Source of the DNA: an uncultured Candidatus Hydrogenedens sp.
Lineage (GTDB): Bacteria; Desulfobacterota_D; UBA1144
NCBI GenBank assembly: GCA_902609885.1
Contig: CACLTT010000001.1
Span: 140,723-204,722, forward strand
DNA length: 64,000 nucleotides
Reading direction: 5' to 3'
In this document: positions 1-64,000 of the stretch, piece by piece
How the letters are laid out: each line of letters begins with the position of its first letter
How positions within the stretch are numbered: position 1 is the first letter of the stretch
The notes under the pieces: model-generated
Seen by the model: only the letters and a program-made list of their open reading frames with translations
What the model was told of the DNA's origin: nothing
The model's database searches: none
Translations under genes and position numbers: made by a program

Positions 1-140
1 TTATCATCCAAAAGAACTGAGCAGGCTACTATTGGACCAAATAAAGCTCCTCTTCCAACCTCATCAACTCCAACAACATAGTTAAATCTATTCCTATATT
101 GCTTTTCGATTAAAGAAAGAGAATTATTTATTTTTTTAAT
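1..140 (-). CDS. rnhB: Ribonuclease HII, N-terminal part (runs off the left edge)
   Basis: Minus-strand translation gives ...NNSLSLIEKQYRNRFNYVVGVDEVGRGALFGPIVACSVLLDD, matching the RNase HII GVDEVGRG..GP motif. The start is unclear (no ATG/GTG/TTG in frame). Confidence 0.85.
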   Translation of the reverse strand, partial: MKKINNSLSLIEKQYRNRFNYVVGVDEVGRGALFGPIVACSVLLDD

Positions 141-1009
141 TTTGTAATTTCCTTTACTAATTTATCAGAAAACTTTTTAGATAATTTAACTAATGGCGAC
201 CTAATCTCATTACTACAAAGCTTTAAATGATTCATGGCAAACTTTATTGGAATAGGGTTTGTTTCAAGAAATAAAAATTCATTAATACGTTTCAACTTAT
301 TATTTATTTTTTCGCTTTTTTTAATTTCCCCAGAAATAAAATTATTATAAATATCAGAACACTCTTTAGGTAAAAGATTTGAAGTTACCGAAATGAAACC
401 TTTTCCACCTTGTTTTAATATGGAGAAATTTAATGAGTCTTCTCCTGATAGTACTATAAATTTCTTTGGACAGTTTTTGATTATATCTTTCACTTTTTTA
501 ATAGAACCAGAGGCTTCTTTGATTCCAATAATATTTCTATTTTTTTTCACTAATTCTATAATGGTTTTAATATCTAGATCTACAACAGACCTGCCGGGTA
601 TGTTGTATAAAATGATTGGAAGCTTAGTTTTTAAAGCTATTTGGCTAAAGTGATTAAATAAACCTCTTTGTGTTGGTTTGTTATAATAAGGAACAACTTG
701 AAGACTAGCATTAGCTCCCGCTTTTTCGGCAGCTTTGGTTAGCCGGATGGCCTCTAAGGTTGAATTTGAGCCGGTTCCAGCGATTACAGGAACTCTTCCA
801 TTCGCCTCTCTAACAGTAATTTCAATAACTTTATCATGTTCCTTGTGACTTAATGTAGGAGATTCTCCAGTTGTTCCACAGGGTACTAATCCATGAATAC
901 CGCTTTCAATTTGTCTTCTAATTAATTTTTTAAAAGTAATTTTATCAAGATTACCTTTTTTATCAAAGGGAGTTACTAATGCAGTGATACATCCATGAAT
1001 ATAATTCAT
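128..1009 (-). CDS. dapA: 4-hydroxy-tetrahydrodipicolinate synthase
   Basis: GCITALVTPFDKKG, PCGTTGESPTLS, YNIPGRS, GIKEASG motifs. The second Met (MNYIHG) is the likely start. Confidence 0.95.
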   Translation of the reverse strand: MNYIHGCITALVTPFDKKGNLDKITFKKLIRRQIESGIHGLVPCGTTGESPTLSHKEHDKVIEITVREANGRVPVIAGTGSNSTLEAIRLTKAAEKAGANASLQVVPYYNKPTQRGLFNHFSQIALKTKLPIILYNIPGRSVVDLDIKTIIELVKKNRNIIGIKEASGSIKKVKDIIKNCPKKFIVLSGEDSLNFSILKQGGKGFISVTSNLLPKECSDIYNNFISGEIKKSEKINNKLKRINEFLFLETNPIPIKFAMNHLKLCSNEIRSPLVKLSKKFSDKLVKEITKLKK

Positions 1010-1027
1010 AACTATATAATACAATAC

Positions 1028-2026
1028 TTATTTTCTTACTAAAAGCTCGGCAATTTGAATAGCATTAAGTGCTGCCCCTTTTCTTATTTGATCACCAACA
1101 ATCCAAGCCGATACACAATTACCCTTAGAATAGTCTTTCCTTATCCTGCCAATTATACAATTATCTCTATTACTTGAATCAATTGGTGTGGGAAATTGAT
1201 TTTTTTTTGGATTATCAATCAGATCAATACCTGGGAACTTAATTATTTCCTTTTTAATTTTATTAATTTCTATATTTCCTTTGAATTCGATATTTAAACT
1301 TATACTGTGAGATCTAAGAACAGGAACCCTTACGGTGGTGGCGCTTAATAGAATATTTTTATCGTTTAGTATTTTTCTTGATTCATTATTAAATTTCATT
1401 TCTTCCTCGGTATAACCATTTAAATTGAAAGATCCAATTTTAGGTATGACATTAAAAGTTATATTTTTATCGAAAACTTTATTTAAACTTTTTTTATTAT
1501 TAAAAAATCTCTTTGTATTTTCAAGGAGTTCATTCATACCGTTATTTCCGGCACCAGAAACTGATTGGAAACTTGTTGCTACAACTCTTTTGATTTTTTG
1601 AAGATTCAGCAGTGGCTTGATACCCATTAATGAAATTATAGTTGTGCAATTTGGATTAGCTATAATTCTACTATTAGAGCTCATTAGAGCATCTGGATTA
1701 ATTTCAGGAATTATTAAGGGAATATTCTTATTAAGTCTGAAAGCTGAGCTATTATCTATAACGTATGAGCCATTATTTGAAGCAATTTTTGCAAATTTTT
1801 TGCTCACTGTTGAACCAGCTACAAAAAAAACTAAATCTAGGCCTTCTAAATTTTTTTTATTTAATCGTATTATTTTATATACCTTACTTTTAAATTTAAT
1901 TTTTTTTCCTATAGATTTATTAGATGCAAAAAGTCTGATTTCAGAAAAAGAAAATCTTCTTTCTTTCACCAAATTAAGAAGTTCATGCCCAACAGCCCCA
2001 GTTATACCAACTATTCCAATTTTCAT
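1028..2026 (-). CDS. asd: Aspartate-semialdehyde dehydrogenase
   Basis: GITGAVGHELL, IANPNCTT, SFQSVSGAG motifs. Confidence 0.95.
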   Translation of the reverse strand: MKIGIVGITGAVGHELLNLVKERRFSFSEIRLFASNKSIGKKIKFKSKVYKIIRLNKKNLEGLDLVFFVAGSTVSKKFAKIASNNGSYVIDNSSAFRLNKNIPLIIPEINPDALMSSNSRIIANPNCTTIISLMGIKPLLNLQKIKRVVATSFQSVSGAGNNGMNELLENTKRFFNNKKSLNKVFDKNITFNVIPKIGSFNLNGYTEEEMKFNNESRKILNDKNILLSATTVRVPVLRSHSISLNIEFKGNIEINKIKKEIIKFPGIDLIDNPKKNQFPTPIDSSNRDNCIIGRIRKDYSKGNCVSAWIVGDQIRKGAALNAIQIAELLVRK

Positions 2027-2463
2027 TCTAAATCATCAATTCCTCTAATATTCTCAAGTTCTTCTATATCTACTTCAGTATTAATCCAGCTCAAAATAAT
2101 ATTCTCAATTTTTTCTCTATCAACAGACATCAATCCCATTGTCAGTATATTCGAATCATTCCATTTTTTTGCACATATGGCAATTTCTTCATTATTACAT
2201 AAGGTAGCCCTAATACCTTTGAATCTATTAGCAACAATTGTAACCCCCGTACCCGTATAACAAAAAATAATTCCGAGGTTAGCTCTTTTGTTTTGAACAT
2301 CTAAGGCAATTTTTTTTGAAATTTCAACCCATGAATAATTATCATTATTAAGTCCTCCATAAAGATTAACTTTATAATGTTTTGAAATTAAAAAATTATT
2401 CACTCTTGAAACAATTTCATCATTACTATCTGCGCCTAAGGATATAGTTAATTTCTTTTTCAT
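2023..2463 (-). CDS. rpiB: Ribose-5-phosphate isomerase B
   Basis: RpiB/LacAB family: GIIFCYTGTGVTIVANRFKGIRATLC. Confidence 0.85.
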   Translation of the reverse strand: MKKKLTISLGADSNDEIVSRVNNFLISKHYKVNLYGGLNNDNYSWVEISKKIALDVQNKRANLGIIFCYTGTGVTIVANRFKGIRATLCNNEEIAICAKKWNDSNILTMGLMSVDREKIENIILSWINTEVDIEELENIRGIDDLE

Positions 2464-2484
2464 AATTATATTATCATATGATAA

Positions 2485-5199
2485 TTAATTAAAATTCAAA
2501 TATTTACCTGTTATTGATTTTGAATCTTTTATAATTTTTTCTGGTGTTCCAAGTGCAATTATTTTTCCACCATTTTCACCACCACCAGGTCCAAGATCTA
2601 TTATGTGATCTGCAATTTTAATAATATCCATGTTATGCTCTATTATTACTACAGTATTTCCACGGTCTGTAATTATATTAAGAGTTTTTATCAGCTTTCT
2701 TAAATCATCTACATGGAGACCTACAGAGGGTTCATCAAGAATAAAAACCACATTTTTAGTATTTTTTGAAACTAAATATTTTGCAATTTTAATTCTTTGA
2801 GATTCACCTCCAGATAAAGTACTTGATGATTGACCTAATTTTAAATAACCTAACCCCACAGAAATTAAAATGTCTAAAAGTTTTACAATTTTTTCATGTT
2901 TATTAAAAAATTTTTTTGATTCATCAATTGTTAAATTTAAAATTTCGAAAATATTTTTCCCGTTGTATCTAATTTTTAAAATATTATCTTTGAACCTTTT
3001 TCCCTTACAAGCTTCACAAATAACTTCAACATCAGCTAAAAATTGCATCTCAATTATTTCTTTTCCTTCACCCTTACATACCTCGCATCTTCCGCCTTCA
3101 GTATTGAAAGAAAAACTTCCAGGCGTAAGATTTTGATTTTTGGATTCTGGTAATGCTGCCATTAATTTTCTAATTTCATCATATATCTTTATGTAACTTG
3201 CGGGATTAGATCTAGCACTTTTACCAATTGGTTCTTGGCTAATCATTACAACCTCGTTCACATTCTCCAAACCTTTTATTGATTTTATTTCACCTGCATT
3301 TTCAAAAGGTCCTCCAAAGTATTTTATGGCATTCCCATAAAAACAATCTTGTATCAAAGAGCTTTTTCCTGACCCTGAAACACCTGTTATAGCAGTAATT
3401 ATATTCAAAGGTATATCACAATTTACATTCATTAAATTATTTTTTTTGGCACCTTTTATGGAGATTACTTTATTGAAATTTCTTCTTTTTAATGGGACAT
3501 TAATTTTTTCTTTTCCAAATAAATACTTCGCAGTGATTGATGACTTATTTTTCTTAAGATTACTTATTTTCCCACTAAATACTACTTGTCCACCTTCTAA
3601 GCCTGCCTTCGGTCCCATTTCTACAATCCAATCAGCTTTTTTAATAATATCTAAATCATGTTCAATCAATAAAATTGTGTTATCTAAATTTTTTAAATTT
3701 TTAATTGTCTTATATAATTTTTCTACATCCATTTGGTGTAATCCTATCGAGGGTTCATCTAAAACATAAAGAGTGTCAGTTAGCTCTGAACCTAGTTGTT
3801 GAGCTAAATTAACCCTTTGAGCCTCTCCTCCTGATAAAGTTCTCGAAAGCCTTGATAAAGATAAATAATTTAAACCCACTTCCAGAAGAAAATTAAGCCT
3901 TGAGAGAATTTGTTTTAAAGGTTCATCAACTATATCTTTCATACTCTTTTCAACTTTCAAATTGGTAAAAAATTTTTGTAAATCTGAAATATTCATTTCA
4001 CATAAATCTTTTATTGTTTTATTTTTGAGTTTAACTTTTGATGCTAATTCTCCGATCCTAGCACCACCACAGTCAGTACAATCAAATGGAGACCTAAATT
4101 TTGATAACAAAATTCTAATGTGCATCTTATATGATTTAGATTCAAGTCTTTTAAAAATTCCTTTGATACCTTTATAGGCTTGATCACCATTAACGATAAA
4201 ATCAATTTCTTTTTTACTAAAATCTTTATATGGCTTATTTAGATCTATATTGTTTATTTCACAAAATTCTACAAATTTTCTTTTTGCCCAAGAGAGTGAA
4301 GGTCTTTCTAAAACCGAAATACAGCCTTTGTTTATAGAAAGATTTCTGTTTTGAACTATTAAGTCCATGTCTGGAAGAAGAATATTTCCGAATCCTTTGC
4401 ATGTTTTACATGCACCATCAGGGCTATTGAAAGAAAATTTATTTGGAGACAAGTTTTTGAATTCCTTTAAACAACTGGGGCAACAAAACTCTTTTTTGTA
4501 ATCTTGCAAAATAACTTGATCTTCTAAACTAAAAATTGTAATAATCTTGAAGTTTTCATAAGCAATTTCTAATGATTCAATAACTCTAGACTTGTTCTTG
4601 CTATTTATAGATATTGTATCAAAAAGTGGAAAGTCGATAATCTTTTCTTTACTGTCTCCCATAATAACAATTTCTTCATTTACAATATGTTCAAATATTC
4701 CAATTTTTCTTAAATCAAATTCTTTTAATTTCTTATCATTCTTTCCACAGATATGGACTTTTTTCCCATTGAAATTATTTAATAAATTTTCAAATATTTG
4801 AGAATTTGATAAATCCTCACATTTGATATTGCATTCAGGGCAATAAATATCTCCGATTTTACTAAATACAACTCGTAGATAATCATAAATTTCAGTCATT
4901 GTCCCAACAGTTGATCTAGAATTTTTAATGTTATTTCTACTTTCAATACATATTGATGGAGGCAATCCTTCCAGGCTAGAAAACTCTGGTTTATCAATTT
5001 TCTCAAGAAATTGCCTAGCATATGTTGACATTGATTCTAAATATCTTCTTCTACTTTCAGAATGTATGGTATCTAGGGCTAATGATGATTTGCCAGATCC
5101 AGATAATCCCGTGACTACTGACAACGAATACCATGGTATTTCAACGTCAACATTTTTTAAATTATTGCCAGATGCCCCTTTAAGATGAATCTTTTTCAT
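2485..5199 (-). CDS. uvrA: Excinuclease ABC subunit A
   Basis: Two ABC signatures (LSGGEAQRV, LSGGESQRI), Walker A motifs, CxxC zinc motifs. Confidence 0.97.
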   Translation of the reverse strand: MKKIHLKGASGNNLKNVDVEIPWYSLSVVTGLSGSGKSSLALDTIHSESRRRYLESMSTYARQFLEKIDKPEFSSLEGLPPSICIESRNNIKNSRSTVGTMTEIYDYLRVVFSKIGDIYCPECNIKCEDLSNSQIFENLLNNFNGKKVHICGKNDKKLKEFDLRKIGIFEHIVNEEIVIMGDSKEKIIDFPLFDTISINSKNKSRVIESLEIAYENFKIITIFSLEDQVILQDYKKEFCCPSCLKEFKNLSPNKFSFNSPDGACKTCKGFGNILLPDMDLIVQNRNLSINKGCISVLERPSLSWAKRKFVEFCEINNIDLNKPYKDFSKKEIDFIVNGDQAYKGIKGIFKRLESKSYKMHIRILLSKFRSPFDCTDCGGARIGELASKVKLKNKTIKDLCEMNISDLQKFFTNLKVEKSMKDIVDEPLKQILSRLNFLLEVGLNYLSLSRLSRTLSGGEAQRVNLAQQLGSELTDTLYVLDEPSIGLHQMDVEKLYKTIKNLKNLDNTILLIEHDLDIIKKADWIVEMGPKAGLEGGQVVFSGKISNLKKNKSSITAKYLFGKEKINVPLKRRNFNKVISIKGAKKNNLMNVNCDIPLNIITAITGVSGSGKSSLIQDCFYGNAIKYFGGPFENAGEIKSIKGLENVNEVVMISQEPIGKSARSNPASYIKIYDEIRKLMAALPESKNQNLTPGSFSFNTEGGRCEVCKGEGKEIIEMQFLADVEVICEACKGKRFKDNILKIRYNGKNIFEILNLTIDESKKFFNKHEKIVKLLDILISVGLGYLKLGQSSSTLSGGESQRIKIAKYLVSKNTKNVVFILDEPSVGLHVDDLRKLIKTLNIITDRGNTVVIIEHNMDIIKIADHIIDLGPGGGENGGKIIALGTPEKIIKDSKSITGKYLNFN

Positions 5200-5271
5200 A
5201 ATAATTTTATTTTAACTATAATTTTTCATACCTTGAATTTTTTTAACAATAGAGTAATTTAAATTTATTCT

Positions 5272-6519
5272 ATGGAATCCTATAAAACACAAGATCCTGA
5301 AGTTTATTCTATCATTAAAGATGAAATTCTTCGCCAAGAGAATGAACTCCAGATGATTGCATCTGAAAATTATGCGAGTAGAGCAGTTATGGATGCTGTG
5401 GGGTCAGTATTAACAAATAAATATGCCGAAGGATATCCTAATAAGAGATATTACGGTGGCTGTAAGCATGTCGATGAGGCTGAAGAGCTTGCCATATTAA
5501 GAGCAAAAAAACTTTTCGGTGCCGAGTCTGTTAATGTTCAACCTCATTCTGGTGCTCAAGCTAATATGGCTGTTTTTCTTGGTTTCTTAAATCCAGGTGA
5601 TACAGTACTTGGAATGAGCTTAGACCATGGAGGCCATCTTTCTCATGGTTCTAAAGTTAATTTCTCTGGAAGAATCTATAGTTCGGTATTTTATGGCGTA
5701 AGAGAAGAAACTTTCTTAATTGATTATGATCAAGTAGAAGAGTTGGCGTTAAAGCATAAGCCAAAACTTATAATAGCTGGCTGGAGCTCTTACCCAAGAG
5801 ATTTAGATTACAAGAGATTTCGTGAGATTGCTGATAAATCAGGATCTTTGCTTTTGGCTGATATAGCACACCCATCTGGTTTAATAGCTGCAGGATTATA
5901 TTCTGATCCAATACCCCATTGTGACTTTGTTACATCAACCACGCACAAAACACTTAGAGGTCCAAGGGGTGGAATAATAATGATGAAGGAAGAACATTCA
6001 AAGATTATTAATAGTAGAGTTTTCCCTGGTACTCAAGGAGGACCCTTGATGAATTCAATAGTTGCAAAAGCAATCGCTTTCAAAGAAGCATTGGACGACT
6101 CATTCAAAGATTATCAAAAGCAGGTATTAATTAACTCAAGACGATTGGCTGAGATTTTAATGAAAAATGGTTTTAATTGTATTACTGGTGGAACAGATAC
6201 ACACCTCGTTTTACTGGATTTAAGAGATTCTGGTTTTACGGGCAAAGATGCTGAGAAAGCTTTATCAGATGCAGGTATTACCACAAATAAGAATGCTATA
6301 CCTTTCGATCCACAACCACCTGCAATAGCCTCGGGGGTGAGGATTGGAACTCCTGGAGTGACAACTAGAGGCATGAAAGAGGAAGAAATTGATATAATTG
6401 GTGAATTAATTGTTGAAGCAATAAAGAATGGTGAAAATCAAGAAGTTTTGATTTCTTGTAAGAAAAGAGTTAATGATCTGTGTTCAAGATTTCCAATATA
6501 TAAAGATTTACTTATTTGA
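5272..6519 (+). CDS. glyA: Serine hydroxymethyltransferase
   Basis: [30 protein letters not shown] motifs. Confidence 0.97.
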
Positions 6520-6556
6520 TTTGTCTAATTTAAAAGAATTTATGATAATATGAAAT

Positions 6557-7021
6557 ATGTTTTGCGATGATGAAAAATGTAAAGGCCGATATGTTGGTTC
6601 CAGAGTTATAGATTCACGTCAAAGTGCTGATAAGATGTCTATTAGAAGGAGACGAGAATGTACTGAATGTGGAAAAAGATTTACAACTCATGAAAGATTA
6701 GAAGAATTTGAATTAATTGTTATCAAAAAAGATGGTTCAACTCAGGAATATGATAAGTCTAAGATTGTCTCTGGGATGTTGAGAGCTTGTGAAAAAAGGC
6801 CAGTCAGTATTAACCAGATTGAAAACATTGTTTTTTTAATTGAAAAGAATTTAATAGATTCTGGTAAAAGAGAAGTAACAACGACTGATATTGGCGATTC
6901 TGTAATTAGACATTTATATGAAATAGATCAAGTTGCATATATAAGATTTGCTTCAGTTTATAGATCTTTTGATGATTTAAGTGAATTTTTGAGCGAATTA
7001 AATAGTATTTTAAAAAAATAA
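6557..7021 (+). CDS. nrdR: NrdR-type ribonucleotide reductase repressor with atypical zinc ribbon
   Basis: VIDSRQSADKMSIRRRRECTECGKRFTTHERLE plus ATP-cone; first Cys pair is C-x4-C. Confidence 0.9.
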   Translation: MFCDDEKCKGRYVGSRVIDSRQSADKMSIRRRRECTECGKRFTTHERLEEFELIVIKKDGSTQEYDKSKIVSGMLRACEKRPVSINQIENIVFLIEKNLIDSGKREVTTTDIGDSVIRHLYEIDQVAYIRFASVYRSFDDLSEFLSELNSILKK

Positions 7022-7022
7022 T

Positions 7023-7772
7023 ATGTTGATAGATACGCATTCACATTTAGATTTAGAAGAAGATATACCAAGTTTGTTAGAAAAATGTGAGAAAAATTTA
7101 GTTACTAAAATAATTTCCATATCTACAGATTTAGAAAGCTCAAAAAAAAATGTAGAAATTGCATCAAATTTTAAAAATATTTTTTCTAGTGTTGGATTTC
7201 ATCCTGGAAGTGTTAAAAATGCGTCAAAAGATTTAAATTGTATTGAGAAGTTAGGGCTTGATGAAAATTGTAAAGCTATAGGCGAAATTGGATTAGATTA
7301 CTTCTATGAGGGATATGATAAAGATCTGCAATTTGAATTCTTTGACAATCAAGTATCTATTTCTGAAAAACTTAACAAACCTTTTGTTATTCATTGTAGG
7401 CAAGCTTATAAAGATGCTATCGATTTTCTTAAATTTAAAAATCCGAAAGTTCAATTTGTTTTTCATTGCTTTACAGAAGATTATGATACTGCAAAAAAAG
7501 TATTAGATTTAGGGGGGCTAATTTCATTCACTGGGATAATAACATTTAAGAAATCTTACGATTTAAGAGAAGTGGTTAAAAAAATTCCAATTGATACTTT
7601 TATGATAGAGACAGATTCTCCATATTTATCGCCTGAACCAAACAGGGGGAAAAAGAATAATTCATCAAATTTAATATATATAGCAGAATGTATAGCAGAT
7701 ACTTTAAATAGACCTTTTGAAAAAACTGCTGAACAAATTAGATTAAATTCTGTTAAATTTTTTAATATATGA
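7023..7772 (+). CDS. tatD: TatD-family DNase
   Basis: LIDTHSHLD, AIGEIGLDY, ETDSPYLSPEP motifs. Confidence 0.93.
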   Translation: MLIDTHSHLDLEEDIPSLLEKCEKNLVTKIISISTDLESSKKNVEIASNFKNIFSSVGFHPGSVKNASKDLNCIEKLGLDENCKAIGEIGLDYFYEGYDKDLQFEFFDNQVSISEKLNKPFVIHCRQAYKDAIDFLKFKNPKVQFVFHCFTEDYDTAKKVLDLGGLISFTGIITFKKSYDLREVVKKIPIDTFMIETDSPYLSPEPNRGKKNNSSNLIYIAECIADTLNRPFEKTAEQIRLNSVKFFNI

Positions 7773-8686
7773 AAAAAAATTCTATAGCAATAACAATTGG
7801 TGATTATAATGGCATTGGACCTAAATGTGTTGAGCTCGCTTTAAAGAAATTGAATTTGAAGAAGAATAAAATTTTTGTTATAGGTGATAATGAAATTTTT
7901 GATAAATTAAAATTTCCTAAAAACGAAAATATAGAGTTAATTAACATAGGAAATAAAATCCGTTTTAATCCAGGCAAACCAACAAAATCTTCTGGCTTAG
8001 CATCTTTAAAATATATTAATGAAGCAATTAAGATGATTAAAAATAATGATGTATCAAGAATTGTCACAGCGCCTATAAGTAAAGAAGCTATACAAAAAGC
8101 GGGATCAAAATTCAAGGGACATACAGACTTATTTGAAGATAGATTTGGTTGTAATAATGTAATCATGGCTTTTTGGTCTAAAAAAATTAAAGTTTCTTTG
8201 TCTACAATTCATATTCCTATTAAAAATGTTGTCAAAGATTTAAATAATGAAAAACTTTTTACTCAATTGGAGTCTATTGACTATAATTTTACGAAAATAT
8301 TGAGAAGAAAGCCAAGAATTGCATTATGTGCCATAAATCCTCATGTTTCCGAAAACGGTGCTATAGGTGATGAAGATTTAAAAATTACGGTGCCGGCTGC
8401 AAATAGGGCAAGGAAGAAAGGTATTAAGCTCCATGGACCATTTTCTGCTGATACACTTTTTTCTAAAAATAATATTAGATATTTTGATGTTTTTCATGCA
8501 ATTTATCATGATCAAGGTCTGATACCTTTTAAAATGATATCTTTTGAAAAAGGCGTAAATTTTACATTAAACCTTCCTTTTATAAGGACATCTCCTGATC
8601 ATGGTACGGCATATGATATAGCTTGGCATAAAAAGCCAAATTTTTTTAGTATGGTTGAGGCTATTAAATTAGCTATTAAATTATGA
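7769..8686 (+). CDS. pdxA: 4-hydroxythreonine-4-phosphate dehydrogenase
   Basis: ITIGDYNGIGPK, GHTDLFED, YHDQGLIPFK, RTSPDHGTAYDIA motifs. Confidence 0.95.
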   Translation: MKKNSIAITIGDYNGIGPKCVELALKKLNLKKNKIFVIGDNEIFDKLKFPKNENIELINIGNKIRFNPGKPTKSSGLASLKYINEAIKMIKNNDVSRIVTAPISKEAIQKAGSKFKGHTDLFEDRFGCNNVIMAFWSKKIKVSLSTIHIPIKNVVKDLNNEKLFTQLESIDYNFTKILRRKPRIALCAINPHVSENGAIGDEDLKITVPAANRARKKGIKLHGPFSADTLFSKNNIRYFDVFHAIYHDQGLIPFKMISFEKGVNFTLNLPFIRTSPDHGTAYDIAWHKKPNFFSMVEAIKLAIKL

Positions 8687-8689
8687 ATT

Positions 8690-10804
8690 TTATATGTTTA
8701 CTTTTCTAGGCTTGCCCGCTGATTCTTGTTCACCAACTATTCCTTCGCGTTCCATCATTTCAATTATATTTGCAGCCCTGTTATATCCTATTTTTAACCT
8801 TCTTTGAACCATTGAGATAGAAGCTTGTTTGGTCTGGATTACTATCTCAAGAGCCTGATCATAAAGGGGATCTTTATTAACGTTTATATCATCATTATCT
8901 ATAGATTCCTCTGGAATTTTTGTTATTTCATTATTATAATCGGGAGGACTTTGGTCTTTTAAATGTGACGATATATTTTCTCTTTCTAAATCCGATATGA
9001 TTGACCCTTGAATCCTAATCAAGTTATTGGGCGGCTGCAGCAGTAGCATATCCCCTTTACCCAATAATTCTTCCGCTCCTGATGAGTCTAGTATAATCCT
9101 AGAATCAGTTTTTGATGAAACTGCAAATGAAATTCTAGCTGGAAAATTTGCTTTAATTAGCCCCGCAACGACATCAGCTGATGGTCTTTGACTAGCAACT
9201 ATCAAATGTATACCAGCGGCTCTTGCCATTTGCGATAATCTTGTAATCGATTCTTTTATTTCACTTGGGGCAACAAACATTAAATCTGCAAGTTCATCTA
9301 TTATAATTACTATGTAAGGAAGTATATCAGTAGAAGGATTATAGTCTTGATTCTTTTGAACCTTTTCATTGTAGGAATCAATGTCACGAACACCTATATC
9401 AGATAATAGTTTATATCTAGTTTCCATTTCTTTTACAGCCCATTTTAATGCTGCCGCAGATTTTTTAGGATCAGTTACTACTGGATGAAGGAGGTGAGGA
9501 ATATCTTCATATCCCGAAAGTTCAAGCATTTTGGGATCAATCATTATGAATCGTAAATCTTGAGGGGTTGCTTTGAATAGCATACTTGTGATTATACTAT
9601 GCAAAAAAACACTCTTCCCCGAGCCTGTAGTACCAGCAATCATTAAATGGGGTGCTTTCTTTAAATCCATAAATTTTGGTGTACCTGATATATCTTTTCC
9701 TAATGATAAAAAAATAGGGCTATTGTCTTTCATAAAGATATCTTTTGATAAAAGCTCTTTAAGATAAACAGTCTCTCTATTATCATTTGGTACCTCGATG
9801 CCAACTACATCTTTTCCTGGAATTGGAGCAATTATTCTTACTCTTGTTGCCTTTAATGCCATTGCTAAGTCATCAGACAAAGATGCAATTTTGTTTATTT
9901 TTGTCCCTGCCTCTGGCTTATATTCGTACATAGTTATTACTGGACCAGGTTTAATTTCAGTAATTTTTCCACTAATACCGAAATTCAATAGCTTATCTTC
10001 TATCCCTTTAGCTTTTTCAATAGCAATATTTTTATCGTACGGAATTTTAGGTCCCTTTGGGTCTTCCAAAAGGTTCAAGTCTGGTAGAGTAAAATCCATA
10101 TATTTCTTTTTTTTCTTTTTTTCGTCATTATCTATCGGTTCCGTTAGATCATTAAATTTTTTATCTAATATTTTATTTTCAGTAGTTTTTTGATTCTCTT
10201 TATCGATATTTATAGTAATTTCGTCATTCATTCCTAAATTATTTTCTTTTACTTTTTCTTTAATTTTCAATTTTGTCATTCTGAATATTATATTTTTTAA
10301 AATTTTAAAAATATCTTCATTTAATTGTTTTAGAGAGAAAATTAATATAAAAACATAAAAAAATGTTGTTCCTATACTTCCAGAAATATTAGTAACTAAA
10401 TAAGAAGAAATTTTATATGGAATTAGTCCTATAAATTCATGATTGTCAAAAAAAGCTATATATTTTCTAAAAAGAAAAATTAATCCACTCGATGATAAAG
10501 AAAGTAAAAAAATAAAAAAAATTTTTTTTGGGAGATCTTTTTTATTATTTTTGTAGAAATAATTTAATGATTTTTTGATAAAATAAAGGGATATGAATAA
10601 ACCACAAAATCCAAAAAAATAATAAAACTTTGATCCCAATAAAGAGCCATATAATCCTAAAATTGATTTTTTATCAGAAATTCCAAATACTTCTATAATA
10701 ATTCCAAGGCTAATAATTAAAAAAATTAATAAAATAAAAATTACCAATAAATATATAGGTACTTGTTTAAAAAAATTAGTTAATTTCTCTTTAATCTTTA
10801 TCAT
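8690..10804 (-). CDS. ftsK: DNA translocase FtsK/SpoIIIE
   Basis: N-terminal TM segments, GTTGSGKSVFLHS Walker A, C-terminal gamma winged helix (MVQRRLKIGYNRAANIIEMME). Confidence 0.96.
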   Translation of the reverse strand: MIKIKEKLTNFFKQVPIYLLVIFILLIFLIISLGIIIEVFGISDKKSILGLYGSLLGSKFYYFFGFCGLFISLYFIKKSLNYFYKNNKKDLPKKIFFIFLLSLSSSGLIFLFRKYIAFFDNHEFIGLIPYKISSYLVTNISGSIGTTFFYVFILIFSLKQLNEDIFKILKNIIFRMTKLKIKEKVKENNLGMNDEITINIDKENQKTTENKILDKKFNDLTEPIDNDEKKKKKKYMDFTLPDLNLLEDPKGPKIPYDKNIAIEKAKGIEDKLLNFGISGKITEIKPGPVITMYEYKPEAGTKINKIASLSDDLAMALKATRVRIIAPIPGKDVVGIEVPNDNRETVYLKELLSKDIFMKDNSPIFLSLGKDISGTPKFMDLKKAPHLMIAGTTGSGKSVFLHSIITSMLFKATPQDLRFIMIDPKMLELSGYEDIPHLLHPVVTDPKKSAAALKWAVKEMETRYKLLSDIGVRDIDSYNEKVQKNQDYNPSTDILPYIVIIIDELADLMFVAPSEIKESITRLSQMARAAGIHLIVASQRPSADVVAGLIKANFPARISFAVSSKTDSRIILDSSGAEELLGKGDMLLLQPPNNLIRIQGSIISDLERENISSHLKDQSPPDYNNEITKIPEESIDNDDINVNKDPLYDQALEIVIQTKQASISMVQRRLKIGYNRAANIIEMMEREGIVGEQESAGKPRKVNI

Positions 10805-10890
10805 TTAGTTTTAGTATGAAAATAGCGAAGACTAAAAAATAAGTCAAATATAATTTTTATTAATATTATTTTTGAAGTAGAATAAAAAAA

Positions 10891-11934
10891 ATGCTATATA
10901 ATTTATTAAAACCTATAATATGGCAAATTAATCCTGAAATAGCTCATGATATTGTTATAAAACTTTTAAAAAATAATATTGTCAATTTATTTCTAAAATC
11001 AAAACCTAATGAAATACTTAAATGTAAATTAGGCAACATCGAGTTACCTTCTCCCATAGGTTTAGCGGCAGGATTCGATAAAAATTTTGAAGTATTTGAT
11101 AAAATGTTTAATTTAGGATTTGGGTTTGTTGAAGCTGGAACCGTAACACCTCTACCTCAGTCAGGAAATGAGAAGCCTAGGATTTTTAGGCTTCAAGAAG
11201 ATGAAGCTCTAATTAATAGATTGGGTTTCAATAATAAAGGCTTGTCAGTCATTAAAGACAATATATTGTCTAAATATAGCAGGTTCATATCTCACAAATT
11301 AGGAGCAAACATTGGTCCGAATAAAGATTCGACTAATAGAATTGGTGATTATGTAACTTGTTATAATTCCTTAGTGAAGTTTACTGACTATATAACAGTC
11401 AATATTTCATCGCCTAACACGCCTGGTCTCAGAAATTTTGAAAATAAAGAAATTGATGATCTTCTTAATGAATTAAGTAGAAATAGGCAAAATAGTAAAA
11501 GTATTTTTATTAAAATATCCCCTGACTTAGAGAGAAATGATCTTGAGGAATCTATAAATAAAATATTGAACTATGGAATGGATGGAGTTGTTCTTACAAA
11601 TACTTCAATAGCAAGACCTCAATATTTACAGTCAAAATTTTCATCTGAAAAAGGTGGATTATCAGGGAAGCCACTGCAAGATAAATCTCGTGAATCAATT
11701 TCTATAGCATTTAAAATTACTCAAAATCAAATCCCTATAATAGGTGTAGGCGGTATTTTTGACCATAATGATGTGATAAATTCTTTAAAGGCAGGAGCCA
11801 GTGCCGTACAAATATATACTGGTTTAATATATAGAGGCCCAGGCATAGCTCGTAATATCAATGATGAATTAGTAAATTATTTAAGAATAAACGGACTTAA
11901 AAATATTTCAGAATTAATTGGTATTAATCATTAG
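10891..11934 (+). CDS. pyrD: Dihydroorotate dehydrogenase (quinone type)
   Basis: PIGLAAGFDKN, INISSPNTPGLR, GVGGI motifs. Confidence 0.95.
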   Translation: MLYNLLKPIIWQINPEIAHDIVIKLLKNNIVNLFLKSKPNEILKCKLGNIELPSPIGLAAGFDKNFEVFDKMFNLGFGFVEAGTVTPLPQSGNEKPRIFRLQEDEALINRLGFNNKGLSVIKDNILSKYSRFISHKLGANIGPNKDSTNRIGDYVTCYNSLVKFTDYITVNISSPNTPGLRNFENKEIDDLLNELSRNRQNSKSIFIKISPDLERNDLEESINKILNYGMDGVVLTNTSIARPQYLQSKFSSEKGGLSGKPLQDKSRESISIAFKITQNQIPIIGVGGIFDHNDVINSLKAGASAVQIYTGLIYRGPGIARNINDELVNYLRINGLKNISELIGINH

Positions 11935-12633
11935 TTTTTCACCATTATCAATATTGAAAATTTGACCGTTTATTTTTTTATTTTTAATAATATAATCAAT
12001 AATATTTAAAATTGCCGATATTCCTTCTTCTGACTTATAATTTTTTTTATATAAGTTTTTAATTTTTTTATTATTAGGCTTTAGTACCGGCCCCAAGTTG
12101 ATGGAATTCATTCTAACGCTATTTTTTAGATTTTTTGAAAATGTTCTAGTGAGCGCATCAAGCCCCATTTTAGAAATTATATAACTACTGAATTTTGTCC
12201 ATTGATTCGTTAAACAAACAGCATCTCCAATATTTATAATATTCCCCGATGATTTTTTAATCATATGCTCGCTTATATGCTTAGACAAAAGAATCGGAGA
12301 AATTAAATTAATATTTAAATTTTTTAGTATTATATTATCCGAATTCTTATCCTCAATAAAAATTGATGCATTATTAATTAGTAAATCGATTGTGCCAAAT
12401 TTTTTTATGCATTGATTTGAAAATTTTTTAATATTATTAATGTTATTAAAATCATATTTTATAATTTTCGAGGTTATACCATGCTCAAACAATAATTTTT
12501 TTAAATTTTTTGCATCGTTAGCACTTTGATTATAATGAATAAGTGGCTGATAGTTATTATTAGCAAGATGTATTACTATCTCTCTGCCTATTCGCTTAGC
12601 ACTACCAGTTACCAGAGCTATTTTTTTATTCAT
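11914..12633 (-). CDS. SDR oxidoreductase, pteridine-reductase/FolM-like
   Basis: VTGSAKRIGREI (TGxxxRIG variant), N-N-A and Y-x3-K active site. Confidence 0.7.
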   Translation of the reverse strand: MNKKIALVTGSAKRIGREIVIHLANNNYQPLIHYNQSANDAKNLKKLLFEHGITSKIIKYDFNNINNIKKFSNQCIKKFGTIDLLINNASIFIEDKNSDNIILKNLNINLISPILLSKHISEHMIKKSSGNIINIGDAVCLTNQWTKFSSYIISKMGLDALTRTFSKNLKNSVRMNSINLGPVLKPNNKKIKNLYKKNYKSEEGISAILNIIDYIIKNKKINGQIFNIDNGEKLMINTN

Positions 12634-13051
12634 ATATATCAGTTGTCATTTCTTGAAAAATGTCTTCTTTTTCATTAATTTCCCAGGAAATAAGATCCTT
12701 GTATTTATTATCATAAATTGAATAAATCATATAAACCATTTCAGGCCATGCATATAATTTGTCAGTTTCAGATGCTATTGCTGGGTGATTTGGATGAGAA
12801 TGATAAATTCCGATAATTGATCTACCCAAGTCTTTAGCTATTTTTTCGCCTTGAATATAGTCTTTAGGATTCAGCTCGTATCTATCAACAGCTCTTTTAG
12901 TATTTATATTCTGACATTCATGAAAATTTTCAACTTCATAGCCTGCATTTTTTCTATTTCCTATTAATATTCCACAAACTTCGTTAGGAAACCCTTTTTC
13001 ACAAATTTTAATAAGTTTTTCATTTATAGTTTTTGATATTCTTACCACCAC
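12626..13051 (-). CDS. JAMM/Mov34 (M67) metallopeptidase, Mec+-like
   Basis: EVCGILIG and GIYHSHPNHPAIASETD JAMM motif; overlaps the cysteine synthase gene. Confidence 0.88.
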   Translation of the reverse strand: MVVRISKTINEKLIKICEKGFPNEVCGILIGNRKNAGYEVENFHECQNINTKRAVDRYELNPKDYIQGEKIAKDLGRSIIGIYHSHPNHPAIASETDKLYAWPEMVYMIYSIYDNKYKDLISWEINEKEDIFQEMTTDIYE

Positions 13052-13983
13052 ACTCCTCCGCTTAAATATCTATATCCACCATCTGGGATAACACATACAA
13101 TATTTGCAACATCAGTTTTTTTGAGTTCTTCAAGAGCAGCTAAAACTACAGCTCCACCTGAATGTCCAACAAACATACCCTCAAGTTTTACTAGATCTTC
13201 CATGATTTCATATGATTTTTCAGTATTTGCCCAATAAGTTAAGTCAATACAGTTATCAGTATATATTCCAGGGATTATCGAAGTAGGGATATGCTTAAGA
13301 CCCTCAAGACCATGAAGAGAGCTATCTGGTTGGACAGCAATAACTTTTATATTAGGATTTTTTTCTTTTAGAAATTTAGAGGTTCCCGTAACAGTTCCAC
13401 TAGTCCCAATACCAGCTACAAAATGTGTAATATCTCCGTTCATTTGCTCCCAGATTTCTGGACCAGTAGTATTATAATGTGCTATAGGATTAGCAGGATT
13501 ATTATACTGATCTGGCATAAAATATTTATCTGAATATTTTTTTGCAAGCTTTCTAGCTTCTAGTATTGCTCCATCGGAACCTTCAAATGGACTAGAAAAA
13601 ATAATTTTTGCCCCGTATGCCTCAAGTGTTTTTTTTCTTTCAATGTTGATATTCTCTGGTGTTACAAGTTCCACTTTAAATCCCAGTGCTGATCCTATCA
13701 TCGCATATGCTATAGCAGTATTTCCAGAAGAAGAATCCATTATAGTTTTTTTATAATTTAATTTCTTATCTTTTATTCCATTTTCAATCATGGAAAGTGC
13801 TGCACGATCTTTTATTGAGCCGCCTGGATTAAACCATTCTGCTTTTATATAAATTTTTTTATCTGGTGACAAATCCTTAAATCCAGAAAGTTTAATCATT
13901 GGAGTTTCCCCGATTATATCAACAATTGAGTCAATATTTGCGAGTTCATTTGATATTTTGCTCATTGAAATTAAATTTAACAC
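13042..13983 (-). CDS. cysM: Cysteine synthase (CysM-like)
   Basis: NPGGSIKDRAA, SSGNTAIA, GTSGTVTG motifs. Confidence 0.9.
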   Translation of the reverse strand: MLNLISMSKISNELANIDSIVDIIGETPMIKLSGFKDLSPDKKIYIKAEWFNPGGSIKDRAALSMIENGIKDKKLNYKKTIMDSSSGNTAIAYAMIGSALGFKVELVTPENINIERKKTLEAYGAKIIFSSPFEGSDGAILEARKLAKKYSDKYFMPDQYNNPANPIAHYNTTGPEIWEQMNGDITHFVAGIGTSGTVTGTSKFLKEKNPNIKVIAVQPDSSLHGLEGLKHIPTSIIPGIYTDNCIDLTYWANTEKSYEIMEDLVKLEGMFVGHSGGAVVLAALEELKKTDVANIVCVIPDGGYRYLSGGVWW

Positions 13984-13998
13984 ATTCTGAGGAATGTA

Positions 13999-14700
13999 TT
14001 AATAATTATGATAATTGATAATTGATTTAAAGAATCTGATTCCGTCTATATTATTAAATACTTTTTCGCTAACTCTTTCAGGGTGGGGCATTAACCCAAC
14101 AACATTTCCTTCTTTATTAGTAACTCCAGCTATATTTAATAATGAGCCATTCGGATTAGACTTTTTTGTAATATCTCCATTTTCACTACAATATGAAAAA
14201 ATTATTTGATCATTATCTTTCAAACTTTTCAATATTTTTTTATCCACATAATAGTTCCCTTCAGCATGTGCAATAGGTATTCTAATGACCTCATTACTGC
14301 TATATAAATTAGTAAATCTAGAATTGTTGTTAACCTTTAAATTTATATCTTTACATATAAATTTAAGATTTGTATTTCTAATGAGAGTTCCTGGAAGCAA
14401 TTTTAGTTCAGTTAATATCTGAAAGCCATTACAAATCCCTATTATAGATCCACCTTGATTTGCAAATCTTATCAAAGCTTTAGAAATTCTACTTTGAGAC
14501 GCAATTGAACCTGTCCTTAGATAATCACCATATGAAAACCCACCTGGAACAACAACGCAATCAACTTTTGAAATCGATGTTTCATTATGCCAAATTACTT
14601 TGCAATTTTGCTTTAGCACCTTACTTATTACATGAAAACAGTCACGTTCGCAGTTTGTGCCAGGAAAATTTAATATTGCAAAATTAATTTTTTTCATCAT
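13999..14700 (-). CDS. purQ: Phosphoribosylformylglycinamidine synthase subunit PurQ
   Basis: NFPGTNCERD, GGFSYGDYLR, GICNGFQ, HAEG motifs. Confidence 0.95.
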   Translation of the reverse strand: MMKKINFAILNFPGTNCERDCFHVISKVLKQNCKVIWHNETSISKVDCVVVPGGFSYGDYLRTGSIASQSRISKALIRFANQGGSIIGICNGFQILTELKLLPGTLIRNTNLKFICKDINLKVNNNSRFTNLYSSNEVIRIPIAHAEGNYYVDKKILKSLKDNDQIIFSYCSENGDITKKSNPNGSLLNIAGVTNKEGNVVGLMPHPERVSEKVFNNIDGIRFFKSIINYHNY

Positions 14701-14944
14701 TTATTTTAAAAGTATATTTTTCAATCACTTCGTTTACTAAAAGTTTTTTACATAATTGAATAACAATTTGAGAGCATTTCTTTTTATTGGCTGCTTTTAT
14801 TTTAAAAGTTATTTTTTTTCCAACTTTGAATTCTGTAGCATCTAAATTGGATATATTTTTAAGAGAATTTTCAATAGCTTCTCCTTGTGGGTCAAGAACG
14901 CTACCTATAGGCATTATATTTAAATCGATTGTAAATTTAGGCAT
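14684..14944 (-). CDS. purS: Phosphoribosylformylglycinamidine synthase subunit PurS
   Basis: Size, D-P-Q-G-E-A-I motif and linkage to purQ. Confidence 0.85.
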   Translation of the reverse strand: MPKFTIDLNIMPIGSVLDPQGEAIENSLKNISNLDATEFKVGKKITFKIKAANKKKCSQIVIQLCKKLLVNEVIEKYTFKINDEKN

Positions 14945-15803
14945 TTTTTTTGAAAAATTTAATTAAATTATTTAGCTCCTCCATACTGTCATATCTTATT
15001 TCAACTTTACCCTTATTTCCATTACCTTTCACTTTAATGATTAAACCCATCTGGAGTTCCATTTCTTTTTTTAGATTATCTAGATACATATCATTATTAT
15101 CAGAAGTATTAGAGTTTTTCTTATTTTTTTGGGTCTTTGCTATTTTTTCAATATCTCTAACACTTAGATTTTTCATAATTATTTGCTCTGCAATTTTTAT
15201 TATTTCATTCTCACTACCTAGTGCTAAGAGAGCTATTGCATGACCTCTGGATATTTTTCCTTCTATTATCGAATTAAGAACCTTTTTTGGTAATTCTAAT
15301 ATTCGCAAGGTATTACTGATACTAGCTCTTTTTTTACCAGTGACTTTTATTAATTGTTCATTAGAAAAATTATATTTTTCTATTAAATCTTTTATAGCCA
15401 TTGCAGCCTCAACTGGATTTAAGTTTTCTCTTTGAATATTTTCAACTAAAGCTAATTCAAATAGATTTTTATCATCTATATTTATTATGTTTACTGGAAC
15501 TTTTTTTATTCCTGCTATTTGAGAGGCTCTCCATCTCCTTTCTCCAGCTATTATTGTAAATTTACCATCATCATTATTTTTTACAGTAATAGGCTGTAAC
15601 AACCCATGCGCCTTAATAGACTCTGATAAATCCTTCAAGGATTCTTCATCAAATCTTTTCCTTGGTTGATCACTATTTGGAAGAAGGTCATTAATGAATA
15701 ATTCACTATTTTTGTTTATGTTAGAAGAATTTGAACTATTGTTAGAACGAATAAGTGAATCCAATCCTTTACCAAGAGATTTTTTCAATATAAGTTCCTC
15801 CAT
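14937..15803 (-). CDS. parB: Chromosome partitioning protein ParB
   Basis: LGKGLDSLI, LPNSDQPRKRFDEESL, GERRWRA, helix-turn-helix. Confidence 0.95.
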   Translation of the reverse strand: MEELILKKSLGKGLDSLIRSNNSSNSSNINKNSELFINDLLPNSDQPRKRFDEESLKDLSESIKAHGLLQPITVKNNDDGKFTIIAGERRWRASQIAGIKKVPVNIINIDDKNLFELALVENIQRENLNPVEAAMAIKDLIEKYNFSNEQLIKVTGKKRASISNTLRILELPKKVLNSIIEGKISRGHAIALLALGSENEIIKIAEQIIMKNLSVRDIEKIAKTQKNKKNSNTSDNNDMYLDNLKKEMELQMGLIIKVKGNGNKGKVEIRYDSMEELNNLIKFFKKNA

Positions 15804-16572
15804 TGTTTAATATAAGTTCTTTTGACAACTCCATATAGGATTTGGAGCCCAAACAATATTTATCATAATTAAATATACATTTTCCAAAGCTAGGGCTTTC
15901 GGCTAGCTTAACATTTTTTGGGATAATTGTTTTCATAACTTGATCTCCAAAAAAATTTTTTACTTCGTTTACAACTGTTTTGCATATATTATTTCTTGAA
16001 TCAAACATTGTTAATACAAAACCTTCTATATCTAAATTTTCATTTATTCTCTCTCTAACTAGATTTATTGTTTTATTCAATTGAGCTAATCCTTCCATTG
16101 CATAAAATTCACATTGTATTGGAACTAGTATTGCATTCGAAGCTGATAAAGCATTGATCGATAATAAGCTTAGCGATGGAGGACAGTCTATAATGATAAA
16201 GTCAAAATCCTTAATATCTTCAAAATTAATATTCTTTTTTAATATGTTTTCTCTATGTTCAACATCATGTAATTCTATGTCTGCACCAGCTAATTCTGCT
16301 GTGGCAGGACATATATATATTTTTTTATTATCAGTAATTTCAATTTTTTTTATAATATTATTAATCTTTTCTTTTCCACTTAATAAATCATATGTAGTTA
16401 AATTAAGATCTTCTTTATTTATTCCTAAGCCACTTGTGGCATTGCCTTGAGGATCGAGGTCTATTATAAGAATTTTTTTACTTAACAAGGAAAGCCCAGC
16501 TGCTAAGTTAACTACAGTTGTAGTCTTTCCTACTCCACCTTTTTGATTAATGACTGCAATAACTTTTGGCAT
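15769..16572 (-). CDS. parA: Chromosome partitioning ATPase ParA/Soj
   Basis: NQKGGVGKTTTVVNLAA deviant Walker A, DLDPQGNA. Confidence 0.96.
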   Translation of the reverse strand: MPKVIAVINQKGGVGKTTTVVNLAAGLSLLSKKILIIDLDPQGNATSGLGINKEDLNLTTYDLLSGKEKINNIIKKIEITDNKKIYICPATAELAGADIELHDVEHRENILKKNINFEDIKDFDFIIIDCPPSLSLLSINALSASNAILVPIQCEFYAMEGLAQLNKTINLVRERINENLDIEGFVLTMFDSRNNICKTVVNEVKNFFGDQVMKTIIPKNVKLAESPSFGKCIFNYDKYCLGSKSYMELSKELILNNGGTYIEKISW

Positions 16573-16627
16573 TTTTAGTATTATATAGCCAAAAATTAAT
16601 ATAATAAAAATATATTTTAGAAGTTTC

Positions 16628-16655
16628 TTGACAATTACTTGGATTGATATAAATT
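16628..16655 (+). promoter_or_regulatory. Candidate rRNA operon promoter
   Basis: TTGACA at 16628-16633 with an AT-rich -10 candidate (TATAAATT) downstream; the -10 register is uncertain. Confidence 0.5.
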
Positions 16656-16750
16656 AATTAGCTCCACGTTTTCGTGGGTGATATTTGAAAATTTATTAGA
16701 AGATACGTGTGAGTTTTTCGAGCCAATTAAATTAAACAAAATCTTTTTAT

Positions 16751-18262
<1,512 letters not shown>

Positions 18263-18323
18263 ACTGGAGTATTCCAGTGCTCGATACTTTCACGTGTCTT
18301 CTTCTAAACATTCAACTTCAGCG

Positions 18324-18397
<74 letters not shown>

Positions 18398-18420
18398 TAA
18401 GATAGAGCTCTGAATTACAG

Positions 18421-18493
18421 GGGGGTGTAGCTCAGTTGGGAGAGCGCCTGCTTTGCAAGCAGGAGGTCGTCGGTTCGATCCCGATCACCTCCA
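18421..18493 (+). tRNA. tRNA-Ala (TGC)
   Basis: GGGGGTG/CACCTCC acceptor, anticodon TGC, in the 16S-23S spacer. Confidence 0.96.
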
Positions 18494-18625
18494 GAACTCT
18501 CATCTTTTTGTTTATAAAACAGAGTTATTTGAAAATTTAAGAGAAGGCAATAAATATTGATTGAGATTAATTATAATTATTAATCAAAGATCCTTGGTGA
18601 AATGGATAAGTACATATGTACTTCG

Positions 18626-21627
<3,002 letters not shown>

Positions 21628-21708
21628 ACGAAGTATGTAAATACTTATTCATTTTTTATTATTGCCTTCTTTTAAATTTTTAGATAGCTAGAAATCTCTT
21701 AATTAATT

Positions 21709-22659
21709 TTACTTTTTATCTTTAAGATTTTCATCTAAGACTCTTAAAATATTTTGGCCTAAGAATTTATCAATGATTTTTGATTTTATTTTATTTTTTT
21801 TTAGCATATCACTAATTTTCTCAAAATCTGATGGCTTTCTGATTTCATTAGGGAAATCTTTTATTGGAGCTCCATCGATGTCAGATCCCAGGCTAATATG
21901 ATCCTCGCCACAAATATTTAATATATTTTTAAAGTGTGGAAGAATATCTGAAATAGAAACATTTTTTTTTGATGAAATAAATCTGTTATATAAAACTATA
22001 CCAATAACACCACCAAGATCTGAGATATTTTTTAATTGTTTATTACTCAAATTTCTTTCATGCCTTCTAATTTTTTTACAATTTGAATGAGTGGCTATTG
22101 GTATTAATTTCGTTTCTTTTATAGCTCTTTTAAAACTGTTTTCTGATAAGTGTGAAAGATCTAAAGATATACCTAAGTCATTCATTTTATTAATTAATTT
22201 AATCCCTTCTTCCTTTAAAGGACCATCTTTTGAAACACCAAATGCATATTTATTTTCGTCATTCCATGTCAGACCGATCGTTCTAACACCTTTTTCATAG
22301 AAGATATTTAAATCTTTAATTTTTTTTATAGGCTCAGCACCTTCCATTAAAAAATAAAGACCAATTCTTTTTTTATTAATTTTTTTTAATGATTTAAAAT
22401 TTTTTAAATGATAAAAGTTTTTATATTTTTTAAAAATACTTTCATAGAGTTTTATTTGTTTTATTGCTTCATCGTAATGTGAATCTTTTCTTCTATGCGA
22501 AACAAAAATAGTAGAGAATATAATATTTATTTTTGAATTAACTAATGATTCATATGAGATCATTAGGTTCTCGATATTTTCTTCAAATAGTCGTCTGTTA
22601 GCTCTTACAGAATAAGCTATATCCTGATGACAATCTACTAATATTGAATTTTTATTCAC
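21709..22659 (-). CDS. Membrane dipeptidase (M19 family)
   Basis: LVDCHQDIAYSV, ATHSNC, GSDIDG motifs. Confidence 0.85.
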   Translation of the reverse strand: MNKNSILVDCHQDIAYSVRANRRLFEENIENLMISYESLVNSKINIIFSTIFVSHRRKDSHYDEAIKQIKLYESIFKKYKNFYHLKNFKSLKKINKKRIGLYFLMEGAEPIKKIKDLNIFYEKGVRTIGLTWNDENKYAFGVSKDGPLKEEGIKLINKMNDLGISLDLSHLSENSFKRAIKETKLIPIATHSNCKKIRRHERNLSNKQLKNISDLGGVIGIVLYNRFISSKKNVSISDILPHFKNILNICGEDHISLGSDIDGAPIKDFPNEIRKPSDFEKISDMLKKNKIKSKIIDKFLGQNILRVLDENLKDKK

Positions 22660-22683
22660 TAAAATATTATAACAAAGTTAAAA

Positions 22684-23550
22684 TTATAATAGAGATTTAA
22701 GTGTTTCGCCCATCTCCGCTGGACTTGGTGACACTTTTATACCAACAGACTCGAGAACATTTTTCTTCTCTTCAGCTGAGCCAGAACTTCCAGATACGAT
22801 TGCACCCGCATGGCCCATTCTTTTTCCTTTAGGAGCTGTTGCTCCGGCAATAAATGCTGCAACAGGTTTTTTAAAATTATCTTTTATCCAATGAGCAGCT
22901 TCTTGTTCGGCGCTACCACCAATTTCGCCAATCATTATAACTCCCTCAGTCTTAGGGTCATTATTAAAAAGCTCTAAGATATCTATAAAAGTAGATCCAA
23001 TAATAGGATCTCCACCAATCCCAACACAGCTAGATTGTCCAATTCCTAGTTGAGTTAATTGCCAAACAGCTTCATAAGTAAGTGTTCCACTTTTAGAAAT
23101 AATTCCAATATTTCCTTCTTTATGAATATATCCAGGCATAATTCCAACTTTTGCTTCTCCTGGCGTAATAACTCCAGGACAATTTGGACCAATCAGTGTT
23201 GATGATGATGCATCTACAACTTTTTTAACACTAACCATATCATTAGTGGGTATTCCTTCAGTTATACAAATTATAAGCTCAACGCCTGCATCGGTTGCCT
23301 CTAGAATTGCATCAGGTGCAAAAGCGGCTGGCACAAAAATAAGGCTAGTATTGGCTCCTTTGGCTTTACGAGCATCAACTACCGAATCAAATACCTCAAA
23401 ACCCTCTACCTCTGTTCCACCTTTTCCAGGTGTAACACCACCAACAACATTAGTTCCATATTCTCTGCATTGAGTTGCATGAAAGAGGCCTTGGCTTCCT
23501 GTTATACCCTGAACTATTAATTTTGTGTCGTTGTTAACTAAAATACTCAT
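22684..23550 (-). CDS. sucD: Succinyl-CoA synthetase alpha subunit
   Basis: [31 protein letters not shown] phospho-His motif; likely start [10 protein letters not shown]. Confidence 0.95.
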
Positions 23551-23658
23551 GGGAATTTTGGAAATAAATATTATCACACATCTAAAAATAATCAAAATAT
23601 ATAAAAATATTTTTTTACTGATAAACTATACTGAAATTAGAATATTAGGAGATTAAAT

Positions 23659-24516
23659 TTGAAAATTGCAATAATAGGTGGAAGTGGTCTTTATGATATA
23701 GATAATCCCTCTGAAGCAGAGGAGCAGAACATAGTAACTCCTTGGGGTGAAACCTCATCGTCAATACTCAAAACCAAAAGTGGTGAGAATGAAATTTTCT
23801 TTCTATCTCGACATGGCAGAGGGCATCTTATTTCCCCATCTGAAATAAATTATAGAGCTAATATTTATGCACTTAAATTTCTGGGAGTTGATTGGATTAT
23901 ATCTGTTTCTGCGGTTGGAAGTTTAAAAGAAGAGATAGTTCCTGGAATGATTGTCTTACCTGATCAGTTTATTGATTTTACTAAACAAAGAAAATCTACT
24001 TTCTTTGATGAAGGAATAGTTGCGCATGTTTCAATGGCTAAGCCCATAAGTGAGAAATTATCATTTCATTTAGCAGATGCTTGTAAGCTTTTAGACATAA
24101 ATTTTAAAATGGGTGGAACTTATGTGTGCATAGAGGGTCCTCAATTTTCATCTTTAGCTGAAAGCAATTTCTATAGATCCTTAGGGGCAGATGTTATCGG
24201 AATGACAAATATGCCCGAAGCTAAGCTAGCAAGGGAAGCAGAAATCTGCTATTCAACATTAGCCTTGAGTACCGATTATGATTGTTGGCATGAAGAGCAC
24301 GAGTCTGTTACAGTTGATCAAGTTATTGATACCATGAACAATAATATCTCAAATGCAAAACAAGTTCTTAAAACTGCTACAGATGATTTTGATTTAGTTA
24401 AAGATTCATATATAGAGAACGCTCTTAAAGGATCTATAATATCTTCATTAGATTCCATAAAAGAGGATTCTTTAGAAAAATTATCTGCGATTATTAGAAA
24501 ATATCTTTTATCATAA
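23659..24516 (+). CDS. mtnP: S-methyl-5'-thioadenosine phosphorylase
   Basis: GGSGLYD, FLSRHGRGH, EGPQFSS, GMTNMPEAKLAREAE; TTG start. Confidence 0.92.
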   Translation: MKIAIIGGSGLYDIDNPSEAEEQNIVTPWGETSSSILKTKSGENEIFFLSRHGRGHLISPSEINYRANIYALKFLGVDWIISVSAVGSLKEEIVPGMIVLPDQFIDFTKQRKSTFFDEGIVAHVSMAKPISEKLSFHLADACKLLDINFKMGGTYVCIEGPQFSSLAESNFYRSLGADVIGMTNMPEAKLAREAEICYSTLALSTDYDCWHEEHESVTVDQVIDTMNNNISNAKQVLKTATDDFDLVKDSYIENALKGSIISSLDSIKEDSLEKLSAIIRKYLLS

Positions 24517-24534
24517 ATTAATGGAGGTTGTATT

Positions 24535-25443
24535 ATGTCTATAATAGTAGTTGGCTCAACTGCATTTGATGATATTGAAACACCAAAAGGTAAAAGAGAC
24601 AGAATAATCGGCGGCTCATGTATTTATTTTTCATTGGCCGCTTGTTTCAGATCAAACCCCAGAATTGTATCAGTTGTTGGAAAGGATTTTTCAAAAAATT
24701 TTTTTAAAGAACTTAATAAGAAAGGTATAGATACTTCAGGTCTACTTGTAAAGGATGGCAAAACTTTCTCTTGGGGTGGAAAATATAAATCAATTTCTGA
24801 AGATCCAGAGACAAAGTTCACAAACTTGAATGTTTTTGAAAATTTCCTTCCAATCATTCCAACTTCTTATAAATTAAAAAATAAAATAGTTTTTTTGGCT
24901 AATATTGATCCTGATTTACAGAATAAAGTTTTGGACAGTTTAGATTCAAAAAAATTTATAGGAATGGATACTATGAATTTCTGGATTAATTCAAAAAGAA
25001 AATCCCTTGATAGGGCTTTTGAAAGAATTAATTTATTGACTATAAATGAATTAGAATTAGGTTTGATAACAAAAAAGAAATCACTGGAAAAATCTTTAGA
25101 ATATATTTTTAATAGGTATCCTATTAAATTTTTAGTTGTTAAAAAAGGAAGTTCTGGATCTCTTCTTGCAACACGTAATAGTTTGAATTGGATTCCATGT
25201 TATCCATTTGCAAAAATGATAGACCCTACTGGAGCTGGTGATAGTTTTGCTGGAGGATTATTTAGTTTTTTAAATAATGTAAATTCTTTTGATAAAAAAA
25301 ATATTCTTTTGGGTATGATTTACGGGAGTGCAATTGCTTCTTTTACTATTGAAAGTTTTGGAACTAATAAAATATTTAATTTGTCTAAGAAGGAAATTGA
25401 TAATAGATATAAGTTATTAAAAAAAATTGCTAAGATTATTTAG
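24535..25443 (+). CDS. PfkB-family carbohydrate/nucleoside kinase
   Basis: GGSCIYFSLA and DPTGAGDSFAGG motifs. Confidence 0.85.
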   Translation: MSIIVVGSTAFDDIETPKGKRDRIIGGSCIYFSLAACFRSNPRIVSVVGKDFSKNFFKELNKKGIDTSGLLVKDGKTFSWGGKYKSISEDPETKFTNLNVFENFLPIIPTSYKLKNKIVFLANIDPDLQNKVLDSLDSKKFIGMDTMNFWINSKRKSLDRAFERINLLTINELELGLITKKKSLEKSLEYIFNRYPIKFLVVKKGSSGSLLATRNSLNWIPCYPFAKMIDPTGAGDSFAGGLFSFLNNVNSFDKKNILLGMIYGSAIASFTIESFGTNKIFNLSKKEIDNRYKLLKKIAKII

Positions 25444-25711
25444 TTTCGGCGTCATTAGTAGTCGCTTTAACATACAACATTTTTAGATTTGATAAAGTTT
25501 CATCTATTACTTTTGACTCACTATCAGTTAGATTACCTATTGTTTTTTGTTTAAGTGTATCAAGTATATCAATTAAATCTTTTGCTCTATTCAAATCAGT
25601 CTCAATTTTTCCTGTACTTGGGTCAGGAGCTAAACCAAGGTGAATTGTAGCATTTACCGCATATGATAAAACTATATTCGAAAAATCCATTATTGATTGA
25701 TTTGAAGACAT
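25436..25711 (-). CDS. DUF1844-like small protein
   Basis: FSNIVLSYAVNATIHLG..DLNRAKDLIDILDTLKQKTIGNL pattern. Confidence 0.7.
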   Translation of the reverse strand: MSSNQSIMDFSNIVLSYAVNATIHLGLAPDPSTGKIETDLNRAKDLIDILDTLKQKTIGNLTDSESKVIDETLSNLKMLYVKATTNDAETK

Positions 25712-25732
25712 AACAATATTTTAATACTTAAA

Positions 25733-26797
25733 TTATAAATTTTCCAGAATAGTTTCTGCAATTTTAGTAAATGCTTTTGAAGTTTCAGATTCTGGGTTTG
25801 AATAAACTATGGGTTGACCACTATCTCCACCTTTTCGAATTTCAGGATCAATGGGTATTTCACCCAAAAATGGTACACTAAACTTTTCAGCAATTGCTTT
25901 TCCACCACCTCTGCCAAAGATATCTATAATTTTATCTCCATCTTGAAGGTAGCTCATATTCTCTACAATACCTAAAACTGGGACATCTAGTTTTTTAAAC
26001 ATTTGGATACCTCTTTTAACATCTAATAGAGCTACATCCTGAGGAGTTGTTACTATCACGCCACCTGATAGTGGGACAGTCTGGATTAATGATAAATGTG
26101 CATCACCTGTACCGGGCGGTAAATCAACAACTAAATTATCGACACCTTCCCATTCAACATCTTCTATAAATTGTTTAATTGCACCATGAACCATAGGGCC
26201 TCTCCAAATAACTGTATCTTCTTCTCCAAGAAGGAAGCCTATAGACATCATTTTTATATTGAATTTTTCAATTGGGATTATTTTTTCATCTTTTGTGGCC
26301 ATAGGTTTAGTGTTGATACCACACATCATAGGTATGCTTGGGCCCCATATATCTGCATCCATTAACCCAATATTTTTTATTTTCTTAGAAAAAGCAATGG
26401 CTAAATTAATTGCTACAGTAGATTTACCAACGCCACCTTTACCACTTGCAACTGCTAGATATTTATCAATTTTTGGCAGTTTTATATTTTGAGAATTATC
26501 TGGAGGTGATTGACCGTTAGCCTTTTTAAAAACTGAGAATTCAAATTCTGGTAAATCAAAACCTTCGCGAGAGAAAGCATTATTGATAGCCACTGCAATT
26601 TTTTTTGCAACCTCTTCATCTTCTTTGGGCAGTTCAATATAAATTAAGGTTTTATTTTCAATAAAATCAACATTTTTTATAATTCCAAAAGAAACAATAT
26701 CTCTTGTAAAACCAGGAAAATTTACATCTTTCAGAATTGTTAAAACTTTTTCTTTATCAAGCATATCTTTACATGCCGAGCTTTTGCTTGGCTTCAT
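25733..26797 (-). CDS. mrp: Mrp/NBP35-type Fe-S carrier ATPase
   Basis: N-terminal Fe-S-assembly domain, SGKGGVGKSTVAINLA, DLPPGTGD. Confidence 0.93.
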   Translation of the reverse strand: MKPSKSSACKDMLDKEKVLTILKDVNFPGFTRDIVSFGIIKNVDFIENKTLIYIELPKEDEEVAKKIAVAINNAFSREGFDLPEFEFSVFKKANGQSPPDNSQNIKLPKIDKYLAVASGKGGVGKSTVAINLAIAFSKKIKNIGLMDADIWGPSIPMMCGINTKPMATKDEKIIPIEKFNIKMMSIGFLLGEEDTVIWRGPMVHGAIKQFIEDVEWEGVDNLVVDLPPGTGDAHLSLIQTVPLSGGVIVTTPQDVALLDVKRGIQMFKKLDVPVLGIVENMSYLQDGDKIIDIFGRGGGKAIAEKFSVPFLGEIPIDPEIRKGGDSGQPIVYSNPESETSKAFTKIAETILENL

Positions 26798-27185
26798 CGC
26801 TCATCATATTTGGATTCCATGGAGGATCCCATACGATCTCTATTAAAACATTTTTTGCACCTAAAGCATAAAGCACATTCTCTGCCTGTTTAGAAATTGC
26901 ACTTCCCATAGAGCAGCCAGGGGTAGTAAGTGTCATTTTGATGCTGATATTGTTATCAGCTGTTTCAACAGAATATATTAGTCCAAGATCAACAATACTC
27001 ACAGGGAGCTCTGGATCCATTACATTCTTTAAAGCATCAAATACTGTCTCTTGAGTAAAAACAAAATCTGACTTGTCTGTATCTTTTTTGAAATTTGTCA
27101 TTTTAACTTCGTTTTGACCGGAATCAGTATTTTCGTTAATGTTTTTCTTAAATATTATTTTTTTCATAATGACCTTAGTATACAT
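26769..27185 (-). CDS. MIP18/DUF59 family Fe-S assembly protein (SufT/PaaD-like)
   Basis: VMDPELPVSIVDLGLIY, TTPGCSMG. Confidence 0.85.
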   Translation of the reverse strand: MYTKVIMKKIIFKKNINENTDSGQNEVKMTNFKKDTDKSDFVFTQETVFDALKNVMDPELPVSIVDLGLIYSVETADNNISIKMTLTTPGCSMGSAISKQAENVLYALGAKNVLIEIVWDPPWNPNMMSDEAKQKLGM

Positions 27186-27248
27186 AATAAAAATACAGAT
27201 TCACTTTTATAGTATTTCACGGATAATTATTATATATTAGGTTTAAAG

Positions 27249-28307
27249 ATGAGAAGAAATACAAGATGTTTTAATTTGGGAAAAGTAAATATTGGATCTG
27301 ATCATCCTATTTCAGTTCAATCAATGACAAAGACCGATACAAGGGATATTGAAAAAACTGTTGAACAGATCAATGAATTACAAATGGCTGGCTGTGATAT
27401 AATTAGATGTGCAGTACCTAATATTGATGCTGCAAAATCACTGAAAGGCATAATTTTAAAAACAAAATTGCCCATAGTAGCAGACATACACTTTGAATAT
27501 AGGTTAGCGCTTGAGGCTATTAAGTCCGGCGTTCATGGTTTAAGAATAAATCCAGGAAATATTGGACAAAAAAAAAGAATAATATCAGTGGTTCAATCAG
27601 CAAAAGATTCTAATATACCAATTAGAATAGGAGTTAACTCTGGTTCTCTTGAAAAAGATTTACTTGAAAAATACGGCTATCCTTCTGCAGATGCGCTTGT
27701 TGAAAGTGCAGAGAGACATCTATCAATATTAGATGAGTTGGATTTCAAAAATGTTAAGGTTTCCGTTAAATCAAGTAATGTAAATATAATGATTGATGCT
27801 TATAGAAAACTTGCAAAAAAAACTGATGTTCCATTTCATTTAGGTGTTACCGAGTCTGGCACATATGAGATTGGATCTGTAAAATCCTCAATTGGTATTG
27901 GTAGTTTAATATCTGAAGGCATTGGAGATACAATTAGAGTTTCGTTAACGGATGATCCTGTAAAAGAAGTAAAAATGGGAAAGAATATATTAAAAGCATT
28001 GGGCCATTTTGAGAATGGAATTGAGTTAATAACTTGCCCAGGTTGTGGAAGACTTGAAATTGATCTGCAGTCTTTAGTAGAAGATGTAGAAAAAAGAATT
28101 GAAAAAATTAAAATTAAAAAAACTTTAAAAGTATCGATACTTGGCTGTGTTGTAAATGGACCAGGGGAAGCCTTAGGTTCTGACATTGGTATAGCAGGTG
28201 GAAGAGGTAAGGGGCAAATCTATAAAAATGGAAAAATTTATAAATCTTGTAAGGAATCTGAAATAGTAGATATTCTTGTTGAAGAGATAGAAAAAATTAA
28301 CTTATGA
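27249..28307 (+). CDS. ispG: 4-hydroxy-3-methylbut-2-enyl diphosphate synthase
   Basis: SVQSMTKTDTRD, RINPGNIG, CPGCGR, GCVVNGPGEA. Confidence 0.96.
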   Translation: MRRNTRCFNLGKVNIGSDHPISVQSMTKTDTRDIEKTVEQINELQMAGCDIIRCAVPNIDAAKSLKGIILKTKLPIVADIHFEYRLALEAIKSGVHGLRINPGNIGQKKRIISVVQSAKDSNIPIRIGVNSGSLEKDLLEKYGYPSADALVESAERHLSILDELDFKNVKVSVKSSNVNIMIDAYRKLAKKTDVPFHLGVTESGTYEIGSVKSSIGIGSLISEGIGDTIRVSLTDDPVKEVKMGKNILKALGHFENGIELITCPGCGRLEIDLQSLVEDVEKRIEKIKIKKTLKVSILGCVVNGPGEALGSDIGIAGGRGKGQIYKNGKIYKSCKESEIVDILVEEIEKINL

Positions 28308-28317
28308 GGCTCTCTGT

Positions 28318-30063
28318 TTGAAATTATCACAATATTTATTAGCAACATTAAAAGAGGCTCCAAATGATGCCGAGACAGCCAGTCATAAATTAATGATTAG
28401 GGCTGGTATGATCAGAAAAGTTGCTGCAGGTATTTATAATTTCTTACCAATAGGGTTAAAAGTTTTAAGAAAAGTTGAAAATATTATTAGAGAAGAAATG
28501 AATTCCGCGGGAGCAATTGAAGTTATGATGCCTTTTGTTACGCCCGCGGATTTATGGGAAAAGAGCGGGAGGTGGAATATTTATGGAAAAGAGCTTTTGA
28601 GATTCAAAGATAGAGCTGATAGAGATTTTTGTCTTGGCCCAACCCATGAAGAGGTCATAACCGATTTAGTCGATAAGGAAATAAAGTCGTATAAAAATCT
28701 ACCAATAACAATTTATCAGATTCAACCAAAATTTAGAGATGAAATAAGACCTAGATTTGGAGTAATGAGGGCTCGAGAATTTATTATGAAAGATGCTTAT
28801 AGTTTTGACATAGACGAAAATTCAGCAGACTTATCTTATAAAAAAATGTTTGAAGCATATAATAGAATTTTTGAAAGATGTGGCTTGGAATTTCGAGCAG
28901 TTGAGGCAGATTCTGGAAATATCGGCGGAAGTTTTTCTCATGAATTTATGGTTTTGGCAGAAACAGGTGAGGATTTAATAATGGTTTGTGATGAATGTGA
29001 TTATGCGTCGAATATTGAAACTACTCCTGTTGTTTTTACTCAAGATGATTTAAATCTAAAAAAACATGAAAATAATAGGGGTGCTGGTCAAGAAATGCCA
29101 GAAAATAAAATTGAAAAAATTTCTACTCCCTCATGTATTACTGTAAAAGAAGTATCAGATTTTTTAAAGATTAAAATTAATAAAATTGTAAAAACTATGA
29201 TTCTATCCACAAATCAAGGAATCGAAGCAGTTTTAATAAGAGGCGATCACGAACTTAGTTTGACAAAATATAAAAAAAATAGAGATTTAGAGTTTGCAGA
29301 TCTAGCTACAGATGAAGAAATTTCAAAAATTAATACTGCAAAAGGATTTAGCGGTCCAGTTAATCTGAACATAAACATTTTTGCCGATAATGAATTAAGA
29401 AATATGACCTCCTTTGTTACTGGATCAAATGAGAAAGACTTTCATTTACTAAATGTAAATCATGAAAAAGATTTTAAAATTGAAGGCTTTTTAGATTGTA
29501 GACAATCCGTTGATGGAGATGTTTGTCCTGGGTACCCAGATTTTACTTTAAGGTCAACTAGGGGAATAGAGGTAGGCCATGTTTTTAAGCTTGGCACAAA
29601 ATATAGTGATTCTATGAAAGCTGGTTTTACTGATAAAAATGGAAATGATATCAATTTTTATATGGGTTGCTATGGTATTGGAGTTGGTAGAGTTGTTGCG
29701 GCAGCTATTGAGCAAAATAATGACAAGCAAGGAATAAGGCTACCTAGTAATTTGGCTCCTTTTGAAGTCATAGTAATTCCTACTGATACAAAAAATGAAA
29801 AAGTTATGAATATAGCAATTAAAATTTATCATAATTTCTTGAAAAATGGATATGATGTAGCTTTAGATGACAGAACAGATAGCGCAGGAATCAAATTTAA
29901 AGATTCTGAATTATTAGGGATACCTATACAAATAACAATTGGTCCTAAATCTTTAGAGAAAGACATTGTTGAATTTAAAGAAAGAGTTAATATGAAAAAA
30001 AATGAATTTAAAATGGATGATATTGAGGGTTTACTAAATCTTGCAAATGAAAAAATTAGATAA
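28318..30063 (+). CDS. proS: Prolyl-tRNA synthetase (bacterial type with INS domain)
   Basis: LGPTHEEVITDL, MKDAYSFD, GCYGIGVGR; TTG start. Confidence 0.96.
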   Translation: MKLSQYLLATLKEAPNDAETASHKLMIRAGMIRKVAAGIYNFLPIGLKVLRKVENIIREEMNSAGAIEVMMPFVTPADLWEKSGRWNIYGKELLRFKDRADRDFCLGPTHEEVITDLVDKEIKSYKNLPITIYQIQPKFRDEIRPRFGVMRAREFIMKDAYSFDIDENSADLSYKKMFEAYNRIFERCGLEFRAVEADSGNIGGSFSHEFMVLAETGEDLIMVCDECDYASNIETTPVVFTQDDLNLKKHENNRGAGQEMPENKIEKISTPSCITVKEVSDFLKIKINKIVKTMILSTNQGIEAVLIRGDHELSLTKYKKNRDLEFADLATDEEISKINTAKGFSGPVNLNINIFADNELRNMTSFVTGSNEKDFHLLNVNHEKDFKIEGFLDCRQSVDGDVCPGYPDFTLRSTRGIEVGHVFKLGTKYSDSMKAGFTDKNGNDINFYMGCYGIGVGRVVAAAIEQNNDKQGIRLPSNLAPFEVIVIPTDTKNEKVMNIAIKIYHNFLKNGYDVALDDRTDSAGIKFKDSELLGIPIQITIGPKSLEKDIVEFKERVNMKKNEFKMDDIEGLLNLANEKIR

Positions 30064-30754
30064 ACTAATATTGGCGATTGATTCGGATAATTTTAATGAT
30101 ATTCAAAATTTGATAAATGAACTATGTCCACCTATTAAGATTGTTAAAATTGGTCCAATTTCTTTTTTAAATAATTATCAAAAAATAATTGAATTCATTA
30201 ATGAAAAAAATATATCAATTATGTTTGATTTTAAGTTTTTCGATATACCTAATACTATGAGTTCTAGCATAAATTTTATGTTTTTTAATAATATTAAAAT
30301 TTTTACAATTCATGCTCTTTCTGGGGAAAAAGCCATAACAGAAGTAAAAAAAAATCTTGTTAGTAAAGAGCAAGAGTTAGAACAAAAGTCACCAAAAATG
30401 TTTGCTGTTACAGTACTTACTAGTTTTGATCAGAATGATTTGGATTCTCTTAATTTTAAAGGAGATATATCAGATAATGTCCTAAATCTGGCGGAGAAAT
30501 CTATAAAATCTGGTGTAGATGGTTTGGTTTGTTCTGGAGATGAGATTGGTTTGATCAGGAAAAATTTTGGCCACGATGTAGAAATTCTAGTTCCTGGAGT
30601 TAGATTTAATACTCAATTGAATGATCAATCAAGAGTAATTTCTCCAAGAGAGGCTATTGATTTAGGTGCAAACTATATTGTTCTTGGAAGAACAGTAACC
30701 GATAGTCCTGATATGAAGAAACAATTAGATGATATAATTAAAACTTTAGACTGA
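30041..30754 (+). CDS. pyrF: Orotidine-5'-phosphate decarboxylase
   Basis: FDFKFFDIPNT, VLGRTVTDSPD; overlaps the proS end. Confidence 0.92.
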   Translation: MQMKKLDKLILAIDSDNFNDIQNLINELCPPIKIVKIGPISFLNNYQKIIEFINEKNISIMFDFKFFDIPNTMSSSINFMFFNNIKIFTIHALSGEKAITEVKKNLVSKEQELEQKSPKMFAVTVLTSFDQNDLDSLNFKGDISDNVLNLAEKSIKSGVDGLVCSGDEIGLIRKNFGHDVEILVPGVRFNTQLNDQSRVISPREAIDLGANYIVLGRTVTDSPDMKKQLDDIIKTLD

Positions 30755-30776
30755 TTGAACATATGGAGGTATAAAG

Positions 30777-31646
30777 ATGCCAATAAATAAAGATCTAATT
30801 GGATATGAGACAAAAAAAGTTGAAACACTTATACTGAGAGAAAAAGTAATAGAATATTTATCAGCGATAAATTCAACCAATAATTATTATTCTTTAAATA
30901 ATGTTGGACCACCTATATTTAATGTTGTTCAAGAAATATCTCTTCTAGAATCAATCTGGAAAATGCCAGAACTTTATGGGTCAAAAGAAGAAATGGAGCA
31001 AAGTGTTCTAATGCTGGTACACGGCGAGCAGAATATGGTTTTTAATAAATTGTTATCTTTTAATATTAAAGTTATTTCTCAAGCAAAAATTGATTCAATT
31101 GTTCAAAAAGGGTCTAATTATATTTTAAAGCTTAGCGTAACTCATTTAGATGATAACAATAATCAATTGGGAAGCTCTTGCTGGACATTGTTTATTAGGG
31201 CTGCTGAATCCGATATTGTTAAAACAGAAAAGCCCAAAAATATACAAAAAAAACAGCCCCCTCAAACTGATGTGAGGATACCAATAAATTCAAAATCTTT
31301 TGAAATAGGGGATGATATTACTTATAAGTATTCAAAAGCATCTAATGATTTTAATCCTATACATATTGACGAGGATACTGCAAAAAAAGCAGGACTTTCG
31401 GGAATTATAGTTCATGGTCTATGTACAATGGCAATGACAATGGAAAAGCTTATTAGTATGAATATCTCAGATGATCCATCAAGGCTAAAGTCAATTTCAT
31501 TAAGATTTTCAAGCCCGGTCTATCCAGGAGATAAATTAACTGTAAAAACTTTTGATGGTGATGAAAAAAATAAATTTAATTTTGAAGTTGAAAATCAATC
31601 AAATATTAAAGTTATTAAAAATGGATCTTTCGAGGTTATTGGCTAG
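30777..31646 (+). CDS. MaoC-like hotdog dehydratase
   Basis: YSKASNDFNPIHIDEDTAKKAGLSGIIVHGLCTMAM hydratase-2 motif. Confidence 0.8.
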   Translation: MPINKDLIGYETKKVETLILREKVIEYLSAINSTNNYYSLNNVGPPIFNVVQEISLLESIWKMPELYGSKEEMEQSVLMLVHGEQNMVFNKLLSFNIKVISQAKIDSIVQKGSNYILKLSVTHLDDNNNQLGSSCWTLFIRAAESDIVKTEKPKNIQKKQPPQTDVRIPINSKSFEIGDDITYKYSKASNDFNPIHIDEDTAKKAGLSGIIVHGLCTMAMTMEKLISMNISDDPSRLKSISLRFSSPVYPGDKLTVKTFDGDEKNKFNFEVENQSNIKVIKNGSFEVIG

Positions 31647-33213
31647 CGCTAATTTTATCTGAATAAAAATCTATTTCTTTTATTTCTTGATCTATATATT
31701 TTTTTAAGTCAAATAATCCTTCCGAGGTATATGATGAAATACATTGTTTTGGAAACATTTTTTTTAAAATTTCTTTTTTATCAATTTGAATTAAATCAAT
31801 TTTATTAAAAACTATAATCTTTTTAGTATATTGAAGGCCTGCAATGTCTAGCGTATTTTCAACAGATGAAATTTTTTCTTCATAGTTGTTATCATTTGCA
31901 TCGACAACATGAATAAGAACATCTGATTGGCCAATTTCCTCCAATGTAGCCCTAAAAGAGGAAATCAAATCTTTTGGTAGATCAGTTATGAATCCAACAG
32001 TATCACTTAATAAAATTTGTGTATCCTCAGACAAATAGGTCTTTCTTGTTGTTGGATTTAATGTTGAAAAAGCTTTTGTACTTTCAACGACATTTGATTT
32101 TGTCAGTTTATTAAAGAGTGTAGATTTTCCAGCACAAGTATATCCTACGAGCGTGGCACTGATAAGTTGATTTCTAAGTCTTTGAGTTCTGTTTAGTCCT
32201 CTTCTTCTGCTTAAATTATCAATTTGTTTTTCAAGTTCATTTATTCTTTTTCTTAAATATCTTCTTCTTTGTTCAAGCTTTTTCTCACCAGGCCCTTTAG
32301 ATCTTATCCCACCTGCAATTTGAGAAAATCCTTTTCCAAGTCCTATTAATCTTGGAAGTTCATATTTTAGTTTTGCTAACTCTATTTGAGTATGAGCTTC
32401 TTTAGACTTTGCATTCTTTTCAAAAATTTCCAAAATCAATTCTGTTCTATCACTTATTTTGATGTTAGTCATAGATGAAATCTTTTTTGACTGGTGTGGA
32501 AGTAATTCTTTATTAAAGATTATTTTATTTGCGTTATAAAACTTAGCTTCTAATAAAATGTCTTTTAGAACCCCTTTTCCTATCATGGTTGAAGCATCAA
32601 ATCCTTTTCTTAGTTGTTGTTTAGAGCCAACAATGGATTTATTTAAAGAAATACAAAGTTCTCTGAGCTCATCTTTAGAATGTTTTAGGTCTGTAGAATC
32701 TATATTTGAAACATTAACTAAATAAACTCTTTCAGAATCATACTTGTTTTCAACTAACTTAATTTTTTCACGCTTAATATTATTAAAATTTTGCCAGAAA
32801 GGGGAGCTATTAAGCTTATTTATATCGTCATACTTTTCTGATAGCCATAATTTTTTGTTGTGAGACTTTGCTTTATATACAACCTCATAATTTGAATTAA
32901 GTGAGTTTTTTATTAATAAAAAATTATTTAGTTTGGAATTAATAAGTGAAACTTTATCTCTCTTTTCAAATGCATCTTGTTTTTTCGTAATGAAAATTAA
33001 TCTTTTCTGAGATGGACTAGATTTTATTGATTCGTTGCTAAAATAATCTTCAATCATCCAGGGAGAGCCAATAAAAATCATTGAAACTTTACCGCGACGA
33101 TTAACAATTAAGTTAAATTCTTTATCTATTAAATCATTACAATTCACTAAATGTCGTTGGAATTCTTTTGATATTAAATCATTATTTAATATTCTCTTTT
33201 TAAATAATGACAA
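31636..33213 (-). CDS. hflX: GTPase HflX with long N-terminal extension
   Basis: GPGEKKLEQRRR, VGYTCAGKSTLFN, DTVGFITDLP, NKIDL. Confidence 0.93.
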   Translation of the reverse strand: MSLFKKRILNNDLISKEFQRHLVNCNDLIDKEFNLIVNRRGKVSMIFIGSPWMIEDYFSNESIKSSPSQKRLIFITKKQDAFEKRDKVSLINSKLNNFLLIKNSLNSNYEVVYKAKSHNKKLWLSEKYDDINKLNSSPFWQNFNNIKREKIKLVENKYDSERVYLVNVSNIDSTDLKHSKDELRELCISLNKSIVGSKQQLRKGFDASTMIGKGVLKDILLEAKFYNANKIIFNKELLPHQSKKISSMTNIKISDRTELILEIFEKNAKSKEAHTQIELAKLKYELPRLIGLGKGFSQIAGGIRSKGPGEKKLEQRRRYLRKRINELEKQIDNLSRRRGLNRTQRLRNQLISATLVGYTCAGKSTLFNKLTKSNVVESTKAFSTLNPTTRKTYLSEDTQILLSDTVGFITDLPKDLISSFRATLEEIGQSDVLIHVVDANDNNYEEKISSVENTLDIAGLQYTKKIIVFNKIDLIQIDKKEILKKMFPKQCISSYTSEGLFDLKKYIDQEIKEIDFYSDKISASQ

Positions 33214-33266
33214 AAGTAACTTTTTTTCACTACTTTTTAAACCTTTTGTATTGCCGTGGATAGATG

Positions 33267-33602
33267 CTATGAGGCTTCCCCTAAAAGTTTTATTTTAAAA
33301 CCAAATCTCTTTTCAAATTTTTTATCATTTTTATATTTCACACTTGAGACTGTCTCTATTTCTTTCTCATCAGTAAGCTCTTTAGCGTTACCATAAAATA
33401 TCTTCTCATTAATTTTAATTTCCGCAACATTTTTATTTAGAAGATTTTTATACCACCTAGATTCTTTATTTCTTCTTGTTATAAAGAAATTTCCATCGAT
33501 ATAAACAACTTTGAGCTTAATAGTACTTTTCTTTAAAGTGCTTATTGAAAAAGTTGAAACGTCAGTAATGAATGTAGAAGGGGATGTAATATCTAATACC
33601 AT
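33267..33602 (-). CDS. Nitroreductase/deazaflavin-dependent split-barrel-like protein
   Basis: VYIDGNFFITRRNKESRWYKNLLNKNVAEIKINEKIFYGNAKEL resembles the PNPOx-like/DUF385 fold; weak. Confidence 0.45.
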   Translation of the reverse strand: MVLDITSPSTFITDVSTFSISTLKKSTIKLKVVYIDGNFFITRRNKESRWYKNLLNKNVAEIKINEKIFYGNAKELTDEKEIETVSSVKYKNDKKFEKRFGFKIKLLGEAS

Positions 33603-33610
33603 GCTTATAT

Positions 33611-33982
33611 ATGTATAATATAACATATATGACCAAAGGTGAAAAAATACAATTTTGTTTAGATCCGTTTCGAAATTATCTCTCTGAATTTTTTGATATG
33701 ACTACAATAAGCAAAGTTGATATAAAACTTTTAGCGGATATTGATTCTGACGAGTTATCATTTTTATTTACTAAAAAAAAGAAAGGTTTATTAATATTTA
33801 AGAATAAGAATGAAATTAATTTTTTAGGTATAACAATTAGCGAAAATAATAAAAGGATTTTAAGAAAAATTCTTGGGTTAACTTATGATAAAGATTCCTA
33901 TTATGATAATACTCACAATAGAATTGATATAATAGAAATTAATATTACTATAAAATCATGGTTAGAAAAGCAAATAGCTTAA
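33611..33982 (+). CDS. Hypothetical protein
   Basis: Open frame of 123 aa, no family recognised. Confidence 0.5.
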   Translation: MYNITYMTKGEKIQFCLDPFRNYLSEFFDMTTISKVDIKLLADIDSDELSFLFTKKKKGLLIFKNKNEINFLGITISENNKRILRKILGLTYDKDSYYDNTHNRIDIIEINITIKSWLEKQIA

Positions 33983-34108
33983 TGATACTAAGCCAATAAT
34001 TGAAAAGACAAACAAGAAAATTCCTATAATATAAGGAATTGCCGGTTTTTGATAGTCCTCTAATTTTAATTGGGAAATGATCTCTAAAACCTTTTCACGA
34101 TTTAACAT
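33962..34108 (-). CDS. Small single-TM protein, 48 aa (not in supplied ORF track)
   Basis: Minus-strand ATG ORF: MLNREKVLEIISQLKLEDYQKPAIPYIIGIFLFVFSIIGLVSLSYLLF. Confidence 0.5.
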   Translation of the reverse strand: MLNREKVLEIISQLKLEDYQKPAIPYIIGIFLFVFSIIGLVSLSYLLF

Positions 34109-34201
34109 GTAAATATTATAATTTAAGAGAAATTATTTTAAAGAGATTTATTCTTAATGTGTTAATATCTTTAATTATAATTTATTATTTGGAGTTTTAT
34201 T

Positions 34202-35134
34202 ATGAAAGTATCTATAACAACACCAGTATGGGGATGTTCGACTGAGAATTTAATTGCAATTGCAAAAATGGCTGAGGATTCTGGAATTTATGCGATATTG
34301 TCCCCGGAAGTTCCACCATACAGCGGTCTATCTAATGCTAGTTTAATGGCAAACCATACCTCAAATACACTAGTGGGCACTTGGATTGCAAATATATATT
34401 TAAGACACCCTGTTTTGTGTGCTGCAGAATCAATGACTATTCAAGAGTTCAGTAACGATAGATTATTGCTAGGTCTAGGTGTTTCACATAAGCCTGTAAA
34501 TTCTAGACTAGGTATTGAGATGGGAGATCCAATCGATACTATGAGAAATTATGTAAATTCTGTTAGATCTTACGTTGATGGGACTTCAGAGCAAATAAGT
34601 TTGAAGAGGAAAATATCTCAATTTCCAATTTATATTGCAGGCTTAACTGAGAGGACTGCAGAGTTAGCTGGCGAGGTTGCTGATGGATTAATGCCATATT
34701 TGGCTAGTACTAGTCATTTGAAAAAACTATCTGATTCTGTTAAAAAAGGAAGAGAATCCTCAAGTTTAACATCAGATTTTTGCTTGACTGCAGGCCTGCC
34801 ATCATTCATTTCAGATGATGAAGATTTAGCAACTGACTCCGCTATCAAGGGTCTTTCTGGATATGCTAGGCTACCTTATTATCAGAGAGTTCTGGATCTT
34901 AGTGGATATGGAGAGATTGTCTCCAAGATTAAAGATGGAACTAACCCCGCCGAAGCATTAACAGCAGAATTGGTGAACGATTTAGCCTTAGTAGGATCAG
35001 TAAAAAAATGTTCTGAAACATTATCTAGATTTATAGAGGCAGGAGCGGATATGCCAATTATAACTCCAAATGCTGTTGGTAAGCAGAGCCCCTTAGAAGT
35101 TATGCAGAATATTTTAGATGTAGTTAGTTCTTAA
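34202..35134 (+). CDS. LLM-class (luciferase-like/F420-type) oxidoreductase
   Basis: GLGVSHKPVNSRLG, YIAGLTERTAELAGEVADGLMPYL. Confidence 0.85.
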   Translation: MKVSITTPVWGCSTENLIAIAKMAEDSGIYAILSPEVPPYSGLSNASLMANHTSNTLVGTWIANIYLRHPVLCAAESMTIQEFSNDRLLLGLGVSHKPVNSRLGIEMGDPIDTMRNYVNSVRSYVDGTSEQISLKRKISQFPIYIAGLTERTAELAGEVADGLMPYLASTSHLKKLSDSVKKGRESSSLTSDFCLTAGLPSFISDDEDLATDSAIKGLSGYARLPYYQRVLDLSGYGEIVSKIKDGTNPAEALTAELVNDLALVGSVKKCSETLSRFIEAGADMPIITPNAVGKQSPLEVMQNILDVVSS

Positions 35135-36725
35135 GAAGTCTAATAACTTTTCCATTAATTGTTTTTTCAATTTTAGAGACAATTTTGATTTCTTTTGGCC
35201 TTTTGTACTCAGCCAGCTCAGAATTAATCATTTTACTAATAATTTTTATTGGATTTTTTATTCTATTTTTTTTTAAAACAACCCTTAAAGATGTAATTTC
35301 TTTTTGATTGTTAATTTTTTTTATACATAGTGCTGATTCATCAACGAAATTTATAGAGTCAGCAATCTCTTCGATTTCTTTTGGTGAGATTCTAAAGCCT
35401 AGAACATTTATTATTTCATCTTTTCGAGATTGAAACCATAAATAACCTCTGTTGTCTAATTTAAATATATCACCAGTTAAAAATAAATTATTTTTGAATT
35501 TTCTCTTAGTCTCCCATGGATCTCTCCAATACTTAATCATTAGTCCAGGATCTTTGGCCTCAACAACTAGTTCACCTACCGAGTTATTTGAAATTTTATT
35601 ATATTTTTTATCTACTAAAAATGCATTATGTCCTGGCTGAACTTTACCGCAAGAGCCAGGTACAATTTTTTTCATTGGATTATTCGATATAAAATAACTA
35701 ATTTCACTCATACCTAAACCCTCATATATATACTTATTTAATTTCTTTTTCCATTCAACAATTATTTCTTTCTTAAGATGTTCGCCAGCACAGAGAAAAT
35801 TTTTCACACTTTTTAATTTTTTAATTTTTCTTAAATCAGCAGTAATTTCTCTTAATATTTGTCGATATACTCCTGGAACGGTCATAAATATAGTTATTTT
35901 TAGATTATTAATTATATCTAGATAATTATTCGTGTTGTGATTTCCTGAATAAATCACAACTGTCGAACCATATCTCAAGCAGTCTAAACACCCTGCACCT
36001 AAAGTATAAGTCCAATTTAATTTTCCTGGATTAAAGACTACATCTTCTTGTTTTAAATTTAGCCAAAATTTAGTTGAGGGCTCTCTGCCAATTATAGATC
36101 TATGTGCATGAAGTACTCCTTTAGGTCTTCCTGTTGTACCCGATGTATAAGTCATATAGCATGGATCATTAGCTAATGTATTTTTATTTTTTACTAAGTA
36201 TTTATGAGATGATTTATTATTTATTTTTTTAAGTTTTAATACTTTTACTTTCTCTTCATTAAAAAAATTAATGAGGGTTTTGCTTATAGCAGCTTTGGGC
36301 TTCGAATTTGCTATAATATATTTCAATTCTCTTTTTTTTAAAAGAATACTTGTTGGTATAGCCACTGCACCTATTTTAACAATTGATAAAAAAAATATTA
36401 CAAAGTCTATTGAATTCTCCATTCTGATTAATACTTTATTACCTTTTTTAATTCCTTCTCTAAGAAGAAAATTCGAATAAAAATTAATTTTTTTATAGAG
36501 GCTAAGGTAACTGATGGAGTTTGTTTTTAAGTTTTGACCGACTTCATATATTGCTATTTTTTTTGATATTTCTTCATTGCCTATCCACTTATCGATACAA
36601 TCAGTAGCCAAGTTAAATTTTTTCGGTATTCGGAAATTGAATTCCTTTTCAGACATATCTTTATAATAATGTAAATTATAAAATGTCCGAATTAATTTTT
36701 TTGGAATAGATGGTATTCTTAACAA
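35124..36725 (-). CDS. AMP-binding acyl-CoA synthetase/ligase
   Basis: MTYTSGTTGRPKGVLHAHRS, TGDIFKLDNRGYLWFQSRKDEIINVLGFRISPKEIE. Confidence 0.93.
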   Translation of the reverse strand: MLRIPSIPKKLIRTFYNLHYYKDMSEKEFNFRIPKKFNLATDCIDKWIGNEEISKKIAIYEVGQNLKTNSISYLSLYKKINFYSNFLLREGIKKGNKVLIRMENSIDFVIFFLSIVKIGAVAIPTSILLKKRELKYIIANSKPKAAISKTLINFFNEEKVKVLKLKKINNKSSHKYLVKNKNTLANDPCYMTYTSGTTGRPKGVLHAHRSIIGREPSTKFWLNLKQEDVVFNPGKLNWTYTLGAGCLDCLRYGSTVVIYSGNHNTNNYLDIINNLKITIFMTVPGVYRQILREITADLRKIKKLKSVKNFLCAGEHLKKEIIVEWKKKLNKYIYEGLGMSEISYFISNNPMKKIVPGSCGKVQPGHNAFLVDKKYNKISNNSVGELVVEAKDPGLMIKYWRDPWETKRKFKNNLFLTGDIFKLDNRGYLWFQSRKDEIINVLGFRISPKEIEEIADSINFVDESALCIKKINNQKEITSLRVVLKKNRIKNPIKIISKMINSELAEYKRPKEIKIVSKIEKTINGKVIRLLKN

Positions 36726-36728
36726 CTA

Positions 36729-37145
36729 ATGGAAGAATTTATTACCTTATCAAAAAAAATTGAATTCTCTGCTTCCCATAGGTATTGGAATGACTCATGG
36801 TCAGAGGAAGTAAATTTAAAGCATTTTGGTAAATGCACCAGTAAGTATGGCCATGGTCATAATTACGTTTTAGAAACCACCGTTGAGGGACCTGTTGATC
36901 CAGATACAGGGATGATAATTAATATTTACAATTTAAAGCCAATTTTGAAATCTGTTCTAAAGCAATTTGATCATAAATTTTTGAATTTGGATACAGATTT
37001 TTTTGAGGATTTAATTCCCACCACAGAAAATTTTGCAAAAATATTATATGAGTGTATAGATGAGAAGCTAAAAGATACTAGATGTAAACTCCTGAAAGTT
37101 AGACTTTACGAGACTAAAGATTTATTTGTGGATTATTGGAAATAA
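36729..37145 (+). CDS. 6-pyruvoyl-tetrahydropterin synthase family protein, copy 1
   Basis: FSASHR, FGKCTSKYGHGHNY (C-x5-HGH), FDHKFLN, YET. Confidence 0.9.
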   Translation: MEEFITLSKKIEFSASHRYWNDSWSEEVNLKHFGKCTSKYGHGHNYVLETTVEGPVDPDTGMIINIYNLKPILKSVLKQFDHKFLNLDTDFFEDLIPTTENFAKILYECIDEKLKDTRCKLLKVRLYETKDLFVDYWK

Positions 37146-37559
37146 ATGTCAGAAAATTGTACGTTAACTAGAATTTATTCCTTCAGTGCAGCACATAGAT
37201 TGCATAATGATAAATTTACAGATGAAATGAATAAGCAAATTTTTGGCAAATGTAATAATCCAAATGGCCATGGTCATGACTATTATCTTGAGTTAACAGT
37301 TAGTGGAGATGTTTCAGCTGATACAGGTATGATTATTAATATTGAAGAGTTAGATTTTGAAGTACATAAAGTTATAGATATATTGGACCACAAAAGGCTT
37401 GATATTGAGATTGATTATTTTATAAATATTAGAGCTTCAGGAGAGAATATTGCAAAATATCTATGGGATCAGTTGGTAAATATTATTCCTCAACCTGCGT
37501 ATCTTTATCATATTAGACTATGGGAAACATCTGAGAATTTTTTCGACTATAAGGGGTAA
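37146..37559 (+). CDS. 6-pyruvoyl-tetrahydropterin synthase family protein, copy 2
   Basis: FSAAHR, FGKCNNPNGHGHDY (C-x5-HGH), LDHKRLD, WETSE. Confidence 0.92.
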   Translation: MSENCTLTRIYSFSAAHRLHNDKFTDEMNKQIFGKCNNPNGHGHDYYLELTVSGDVSADTGMIINIEELDFEVHKVIDILDHKRLDIEIDYFINIRASGENIAKYLWDQLVNIIPQPAYLYHIRLWETSENFFDYKG

Positions 37560-37562
37560 ATA

Positions 37563-38417
37563 ATGAATATCATTGAATTGACATGGGAAGATGTAATAGC
37601 AAGAATTGAGTATGTTAAAAAGAAGAACAAAATAAAATCAAATACTAAGATATACGGTGTTCCCAAGAACGGAATGATCATTACAAGTTTTTTTGGCTGC
37701 GTAAGCGTTTATGATCCTGAAAAAGCGGATTTTATTATTGATGACATTATAGATTCTGGAAAAACCAAAAAAAAATATAAAAAACTATATCCAAAAAAGA
37801 AATTTATTGCTTTATTTGAGAAAGACAAAAAGAATACTTGGATTAATTTTCCATATGAAAAGAATACAAAAGAAGACCATCAAGATTTAGTTGTAAGATT
37901 ATTGCAGGTTATAGGCGAAGATCCCACAAGAGAAGGACTTCAAGATACTCCTAGAAGATTTATTGATGCTTTTCATGAATTCCTATCACCTCCAGATTTT
38001 GCAATGACTACTTTTGATGTTGAGAATACAGATGAAATGATTGTCCAGTTAGATATTCCTTTTTATTCTTTTTGCGAACACCATTTATTACCTTTTTTTG
38101 GAAAAGGCTACATAGCATATGTTCCCGAAAAAAAGATTGTAGGATTGAGTAAACTTGCAAGATCTCTTGAGATGTTTTCAAGAAGATTACAAAACCAAGA
38201 AAGGATTACTAATCAAGTTGCTGAATTTCTTCAAAAAGGCTTAAATCCTAAAGGAGTTGCAGTAGTTCTTAAAGCGAGACATATGTGTATGGAAATGAGA
38301 GGTGTTAAAACATCAGATACTCATACAATCACGAGTAAGCTTTTAGGAAGCTTTAAAAGTGATGAAAGAACTAGAGCGGAATTTCTAAATCTAATAGGTA
38401 ACCACAGGAATTTATAA
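37563..38417 (+). CDS. folE: Phosphoribosyltransferase-like domain fused to GTP cyclohydrolase I
   Basis: N-terminal [17 protein letters not shown]-type motif; C-terminal [47 protein letters not shown]. Confidence 0.9.
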
Positions 38418-39115
38418 TGAAGACTGTTGTAATAAGTGGGGGTACATCGGGGATTGGAAAAAGATTAGTAAAATTATTCTTAAATGAGAAAATGAAAGTT
38501 TTAACTTTTTCAAGTAAGAAAAAAAATATAATTTCTTTTAATAAAGAGTTTAAAGAATTCAAAGATAATCTTTTCTGTTATCAATGTAATATTAGTGATC
38601 CAAAAGATGTAAAGAAAATCTCTGCAATAATTTCTAGAAAATTTAAAAAAATAGACTTTCTTATTAATAATTCTGGAACAAATGTTTTAGGTCCAATAGG
38701 AAAAATTAACGTTAAAGATTGGAAGAAAATAATTGATGTTAATCTTACAGGTCCATTCTTATTAACCCAAAATTTATTAAAACTTTTTAAGAAAAATTCT
38801 GTAATATTGAATATGGGGTCAATTGCATCAAGACAAGGATTCCCAAATTGGTCTTCTTACTGTGCATCAAAATTCGGATTAAAAGGATTTACCGAATCAT
38901 TAAGAGAAGAATTAAGACCAAAAGGTATTAGGGTTGTACATGCCGAGGTAGGCGCTACCGATACAGGCCTTTGGGATAATTTAGAGGGTGATTGGAATAA
39001 AGAGTCGATGATGAAAGATTTGGATGTTGCTAAATTCATTTTAAAAAATATAATTGATTCAAACAGTGTAAATGTTGACGAAATATTTTTAATGCCTCCG
39101 GGTGGAATACTGTAA
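38417..39115 (+). CDS. Short-chain dehydrogenase/reductase in the pterin cluster
   Basis: SGGTSGIGKRL, NNSG, YCASKFGLKGF. Confidence 0.85.
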   Translation: MKTVVISGGTSGIGKRLVKLFLNEKMKVLTFSSKKKNIISFNKEFKEFKDNLFCYQCNISDPKDVKKISAIISRKFKKIDFLINNSGTNVLGPIGKINVKDWKKIIDVNLTGPFLLTQNLLKLFKKNSVILNMGSIASRQGFPNWSSYCASKFGLKGFTESLREELRPKGIRVVHAEVGATDTGLWDNLEGDWNKESMMKDLDVAKFILKNIIDSNSVNVDEIFLMPPGGIL

Positions 39116-39149
39116 AAAAGTAATAATTATGTATACTTAAAGACTTGAA

Positions 39150-40187
39150 ATGAACATTGATAACTTAGATACTGAGCTTTTAAATATTTTGCAATCAAAT
39201 TTTCCTTTGGATGTTAAGCCTTTTGAATCCATTGGAAATAAATTGGGTATATCTGAGCTTGAAGTACTTAAAAGAGTAGAAAACTTAAAACATATTAAAT
39301 ATATAAGACAAATAAGTGCAATTTTTGATACCAGAAGTATGAAATATAAATCATCTTTGATTGCAATGTCTTTTGATGATGACAAAATTGATGCTGCCGC
39401 AGAATTAATAAACTCACATCCTGGAATAACCCATAATTATAAAAGGAATCACTTTTATAATTTATGGTTTACCTTAGCCGTTCCGCCAAATAGTGCTTTA
39501 GGGTTAGATAAAACTGTTGATATACTAGCAAAAAAAACAAATGCTAAATCCTCAAGGATCCTTCCTACCTTAAAATTATTTAAGATTGGTGTAAAGTTGG
39601 ATATGACAGGTAAGGATGATATTTCAAAAACTGAGGAAAATGATTTTTATGGGGAAGCAAATATTTCTAACCATTTTGATTTTATGCCTGAAGACATTGA
39701 TATTATTAAGGAAGTTCAGGAAGATTTTCCTTTAGTTGCCGAACCTTTTACAGTAATTTCTTCAAAACTTGGGATTTCGGTAAATGATCTTATATCTACT
39801 TTAAAAGTCTTTCAAGCAAATGGGATTATGAGACGCGTTGCCGCAATTCTTCATCATAGAAAAGCAGGATTTAGGGCAAATGCTATGGGAGTTTGGGATG
39901 TTCCAATCGATAGAATTGAAGATATTGCACCAAAAATGGCATCCTTTAAATCTGTTAGTCATTGTTACAGGAGACCAACTTATCCAGATTGGCCCTATTC
40001 GTTATTCACTATGATACATGGTAGATCTCCTAAAGAATGTAATAGTCTTATTAAAAAATTATCAGAGGTAAGTGGAATCAATAAATATGACGCACTATAT
40101 AGTTCTAAAGAATATAAGAAAACTAGATTGAAGTTTTTCTCCCAGGATCAACTTGACTGGGAAAAAAATATTATAGGTGGTAATTAA
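39150..40187 (+). CDS. Fused siroheme decarboxylase (AhbA-AhbB / NirDL-like, Lrp/AsnC fold)
   Basis: Two Lrp/AsnC-like halves: PGITHNYKRNHFYNLWFTL (AhbA-type) and VSHCYRRPTYPDWPYSLFTMIHG (AhbB-type). Confidence 0.88.
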   Translation: MNIDNLDTELLNILQSNFPLDVKPFESIGNKLGISELEVLKRVENLKHIKYIRQISAIFDTRSMKYKSSLIAMSFDDDKIDAAAELINSHPGITHNYKRNHFYNLWFTLAVPPNSALGLDKTVDILAKKTNAKSSRILPTLKLFKIGVKLDMTGKDDISKTEENDFYGEANISNHFDFMPEDIDIIKEVQEDFPLVAEPFTVISSKLGISVNDLISTLKVFQANGIMRRVAAILHHRKAGFRANAMGVWDVPIDRIEDIAPKMASFKSVSHCYRRPTYPDWPYSLFTMIHGRSPKECNSLIKKLSEVSGINKYDALYSSKEYKKTRLKFFSQDQLDWEKNIIGGN

Positions 40188-41460
40188 AGTGATTTCCGTT
40201 TTAACTATTAATCATAATAATTCTGAGATGTCTTTTTTAGAAAAGTTTTCCTTCAATAAAGATAATCTTCAAAAAGCATTACTCTCGCTGAAGGATATAG
40301 ATGGAATAGATGAATGTATGATTCTCTCTACATGTAATAGAGTAGAACTTTATGTTAGCTCCGATAAGAAAGATATATCCTTTTCACTGATAGAATTCTT
40401 ATCTAAATTTCATTCTACAAATATTGAAAAATCTCCAGTTATATATCAATATTTAACTGGTAGTGATGCTGTCTACCATTTGTTTAAAGTTGCATCTGGC
40501 ATTGATTCAATGATTTTAGGTGAACCGCAGATAATTAATCAAATAAAAGAAAGTTATTCAGAAGCTGATCAATGTAATACTGTCGGGCCATTGCTTCATA
40601 GACTTATTCAAATGTCTTTAAGAGTATCAAAAAAAGTTAGAAGTGAAACTGCCATTGGGTCAAGATCAGAGTCAATTTCAAATATTGCAATGAGGTTCTC
40701 AAAAAAGATTTTTGATAACCTTACAGAAAAAAAAGCTCTTATAATTGGGACAGGTGAAATGTCAAAATTATTTATTGATAACTTAATTTCCGAGAATATT
40801 AATGAGGTTTATGTAGCTTCACGTGATATAAAAAATGCCATAAATTTCTGTGATAAAAATAGTGCAAAACCTATATTGTTTGAGGATATCCGAAAGTATC
40901 TTCAGTCGGTTGATATTATTTTTACTTCTACAGGGTCAAATGAATTTATTTTAAGGAAAGGTGATTTTGAAGATTTAAAAACAAAAGATATTTTTATAGC
41001 TGATATAGCTTTACCCAGAGATATTGACCCTCGAGTCGGAGATTTAGATTTTTGTTACCTTTACGACTTGGATGATTTTAAAAATTTATCTATAAATAAT
41101 AAAAATGCCTATAACACAAGTATCAAACAGGCTATCATTATAATCAATAATAGCGTAGAATCTTTTGATTCATGGCTCGATACCTCTTCATTAAAAGAGT
41201 TAATTCAATCTTTTCAAAAATATATTGAATCTGCTGTTGATGAAGAAATTAGAAATAGTAAAAATATCGATAAAGATGCTTTAATTTCAAAAATTACTAA
41301 TAAAATTCTCCATATTCCAATTTCTAAAATCAAGGGTGAATTAAAATTTGATAAAAATAGTATAAGAATAATAGAAGATTTATTTGATTTAGAAAAAAGA
41401 AAACAGAATAAAAAAATTATTAATGAAATCAATGAAGCAAGAAATAAGAATAGGTACTAG
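40177..41460 (+). CDS. hemA: Glutamyl-tRNA reductase
   Basis: LSTCNRVELY, HLFKVASGIDSMILGEPQI, IGTGEMSKL. Confidence 0.95.
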   Translation: MVIKVISVLTINHNNSEMSFLEKFSFNKDNLQKALLSLKDIDGIDECMILSTCNRVELYVSSDKKDISFSLIEFLSKFHSTNIEKSPVIYQYLTGSDAVYHLFKVASGIDSMILGEPQIINQIKESYSEADQCNTVGPLLHRLIQMSLRVSKKVRSETAIGSRSESISNIAMRFSKKIFDNLTEKKALIIGTGEMSKLFIDNLISENINEVYVASRDIKNAINFCDKNSAKPILFEDIRKYLQSVDIIFTSTGSNEFILRKGDFEDLKTKDIFIADIALPRDIDPRVGDLDFCYLYDLDDFKNLSINNKNAYNTSIKQAIIIINNSVESFDSWLDTSSLKELIQSFQKYIESAVDEEIRNSKNIDKDALISKITNKILHIPISKIKGELKFDKNSIRIIEDLFDLEKRKQNKKIINEINEARNKNRY

Positions 41461-42316
41461 AGGAAGTAAGCTTGCTCTATGGCAAGCAAATTATATTAAA
41501 TTTTATTTAGAAAATAATTTCTCAGATATTTCAGTATCGATCCATGTCATTCAAACAAAAGGTGATGTAAACCTTAAAGAGGATTTGAGTGATTTGGGTG
41601 GCAAAGGAGTCTTTGTTAAAGAAATTCAAAAGGCGTTATTTGAAAATGAAATTGATATTGCGGTTCATAGTTATAAAGATTTACCCTCAGAAAGATCTCA
41701 TGACTTAGAAGTTATTTCGGTATCACCGAGGGAAGACGAAAGAGATGTATTGATTTCCAAAAATAAACAAATTTTTACTGAATTGGATCCAAATAGTACC
41801 ATTGGAACGGGGAGTCTAAGAAGAGCTGAACAAATAAAGTTAATTAGAGATGATTTAAAATATAAGCCAATTCGCGGAAATATTGATACCAGAATAAATA
41901 AAGTATTAAACAATGAATTTGATGCAATTATTATTGCTGCAGCTGGTGTAATCAGATTAGATCTATCAGATCATATTTCAAACTTTTTTAAAGTCGAAGA
42001 AATTGTTCCGCCACCCCTTCAAGGATTTATAGCAGTAGAGGCAAAAGTTGGTTTTAATTTTAAAAATATGTTTGAGGGTTTATGTAATCCAGTTGAGAAG
42101 ATCATTGCACAATATGAATATAGTGCATTAAGCCAACTGAATGGATCATGTGATCTGCCTTTTGGATTCAATTTAAAATATATAAACAATGGTTTTGATT
42201 GTAGTTATTTTCTCAAAACAGCAAATAATATAATCTCAGGTAAAGAGCATTTTGGAATGGAGGATATTGAAAAAAATTTTCAAAATATAATGGGTAAGCT
42301 AAAGTCTTATATCTGA
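41423..42316 (+). CDS. hemC: Porphobilinogen deaminase
   Basis: IRIGTRGSKLALWQ, HSYKDLPSE, GTGSLRR, RGNIDTR, LNGSCDLPFG. Confidence 0.94.
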   Translation: MKSMKQEIRIGTRGSKLALWQANYIKFYLENNFSDISVSIHVIQTKGDVNLKEDLSDLGGKGVFVKEIQKALFENEIDIAVHSYKDLPSERSHDLEVISVSPREDERDVLISKNKQIFTELDPNSTIGTGSLRRAEQIKLIRDDLKYKPIRGNIDTRINKVLNNEFDAIIIAAAGVIRLDLSDHISNFFKVEEIVPPPLQGFIAVEAKVGFNFKNMFEGLCNPVEKIIAQYEYSALSQLNGSCDLPFGFNLKYINNGFDCSYFLKTANNIISGKEHFGMEDIEKNFQNIMGKLKSYI

Positions 42317-42345
42317 TATGTCAGATTGCCAATATTGACTTAACT

Positions 42346-42358
42346 GTTATATTATAAC
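42346..42358. promoter_or_regulatory. Zur-box-like palindrome
   Basis: GTTATATTATAAC: perfect 6-bp arms, fits GTTATANTATAAC. Confidence 0.5.
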
Positions 42359-42395
42359 ACTGTAATACAAAGCTTAAATTAAATTGTATTACAGT
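42359..42395. promoter_or_regulatory. 12-bp perfect inverted repeat, 13-nt spacer
   Basis: ACTGTAATACAA (42359-42370) / TTGTATTACAGT (42384-42395), ending 11 nt before the ATG at 42407. Confidence 0.75.
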
Positions 42396-42406
42396 ATATT
42401 TATAAA

Positions 42407-43525
42407 ATGAAAAAAATTGATGTTGCTATAGTAGGCGCTGGACCTGCAGGAATTGGGATAAGTGCTATGCTCAAGGATCTGGGTGTCACCAGTCAGGTTG
42501 TGCTTGAAAAAAATAAAGTCGGTGATTCATTTGATAAGTGGCCTAAAGAAATGCGCCTAATAACGCCATCTTTTACGACCAATTTTTATGGTCATCTTGA
42601 TTTAAATGCAATTGTTTCAGCAACATCTCCTGCATTTACTCTTAGAGCAGAACATCCTACTGGTAAACAATATGCGCACTATTTAAGAGCAGTTTCAGAT
42701 TATTGTGAATTACCAATAGTCGAAGACTCAAATGTTGAAAAAATATCTTATTCTAATAATGCTTTTAAATTAAAGATTAATGGAACAGATTTGATTGAAT
42801 CTCGTTTTTTAGTTTGGGCTGCAGGTGAATTCCAATTTCCAAATTTAAACATTTTTAAAGGTGCTGAATTTTGCTTACATAATAGCGAGGTAAGAAGTTG
42901 GAGTGATCTTGAGGGGGATGAATTTTATATTATAGGTGGATTTGAAAGCGGTATGGATGCTGCTTTTAACTTAAGTTCATTAGGTAAAAAAGTTAATGTC
43001 TTGGATCGACAATCACCATGGAATGATCGTGATACGGACCCCAGTTTGAATCTATCTCCTTACACACTAGAAAGACTTAGAGAAGAATATAAAAATGGAA
43101 GAATCAATTTGTTTGAAGATACTGATATTAAAAATATTGAAGAAAAAAATGGTGAGTTCTTAATTAAAGTTAAGGGAAAATCTAAGCCTTATATTAGTCC
43201 GACAAGGCCAATATTGGCTACAGGATTTATAAGTAGTCTTAAAATGGTAAATCACCTTTTCGATTTTGAAAAAGAAAAATCATATGCCTTACTAAATGAA
43301 AATGATGAATCAACTAAAACCCCTGGACTATTTCTCGTTGGACCCCAAGTACGTCATGAAAACTTGATTTTTTGTTTTATTTACAAGTATCGTCAGCGAT
43401 TTGGTGTAGTCGCAAATACTATTGGTAAAGAACTAGGTTTAGATACATCGATGCTTGAGCAGCTTAGACACGAAGGACTCTATTTAGATGATCTTAGTTG
43501 TTGCTCAGGTGAGTGTGAGTGCTAG
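42407..43525 (+). CDS. FAD/NAD(P)-binding flavoprotein with Cys-rich C-terminus
   Basis: VAIVGAGPAGIGIS Rossmann motif, ILATGFIS, C-terminal CCSGECEC. Confidence 0.85.
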   Translation: MKKIDVAIVGAGPAGIGISAMLKDLGVTSQVVLEKNKVGDSFDKWPKEMRLITPSFTTNFYGHLDLNAIVSATSPAFTLRAEHPTGKQYAHYLRAVSDYCELPIVEDSNVEKISYSNNAFKLKINGTDLIESRFLVWAAGEFQFPNLNIFKGAEFCLHNSEVRSWSDLEGDEFYIIGGFESGMDAAFNLSSLGKKVNVLDRQSPWNDRDTDPSLNLSPYTLERLREEYKNGRINLFEDTDIKNIEEKNGEFLIKVKGKSKPYISPTRPILATGFISSLKMVNHLFDFEKEKSYALLNENDESTKTPGLFLVGPQVRHENLIFCFIYKYRQRFGVVANTIGKELGLDTSMLEQLRHEGLYLDDLSCCSGECEC

Positions 43526-43543
43526 ATCATTCTAAAAAATATT

Positions 43544-43711
43544 ATGAAAAAAGATGATCTTAGTATTATTTTTCAGTTGATAGCTAGTATTTCCTGGATG
43601 GTTTCTACTTTTTTTTACGGTTTAAGTGGGGTAGGCGACTATCTTCAACTACTAGCATCTTCAGCTTGGACTGTATCAAACATTATTAGTTATTTGAAAA
43701 CCTCAACATAA
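43544..43711 (+). CDS. Small membrane protein, 55 aa (not in supplied ORF track)
   Basis: MKKDDLSIIFQLIASISWMVSTFFYGLSGVGDYLQLLASSAWTVSNIISYLKTST; 18 nt after the flavoprotein stop. Confidence 0.55.
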   Translation: MKKDDLSIIFQLIASISWMVSTFFYGLSGVGDYLQLLASSAWTVSNIISYLKTST

Positions 43712-43779
43712 TTATAAATCAGTTATATGTAATTATTTAAAAAGGTTTCTTATATTTCTTATAACAACCCCCCCCATAT

Positions 43780-43807
43780 TTGACTTAAGTGAAAATTTAA
43801 ATATTCT
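43780..43807 (+). promoter_or_regulatory. Candidate promoter of tRNA-fMet
   Basis: TTGACT (43780-43785), 16-nt spacer, TATTCT (43802-43807). Confidence 0.6.
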
Positions 43808-43812
43808 AAATG

Positions 43813-43889
<77 letters not shown>

Positions 43890-44087
43890 AGCTAAACTCG
43901 GCCTTTTCTTCATTAACACAAGTAGACTCAAAATTAGGTGCTACAGTTTTTGCTACAGTTGGATACTCAAATAGACACAAATAAATACAAAAGAACACAT
44001 AAAAGAATAGGGCGAACCTATTATATTTTCTAATAAACTCACCCTAATACAAAGTAACTCAACTTGATACTAAATACTCAACTATCA

Positions 44088-44133
44088 CTCATAACCCAAA
44101 GGCAATGGGTTAAAATTCCTCTTCTGTAATGAA
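44088..44133 (+). repeat. Degenerate direct repeat of the tRNA-fMet 3' half (candidate att remnant)
   Basis: First 15 nt CTCATAACCCAAAGG identical to 43845-43859; about 35 of 46 aligned positions match. Confidence 0.75.
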
Positions 44134-44134
44134 A

Positions 44135-44323
44135 TTATCTAAGCTGGTTCTCTCTGAACCTTTGAATACTTCTTGTCGTTATAAGACCATCAATTTCAAT
44201 TATTTCATCAAATTCATCTTCTAAAATATCATTTGTAATTGCAAGCCCCCTTAAATTAAATAAATTTGATACTAGAATTGTTGAGATTATTTTGATAAAA
44301 GTTCTTCTTTTAAATAAAATCAC
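44135..44323 (-). CDS. Short Tat-signal protein, possibly truncated
   Basis: FKRRTFIKIISTILVSNLFNLRGLA signal; GTG start overlaps the GMC oxidoreductase stop codon. Confidence 0.5.
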   Translation of the reverse strand: MILFKRRTFIKIISTILVSNLFNLRGLAITNDILEDEFDEIIEIDGLITTRSIQRFRENQLR

Positions 44324-45720
44324 TAGCTTTGACCTATTCCATTCAATCTTTGAGCTAATCTGTCAGCAAGTGCAGCTATTGTCAAAGTAGGATTAATTAC
44401 ACCAGATGTTGGAAAAACCGATGATCCAAGCAAATACAAATTGTCATAATTATGGTGTTTTAGGTTCACATCACAAACGCTATCTTCTCTATTTTTTCCT
44501 AGCTTAGTAGTCCCCATTATATGACCAGTTCCAAATGATCTTCGAAAAATATCATCATTTCTTATTTTTATCATACCAATTTTATTTTTCACAAGTAATT
44601 CTCCGAATTTTCTATGTGAGTTTAATGAGGACATTAAGTCTTTGGAAGAATAGCTGAATTCAACTCTAAATTTATTCTGCCCAACCCAATTTTTTTCATT
44701 TGTTAATTTTATACAGTTATGTAATTGTGGAAGAATTTCTCCTCTACTATGTATTAAGCCTAAAGATAATTTTTTATTCCATTGAGCAGATAAGAGTGAG
44801 ATTTCATCAAGGAAAGACTTTTGCATATGCTCTGTTTGATTAATTTGTTGAATTGAAGCTTGAAAATTTAAAAGTTCATTTTCGATTTTTAAATCTTTTG
44901 ATAGAGTAAAGCAGTTATAAAAATTATCCATTGGAACACTATGTTTCAAAATCTTTTCGTCAAAAATTATGTCTGCTGATGGCATAGTTTGAAAATGATC
45001 CATTAAATTCTTACCAACTAAACCTGATTCATTACCAATTGCAATATCACTTGTTGAACTCGGTTGCAATAAAATTTGTGCATTTCCAAGCGACCCTGCA
45101 GCAAGAACTATTTTTTGTTCTGGTTGAATAGGAATAATATCAGTTTTACCATTCTTGAAAACTTCGATTCCACTGATAATTTTTCTATTTTTTGTCAAAA
45201 ATTTAATAACATTTGATTCTTTTTCTAAGGTTATCTGTTTGTTTTTTTCAAATTTATTAGAATCTGTGAATCTTTTTGCTTTGGTTATTTTTATTGGTTT
45301 AAATTTTATATGATTAGAAAAATATTCTAGATTTTTTTCGTATTTATAGCTTTTGGTTTCATCAGAGTAATATTCGTATGCCTTCTTATAATGTGGCAAC
45401 ATTGAGTCATAATCAATATCCCAGCCACCCCTGAAGTTATTTTTTTCAAAATCTTCTCTTTCTAGGGTTCCTATCCATCCTTCCCATTTACGTGAGGTTC
45501 CTCCGTATGCTCGAACCCAATGATTTTGCCAATAGTTAGAATCGTGAGAGCCATATGAAGTATTTTCTGTTAACTTTCTATTCATTTCTGTTTCTTGATC
45601 GGATCCACCTTCAAGAACCAAGATTTTACTTTTTTTATTTTTTTCTAAAAAAGAATCAATTAAAGTTTGACTGGCATGGCTAGAACCAATTACTATTAAG
45701 GAATAATTTTTGTATATCAT
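44323..45720 (-). CDS. GMC-family oxidoreductase
   Basis: GGSDQETE, GGTSRKWEGW, AAGSLGNAQILL, GVINPTLTIAALADRLA. Confidence 0.85.
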   Translation of the reverse strand: MIYKNYSLIVIGSSHASQTLIDSFLEKNKKSKILVLEGGSDQETEMNRKLTENTSYGSHDSNYWQNHWVRAYGGTSRKWEGWIGTLEREDFEKNNFRGGWDIDYDSMLPHYKKAYEYYSDETKSYKYEKNLEYFSNHIKFKPIKITKAKRFTDSNKFEKNKQITLEKESNVIKFLTKNRKIISGIEVFKNGKTDIIPIQPEQKIVLAAGSLGNAQILLQPSSTSDIAIGNESGLVGKNLMDHFQTMPSADIIFDEKILKHSVPMDNFYNCFTLSKDLKIENELLNFQASIQQINQTEHMQKSFLDEISLLSAQWNKKLSLGLIHSRGEILPQLHNCIKLTNEKNWVGQNKFRVEFSYSSKDLMSSLNSHRKFGELLVKNKIGMIKIRNDDIFRRSFGTGHIMGTTKLGKNREDSVCDVNLKHHNYDNLYLLGSSVFPTSGVINPTLTIAALADRLAQRLNGIGQS

Positions 45721-45838
45721 ATAGGTTATTTAAGATTATACCTTTAAAAAATTCTTTTTTTTTATGTATAAAAATATTAATATAGCCTAGATTTTGCAAA
45801 TGAATATAATTGTTCATTTAACTTAGTGGAGATGAGTA

Positions 45839-46537
45839 TTGAAACTTTCGGTTGTTTTATTAGTGTTTAATGAAGAATTAAGTATTGAGAATGATATTGT
45901 TTCGATTTCAAAAAATATTCTTGATAATTATGATGATTCAGAACTAGTTATAGTAGAGGATTATAGCTCAGATAATACTTATGAATTATGTAAAAAATAC
46001 GAGTCTAAAAAAGTTAGAATATTAAGAGGTAAAAACAGATTAGGTTATAGAGAGTCATTAAAAACCGCAATTATAAATTCTAAATATGAGAATATTTTTT
46101 TCACCGAAAGTGGCACTAAATATAATTTTAATGAATTTTTGAATTTCTCAACTGGTTATAAAGAAGGAATAGTTTTTTCTGGATATAGAAGTCCAAGGCA
46201 TGATAATTTGTCTAGAAGACTATTAACAATTGGAATGAATTTCTTAGCAAGAGGATTCTTTAATTTCAAATTTAATGACATAGATAGTGGTTACAAGCTA
46301 GTATCAAAGGAGTTATACAAGAAATATTATATAGATAATTGGTTCTTTGATGATTTTGGATCAGCTGAAATGATTATCAGAATGAATGAAGATAAAATCA
46401 AAATTTTAGAGAAAAAAATTTCATATAACCAAAGGCCTGATGAGTCTAAACAGTTTTCATTTCTTAAAATTATCAGAAAAAGCAGCAAGCTTGTTCTCAA
46501 TTTAATAAAATTAAAAAGACATCTTAAAAACCTTTAG
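45839..46537 (+). CDS. Glycosyltransferase family 2
   Basis: KLSVVLLVFNEELSIE, VEDYSSDNTYE, DIDSGYKLVSKE; TTG start. Confidence 0.85.
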   Translation: MKLSVVLLVFNEELSIENDIVSISKNILDNYDDSELVIVEDYSSDNTYELCKKYESKKVRILRGKNRLGYRESLKTAIINSKYENIFFTESGTKYNFNEFLNFSTGYKEGIVFSGYRSPRHDNLSRRLLTIGMNFLARGFFNFKFNDIDSGYKLVSKELYKKYYIDNWFFDDFGSAEMIIRMNEDKIKILEKKISYNQRPDESKQFSFLKIIRKSSKLVLNLIKLKRHLKNL

Positions 46538-46541
46538 ACTA

Positions 46542-47477
46542 TTAAAGATTTAAACGGTTGAATATTTCATCTATAGCAAGTTCGACAGAATCATGAGATG
46601 ATAATTCAGGTCGCCAACCTAAATTATTTAGTTTATCAGTGTTAAACTTGAATTTTGGCACATCTCCAATCCATCCGTAATCATTTTCACCATAATTAAT
46701 TTTTATTTCATTATCGTATTTTTTAACAACTAACTCAGCAATTTCCTTTACTGTTATACCATCATCATTGTTTCCAATATTTATTATGTTTATATTTTCA
46801 TTACTTTTACTGTTAACAAAATTCATAGCACTTATAAGCTCTTTAACATGGAGATAGCTTTTCTTTTGGGTTCCATTTCCAAGTACATCCAAAAATCCAT
46901 TTAATTTTATTTTTTTAAAAAAATCTAAAATTACACCATGTGTTGCCGGTACTCCTACTACATTAGGAAATCGAAAAATATTTATATCTACTTCTTCTTT
47001 GAACCCAAAAGAACATAAGGCTGCTTCACTAGCAAGTTTCATTGAACCATAATTTGATATTGGTTTTAAAGGACCAAGAGATTCTTTTAAAGCTATATCC
47101 CAATCACCGTAAACAGCACTGGAAGATGCAAAATTAAATTTTTTTACTTTATATTTATTAGCAATTTTTATTGTATTTAAAGTAGTAATAAATGTATTCT
47201 CAAAATCTACATTAATGTTTTTAATACCTGATGGAATATCAGAATTTGCTGCGAAATGCCATATTTCATGAACTTCTTCACAATCTATTTCATCAAACAT
47301 TTTAAATTCATTCTTTAAATCAAATTCTATAACTTTTATTTTATCAGATGAAAAAGCTTCCCTTAATCCTAATGAAAAATTATCTATTATATAAATTTTA
47401 CCGTAATTTGAACTTAGAAGTTCTATAAAGTTCCTTCCAATAAATCCAGCACCACCAGTAATTAGAATATTATTCAT
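46542..47477 (-). CDS. NAD-dependent sugar epimerase/dehydratase
   Basis: ILITGGAGFIGRNF, SSSAVYGD, YGSMKLASE. Confidence 0.9.
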   Translation of the reverse strand: MNNILITGGAGFIGRNFIELLSSNYGKIYIIDNFSLGLREAFSSDKIKVIEFDLKNEFKMFDEIDCEEVHEIWHFAANSDIPSGIKNINVDFENTFITTLNTIKIANKYKVKKFNFASSSAVYGDWDIALKESLGPLKPISNYGSMKLASEAALCSFGFKEEVDINIFRFPNVVGVPATHGVILDFFKKIKLNGFLDVLGNGTQKKSYLHVKELISAMNFVNSKSNENINIINIGNNDDGITVKEIAELVVKKYDNEIKINYGENDYGWIGDVPKFKFNTDKLNNLGWRPELSSHDSVELAIDEIFNRLNL

Positions 47478-48042
47478 ATAATGGCTTAATGCTCTCCGAA
47501 CAGATAGATTTCATAACCAAGTGTCCAAATGATAAATGAAAATCCTCACAAATTTGCATATCCCATGATGGAAAATGAATAGAGAAATCAGATATTTTTA
47601 TAGCCTCACCACCATCATGTCCTAGTACGGCCAATGATAAGCATCCAATTTTCTTTGCACTATTTATAGCTTTAATTATATTTTTAGAGTTTCCACTGCC
47701 ACTGATTGCAATAAGTATGTCATCTTTTTGTGCCAACGATTCTAGTTGAAAAGAAAATGCATCATCGTATGAAAGGTCGTTCCCAATTGATGTAACCAAA
47801 CCAATATTATCATTTAAAGAGATTCCTTTTAATTGTTTACCAGTCTTTAAATAGTAGGATTTATTCCAATCTGTAACATAATGACTTGCTGTTAAGGCAC
47901 TTCCACCATTCCCACATACAAAAATATTTTTGTTATTTTCAATTTTTTCAACAATTATATTGATGGCTTTTTCTATTTCAGAAAAATCCACTTTTTCAAT
48001 AGCTTTGTGCATTGAGGCAAAATAATTTTCTATATTAATCAT
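47470..48042 (-). CDS. gmhA: SIS-domain sedoheptulose 7-phosphate isomerase
   Basis: VCGNGGSALTASHYVTDW, ISGSGNSKNI. Confidence 0.85.
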   Translation of the reverse strand: MINIENYFASMHKAIEKVDFSEIEKAINIIVEKIENNKNIFVCGNGGSALTASHYVTDWNKSYYLKTGKQLKGISLNDNIGLVTSIGNDLSYDDAFSFQLESLAQKDDILIAISGSGNSKNIIKAINSAKKIGCLSLAVLGHDGGEAIKISDFSIHFPSWDMQICEDFHLSFGHLVMKSICSESIKPLYE

Positions 48043-49037
48043 TTGATGTCCTTATAAATTATACCTGCACGATCATCAGTTAGATTCAACTTAACCTCAC
48101 GCAATTTTGAAAAATTATTTCTCAACTTGCTTCGAACATCTTCATTTCTAGTGATAAAAATCATAAATCCACCACCTCCCGCTCCAAGAAGCTTGCCACC
48201 AGTTGCACCACAAGAAATTGCCTCATCATATATTTGGTTTATGGCATCGTTCGAAATATTATTAGATAAGGTCTTTTTTAGGTTCCAATTTTCATTCAGA
48301 ATTTCTCCAAAATTTGAAATTTCTTTATTTTCCATTTCATTTTTCAAATCCCATACAAGCTTAACCATCTTCTTTAATGTTGTTAGATTATGATTTTTTT
48401 TCACATTATCATCTTGTTCTTTTAAAATATCATTCGAACTTCTATCACCACCAATATAAAAAGAAAGAATTGAATCATTTAGTTCTTTATGAAAATCATT
48501 GCTTAAATTCACTGGATGCACAGAAACTGTATCATTTGTATGAAATTCATAAACATTCATACCACCATATGCAGATGCATATTGGTCTTGTTTCCCAATT
48601 GGACTTCCTGACAATTCAATTTCAAGTTTACAAGCACTCTCTGCAAGTATTTGACTACTAACCTCTCTATCCAAGTAATTTAATAATGCATTATATAGTG
48701 CAACACTAAATGTACTTGAGGAACCTAAGCCTGAACCTGAGGATGGAATATCAGCTGATGAAACTATCTCAAGAGAATCTTGAATTTTTAGATCTAACAA
48801 TGCATTTCTAACCAATCCATGTTCTAGATCATTAACATTATCTACAATTTCCGTCTTTGAATAACTACACCTGATGCCTTTTTCAAAACGTGACTTTACT
48901 AGTATATAAATAAATTTATCAATGCTTGATGAGAGGACTGCACCACCATGATTCTTATAAAATGATGGGAAATCTGTACCTCCACCAACAAAAGACATAC
49001 GAAAAGGTGCTTTAGAAATAATCAAGTTTTTCTCCAA
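48039..49037 (-). CDS. hddA: GHMP kinase, D-glycero-D-manno-heptose 7-phosphate kinase-like
   Basis: APFRMSFVGGGTDFPSFY, SGSGLGSSSTFSVAL, GATGGKLLGAGGGGF. Confidence 0.85.
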   Translation of the reverse strand: MEKNLIISKAPFRMSFVGGGTDFPSFYKNHGGAVLSSSIDKFIYILVKSRFEKGIRCSYSKTEIVDNVNDLEHGLVRNALLDLKIQDSLEIVSSADIPSSGSGLGSSSTFSVALYNALLNYLDREVSSQILAESACKLEIELSGSPIGKQDQYASAYGGMNVYEFHTNDTVSVHPVNLSNDFHKELNDSILSFYIGGDRSSNDILKEQDDNVKKNHNLTTLKKMVKLVWDLKNEMENKEISNFGEILNENWNLKKTLSNNISNDAINQIYDEAISCGATGGKLLGAGGGGFMIFITRNEDVRSKLRNNFSKLREVKLNLTDDRAGIIYKDIK

Positions 49038-50328
49038 TGAAATTATATATTGAAGTTAAGGAATTGCTAATTCTTACATCATGTTTTATATCAGATATGT
49101 CCATTTTATTATCCTCATTTAATAGAATAGGTTTAACACCAGCAGCTATAGCGGCCTCAATATCTCTTATGTTATCCCCAATGAGCCAAGAGCTATTAAC
49201 ATCAATATTAAAATCTTTAACTGCTTGGTTAATTAGCCCTGGCTTTGGTTTTCGACAATCACAATCTATTTTTAATTCTTTAATTTCACCTTCATATCCT
49301 GAGTCAGGGTGATGTGGGCAGTAATATATAGCATCAAGATATACATTCTGAAAACCTAATTCCATTTCCATTTTGTTGTGAATATTTGTTAAACCTTTGA
49401 TGTCTAGCTCACCCCTTGCTATTACAGGCTGATTTGTAACTACTATAGATAAAAATCCAGAATTGTTTATGCATTTTAATATTTTAATAATCTCAGGTCT
49501 AAGACTAAATTGATTAACATCAGATAGATGCCCCTTTTCAAAATTGATAATACCGTCTCTATCTAAAAAAATACATTTCCTTTTTACTTTTTTACTTAAA
49601 AGTTTGTGTATACCCTTTGAAGTATGATTATTTACAGTTTCATATCTTTTAGGGGTTCCCATATCTTTGATATATTCAGAGGATATATATCCACGAATTG
49701 ATTGATTGTTATTGATAAGATTAGGAATTAAATCTTTTGAGATGTCCACAATGCCATTGCTAAGGAAATCCTTTGATTTAAATGCAGATTTTTCGGTGAA
49801 ATAAAGTGCAGCATTTGTAAGATTTCTATGATATTCAGATTTCTCATTTTTTAACCTAAATATTTCAGTAATTTTATTTTCTGTATTTATCTTAACTAAA
49901 TCGGAATCCTCAGGATGAGATGAAGGATGAACAAAGCTTATCATTTTATCATCCTTTTTTTTAAACTTTTTAAAAGAATTTAAATCAATATCAAAAAAAG
50001 TATCACCATAAATTATATAGAATTGGTCTTGAAGAAGATGTAAATTATCAAAAATTGCCCCTGCGGTTCCTCTTGGCTTTTCTTCTATTGAATAAATTAT
50101 ATTTAATCCATAAGCTTTTCCATCTTTAAAATAATCTTGAATAACATCATGATTATGGTGTAAAAGTAAAAGTACTGATTTTATACCATTGTCTTTTAAG
50201 GACATCAGAATCCACTCTAGAAGAGGCTTCTTGTTTATCGAAGCCATCGGCTTAGGTAAATCTTTTCCGATTATTTTCTCTAATCTACTTCCAAATCCAC
50301 CAGCAAGAACTACAGCTTCACATAACAT
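49012..50328 (-). CDS. Bifunctional heptose-1-P nucleotidyltransferase / heptose bisphosphate phosphatase
   Basis: N-terminal VVLAGGFGSRLEKIIGKDLPKPMASI; C-terminal FLDRDGIINFEKGHL, CPHHPDSGYEGE, CDCRKPKPGL, GDNIRDIEAA (GmhB-like HAD). Confidence 0.88.
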   Translation of the reverse strand: MLCEAVVLAGGFGSRLEKIIGKDLPKPMASINKKPLLEWILMSLKDNGIKSVLLLLHHNHDVIQDYFKDGKAYGLNIIYSIEEKPRGTAGAIFDNLHLLQDQFYIIYGDTFFDIDLNSFKKFKKKDDKMISFVHPSSHPEDSDLVKINTENKITEIFRLKNEKSEYHRNLTNAALYFTEKSAFKSKDFLSNGIVDISKDLIPNLINNNQSIRGYISSEYIKDMGTPKRYETVNNHTSKGIHKLLSKKVKRKCIFLDRDGIINFEKGHLSDVNQFSLRPEIIKILKCINNSGFLSIVVTNQPVIARGELDIKGLTNIHNKMEMELGFQNVYLDAIYYCPHHPDSGYEGEIKELKIDCDCRKPKPGLINQAVKDFNIDVNSSWLIGDNIRDIEAAIAAGVKPILLNEDNKMDISDIKHDVRISNSLTSIYNFIGEKLDYF

Positions 50329-51623
50329 TATTTATCCTCATTAAGTGTTTTGGATAATTCTAGAGCATTTTTAACAACCCCATCCGTATTTAAATATTCA
50401 AATTGAGCAAACCTTCCCAAATTATAAATTTTATTTTTATGAAAAAAATTAAGGACTTTATCTGTATTTTTTCTATGATTTAAATCATAAATAACATAAG
50501 CATATTTTTCATATTTAATTTGTGTGTCTAAAACATTATCCTTATGGTCTATTAGTCCTTCATTAACTAAGCCATTAATAACCTCTTTCGTTATATCTTC
50601 TTTAGATAGGGATGCTATATAACTACCAGGCCTGAATGTAACTTCAGCCATTAATGTTGTTCTGTCACCTAAATTATAATTTTTGCCAAGGAAGTCTAAC
50701 TTTGATAGTCTATGAAAAATTGTTTCTTTATTAGGGACATATAGAGCAAAATTATCCCCTAAATTATCTTTATTAACTTGAATCATCACTATATAAATAG
50801 AATTAAATTTTAATTCATTAAGAGCTAATAGAATATCCTCAGGTAAGGTAAAATACTTTGAAAATTCATGTATTGGAGCTGTATTGATAAGATTATTTGC
50901 TTCAAATTCCCCATTATTAGTTTTAACAATCCATGAGTTATCAGCTTTGACTATTTCTTGAACCTCAATATCAGTTAAAACCTGGTTGTCTTTAGATAAA
51001 TTGAGTTTTTCATAGGCATCAATTAGGCTTTGAAAGCCACCCTTGTTAGGATAGTGAAAAAAAAGTTGATGAAGATATCCCTCTGTCTCTTCTCCATTAG
51101 CAGATTTTATGACGTCTTCTTTTGGTGGTTTAGGTATCCTTTCAACCATTTGAGTATCCATGAAGCCAGGGTCATATTTCCATATCTTTTCATTATAAGG
51201 TTGTAAATATAATCTTGTAATTCCTTCACCAAATGTTTTTAGGAAAAATTGAAGCATATTAGTGGAATTATAATTTTCATAAGGGTTATTTAAAAATTCT
51301 TGTAGGCAATAATTCTTGTCTTCTTCATTAAGGCTGGACAAATCATTCTCGAATGGATATTTGATAAAATTATTTTTAAAGAAAATCTTATTAGATCTTT
51401 TGATTTTATTTGTTCTAATAATTTCTGTATGAAGTTTTAAGATTTCCTCATGTTTGGAAAAAATTATATGTGGACCTATGTCATAGCTTACACCATTAAA
51501 ATCATAGCTTCTTGATAGTCCACCAAGTGTTGAATTTTTCTCTAATATAGTTGCTTTATTGTTAATGAAGTATCCAAAAGATAAACCAGCAATTCCTCCT
51601 CCTATAACAATAAAATCTTTCAT
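50328..51623 (-). CDS. FAD-dependent amine-oxidase/UDP-galactopyranose mutase-like protein
   Basis: FIVIGGGIAGLSFGYF, GGLSRSYDFNGVSYDIGPHIIF. Confidence 0.75.
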   Translation of the reverse strand: MKDFIVIGGGIAGLSFGYFINNKATILEKNSTLGGLSRSYDFNGVSYDIGPHIIFSKHEEILKLHTEIIRTNKIKRSNKIFFKNNFIKYPFENDLSSLNEEDKNYCLQEFLNNPYENYNSTNMLQFFLKTFGEGITRLYLQPYNEKIWKYDPGFMDTQMVERIPKPPKEDVIKSANGEETEGYLHQLFFHYPNKGGFQSLIDAYEKLNLSKDNQVLTDIEVQEIVKADNSWIVKTNNGEFEANNLINTAPIHEFSKYFTLPEDILLALNELKFNSIYIVMIQVNKDNLGDNFALYVPNKETIFHRLSKLDFLGKNYNLGDRTTLMAEVTFRPGSYIASLSKEDITKEVINGLVNEGLIDHKDNVLDTQIKYEKYAYVIYDLNHRKNTDKVLNFFHKNKIYNLGRFAQFEYLNTDGVVKNALELSKTLNEDK

Positions 51624-51768
51624 TCAAAATCTACAAAAATTAATTTTTACAATGTTACATAAATTTTAAGTAATATACCAACTAATTTGGGATTTAAATA
51701 GCTACAACTATTTCCTTGTTGTTTAATGATACAAATTATTGTATAAACAATATCTAACTGGTCAGTAT

Positions 51769-52173
51769 TGTATGTTTTCTAAAAATATCCCGTTAATTGA
51801 TTTTATAAGAATTCTTTTTAATAAGTCTATAGTAAGATATTTTTTTATTGGTGGAATAAACACCATGCTTAGCTTTTTATCTTTTAGTGTTTTGTATTAT
51901 ATTGGATTTCATTATATTATAGCTGCATTTCTTAATTTAGTTATTGGTGTTTCAATAAGCTACTATAACCATAGAAGGTTTACTTTTAAAAAGAACTTTG
52001 ATTATTTGGAAAAGTTTGTACCTATTTGTCTTGTATATTTTTTTCTAAATAGTATTTTGTTAAAAATTAGCGATGATGCAGGTTTCAATATATATTTAGC
52101 ATATTTACTTATATTATTACCGACTAGTATTATTAATTATTTTGTGCTTAAACTTTTTGTTTTTAAGGATTAG
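51769..52173 (+). CDS. GtrA-like membrane protein
   Basis: RYFFIGGINTMLSF, NHRRFTF, ~4 TM segments; the in-frame ATG near 51769 is the likely start. Confidence 0.75.
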   Translation, partial: CMFSKNIPLIDFIRILFNKSIVRYFFIGGINTMLSFLSFSVLYYIGFHYIIAAFLNLVIGVSISYYNHRRFTFKKNFDYLEKFVPICLVYFFLNSILLKISDDAGFNIYLAYLLILLPTSIINYFVLKLFVFKD

Positions 52174-53845
52174 ACACTCTTTTAAAAACTGAAATTAATT
52201 TCCCTTTTTCCTGTAAGATATAGTCGTTTTCAATGATTTCACCTGCAAATTCTTTAAGATTATAAACATACATAACTTTATAATAAAAATTCTCAGAGAT
52301 TTTGGAATAATAATCAAGACTTAGACCTATATTTTCCGAGTTCCCATATAATATGTTGTCAACATAGATGTATTTTGGTTTTAATTGCTCAAACTGCTCT
52401 TTCTGTCTTATCTCATTTTTTCTGTGAACAAATTGAACACCCAGCTGAGGATACTTGTTTGTATTTTCGTAATCACAAACAAATGGAAGATAGCTATCAT
52501 GCAAAGAAATAAGGTTAACTTTTCCATCGATTGAATACTTATTAAAAAGGTTGCAAGAGTTTTCTATAAAAATGGGATTAATACTCGATTTAATTTGAGC
52601 ATTTGGCAGGTCCCATTCAAAGACTTTTGCTCTTTTTGAGATGGTTTCATAGTTAATTTTAGTATTATTTTCAAATTTGTACACTGTAAGCAAGAATATG
52701 ATTCCTAAGACAATTCCAAATGAAATAACCTCATATCCTAATTCAATTTTTTTTATCATAATTATCTTATTAAAACAAAAGAAAAAAATTAACCCCCAAA
52801 CCCACATTAATGGCACTAGGTGATTATATACAGGTTGCCAAAGATAATAAAAAAAGGATAAAAACGAGAAAAAACATAAACCGGTAATAAATTTCCTTTC
52901 TTTTATTTGATCTTCAAACAAATCAATTGCAAATAGAATAAAACAACCAAATATTGCTATAACAAAAAGACTATCTAAGTCTAATCTAGGGCCTAGAAAA
53001 ATACCAAACTCATAAAAAGATTCCCCATCACTAGTAAAAACAAATGTAAATAAGAGTATAAATATTAATGTCGGGATTGTTGATATGATAATTTTATAAT
53101 CAATTTTTTTGTATTTAATCTTTTCAATGATTTGTGTTAGCCATATCGAAAATATAAAGAAGCCTGTAAATTCAAGACTAAAGAACGCAGAGGCTAAACC
53201 AGCAATGGTTAAAAAAGCAAAATTCTTATTATTGCTTGATTGGCAATATTTGAAATAAAACATAACCAATAATGGAAAAAATACTTGTCTGAAGGGTGTT
53301 ATTGTAGGGGTAAGATAGTATTGCCAGAATCCTAGTGAAAATAATAATATTAAAATACTGATTGAGAAATAAAGGAATAAAAGCCTGTTTTTTATGATAC
53401 TGAGATAGCATATTGCAAGGTTTATATAAAAAAGAATATTTAGATATCCTAGAGTTTTAAAATAACTTTGAAAACTCAAGCTTCCATAAAAAAATTCAGA
53501 AAAATATTTAACAAAATAAGATGTCCCCATGCCATATAAATGATTTACGCTTTCAACACCTTTAATTAATGAATAAGCTGAATTTATGAGATACATATGA
53601 TGGTGGAAAAATAACCCTTCCATGCTTTTATAGCCTAGCAATACATGAAGTTGATGAATTGACATGTCATATCCAGATGAAACTTTTTGACCTTCCGAAG
53701 TGTAATCTGGTATGTCTAAAAATTCATTGACGACAAAGAAGGATTCGGAATCTAAAATGAAACTAAGCTTAAGAATACCAAATATGAAGAGTGTTAAGCC
53801 TAATCCCAAGCCAATTGTATCGACTATATTTATTTTATTTCGCAT
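52163..53845 (-). CDS. Multi-TM membrane protein, GT-C-like glycosyltransferase
   Basis: Many hydrophobic segments and a C-terminal soluble domain; no family motif secured. Confidence 0.5.
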   Translation of the reverse strand: MRNKINIVDTIGLGLGLTLFIFGILKLSFILDSESFFVVNEFLDIPDYTSEGQKVSSGYDMSIHQLHVLLGYKSMEGLFFHHHMYLINSAYSLIKGVESVNHLYGMGTSYFVKYFSEFFYGSLSFQSYFKTLGYLNILFYINLAICYLSIIKNRLLFLYFSISILILLFSLGFWQYYLTPTITPFRQVFFPLLVMFYFKYCQSSNNKNFAFLTIAGLASAFFSLEFTGFFIFSIWLTQIIEKIKYKKIDYKIIISTIPTLIFILLFTFVFTSDGESFYEFGIFLGPRLDLDSLFVIAIFGCFILFAIDLFEDQIKERKFITGLCFFSFLSFFYYLWQPVYNHLVPLMWVWGLIFFFCFNKIIMIKKIELGYEVISFGIVLGIIFLLTVYKFENNTKINYETISKRAKVFEWDLPNAQIKSSINPIFIENSCNLFNKYSIDGKVNLISLHDSYLPFVCDYENTNKYPQLGVQFVHRKNEIRQKEQFEQLKPKYIYVDNILYGNSENIGLSLDYYSKISENFYYKVMYVYNLKEFAGEIIENDYILQEKGKLISVFKRVSNP

Positions 53846-54797
53846 AATTAATTTTTTTTAATATTATGTATAAGAAATAGCAAAATATTAATCCAGATAA
53901 CACATAAATACTTTTAGAATTAATTTGAAGAGTTATAGCTATAACTATAAACAATTTTATATAAACATAATGTATTTTTTTAACACCTGAATTGATTTTA
54001 TCTTTAAATAAAATAAAAACCAATCCCATAATACATACTGAAACAAAGAAAAATACATCAATAAGTTTATTTAAAGTAGCACGATGATCAATCCAAAATT
54101 CAAAGTATCCAGAGCCAGAACCCTTAGGAAGGAAAATTTTCTCATAGGCTTTAAGTAAAGAGAAGATCAAGATTGAAAATAAATAAAAATTTAAATATTT
54201 GTTTACACGCTCCAAGCTGAATATCTTTTTTTCACTAATAGATTTTTTTGATTTTATAAAATTTTTATCAATAAATATTATTAAGCTCCACAGTGGCAAT
54301 ATCCCAAGAATGAGAGCTAAAAAACAATAGCCATAACTTATATCTTGATTATATGAGGAGCGAACCACTCCAATTAATTCTTTATTATTATCAAATATAG
54401 GAATTTGATTTATATAAGTTTTAATATAGGTTGGGAAGCCTAAAAATTTCCTTCTTTCATAAATTGGATGCTCATAATTTTTTCTATATCCTTCAATAAT
54501 CTTGTTATCCTTGATGGTTTTCCACCTCATTTTTTTGAGTCCGACGGATTTTATTTCTTTTGTTTTTATAAAAGATGTTTTTATTTCAAGAAAATCCATA
54601 AATTCAGGGTAGTTTCTAGTGGTAAAAAGGTTAGAACATTCTTCAGTAATTTCTTTTCCACAAAGTGTGTAGAGGTTTCCAACCTCGTCTAAGGTCAGAA
54701 TTTTAGCATAAGTTTTTGCCTCATATCTTAATGCTTTCGTCGCACCGTAAGAGATGAAAATTATAATTAAAAGATAAATAATATATCTGAATATCAT
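53835..54797 (-). CDS. Membrane protein with extracytoplasmic Cache-like domain and TM bundle
   Basis: N-terminal TM, ~120-aa soluble segment ending IPIFDNNKELIGVVRSSYN, then several TMs. Confidence 0.45.
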   Translation of the reverse strand: MIFRYIIYLLIIIFISYGATKALRYEAKTYAKILTLDEVGNLYTLCGKEITEECSNLFTTRNYPEFMDFLEIKTSFIKTKEIKSVGLKKMRWKTIKDNKIIEGYRKNYEHPIYERRKFLGFPTYIKTYINQIPIFDNNKELIGVVRSSYNQDISYGYCFLALILGILPLWSLIIFIDKNFIKSKKSISEKKIFSLERVNKYLNFYLFSILIFSLLKAYEKIFLPKGSGSGYFEFWIDHRATLNKLIDVFFFVSVCIMGLVFILFKDKINSGVKKIHYVYIKLFIVIAITLQINSKSIYVLSGLIFCYFLYIILKKINYAK

Positions 54798-54855
54798 TAT
54801 TGAACTTAATAATAAACTTTTTTTAAGGATTTAACATTGATTTTTTATAATCAAC

Positions 54856-56613
54856 ATGAATTATAATATAATTGTGACTCCAAAAGAGAAGTTTAATTTT
54901 GTATTAAAAATTTTGATTACAGGTTTTATATTTTGCTTTCTTTTTTACTATTTTAAGTCATTACTAATAAGGCCATATAGCCCCATTCTTGAGAGTCCCT
55001 TTCACCCACCTGTTAATGCATTTTGTGATTATTATGCATTTAATGATTCTTTCTGGAGAAAGGGTTTTGTTTTACAGCACGGGGGTTACTTGCCAGGAGC
55101 ATTTCTTTTTCTTCAAATCTTAGGTGCAATTTCACTTTATGACCCTTATATTGGTATAAAATTTTTCTTATTTGGTATTTCAACTTTATTTTTTATTTAT
55201 ATTTATAAAGAGTTTATTAATTGGGAATTGAGTGATAGATTTTTAATTTTTATTACTTTTACTTTTTTAAACTTACCAATGCTCTTCATGTTTCATACAG
55301 GTAACTTTGAAGGAATTTCGTTTATTTTAATATTATATTCAATCTACTTTTTCCAAAAAGCACAAGTATTGGGGTTAGATTTTAAGGCTAATATTAATTT
55401 AAGATGGCTTCTAAGCTTACTAATTATATCATGCATGGTTTTTACATTTGTTAAATTTAACAAAGAGTACCATTCTAACAAATATGTAGGAAAAAAAATT
55501 GCAAAAAACATTAAGAAAACAGATTTAGAAACCAGTTTTATTTCTAATTTGGAATCTATAAGGTTTCTTAAAAAAAATGATCTTGAAAAGCTTAAGCCTA
55601 GTAATATAACCTCAGATGATATTGTAAAGTATGATATTAAGATTCTTGTAATTAAGGATAGTAATTTATTTAATCTTAAAAAATATATATCAAATAATAT
55701 TTATAATACTGAATCCAAATATCTTGGTTTTTTTAAATATGGTTGGAGCTATTATGATATAGATTCTATGGGCAAAAATTATTCTATAGTTTATATAAAC
55801 AATCTTCAGCCTATAACAAATCTATTAATATTCGTATCTTCCTTCTTTGTATTACTTTTACTTCTAAATTTTAGATTTAAAGATTCTCTTAGAATTAAAT
55901 TTAACTTTAAGCCTAAAATCCGCTTATTAAATGTATCCGTTTTTCTGATAGCTTTGGCAACTTCGATAAAGATTTTCCCGGTACTTTTCTTACTCTTATT
56001 AATAAATAAGGAAAACTATAAAGAAATATTTTTTAAATTCCCTATATTTTTATCCTTTTGTATTTTAATTCCATTTTTATTAGCTGGGGACGTTATAAAC
56101 AATATTAGTTTATATGTTAATAGCTATGGACATGCGGTAAATATTTATAAGGAACATATGGTAACTGGCTTATCTTCATTGCATGTTGGAAACCACTCAT
56201 TATTTAATTTTTATCATTTATTAACATATCCAAATAGTTCATTAGCTAATGAATATGAAATTGGAAAATATATCTTGTTAGGTTTATTAATTTTCTCATC
56301 ATTAGCTATTTTTAAAGTCAAATCGGAGATTCTTAAATTATCTTTAATAATTTCATCCTTTTGCCTTTTTTTTCCCACGTCTTCTGAATATAGATTGATT
56401 TACATGATCATACCTTTACTTTTACTCATAAAAAAACCTAATTATAATGAACATCAAAAATTTCTTTTAATTTTAATATCTCTGCTTTTGATACCTAAAA
56501 CTTACATTTATTTTTATTCTTCTCAATGGATAAACTCTGGTACTTTCTTTAACCCAATACTTTTAATGATAATTTATTTTTATTGTTTGAAATATCGAAA
56601 AGTAGATGTCTAG
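54856..56613 (+). CDS. GT87/DUF2029-like membrane glycosyltransferase with internal insertion
   Basis: GNFEGISFILILYSIYF and LIALATSIKIFPVLFLLLL resemble the GT87 core, separated by ~180 extra aa. Confidence 0.55.
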   Translation: MNYNIIVTPKEKFNFVLKILITGFIFCFLFYYFKSLLIRPYSPILESPFHPPVNAFCDYYAFNDSFWRKGFVLQHGGYLPGAFLFLQILGAISLYDPYIGIKFFLFGISTLFFIYIYKEFINWELSDRFLIFITFTFLNLPMLFMFHTGNFEGISFILILYSIYFFQKAQVLGLDFKANINLRWLLSLLIISCMVFTFVKFNKEYHSNKYVGKKIAKNIKKTDLETSFISNLESIRFLKKNDLEKLKPSNITSDDIVKYDIKILVIKDSNLFNLKKYISNNIYNTESKYLGFFKYGWSYYDIDSMGKNYSIVYINNLQPITNLLIFVSSFFVLLLLLNFRFKDSLRIKFNFKPKIRLLNVSVFLIALATSIKIFPVLFLLLLINKENYKEIFFKFPIFLSFCILIPFLLAGDVINNISLYVNSYGHAVNIYKEHMVTGLSSLHVGNHSLFNFYHLLTYPNSSLANEYEIGKYILLGLLIFSSLAIFKVKSEILKLSLIISSFCLFFPTSSEYRLIYMIIPLLLLIKKPNYNEHQKFLLILISLLLIPKTYIYFYSSQWINSGTFFNPILLMIIYFYCLKYRKVDV

Positions 56614-57083
56614 TTTCTGAAAACCCAATATTTTTGACCAATAAAACCTATCAATGCAGTTACAAACAAAGTGATCATGAAAGATAATGTGATATTTTTT
56701 GATAATCCATAAGCAATATTATTTATTGCCACATTTATAAACAAACATAAGGAATATAGAAGAATGAACTTCTTTAGCTCCGGTGTTACTTTTAATTTAG
56801 ATTTAAATGTCCAAATTCTATTTAATAAATAAGATATTTGCATACCTAATAGAACACCTAAGAGCTTAGAAAGGTCTAATTGGATATGGTTTATTAAAAA
56901 AGTATATAAAAAATAGTCACAAGTAGAAGAGGTTACTCCGCAGAGAAACCACTTGTATGCTTTTATGTCAAAAAGATTTTCTAAAATGAAATAATATATT
57001 TTTTTAACCATTACTAACCAAGGCTGATAAACTTTACTAGATAATATAATCTTTATATTAAAAAAGTATTGTATTATATACAT
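56610..57083 (-). CDS. GtrA-like membrane protein
   Basis: WFLCGVTSSTCDYFLY, QISYLLNRIWTF, four TMs. Confidence 0.78.
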   Translation of the reverse strand: MYIIQYFFNIKIILSSKVYQPWLVMVKKIYYFILENLFDIKAYKWFLCGVTSSTCDYFLYTFLINHIQLDLSKLLGVLLGMQISYLLNRIWTFKSKLKVTPELKKFILLYSLCLFINVAINNIAYGLSKNITLSFMITLFVTALIGFIGQKYWVFRN

Positions 57084-57086
57084 TAA

Positions 57087-57869
57087 ATGAAAGATTTATC
57101 AAAAATTTTGGCAGCATCTAGAGATGCATCTAGTGAAGGGGTAAAAATTATAAAGAAATCATTAAAAAGCCCTATTGAATCAAAAAAGAAGTCTTATAAA
57201 GAATGGGTTACCGAAACCGACTTAAAAGTTGAAAAAAAAATTATGAAAGTATTGCTAAAGCACTTTCCTAAATCTAGTTTCTTGGCTGAAGAGTCTGGCT
57301 CTATTAACAATGGTGATGATTCTATTATGTGGATTATTGATCCTATTGATGGCACTAACAATTTTATAACTAGATATCCTTTCTTTTGTATATCTATTGC
57401 TGCGTATTACAAAGGGAAAATCATTTGTGGCACCATTGAAGATCCCAACAATGGAGAATTTTTCCATGCAATAAAAGGTAAAGGTTCTTATCTGAATAAC
57501 AAAAGAATTTTCGTTAGTAATGAGAAAAAGCTTGAAAACTCAATATTCGGTACTGGTTTTGTAATGTCCGAACCTAAGTCAGTTAAAAAAAATTTAAAGA
57601 ATTTACTAGCTATTATGGATAAAACAAAATCCTTCAGAAGGAGTGGCTCTGCTGCTTTAGATTTAGCTTATACTGCTTGTGGAAGGCAGCAAGGATATTG
57701 GCAATTGCTACCTAAACCTTGGGATTATGCCGCAGGTATACTCTTGGTCGAAGAAGCTAATGGAAAGGTAACTGATATGAGTGGAAAAAAAATGAATTTA
57801 GATTCTAAATCTATTTTGGCAAGCAATAAGATTAATCACAATAAGATGCTTAAACTAATTAGTCCTTAA
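57087..57869 (+). CDS. Inositol-monophosphatase-family phosphatase
   Basis: LAEESG, WIIDPIDGTNNFI, KPWDYAAGILLVEEANG. Confidence 0.93.
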   Translation: MKDLSKILAASRDASSEGVKIIKKSLKSPIESKKKSYKEWVTETDLKVEKKIMKVLLKHFPKSSFLAEESGSINNGDDSIMWIIDPIDGTNNFITRYPFFCISIAAYYKGKIICGTIEDPNNGEFFHAIKGKGSYLNNKRIFVSNEKKLENSIFGTGFVMSEPKSVKKNLKNLLAIMDKTKSFRRSGSAALDLAYTACGRQQGYWQLLPKPWDYAAGILLVEEANGKVTDMSGKKMNLDSKSILASNKINHNKMLKLISP

Positions 57870-57870
57870 T

Positions 57871-59649
57871 TTAATCTTTTATATATTTAAGAAATTTAAT
57901 CTTTTGGTCATTAGATATCTCTGGTGACATATTATGTATTGGATTCGATTCCATGGAGCCTTCTTTGGTAATTCTACTAGTAATTTTCGGAAAGTAAGTT
58001 TGCAAAGGATCAATAGGTAATATAAATATATTTGGTCCAAATGAATTGAAAGCTTTAAGAAATTTTTTATTTGTAAGGAAGTTCCTGTTTAATTTGATTG
58101 ATTTAATTCCCCAAGATCTAAAAAGTAGATCCCAATTTGGGATACCCAATTTGGTAGAGATATCACATCCCATATAGGCACCACCAAAATAATTTTTCTG
58201 AGTCATTCTTATTGATGCATAGCCATCATCACAAAACAAAAAAGTTTTAATGTTTAGTTTATTTATGGCTACGGTTCCATACTCTTGAAGATTTTGCGTG
58301 AAACCACCATCCCCTTCAAAATGTAGAATCCTTTTCTTGGGATTAGCAAATGCTGCACCAATTGCACCAGATAGTCCATATCCCATCGATGCTAAAGCTT
58401 TATTATTAACAATTTTCTGTCCGATTTTCTGCTCAAATGTTTGATTAAATGTTGTATATGCTCCACCACTGCTACAGCTAATAATTACATCATTTTTAGA
58501 AGCAATTTTTGATATATTTTCATAAAACTTATAAGGAGATATAAATCCTTTTCCAGTATGGTTCTCCTCGACAAGCGGAAAATTTTGTTTAATTTCTTTA
58601 CAGTATTTGAGCCAATTTTTTTTATTAGTAATTTTGGAATTCAAAATTCCTTCAAATATTAAATTCGCATCATGTTTGATTTTATATTTTGTTTTAGGAT
58701 GTTTTTTTTGAAGTTCTTTTTTGTCTATATCGACATGTACAATATCTCCATTTTTTAAAAATTCTTTCCAATTAAAACCAGTTTGCTGTAAACCCAACCT
58801 TGTTCCTAGGGCTATGTGCAAATCTGATTGCTGAATTATTATATTTGAATATCTTTGACCCCAAGTATTTGGTTTTCCAAAATAATTACTATAATTTGAA
58901 CCAATCCTATCAGATGCATTCCAAGTAACAAATAATGGAATTTTTAATTCTTTTATTTTATTTTTAAATTTTAGGGCCCAACTTCTTTTCACTCCGGCAC
59001 CAATTAGAATAGTAGGACGTTTAGAGGTATTGATTAATTTTACTATTCTTTTTATTTCACTTTGGATTGACTTGTTAGAGCTTACATTTTTATCTTTAGT
59101 GATTTTAGTAATTTTATTAATCTTTTTTATAGGAGCTCCTTGAATATCCAATGGGATTTCTAAAAATACTGGACCTTTTCTTTTATCTGAAGGGATTTCA
59201 ATTATTTCCTTTATTTTTTCAAAGCTTACAATTTTATTTAATCTCACAGCCTTATTGGTTATGGGTTTTACGATTGATACACCATCAATTTCTTGTATGC
59301 CTCTTTGTCTTACTTCACCGAGACAAAGATCAGTGGTTTTGACTTGACCACCGATAACTAGCAACTCTCTACTCTCTAGGAATGCACCACCCACTGATGT
59401 AACAATATTGGTTAAACCTGGTCCGGCAGTTACAAGAGCAATGGCTTTGTTCTTATCACTAGTCGCATTAAAATATTCAGTTGCAATACCTGCTGCAACC
59501 TCATGGATAATTGGAATACATTTAAAATTAGTTCTGAAGCTTTCTTGTACATGCATAATGTTCCCTCCTGATAAGAAGAAGCAGTGTGTGTACCCAAGTT
59601 GTTTAAGCCAATGTGCTAATTGATCACTGTATTTTAATTGCTTTGTCAT
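57871..59649 (-). CDS. Thiamine-diphosphate-dependent enzyme (acetolactate-synthase-like)
   Basis: HEVAAGIATEYFNATSDKNKAIALVTAGPGLTN, GDGGFTQNLQEYGTV (TPP motif). Confidence 0.9.
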   Translation of the reverse strand: MTKQLKYSDQLAHWLKQLGYTHCFFLSGGNIMHVQESFRTNFKCIPIIHEVAAGIATEYFNATSDKNKAIALVTAGPGLTNIVTSVGGAFLESRELLVIGGQVKTTDLCLGEVRQRGIQEIDGVSIVKPITNKAVRLNKIVSFEKIKEIIEIPSDKRKGPVFLEIPLDIQGAPIKKINKITKITKDKNVSSNKSIQSEIKRIVKLINTSKRPTILIGAGVKRSWALKFKNKIKELKIPLFVTWNASDRIGSNYSNYFGKPNTWGQRYSNIIIQQSDLHIALGTRLGLQQTGFNWKEFLKNGDIVHVDIDKKELQKKHPKTKYKIKHDANLIFEGILNSKITNKKNWLKYCKEIKQNFPLVEENHTGKGFISPYKFYENISKIASKNDVIISCSSGGAYTTFNQTFEQKIGQKIVNNKALASMGYGLSGAIGAAFANPKKRILHFEGDGGFTQNLQEYGTVAINKLNIKTFLFCDDGYASIRMTQKNYFGGAYMGCDISTKLGIPNWDLLFRSWGIKSIKLNRNFLTNKKFLKAFNSFGPNIFILPIDPLQTYFPKITSRITKEGSMESNPIHNMSPEISNDQKIKFLKYIKD

Positions 59650-59682
59650 GTATAAGAATTAGTATATAATAAAAAAAATCTT

Positions 59683-60465
59683 ATGAATATAAAGGAAAAG
59701 CAAATGTTAGAAATCCTATCCGAACTTCATGCTAGTCATTCAGTGTTTAGTGTGAAAGCAGAATTTGAAGCTGAAGGAACAAGGAATGATGACTTATTAA
59801 GACTATTTGATTTGGTTCGCAGGTCAGGGTTGAGTTTGACAATTAAGATTGGCGGTTGTGAAGCAATTAGAGACTTGATAGAGTGTAAGCAGTTAGGAGT
59901 AGACAGAATTGTAGCTCCAATGATTGAAACAGATTATTCTTTATCAAAATTTATAGGTGCTATTAAATCTGTATATTCAGACGATGAAATTAGTTCAACT
60001 GATTTTTATATTAATCTGGAAACAATTTCTGCATTTGAAAATTTATCTAAAATAACAGACGAAATGGTTAATTCGCCTGTTTCAGGCTATGTTTTTGGCA
60101 GAGTTGATTTTTGTGGGTCTCTCGGTTTTACACGTGAAGAAATAAATAGTGATAATGTCTTAAATTATGCAAGTACAGTTGCTGACAATTGTATTAAAAA
60201 TGACTTGGAATTCGTCGTAGGTGGCGGTGTTTCTAATGATTCCGCAGATTTTCTTAAAAAATTAAATGAAAAAAAATTAAATGCATTTGAAACAAGAAAA
60301 ATAATTTTTAATAATTCTATTTTAGATGGTGATTTGAGAAAAGCAATCCAGCTAGCCGTTAAATTTGAATTATTATATCTTCAGAATAAACATGATTATT
60401 ATAAGCAAATTACAGAAGAGGACTTGTCTAGAATCAAGATGCTTGAAGCAAGGGTTAACTTATAA
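59683..60465 (+). CDS. HpcH/HpaI aldolase/citrate-lyase-like protein
   Basis: SVKAEFEAEGTRNDDLLRL, IKIGGCEAIRDL, RIVAPMIET, FGRVDFCGSLG. Confidence 0.75.
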   Translation: MNIKEKQMLEILSELHASHSVFSVKAEFEAEGTRNDDLLRLFDLVRRSGLSLTIKIGGCEAIRDLIECKQLGVDRIVAPMIETDYSLSKFIGAIKSVYSDDEISSTDFYINLETISAFENLSKITDEMVNSPVSGYVFGRVDFCGSLGFTREEINSDNVLNYASTVADNCIKNDLEFVVGGGVSNDSADFLKKLNEKKLNAFETRKIIFNNSILDGDLRKAIQLAVKFELLYLQNKHDYYKQITEEDLSRIKMLEARVNL

Positions 60466-60474
60466 TCTATAATA

Positions 60475-61431
60475 ATGTCAAAGTTAAGTCATAAGCAACT
60501 TATTGACAAACTAGTCAAAGAAAATTATGTCTTAACAGATTTCACCTTAACAAATATAGGCACATACACAAAAGAGGATTCTGATTGGAACTATAAAGAT
60601 GTTCCACATCTTAATATAATTCATAAGAATGTTAGTTGTTTCCAGGCAATTATAGGGGATGACTTCGTTGGTTCGATTAACTTTTTAAAACTTCCCTTTG
60701 TTAACATAACCCTGCCATTGATTTTTGTTAACTATGAGTATAAACCCATGTCTCAAATTTATATTTCATCATTTGGTCCACTTATAATTATTGTAGAAAC
60801 TTCAAGTAAAACTGATTCGGGTAGAACAACAGTAAATACTAATTTTTCAATTCTATCTAGAAAGTTATTTAAATTTCTTCATTTTTTTGTTAAAAAAATG
60901 ATTATTAAAAATAATGAAGTATTAATGTCTGAAGATATCCCGATGAGAGATCGAAGAGCTGAATTGAGAACTGCAAACCATGATTTCTATAACCCTGCCA
61001 ATACTTATTCTTTTAAATTTACTGAAGAAATTTACAGAGCAAACTTATTCATTAAAAATAAAAAGCCTTACATCGATATACCATTAAAAGAAATTCAGGA
61101 ATGTAAAGATGGTGATAAAATCGGTGACGATGAAGGGATTTTTTCTTTTTTTGTGACTGAGAAAAATGGGCTTAAGATGCTTTGGCCAACAACTTGTCCA
61201 CATGAAGGAGCTAAAATGGATAAAAATTGTATATCGAACAAAAGATTGCTGTGCCCATGGCATCACAGAAGGATTGATAGGGTATTAGAATATGGTCCCA
61301 ATGGAATTAAATATATACCAAGTATAGATTTTTGTTGTATTGACAATGTATCAAATATTAGAATTTATTATAGAAATAATCCAGAGTATTATGATACTAG
61401 GCCATATGAAATATTTAAGAAAAATATATGA
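60475..61431 (+). CDS. Rieske [2Fe-2S] domain protein
   Basis: TTCPHEGAKMDKNC..LLCPWHHRRID = C-x-H ... C-x2-H. Confidence 0.85.
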   Translation: MSKLSHKQLIDKLVKENYVLTDFTLTNIGTYTKEDSDWNYKDVPHLNIIHKNVSCFQAIIGDDFVGSINFLKLPFVNITLPLIFVNYEYKPMSQIYISSFGPLIIIVETSSKTDSGRTTVNTNFSILSRKLFKFLHFFVKKMIIKNNEVLMSEDIPMRDRRAELRTANHDFYNPANTYSFKFTEEIYRANLFIKNKKPYIDIPLKEIQECKDGDKIGDDEGIFSFFVTEKNGLKMLWPTTCPHEGAKMDKNCISNKRLLCPWHHRRIDRVLEYGPNGIKYIPSIDFCCIDNVSNIRIYYRNNPEYYDTRPYEIFKKNI

Positions 61432-62315
61432 TGAGTTTTATTGAAAGAGATTGTCCTATATGTGAGAAGCCTATTGAATTAAAGAAAGGAATAATTCCAG
61501 ATATTAATCCTGATAATATTTTAAATAATATTGATTATTATTGGAGAGGTTTTCACAAAGAAAAAGTTTTTTTTAATTATAGTAGGTGTTGTTGTGGAAT
61601 CCTTTATTGTAAAAAATATTTTTCAAATGAACAGTTATCCAAATTATATTCAAATATGAGCGATAATGTTCACTCAGGAGATATTGAGACAGATCTTTAT
61701 ACTAAAGATTCTTATATAAAATCTATATTAAACAACTTGAAAAAAGAAAAACCCATATCTATCTTAGAACTAGGTTCTGATAATGGATCTTTATTAAAAA
61801 AATTACAAACTAAAATACCAATAAAAAAAATAGTTGCTGTGGAGCCAAATGTTAAAATGCATACTAAACTTGATAAAATTGCTGATAATGTTTATTCGGA
61901 TTTATCCGATGTACCAGAACTAGATAAGTTTGATTTGATAATTTGCATACATGTTCTTGATCATATACCTGATATTAATAAGTTGATTAATTCACTATAT
62001 TTAAAGCTTAATAATTCAGGATATCTTTTCGGTGTTGTTCATGATGAGTCATCTCTTTTAGCAAAAATTCTTGGAAATAGGTGGCCAGCATATTGCTTAC
62101 AACATCCTCAATTATTTAATGAGAGAACTATAAAAAAAATGTTTGAAAAGCATAATCTTACTGAAATTAAGACATATAAAACTATAAATGTTTTTAAATT
62201 CGGATACCTCTTGGAGCAGCTATTGCTTGCAGTTTTTAAAATTAAAATAAATTTACCCAATTTATTCAATGTTCATTTAAAACTTGGGAATATTGGATTC
62301 TTTTTTAGAAAATAA
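61428..62315 (+). CDS. SAM-dependent methyltransferase with N-terminal zinc-binding segment
   Basis: CPICEKP ... CCCGILYCKKYF zinc-type motifs, ISILELGSDNGSLLKKL SAM motif. Confidence 0.85.
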   Translation: MMSFIERDCPICEKPIELKKGIIPDINPDNILNNIDYYWRGFHKEKVFFNYSRCCCGILYCKKYFSNEQLSKLYSNMSDNVHSGDIETDLYTKDSYIKSILNNLKKEKPISILELGSDNGSLLKKLQTKIPIKKIVAVEPNVKMHTKLDKIADNVYSDLSDVPELDKFDLIICIHVLDHIPDINKLINSLYLKLNNSGYLFGVVHDESSLLAKILGNRWPAYCLQHPQLFNERTIKKMFEKHNLTEIKTYKTINVFKFGYLLEQLLLAVFKIKINLPNLFNVHLKLGNIGFFFRK

Positions 62316-62316
62316 T

Positions 62317-63219
62317 TTATTTAATTTGAAAATCTTTATAGCTTATTTTTCTTTTGTTTTTCAATAAATGATTAAAAACATTTTTGATTGATTTATCCAA
62401 AGGGGTTTGGTTTACTAGGAAGCTATTTCTCTTTATTCTTGAATTATTGCCACCATATCTGGTTATTATTCTAGAGTTTTTTACTTTTACTTTTAAATCT
62501 TTTTGATTAGATATTTTAATTATTTCATTTGCAATATGTGTAAGTTCATAAGCTTTACCACTACATAAATTAAAATCAAAATAAGCAACTTTTTTATTTA
62601 TAATCCTAAGTGTTGTTTTTATTACATCTTCAATATAAATAAAATCAAAGATAGCATTTTGATTTATTATAAGATCTTTCTTTAAGATAACATGAGCGCA
62701 CATATTTGGAATAAATCTATAAGTCCAATTATCATTTTCACCAAAAACCCCAAATAAGCGTAAATTTATTAGTTTCTGGCTTTTTCTACCCTTTATAAAT
62801 TCATTAATTACATATTTTGATTGACCATATTGATCATTGGGAATACTCTCGCCAATATCTTTTTCTTTTATTTTTTCATTCCAGATTTTTCTTGGATATT
62901 CTGCACCAGAACCAAAATTTATCAATCTCTTGTAGTTGGCATGGTTAGAAAATAAATTAAAAAACATTGTTAGGTTATTAATCATCTGAACCTCAGGTTC
63001 TTTGCTCATTTTATCTCGTTCATGGTAGTGATGATTTGCAGTATGAATAACATAATCGACTCTATTTTTTTCAAAAAACTTTTTGGTTTTTATAGTATTT
63101 AAAAGATCTAGCACTCTAGAATTAGGAGATAAAATCTTGTGATTCGTTTTATTTTTTAAATATTTTACAAAGGATGACCCTATAAAACCAGTTCCACCCG
63201 TAACCAAGATGTTGGACAT
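62317..63219 (-). CDS. NAD-dependent epimerase/dehydratase
   Basis: ILVTGGTGFIGSSFV, GSGAEY, YGQSKYV. Confidence 0.88.
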   Translation of the reverse strand: MSNILVTGGTGFIGSSFVKYLKNKTNHKILSPNSRVLDLLNTIKTKKFFEKNRVDYVIHTANHHYHERDKMSKEPEVQMINNLTMFFNLFSNHANYKRLINFGSGAEYPRKIWNEKIKEKDIGESIPNDQYGQSKYVINEFIKGRKSQKLINLRLFGVFGENDNWTYRFIPNMCAHVILKKDLIINQNAIFDFIYIEDVIKTTLRIINKKVAYFDFNLCSGKAYELTHIANEIIKISNQKDLKVKVKNSRIITRYGGNNSRIKRNSFLVNQTPLDKSIKNVFNHLLKNKRKISYKDFQIK

Positions 63220-63296
63220 TATTTAATTATCATTACATTAGTAATATTTTCAATAGTTTAATTGTTATTTTAATTTTTCAACTATAGAATAGTTGT

Positions 63297-64000
63297 ATGT
63301 CATTAATCTCAATAGTTGGTTCATGTAAAAATGAAGAAGAAAACATTGCTGAACTTTATAAGCAAATTAATTCTATTTTTGCGAATAGTTTAAAATCTCA
63401 TCAGCTAGAGTTAATTTTTATTGATAATGCATCTTCAGATAACACAATAAAAATTATTAAAAATATTTGCGAAAATGATAAAAGAGTTAAATTAATTGAA
63501 AATATTAAAGACTATGGACAAGATAAGTCTCCATATTATGCAATTATGCAGTCTTCAGGAGATTATGTTATTCCTATAGTTACTGATTTACAAGATCCAA
63601 TTAGTGTTATCCCAGAACTTGTAAATCATCTCTCCAGTGATGATGACTTAGATATGGTTTTAGCAGTTCCTATAATTGAAAAAGAAGGTTTTAATTTTCT
63701 GAAGAAAATATATTACAAATTCATGACTCTGGCCACAGATGGAAGTCACATAAAAAATTTTCATGGGTTTGGAATTTATAGAACTAAAATAATAGATTAT
63801 TTAAGAAAGCTTGAAGATAAAAATCCATATTTTAGATCAATTGTATTAAATACAAATTTCTCTAGAAAAGTGATTAATTACAAGCCAGATAATAGATATA
63901 GAGGCACCTCAAAAAATAGTTTGTTTTCATTAATTGATATTGGTCTTTTGGGTATTATGACTTCATCTCAACTTCCATTAAAATTTGCCGTTATTTCCGG
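63297..64000 (+). CDS. Glycosyltransferase family 2 (runs off the right edge; not in ORF track)
   Basis: MSLISIVGSCKNEEENIAELYKQINSIF..LIFIDNASSDNTIKIIK..SGDYVIPIVTDLQDP. Confidence 0.88.
   Translation, partial: MSLISIVGSCKNEEENIAELYKQINSIFANSLKSHQLELIFIDNASSDNTIKIIKNICENDKRVKLIENIKDYGQDKSPYYAIMQSSGDYVIPIVTDLQDPISVIPELVNHLSSDDDLDMVLAVPIIEKEGFNFLKKIYYKFMTLATDGSHIKNFHGFGIYRTKIIDYLRKLEDKNPYFRSIVLNTNFSRKVINYKPDNRYRGTSKNSLFSLIDIGLLGIMTSSQLPLKFAVIS

Follow-up and report, generated by a model that had tools for sequence, protein, structure and literature searches.

Phage gene clusters for 7-deazaguanine synthesis lead to 7-deazaguanine bases in phage DNA; the GTP cyclohydrolase I (GCH1, or FolE) of phage 9g is an unfused protein that complements E. 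coli folE, and a phosphoribosyl domain goes unmentioned in that account (PMC6884629). Among proteins of the PTPS family, the motif C-x5-HGH (CxxxxxHGH) defines PTPS-II (PMC5041015), and the title of Burgisser 1995, as cited in PMC7546909, places the PTPS triad between subunits. Our search of the open-access literature returned no description of a PRTase-GCH1 fusion and none of tandem PTPS genes.

Both occur in the stretch of DNA analysed here (the window, 64,000 nucleotides at its full length), which is part of a 985 kb genome in 11 contigs of marine Dadabacteria of the UBA1144 type. The same fusion is present on contigs of Candidatus Dadabacteria UBA1144 and of marine MAGs, which points to a streamlined marine dadabacterium as the source. 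Four genes lie on the forward strand: PTPSa (36729..37145, 138 aa), PTPSb (37146..37559, 137 aa), a virus-type mini-PRTase-FolE fusion (37563..38417, 284 aa) and an SDR (38417..39115, 232 aa). The preliminary description had reported them as arranged head to tail with almost no spacing, and all four ORFs are confirmed at these positions, with gaps of 0-3 bp and a 1 bp overlap between the fusion and the SDR. A divergent AMP-ligase gene is the 5' neighbour of PTPSa, and a fused siroheme decarboxylase gene, hemA and hemC lie on the 3' side of the SDR. Families within the class are coded f1 to f8 here, the window's own being f1. Conservation of the neighbourhood was checked in relatives, and the four-gene arrangement is kept in all 12 f1 genomes that have the region assembled, which excludes chance. 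Two further f1 genomes (G001 and G005) have neither the operon nor hemA; because hemA is gone as well, an assembly gap is the more likely cause, and genuine absence of the operon is disfavoured. Across the class the ancestral order is PTPSa-PTPSb-FolE(-SDR), upstream of hemA, and in several families the ancestral operon includes the SDR. An Rfam search of the region returned no match to an RNA family.

The flanks hold two further features. On the upstream side (34202-36725), a luciferase-like monooxygenase gene stands directly before PTPSa and in the same direction in other f1 genera; in the window's genus the divergent AMP-ligase gene lies between the two. On the downstream side (39150-42316), the siroheme decarboxylase is a 345-aa fusion of AhbA and AhbB with both halves above the NCBIfam cutoffs, and its position directly ahead of hemA and hemC suggests that haem b is made via sirohaem in the window genome.

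The third protein of the operon had been described as a PRTase-like segment of about 100 residues joined to a complete GTP cyclohydrolase I, and both halves are recognizable, the first in truncated form. Residues 110-278 (37890..38396) are a complete GCH1 domain (PF01227, E 3e-65). The protein scores 205.4 bits against the FolE equivalog model TIGR00063, above its cutoff of 181.6, and the CEHH motif and the later His and Cys (C171, H173, H174, H240 and C242) are invariant among 67 fusions. In protein searches for FolE, it is the only FolE-type GTP cyclohydrolase I in the window genome and the only FolE in all 12 assembled f1 genomes. With its domain intact, the fusion very probably has GCH1 activity. 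The FolE of phage 9g was dismissed as experimental support for the fusion, since it is unfused.

Residues 1-102 (37563..37868) match phrog_8995 (2e-10) and, by profile, XGPRT (3.5e-8). The AF2 model of this domain (pLDDT 94.4) has E. coli and Yersinia XGPRT as its best PDB matches in Foldseek, with a TM of about 0.73-0.81, and the PRPP loop, DDIIDSGKT, is intact in the window copy. The N-terminal segment of about a hundred residues is therefore a genuine, though shortened, PRTase domain of the XGPRT kind; the PRTase fold proposed for it is present.

The same fusion is frequent in viruses. In IMG/VR, 340 candidate stretches hold relatives of the N-terminal domain; among the best 80 of them, it is fused to FolE in 77, and homologs of QueD, QueE, QueC or DpdA are present in the fetched stretch, again in 77. 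Isolates with the fusion include Queuovirinae phages (such as NP1 and Vibrio 1.207.B), whose records annotate it only as GTP cyclohydrolase and so leave a common accessory domain of GCH1 unnamed. These viral matches exclude the fusion as an invention specific to f1. Two CPR genomes (Peribacteria/Peregrinibacteria, L073 and L074) also have the fusion, there surrounded by folate genes: folK in L074, DHFR and, as read from the sequence, a gene resembling thymidylate synthase. Two Anaerolinea MAG contigs (L075 and L076) contain Nipunavirus-like QueE-QueC-QueD-fusion-DpdA-clamp-polymerase clusters and probably represent phage DNA that was binned together with its host. A FolE on a plasmid of Sinorhizobium chiapasense (NZ_CP133151.1:90852-91631) matches the fusion from residue 31 on and is possibly one more fused copy.

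Phylogenetic analysis of the FolE domain places f1 inside the viral fusions (100/99), and FolE from the other class families groups in a clade of its own (99/94). Forcing f1 FolE and class FolE together is rejected (p-AU 0.0066), which excludes the FolE of the fusion as a vertical descendant of the class FolE. The f1 N-terminal domains are also nested inside viral ones (97/87). The nearest viral sisters of the two domains are not the same, which suggested a mosaic origin, yet a mosaic is not required, as an N-domain tree constrained to the nearest viral group of the FolE tree is not rejected (p 0.129). PTPSa, PTPSb and the genes on either side are the class's own, as expected under vertical inheritance, and our search found no close viral homologs of PTPSa. 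A vertical operon around a fusion nested among viral ones makes it very likely that a virus-type fused GCH1 displaced the host folE in place. The most economical reading is that the displacement predates the f1 radiation: the f1 ancestor would have had an old Dadabacterial pterin operon, in which folE was swapped in place for a virus-type GCH1 bearing an XGPRT fold. A separate observation concerns f2, where most genomes of one genus (L191, L196-L198, L202 and L203) have the PTPS pair and the SDR, and protein searches found no FolE at that locus or anywhere else in these genomes; FolE2 may take its place.

Both PTPS proteins match PF01242 (E 5e-34 for PTPSa and 6e-29 for PTPSb) and, as first described, carry an intact C-x5-HGH motif (FGKCTSKYGHGHNY in PTPSa, FGKCNNPNGHGHDY in PTPSb). 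The catalytic and zinc residues that were checked are kept: PTPSa has the Cys, the Asp-His pair, the three zinc His and the pterin-binding Glu, and PTPSb, a separate ancient paralog, has complete active-site residues. In the tree both proteins are on the side of animal PTPS (PTPS-II), far from phage QueD, and not among QueD proteins. Neither is of the PTPS-I type, for they score 68 and 58 bits against the QueD model TIGR03367 (cutoff 89.25) and lack CxxxHGH; nor of the PTPS-III type, since the position of the Glu in ExxHGH is Lys or Pro in the window copies. They may still be capable of the QueD reaction. The PTPSb clade has support of 100/98, PTPSa forms one side of the branch in 71% of bootstrap trees, and the duplication goes back at least to the origin of the class. 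The window genome also has a third PTPS (L001:1492-1896, on G000:C3), which is specific to f1 (clade 99/100), has C-x5-HGH and comes after a glyoxalase gene; in several genera the next gene encodes a DPRP-type photolyase, and in others an M42 peptidase. One f4 genome (L194, on G045:C57) encodes a third PTPS whose motif is CxxxHGH, the canonical one of QueD, either a real extra gene or contamination.

The two paralogs have lost different parts of the active site in relatives of f1. In f2, f4 and f6 the catalytic Cys of PTPSa is replaced by Ser, Ala or Asn and its Asp-His is kept. PTPSb keeps the Cys, and its catalytic His is replaced by Tyr in f2, f6 and one f4 subclade, with a change of Asp to Asn as well in most of the f2 genomes read. 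The reverse pattern, loss of His from PTPSa and of Cys from PTPSb, was never observed in the families compared. The tree suggests that the His was lost twice, each time within the Cys-less lineage; f1, f5, f7 and f8 have two complete copies. A Fisher value calculated in this comparison takes no account of relatedness. In PTPS the Cys reportedly comes from one chain and the Asp-His from the neighbouring chain, as Burgisser et al. in 1995 and Ploom et al. in 1999 are said to have found. Given a triad of this kind, as in rat PTPS, the complementary loss of Cys and His implies an a/b hetero-oligomer, and this is a likely state of the pair in the relatives. By orthology, the window pair is on balance expected to do the same; since both of its copies are complete, each could function as a homo-oligomer. 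PTPSa and PTPSb would thus work jointly as one hetero-oligomeric enzyme of the PTPS-II type with Cys/Asp-His sites formed between subunits. It had been suggested that the two copies do different steps, which is possible, but the complementary loss in relatives favours a single enzyme.

The best-surviving alternative develops that suggestion. In it, each paralog forms a homo-oligomer of its own and the products differ: PTPSb might make carboxy-tetrahydropterin (the QueD role) and the Cys-bearing PTPSa provide a bypass of FolB, with the decayed copies elsewhere dying or re-purposed. The distribution of FolB gives it some substance: f1, f5 and f7, which have no FolB, keep the Cys of PTPSa, and f2, f4 and f6, which have FolB, have lost it. 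A second FolK is found next to FolB in most of the FolB-plus families, and only in such families, and the pterin-loop Thr is replaced by Gly in PTPSb. These correlations with FolB and the PTPSa Cys rest on few independent events, however, and f8 (one incomplete genome) breaks them by having both. Moreover, a PTPSb with no catalytic His, as in f2, f6 and part of f4, would have no activity on its own, but it stays intact and in frame beside PTPSa in genomes that have QueC and no other PTPS. We regard separate homo-oligomers as unlikely and prefer the hetero-oligomer.

A census of 14 f1 genomes, run with control genomes that gave positive signals, found QueC and FolK in all (14/14 each), FolB in none and Biopterin_H in none (0/14 each). 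The preliminary description had remarked that queC and queE are not next to the operon. This is true locally; elsewhere in the window genome queC adjoins queE, with no queD there. All three PTPS-family proteins of this genome have C-x5-HGH, and none has C-x3-HGH or ExxHGH. The two f3 genomes have no PTPS pair and no true QueC, and FolB is present in them. Since the window genome is without a motif-defined QueD and without FolB, the PTPS product is expected to pass to QueE and QueC and possibly to FolK. In the proposed scheme the fusion would convert GTP to 7,8-dihydroneopterin triphosphate, which PTPSa/b would turn into carboxy-tetrahydropterin for QueE and QueC and perhaps also into hydroxymethyl-dihydropterin for FolK. 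The gene content thus leans towards the operon being a dihydroneopterin-triphosphate hub for queuosine and folate rather than for biopterin, although every PTPS here carries the motif assigned to biopterin synthesis.

Tetrahydrobiopterin-type synthesis, the route originally proposed for the operon, is rejected as the first choice, since the 14 f1 genomes yielded no aromatic amino acid hydroxylase and the operon SDR reached none of the sepiapterin reductase models. If the operon did make tetrahydrobiopterin or a similar 6-substituted tetrahydropterin, the SDR would be a sepiapterin-type reductase and the pterin would serve an as yet unnamed enzyme or else have a function linked to light or redox chemistry. 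The PTPS-II motif, the grouping with animal PTPS and the fact that the SDR adjoins these genes in other families too are in keeping with such a pathway. The PDB matches of the SDR include the Chlorobium sepiapterin reductase 2bd0, but just as one of 321 generic SDR matches. Queuosine without QueD and folate without FolB would, in addition, still call for some substitute. We consider a biopterin product improbable and retain the queuosine and folate hub. Elsewhere in the window, the SDR at 11914-12633 had been called FolM/PTR1-like. Its best scores are indeed to pteridine-reductase and dihydromonapterin-reductase models, all of them below cutoff, and a FolM-like role is possible.

The N-terminal domain of the fusion keeps its ligand positions. 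D60, D61, D64, G66 and T68 are invariant across 67 diverse fusions, K87 and W93 are nearly so, and the conserved Lys and Trp align with the Lys/Trp regions of XGPRT. Its PPi loop is KNG in all f1 copies and so is not of the RGG type; it is RGG in viruses, with K or N replacing R in 4 of 57, and KSG in both Peribacteria. The PPi and PRPP loops are 21-30 residues apart in nearly all copies (37 in one viral copy; 23 in the window fusion, from the PPi-loop Gly to the PRPP-loop Asp), compared with 49 in XGPRT, which indicates that the stretch holding the flexible catalytic loop is missing. With a KNG loop and no flexible-loop region, the domain is not classed as a working PRTase. The fusion is shared by 7-deazaguanine, folate and window contexts, which ties the domain to GCH1 and not to one end product. 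Because it accompanies GCH1 whatever the product, with ligand positions kept and catalytic elements reduced, we read it as regulatory: tentatively, a nucleotide-sensing, ligand-binding regulator of GCH1. This is the weakest step of the scheme. Some PRTases bind ppGpp, and one ppGpp-binding PRTase structure is among the Foldseek matches of the domain, so that PRPP, GMP and ppGpp are candidate ligands. The mini-PRTase would bind a purine nucleotide, PRPP or ppGpp and tune the GCH1 step, with no ribosylation of a pterin.

Were the domain instead a working enzyme, it would join a base to PRPP to give GMP (or XMP), a local salvage that feeds GTP to GCH1. The XGPRT fold, the intact PRPP loop and the Lys and Trp aligned with those of XGPRT would all be accounted for, and viruses that divert GTP into modified bases do carry the mini-PRTase. 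Against this, the shortened spacing has removed the flexible-loop region, the PPi loop is KNG in every f1 copy, and two kinase reactions still separate GMP from GTP; salvage is a doubtful role. A ribosylated pterin, also raised as a product in the preliminary description, is disfavoured, as the same fusion goes with three end products (viral 7-deazaguanine DNA bases, the Peribacteria folate neighbourhood and the window operon) and the catalytic loop is lost. A passive relic or ligand-free assembly aid would suit the reduced catalytic parts and the altered PPi loop of cellular copies, but it is improbable because a relic would not retain five residues invariant in 67 fusions and the nearly invariant K87 and W93.

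Taken as a whole, the explanation favoured here (displacement of folE, GCH1 activity, a PTPS hetero-oligomer, supply of queuosine and folate, regulation by the N-terminal domain) has about an even chance of being correct. A bolder version would have a virus-derived GCH1 displace the host's sole GCH1, the mini-PRTase act as a nucleotide-sensing switch on all pterin flux, and that flux enter a hetero-oligomeric PTPS whose intersubunit sites supply queuosine and folate; so much in combination is rather unlikely. If the favoured explanation is right, replacement in place has put an enzyme with which viruses modify their DNA at the start of folate and tRNA-queuosine synthesis in an ocean lineage that is widespread, and core metabolism of the host has clearly recruited a viral metabolic gene. 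The loss of complementary residues from the PTPS pair offers a directly testable case of passage from homo-oligomer to obligate hetero-oligomer, and the pair cautions that C-x5-HGH by itself is no proof of biopterin synthesis. The original observation stands and its biopterin interpretation is borne out only in part; more interest attaches to the exchange of folE for a viral-type gene and to the PTPS paralogs with their complementary losses.

Compared with known systems, the operon combines familiar parts in an altered form. The N-terminal domain shares its fold and PRPP loop with E. coli XGPRT (1a95, 4jls), but it has about 100 residues where XGPRT has 152, lacks the flexible-loop region and has a changed PPi loop. 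Animal PTPS (rat 1b66, human 3i2b, C. elegans 2g64) are the nearest solved structures to both window copies and have C-x5-HGH and the catalytic residues in common with them; animal PTPS is the product of one gene, whereas the window has two tandem paralogs, in a setting where biopterin users were not found and relatives show complementary decay. The fusions of Peribacteria/Peregrinibacteria L073 and L074 likewise belong to cellular genomes and likewise have Lys for Arg in the PPi loop, but they lie in a folate neighbourhood with no PTPS adjacent and on a branch separate from that of the window. FolE of the other Dadabacteria families sits in the same gene order as in the window, PTPSa-PTPSb-FolE(-SDR)-hemA, and differs in belonging to a separate clade and in having no PRTase domain, which the window FolE has. 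The fused FolE of Queuovirinae and of many IMG/VR viruses (for example Pseudomonas phage NP1 and Vibrio phage 1.207.B) has the same mini-PRTase and GCH1 architecture as that of the window. The viral fusions are located in 7-deazaguanine clusters and have RGG as their PPi loop; the window copy has KNG and, unlike them, no QueC, QueE or DpdA beside it, adjoining instead two PTPS-II proteins in a cellular operon.
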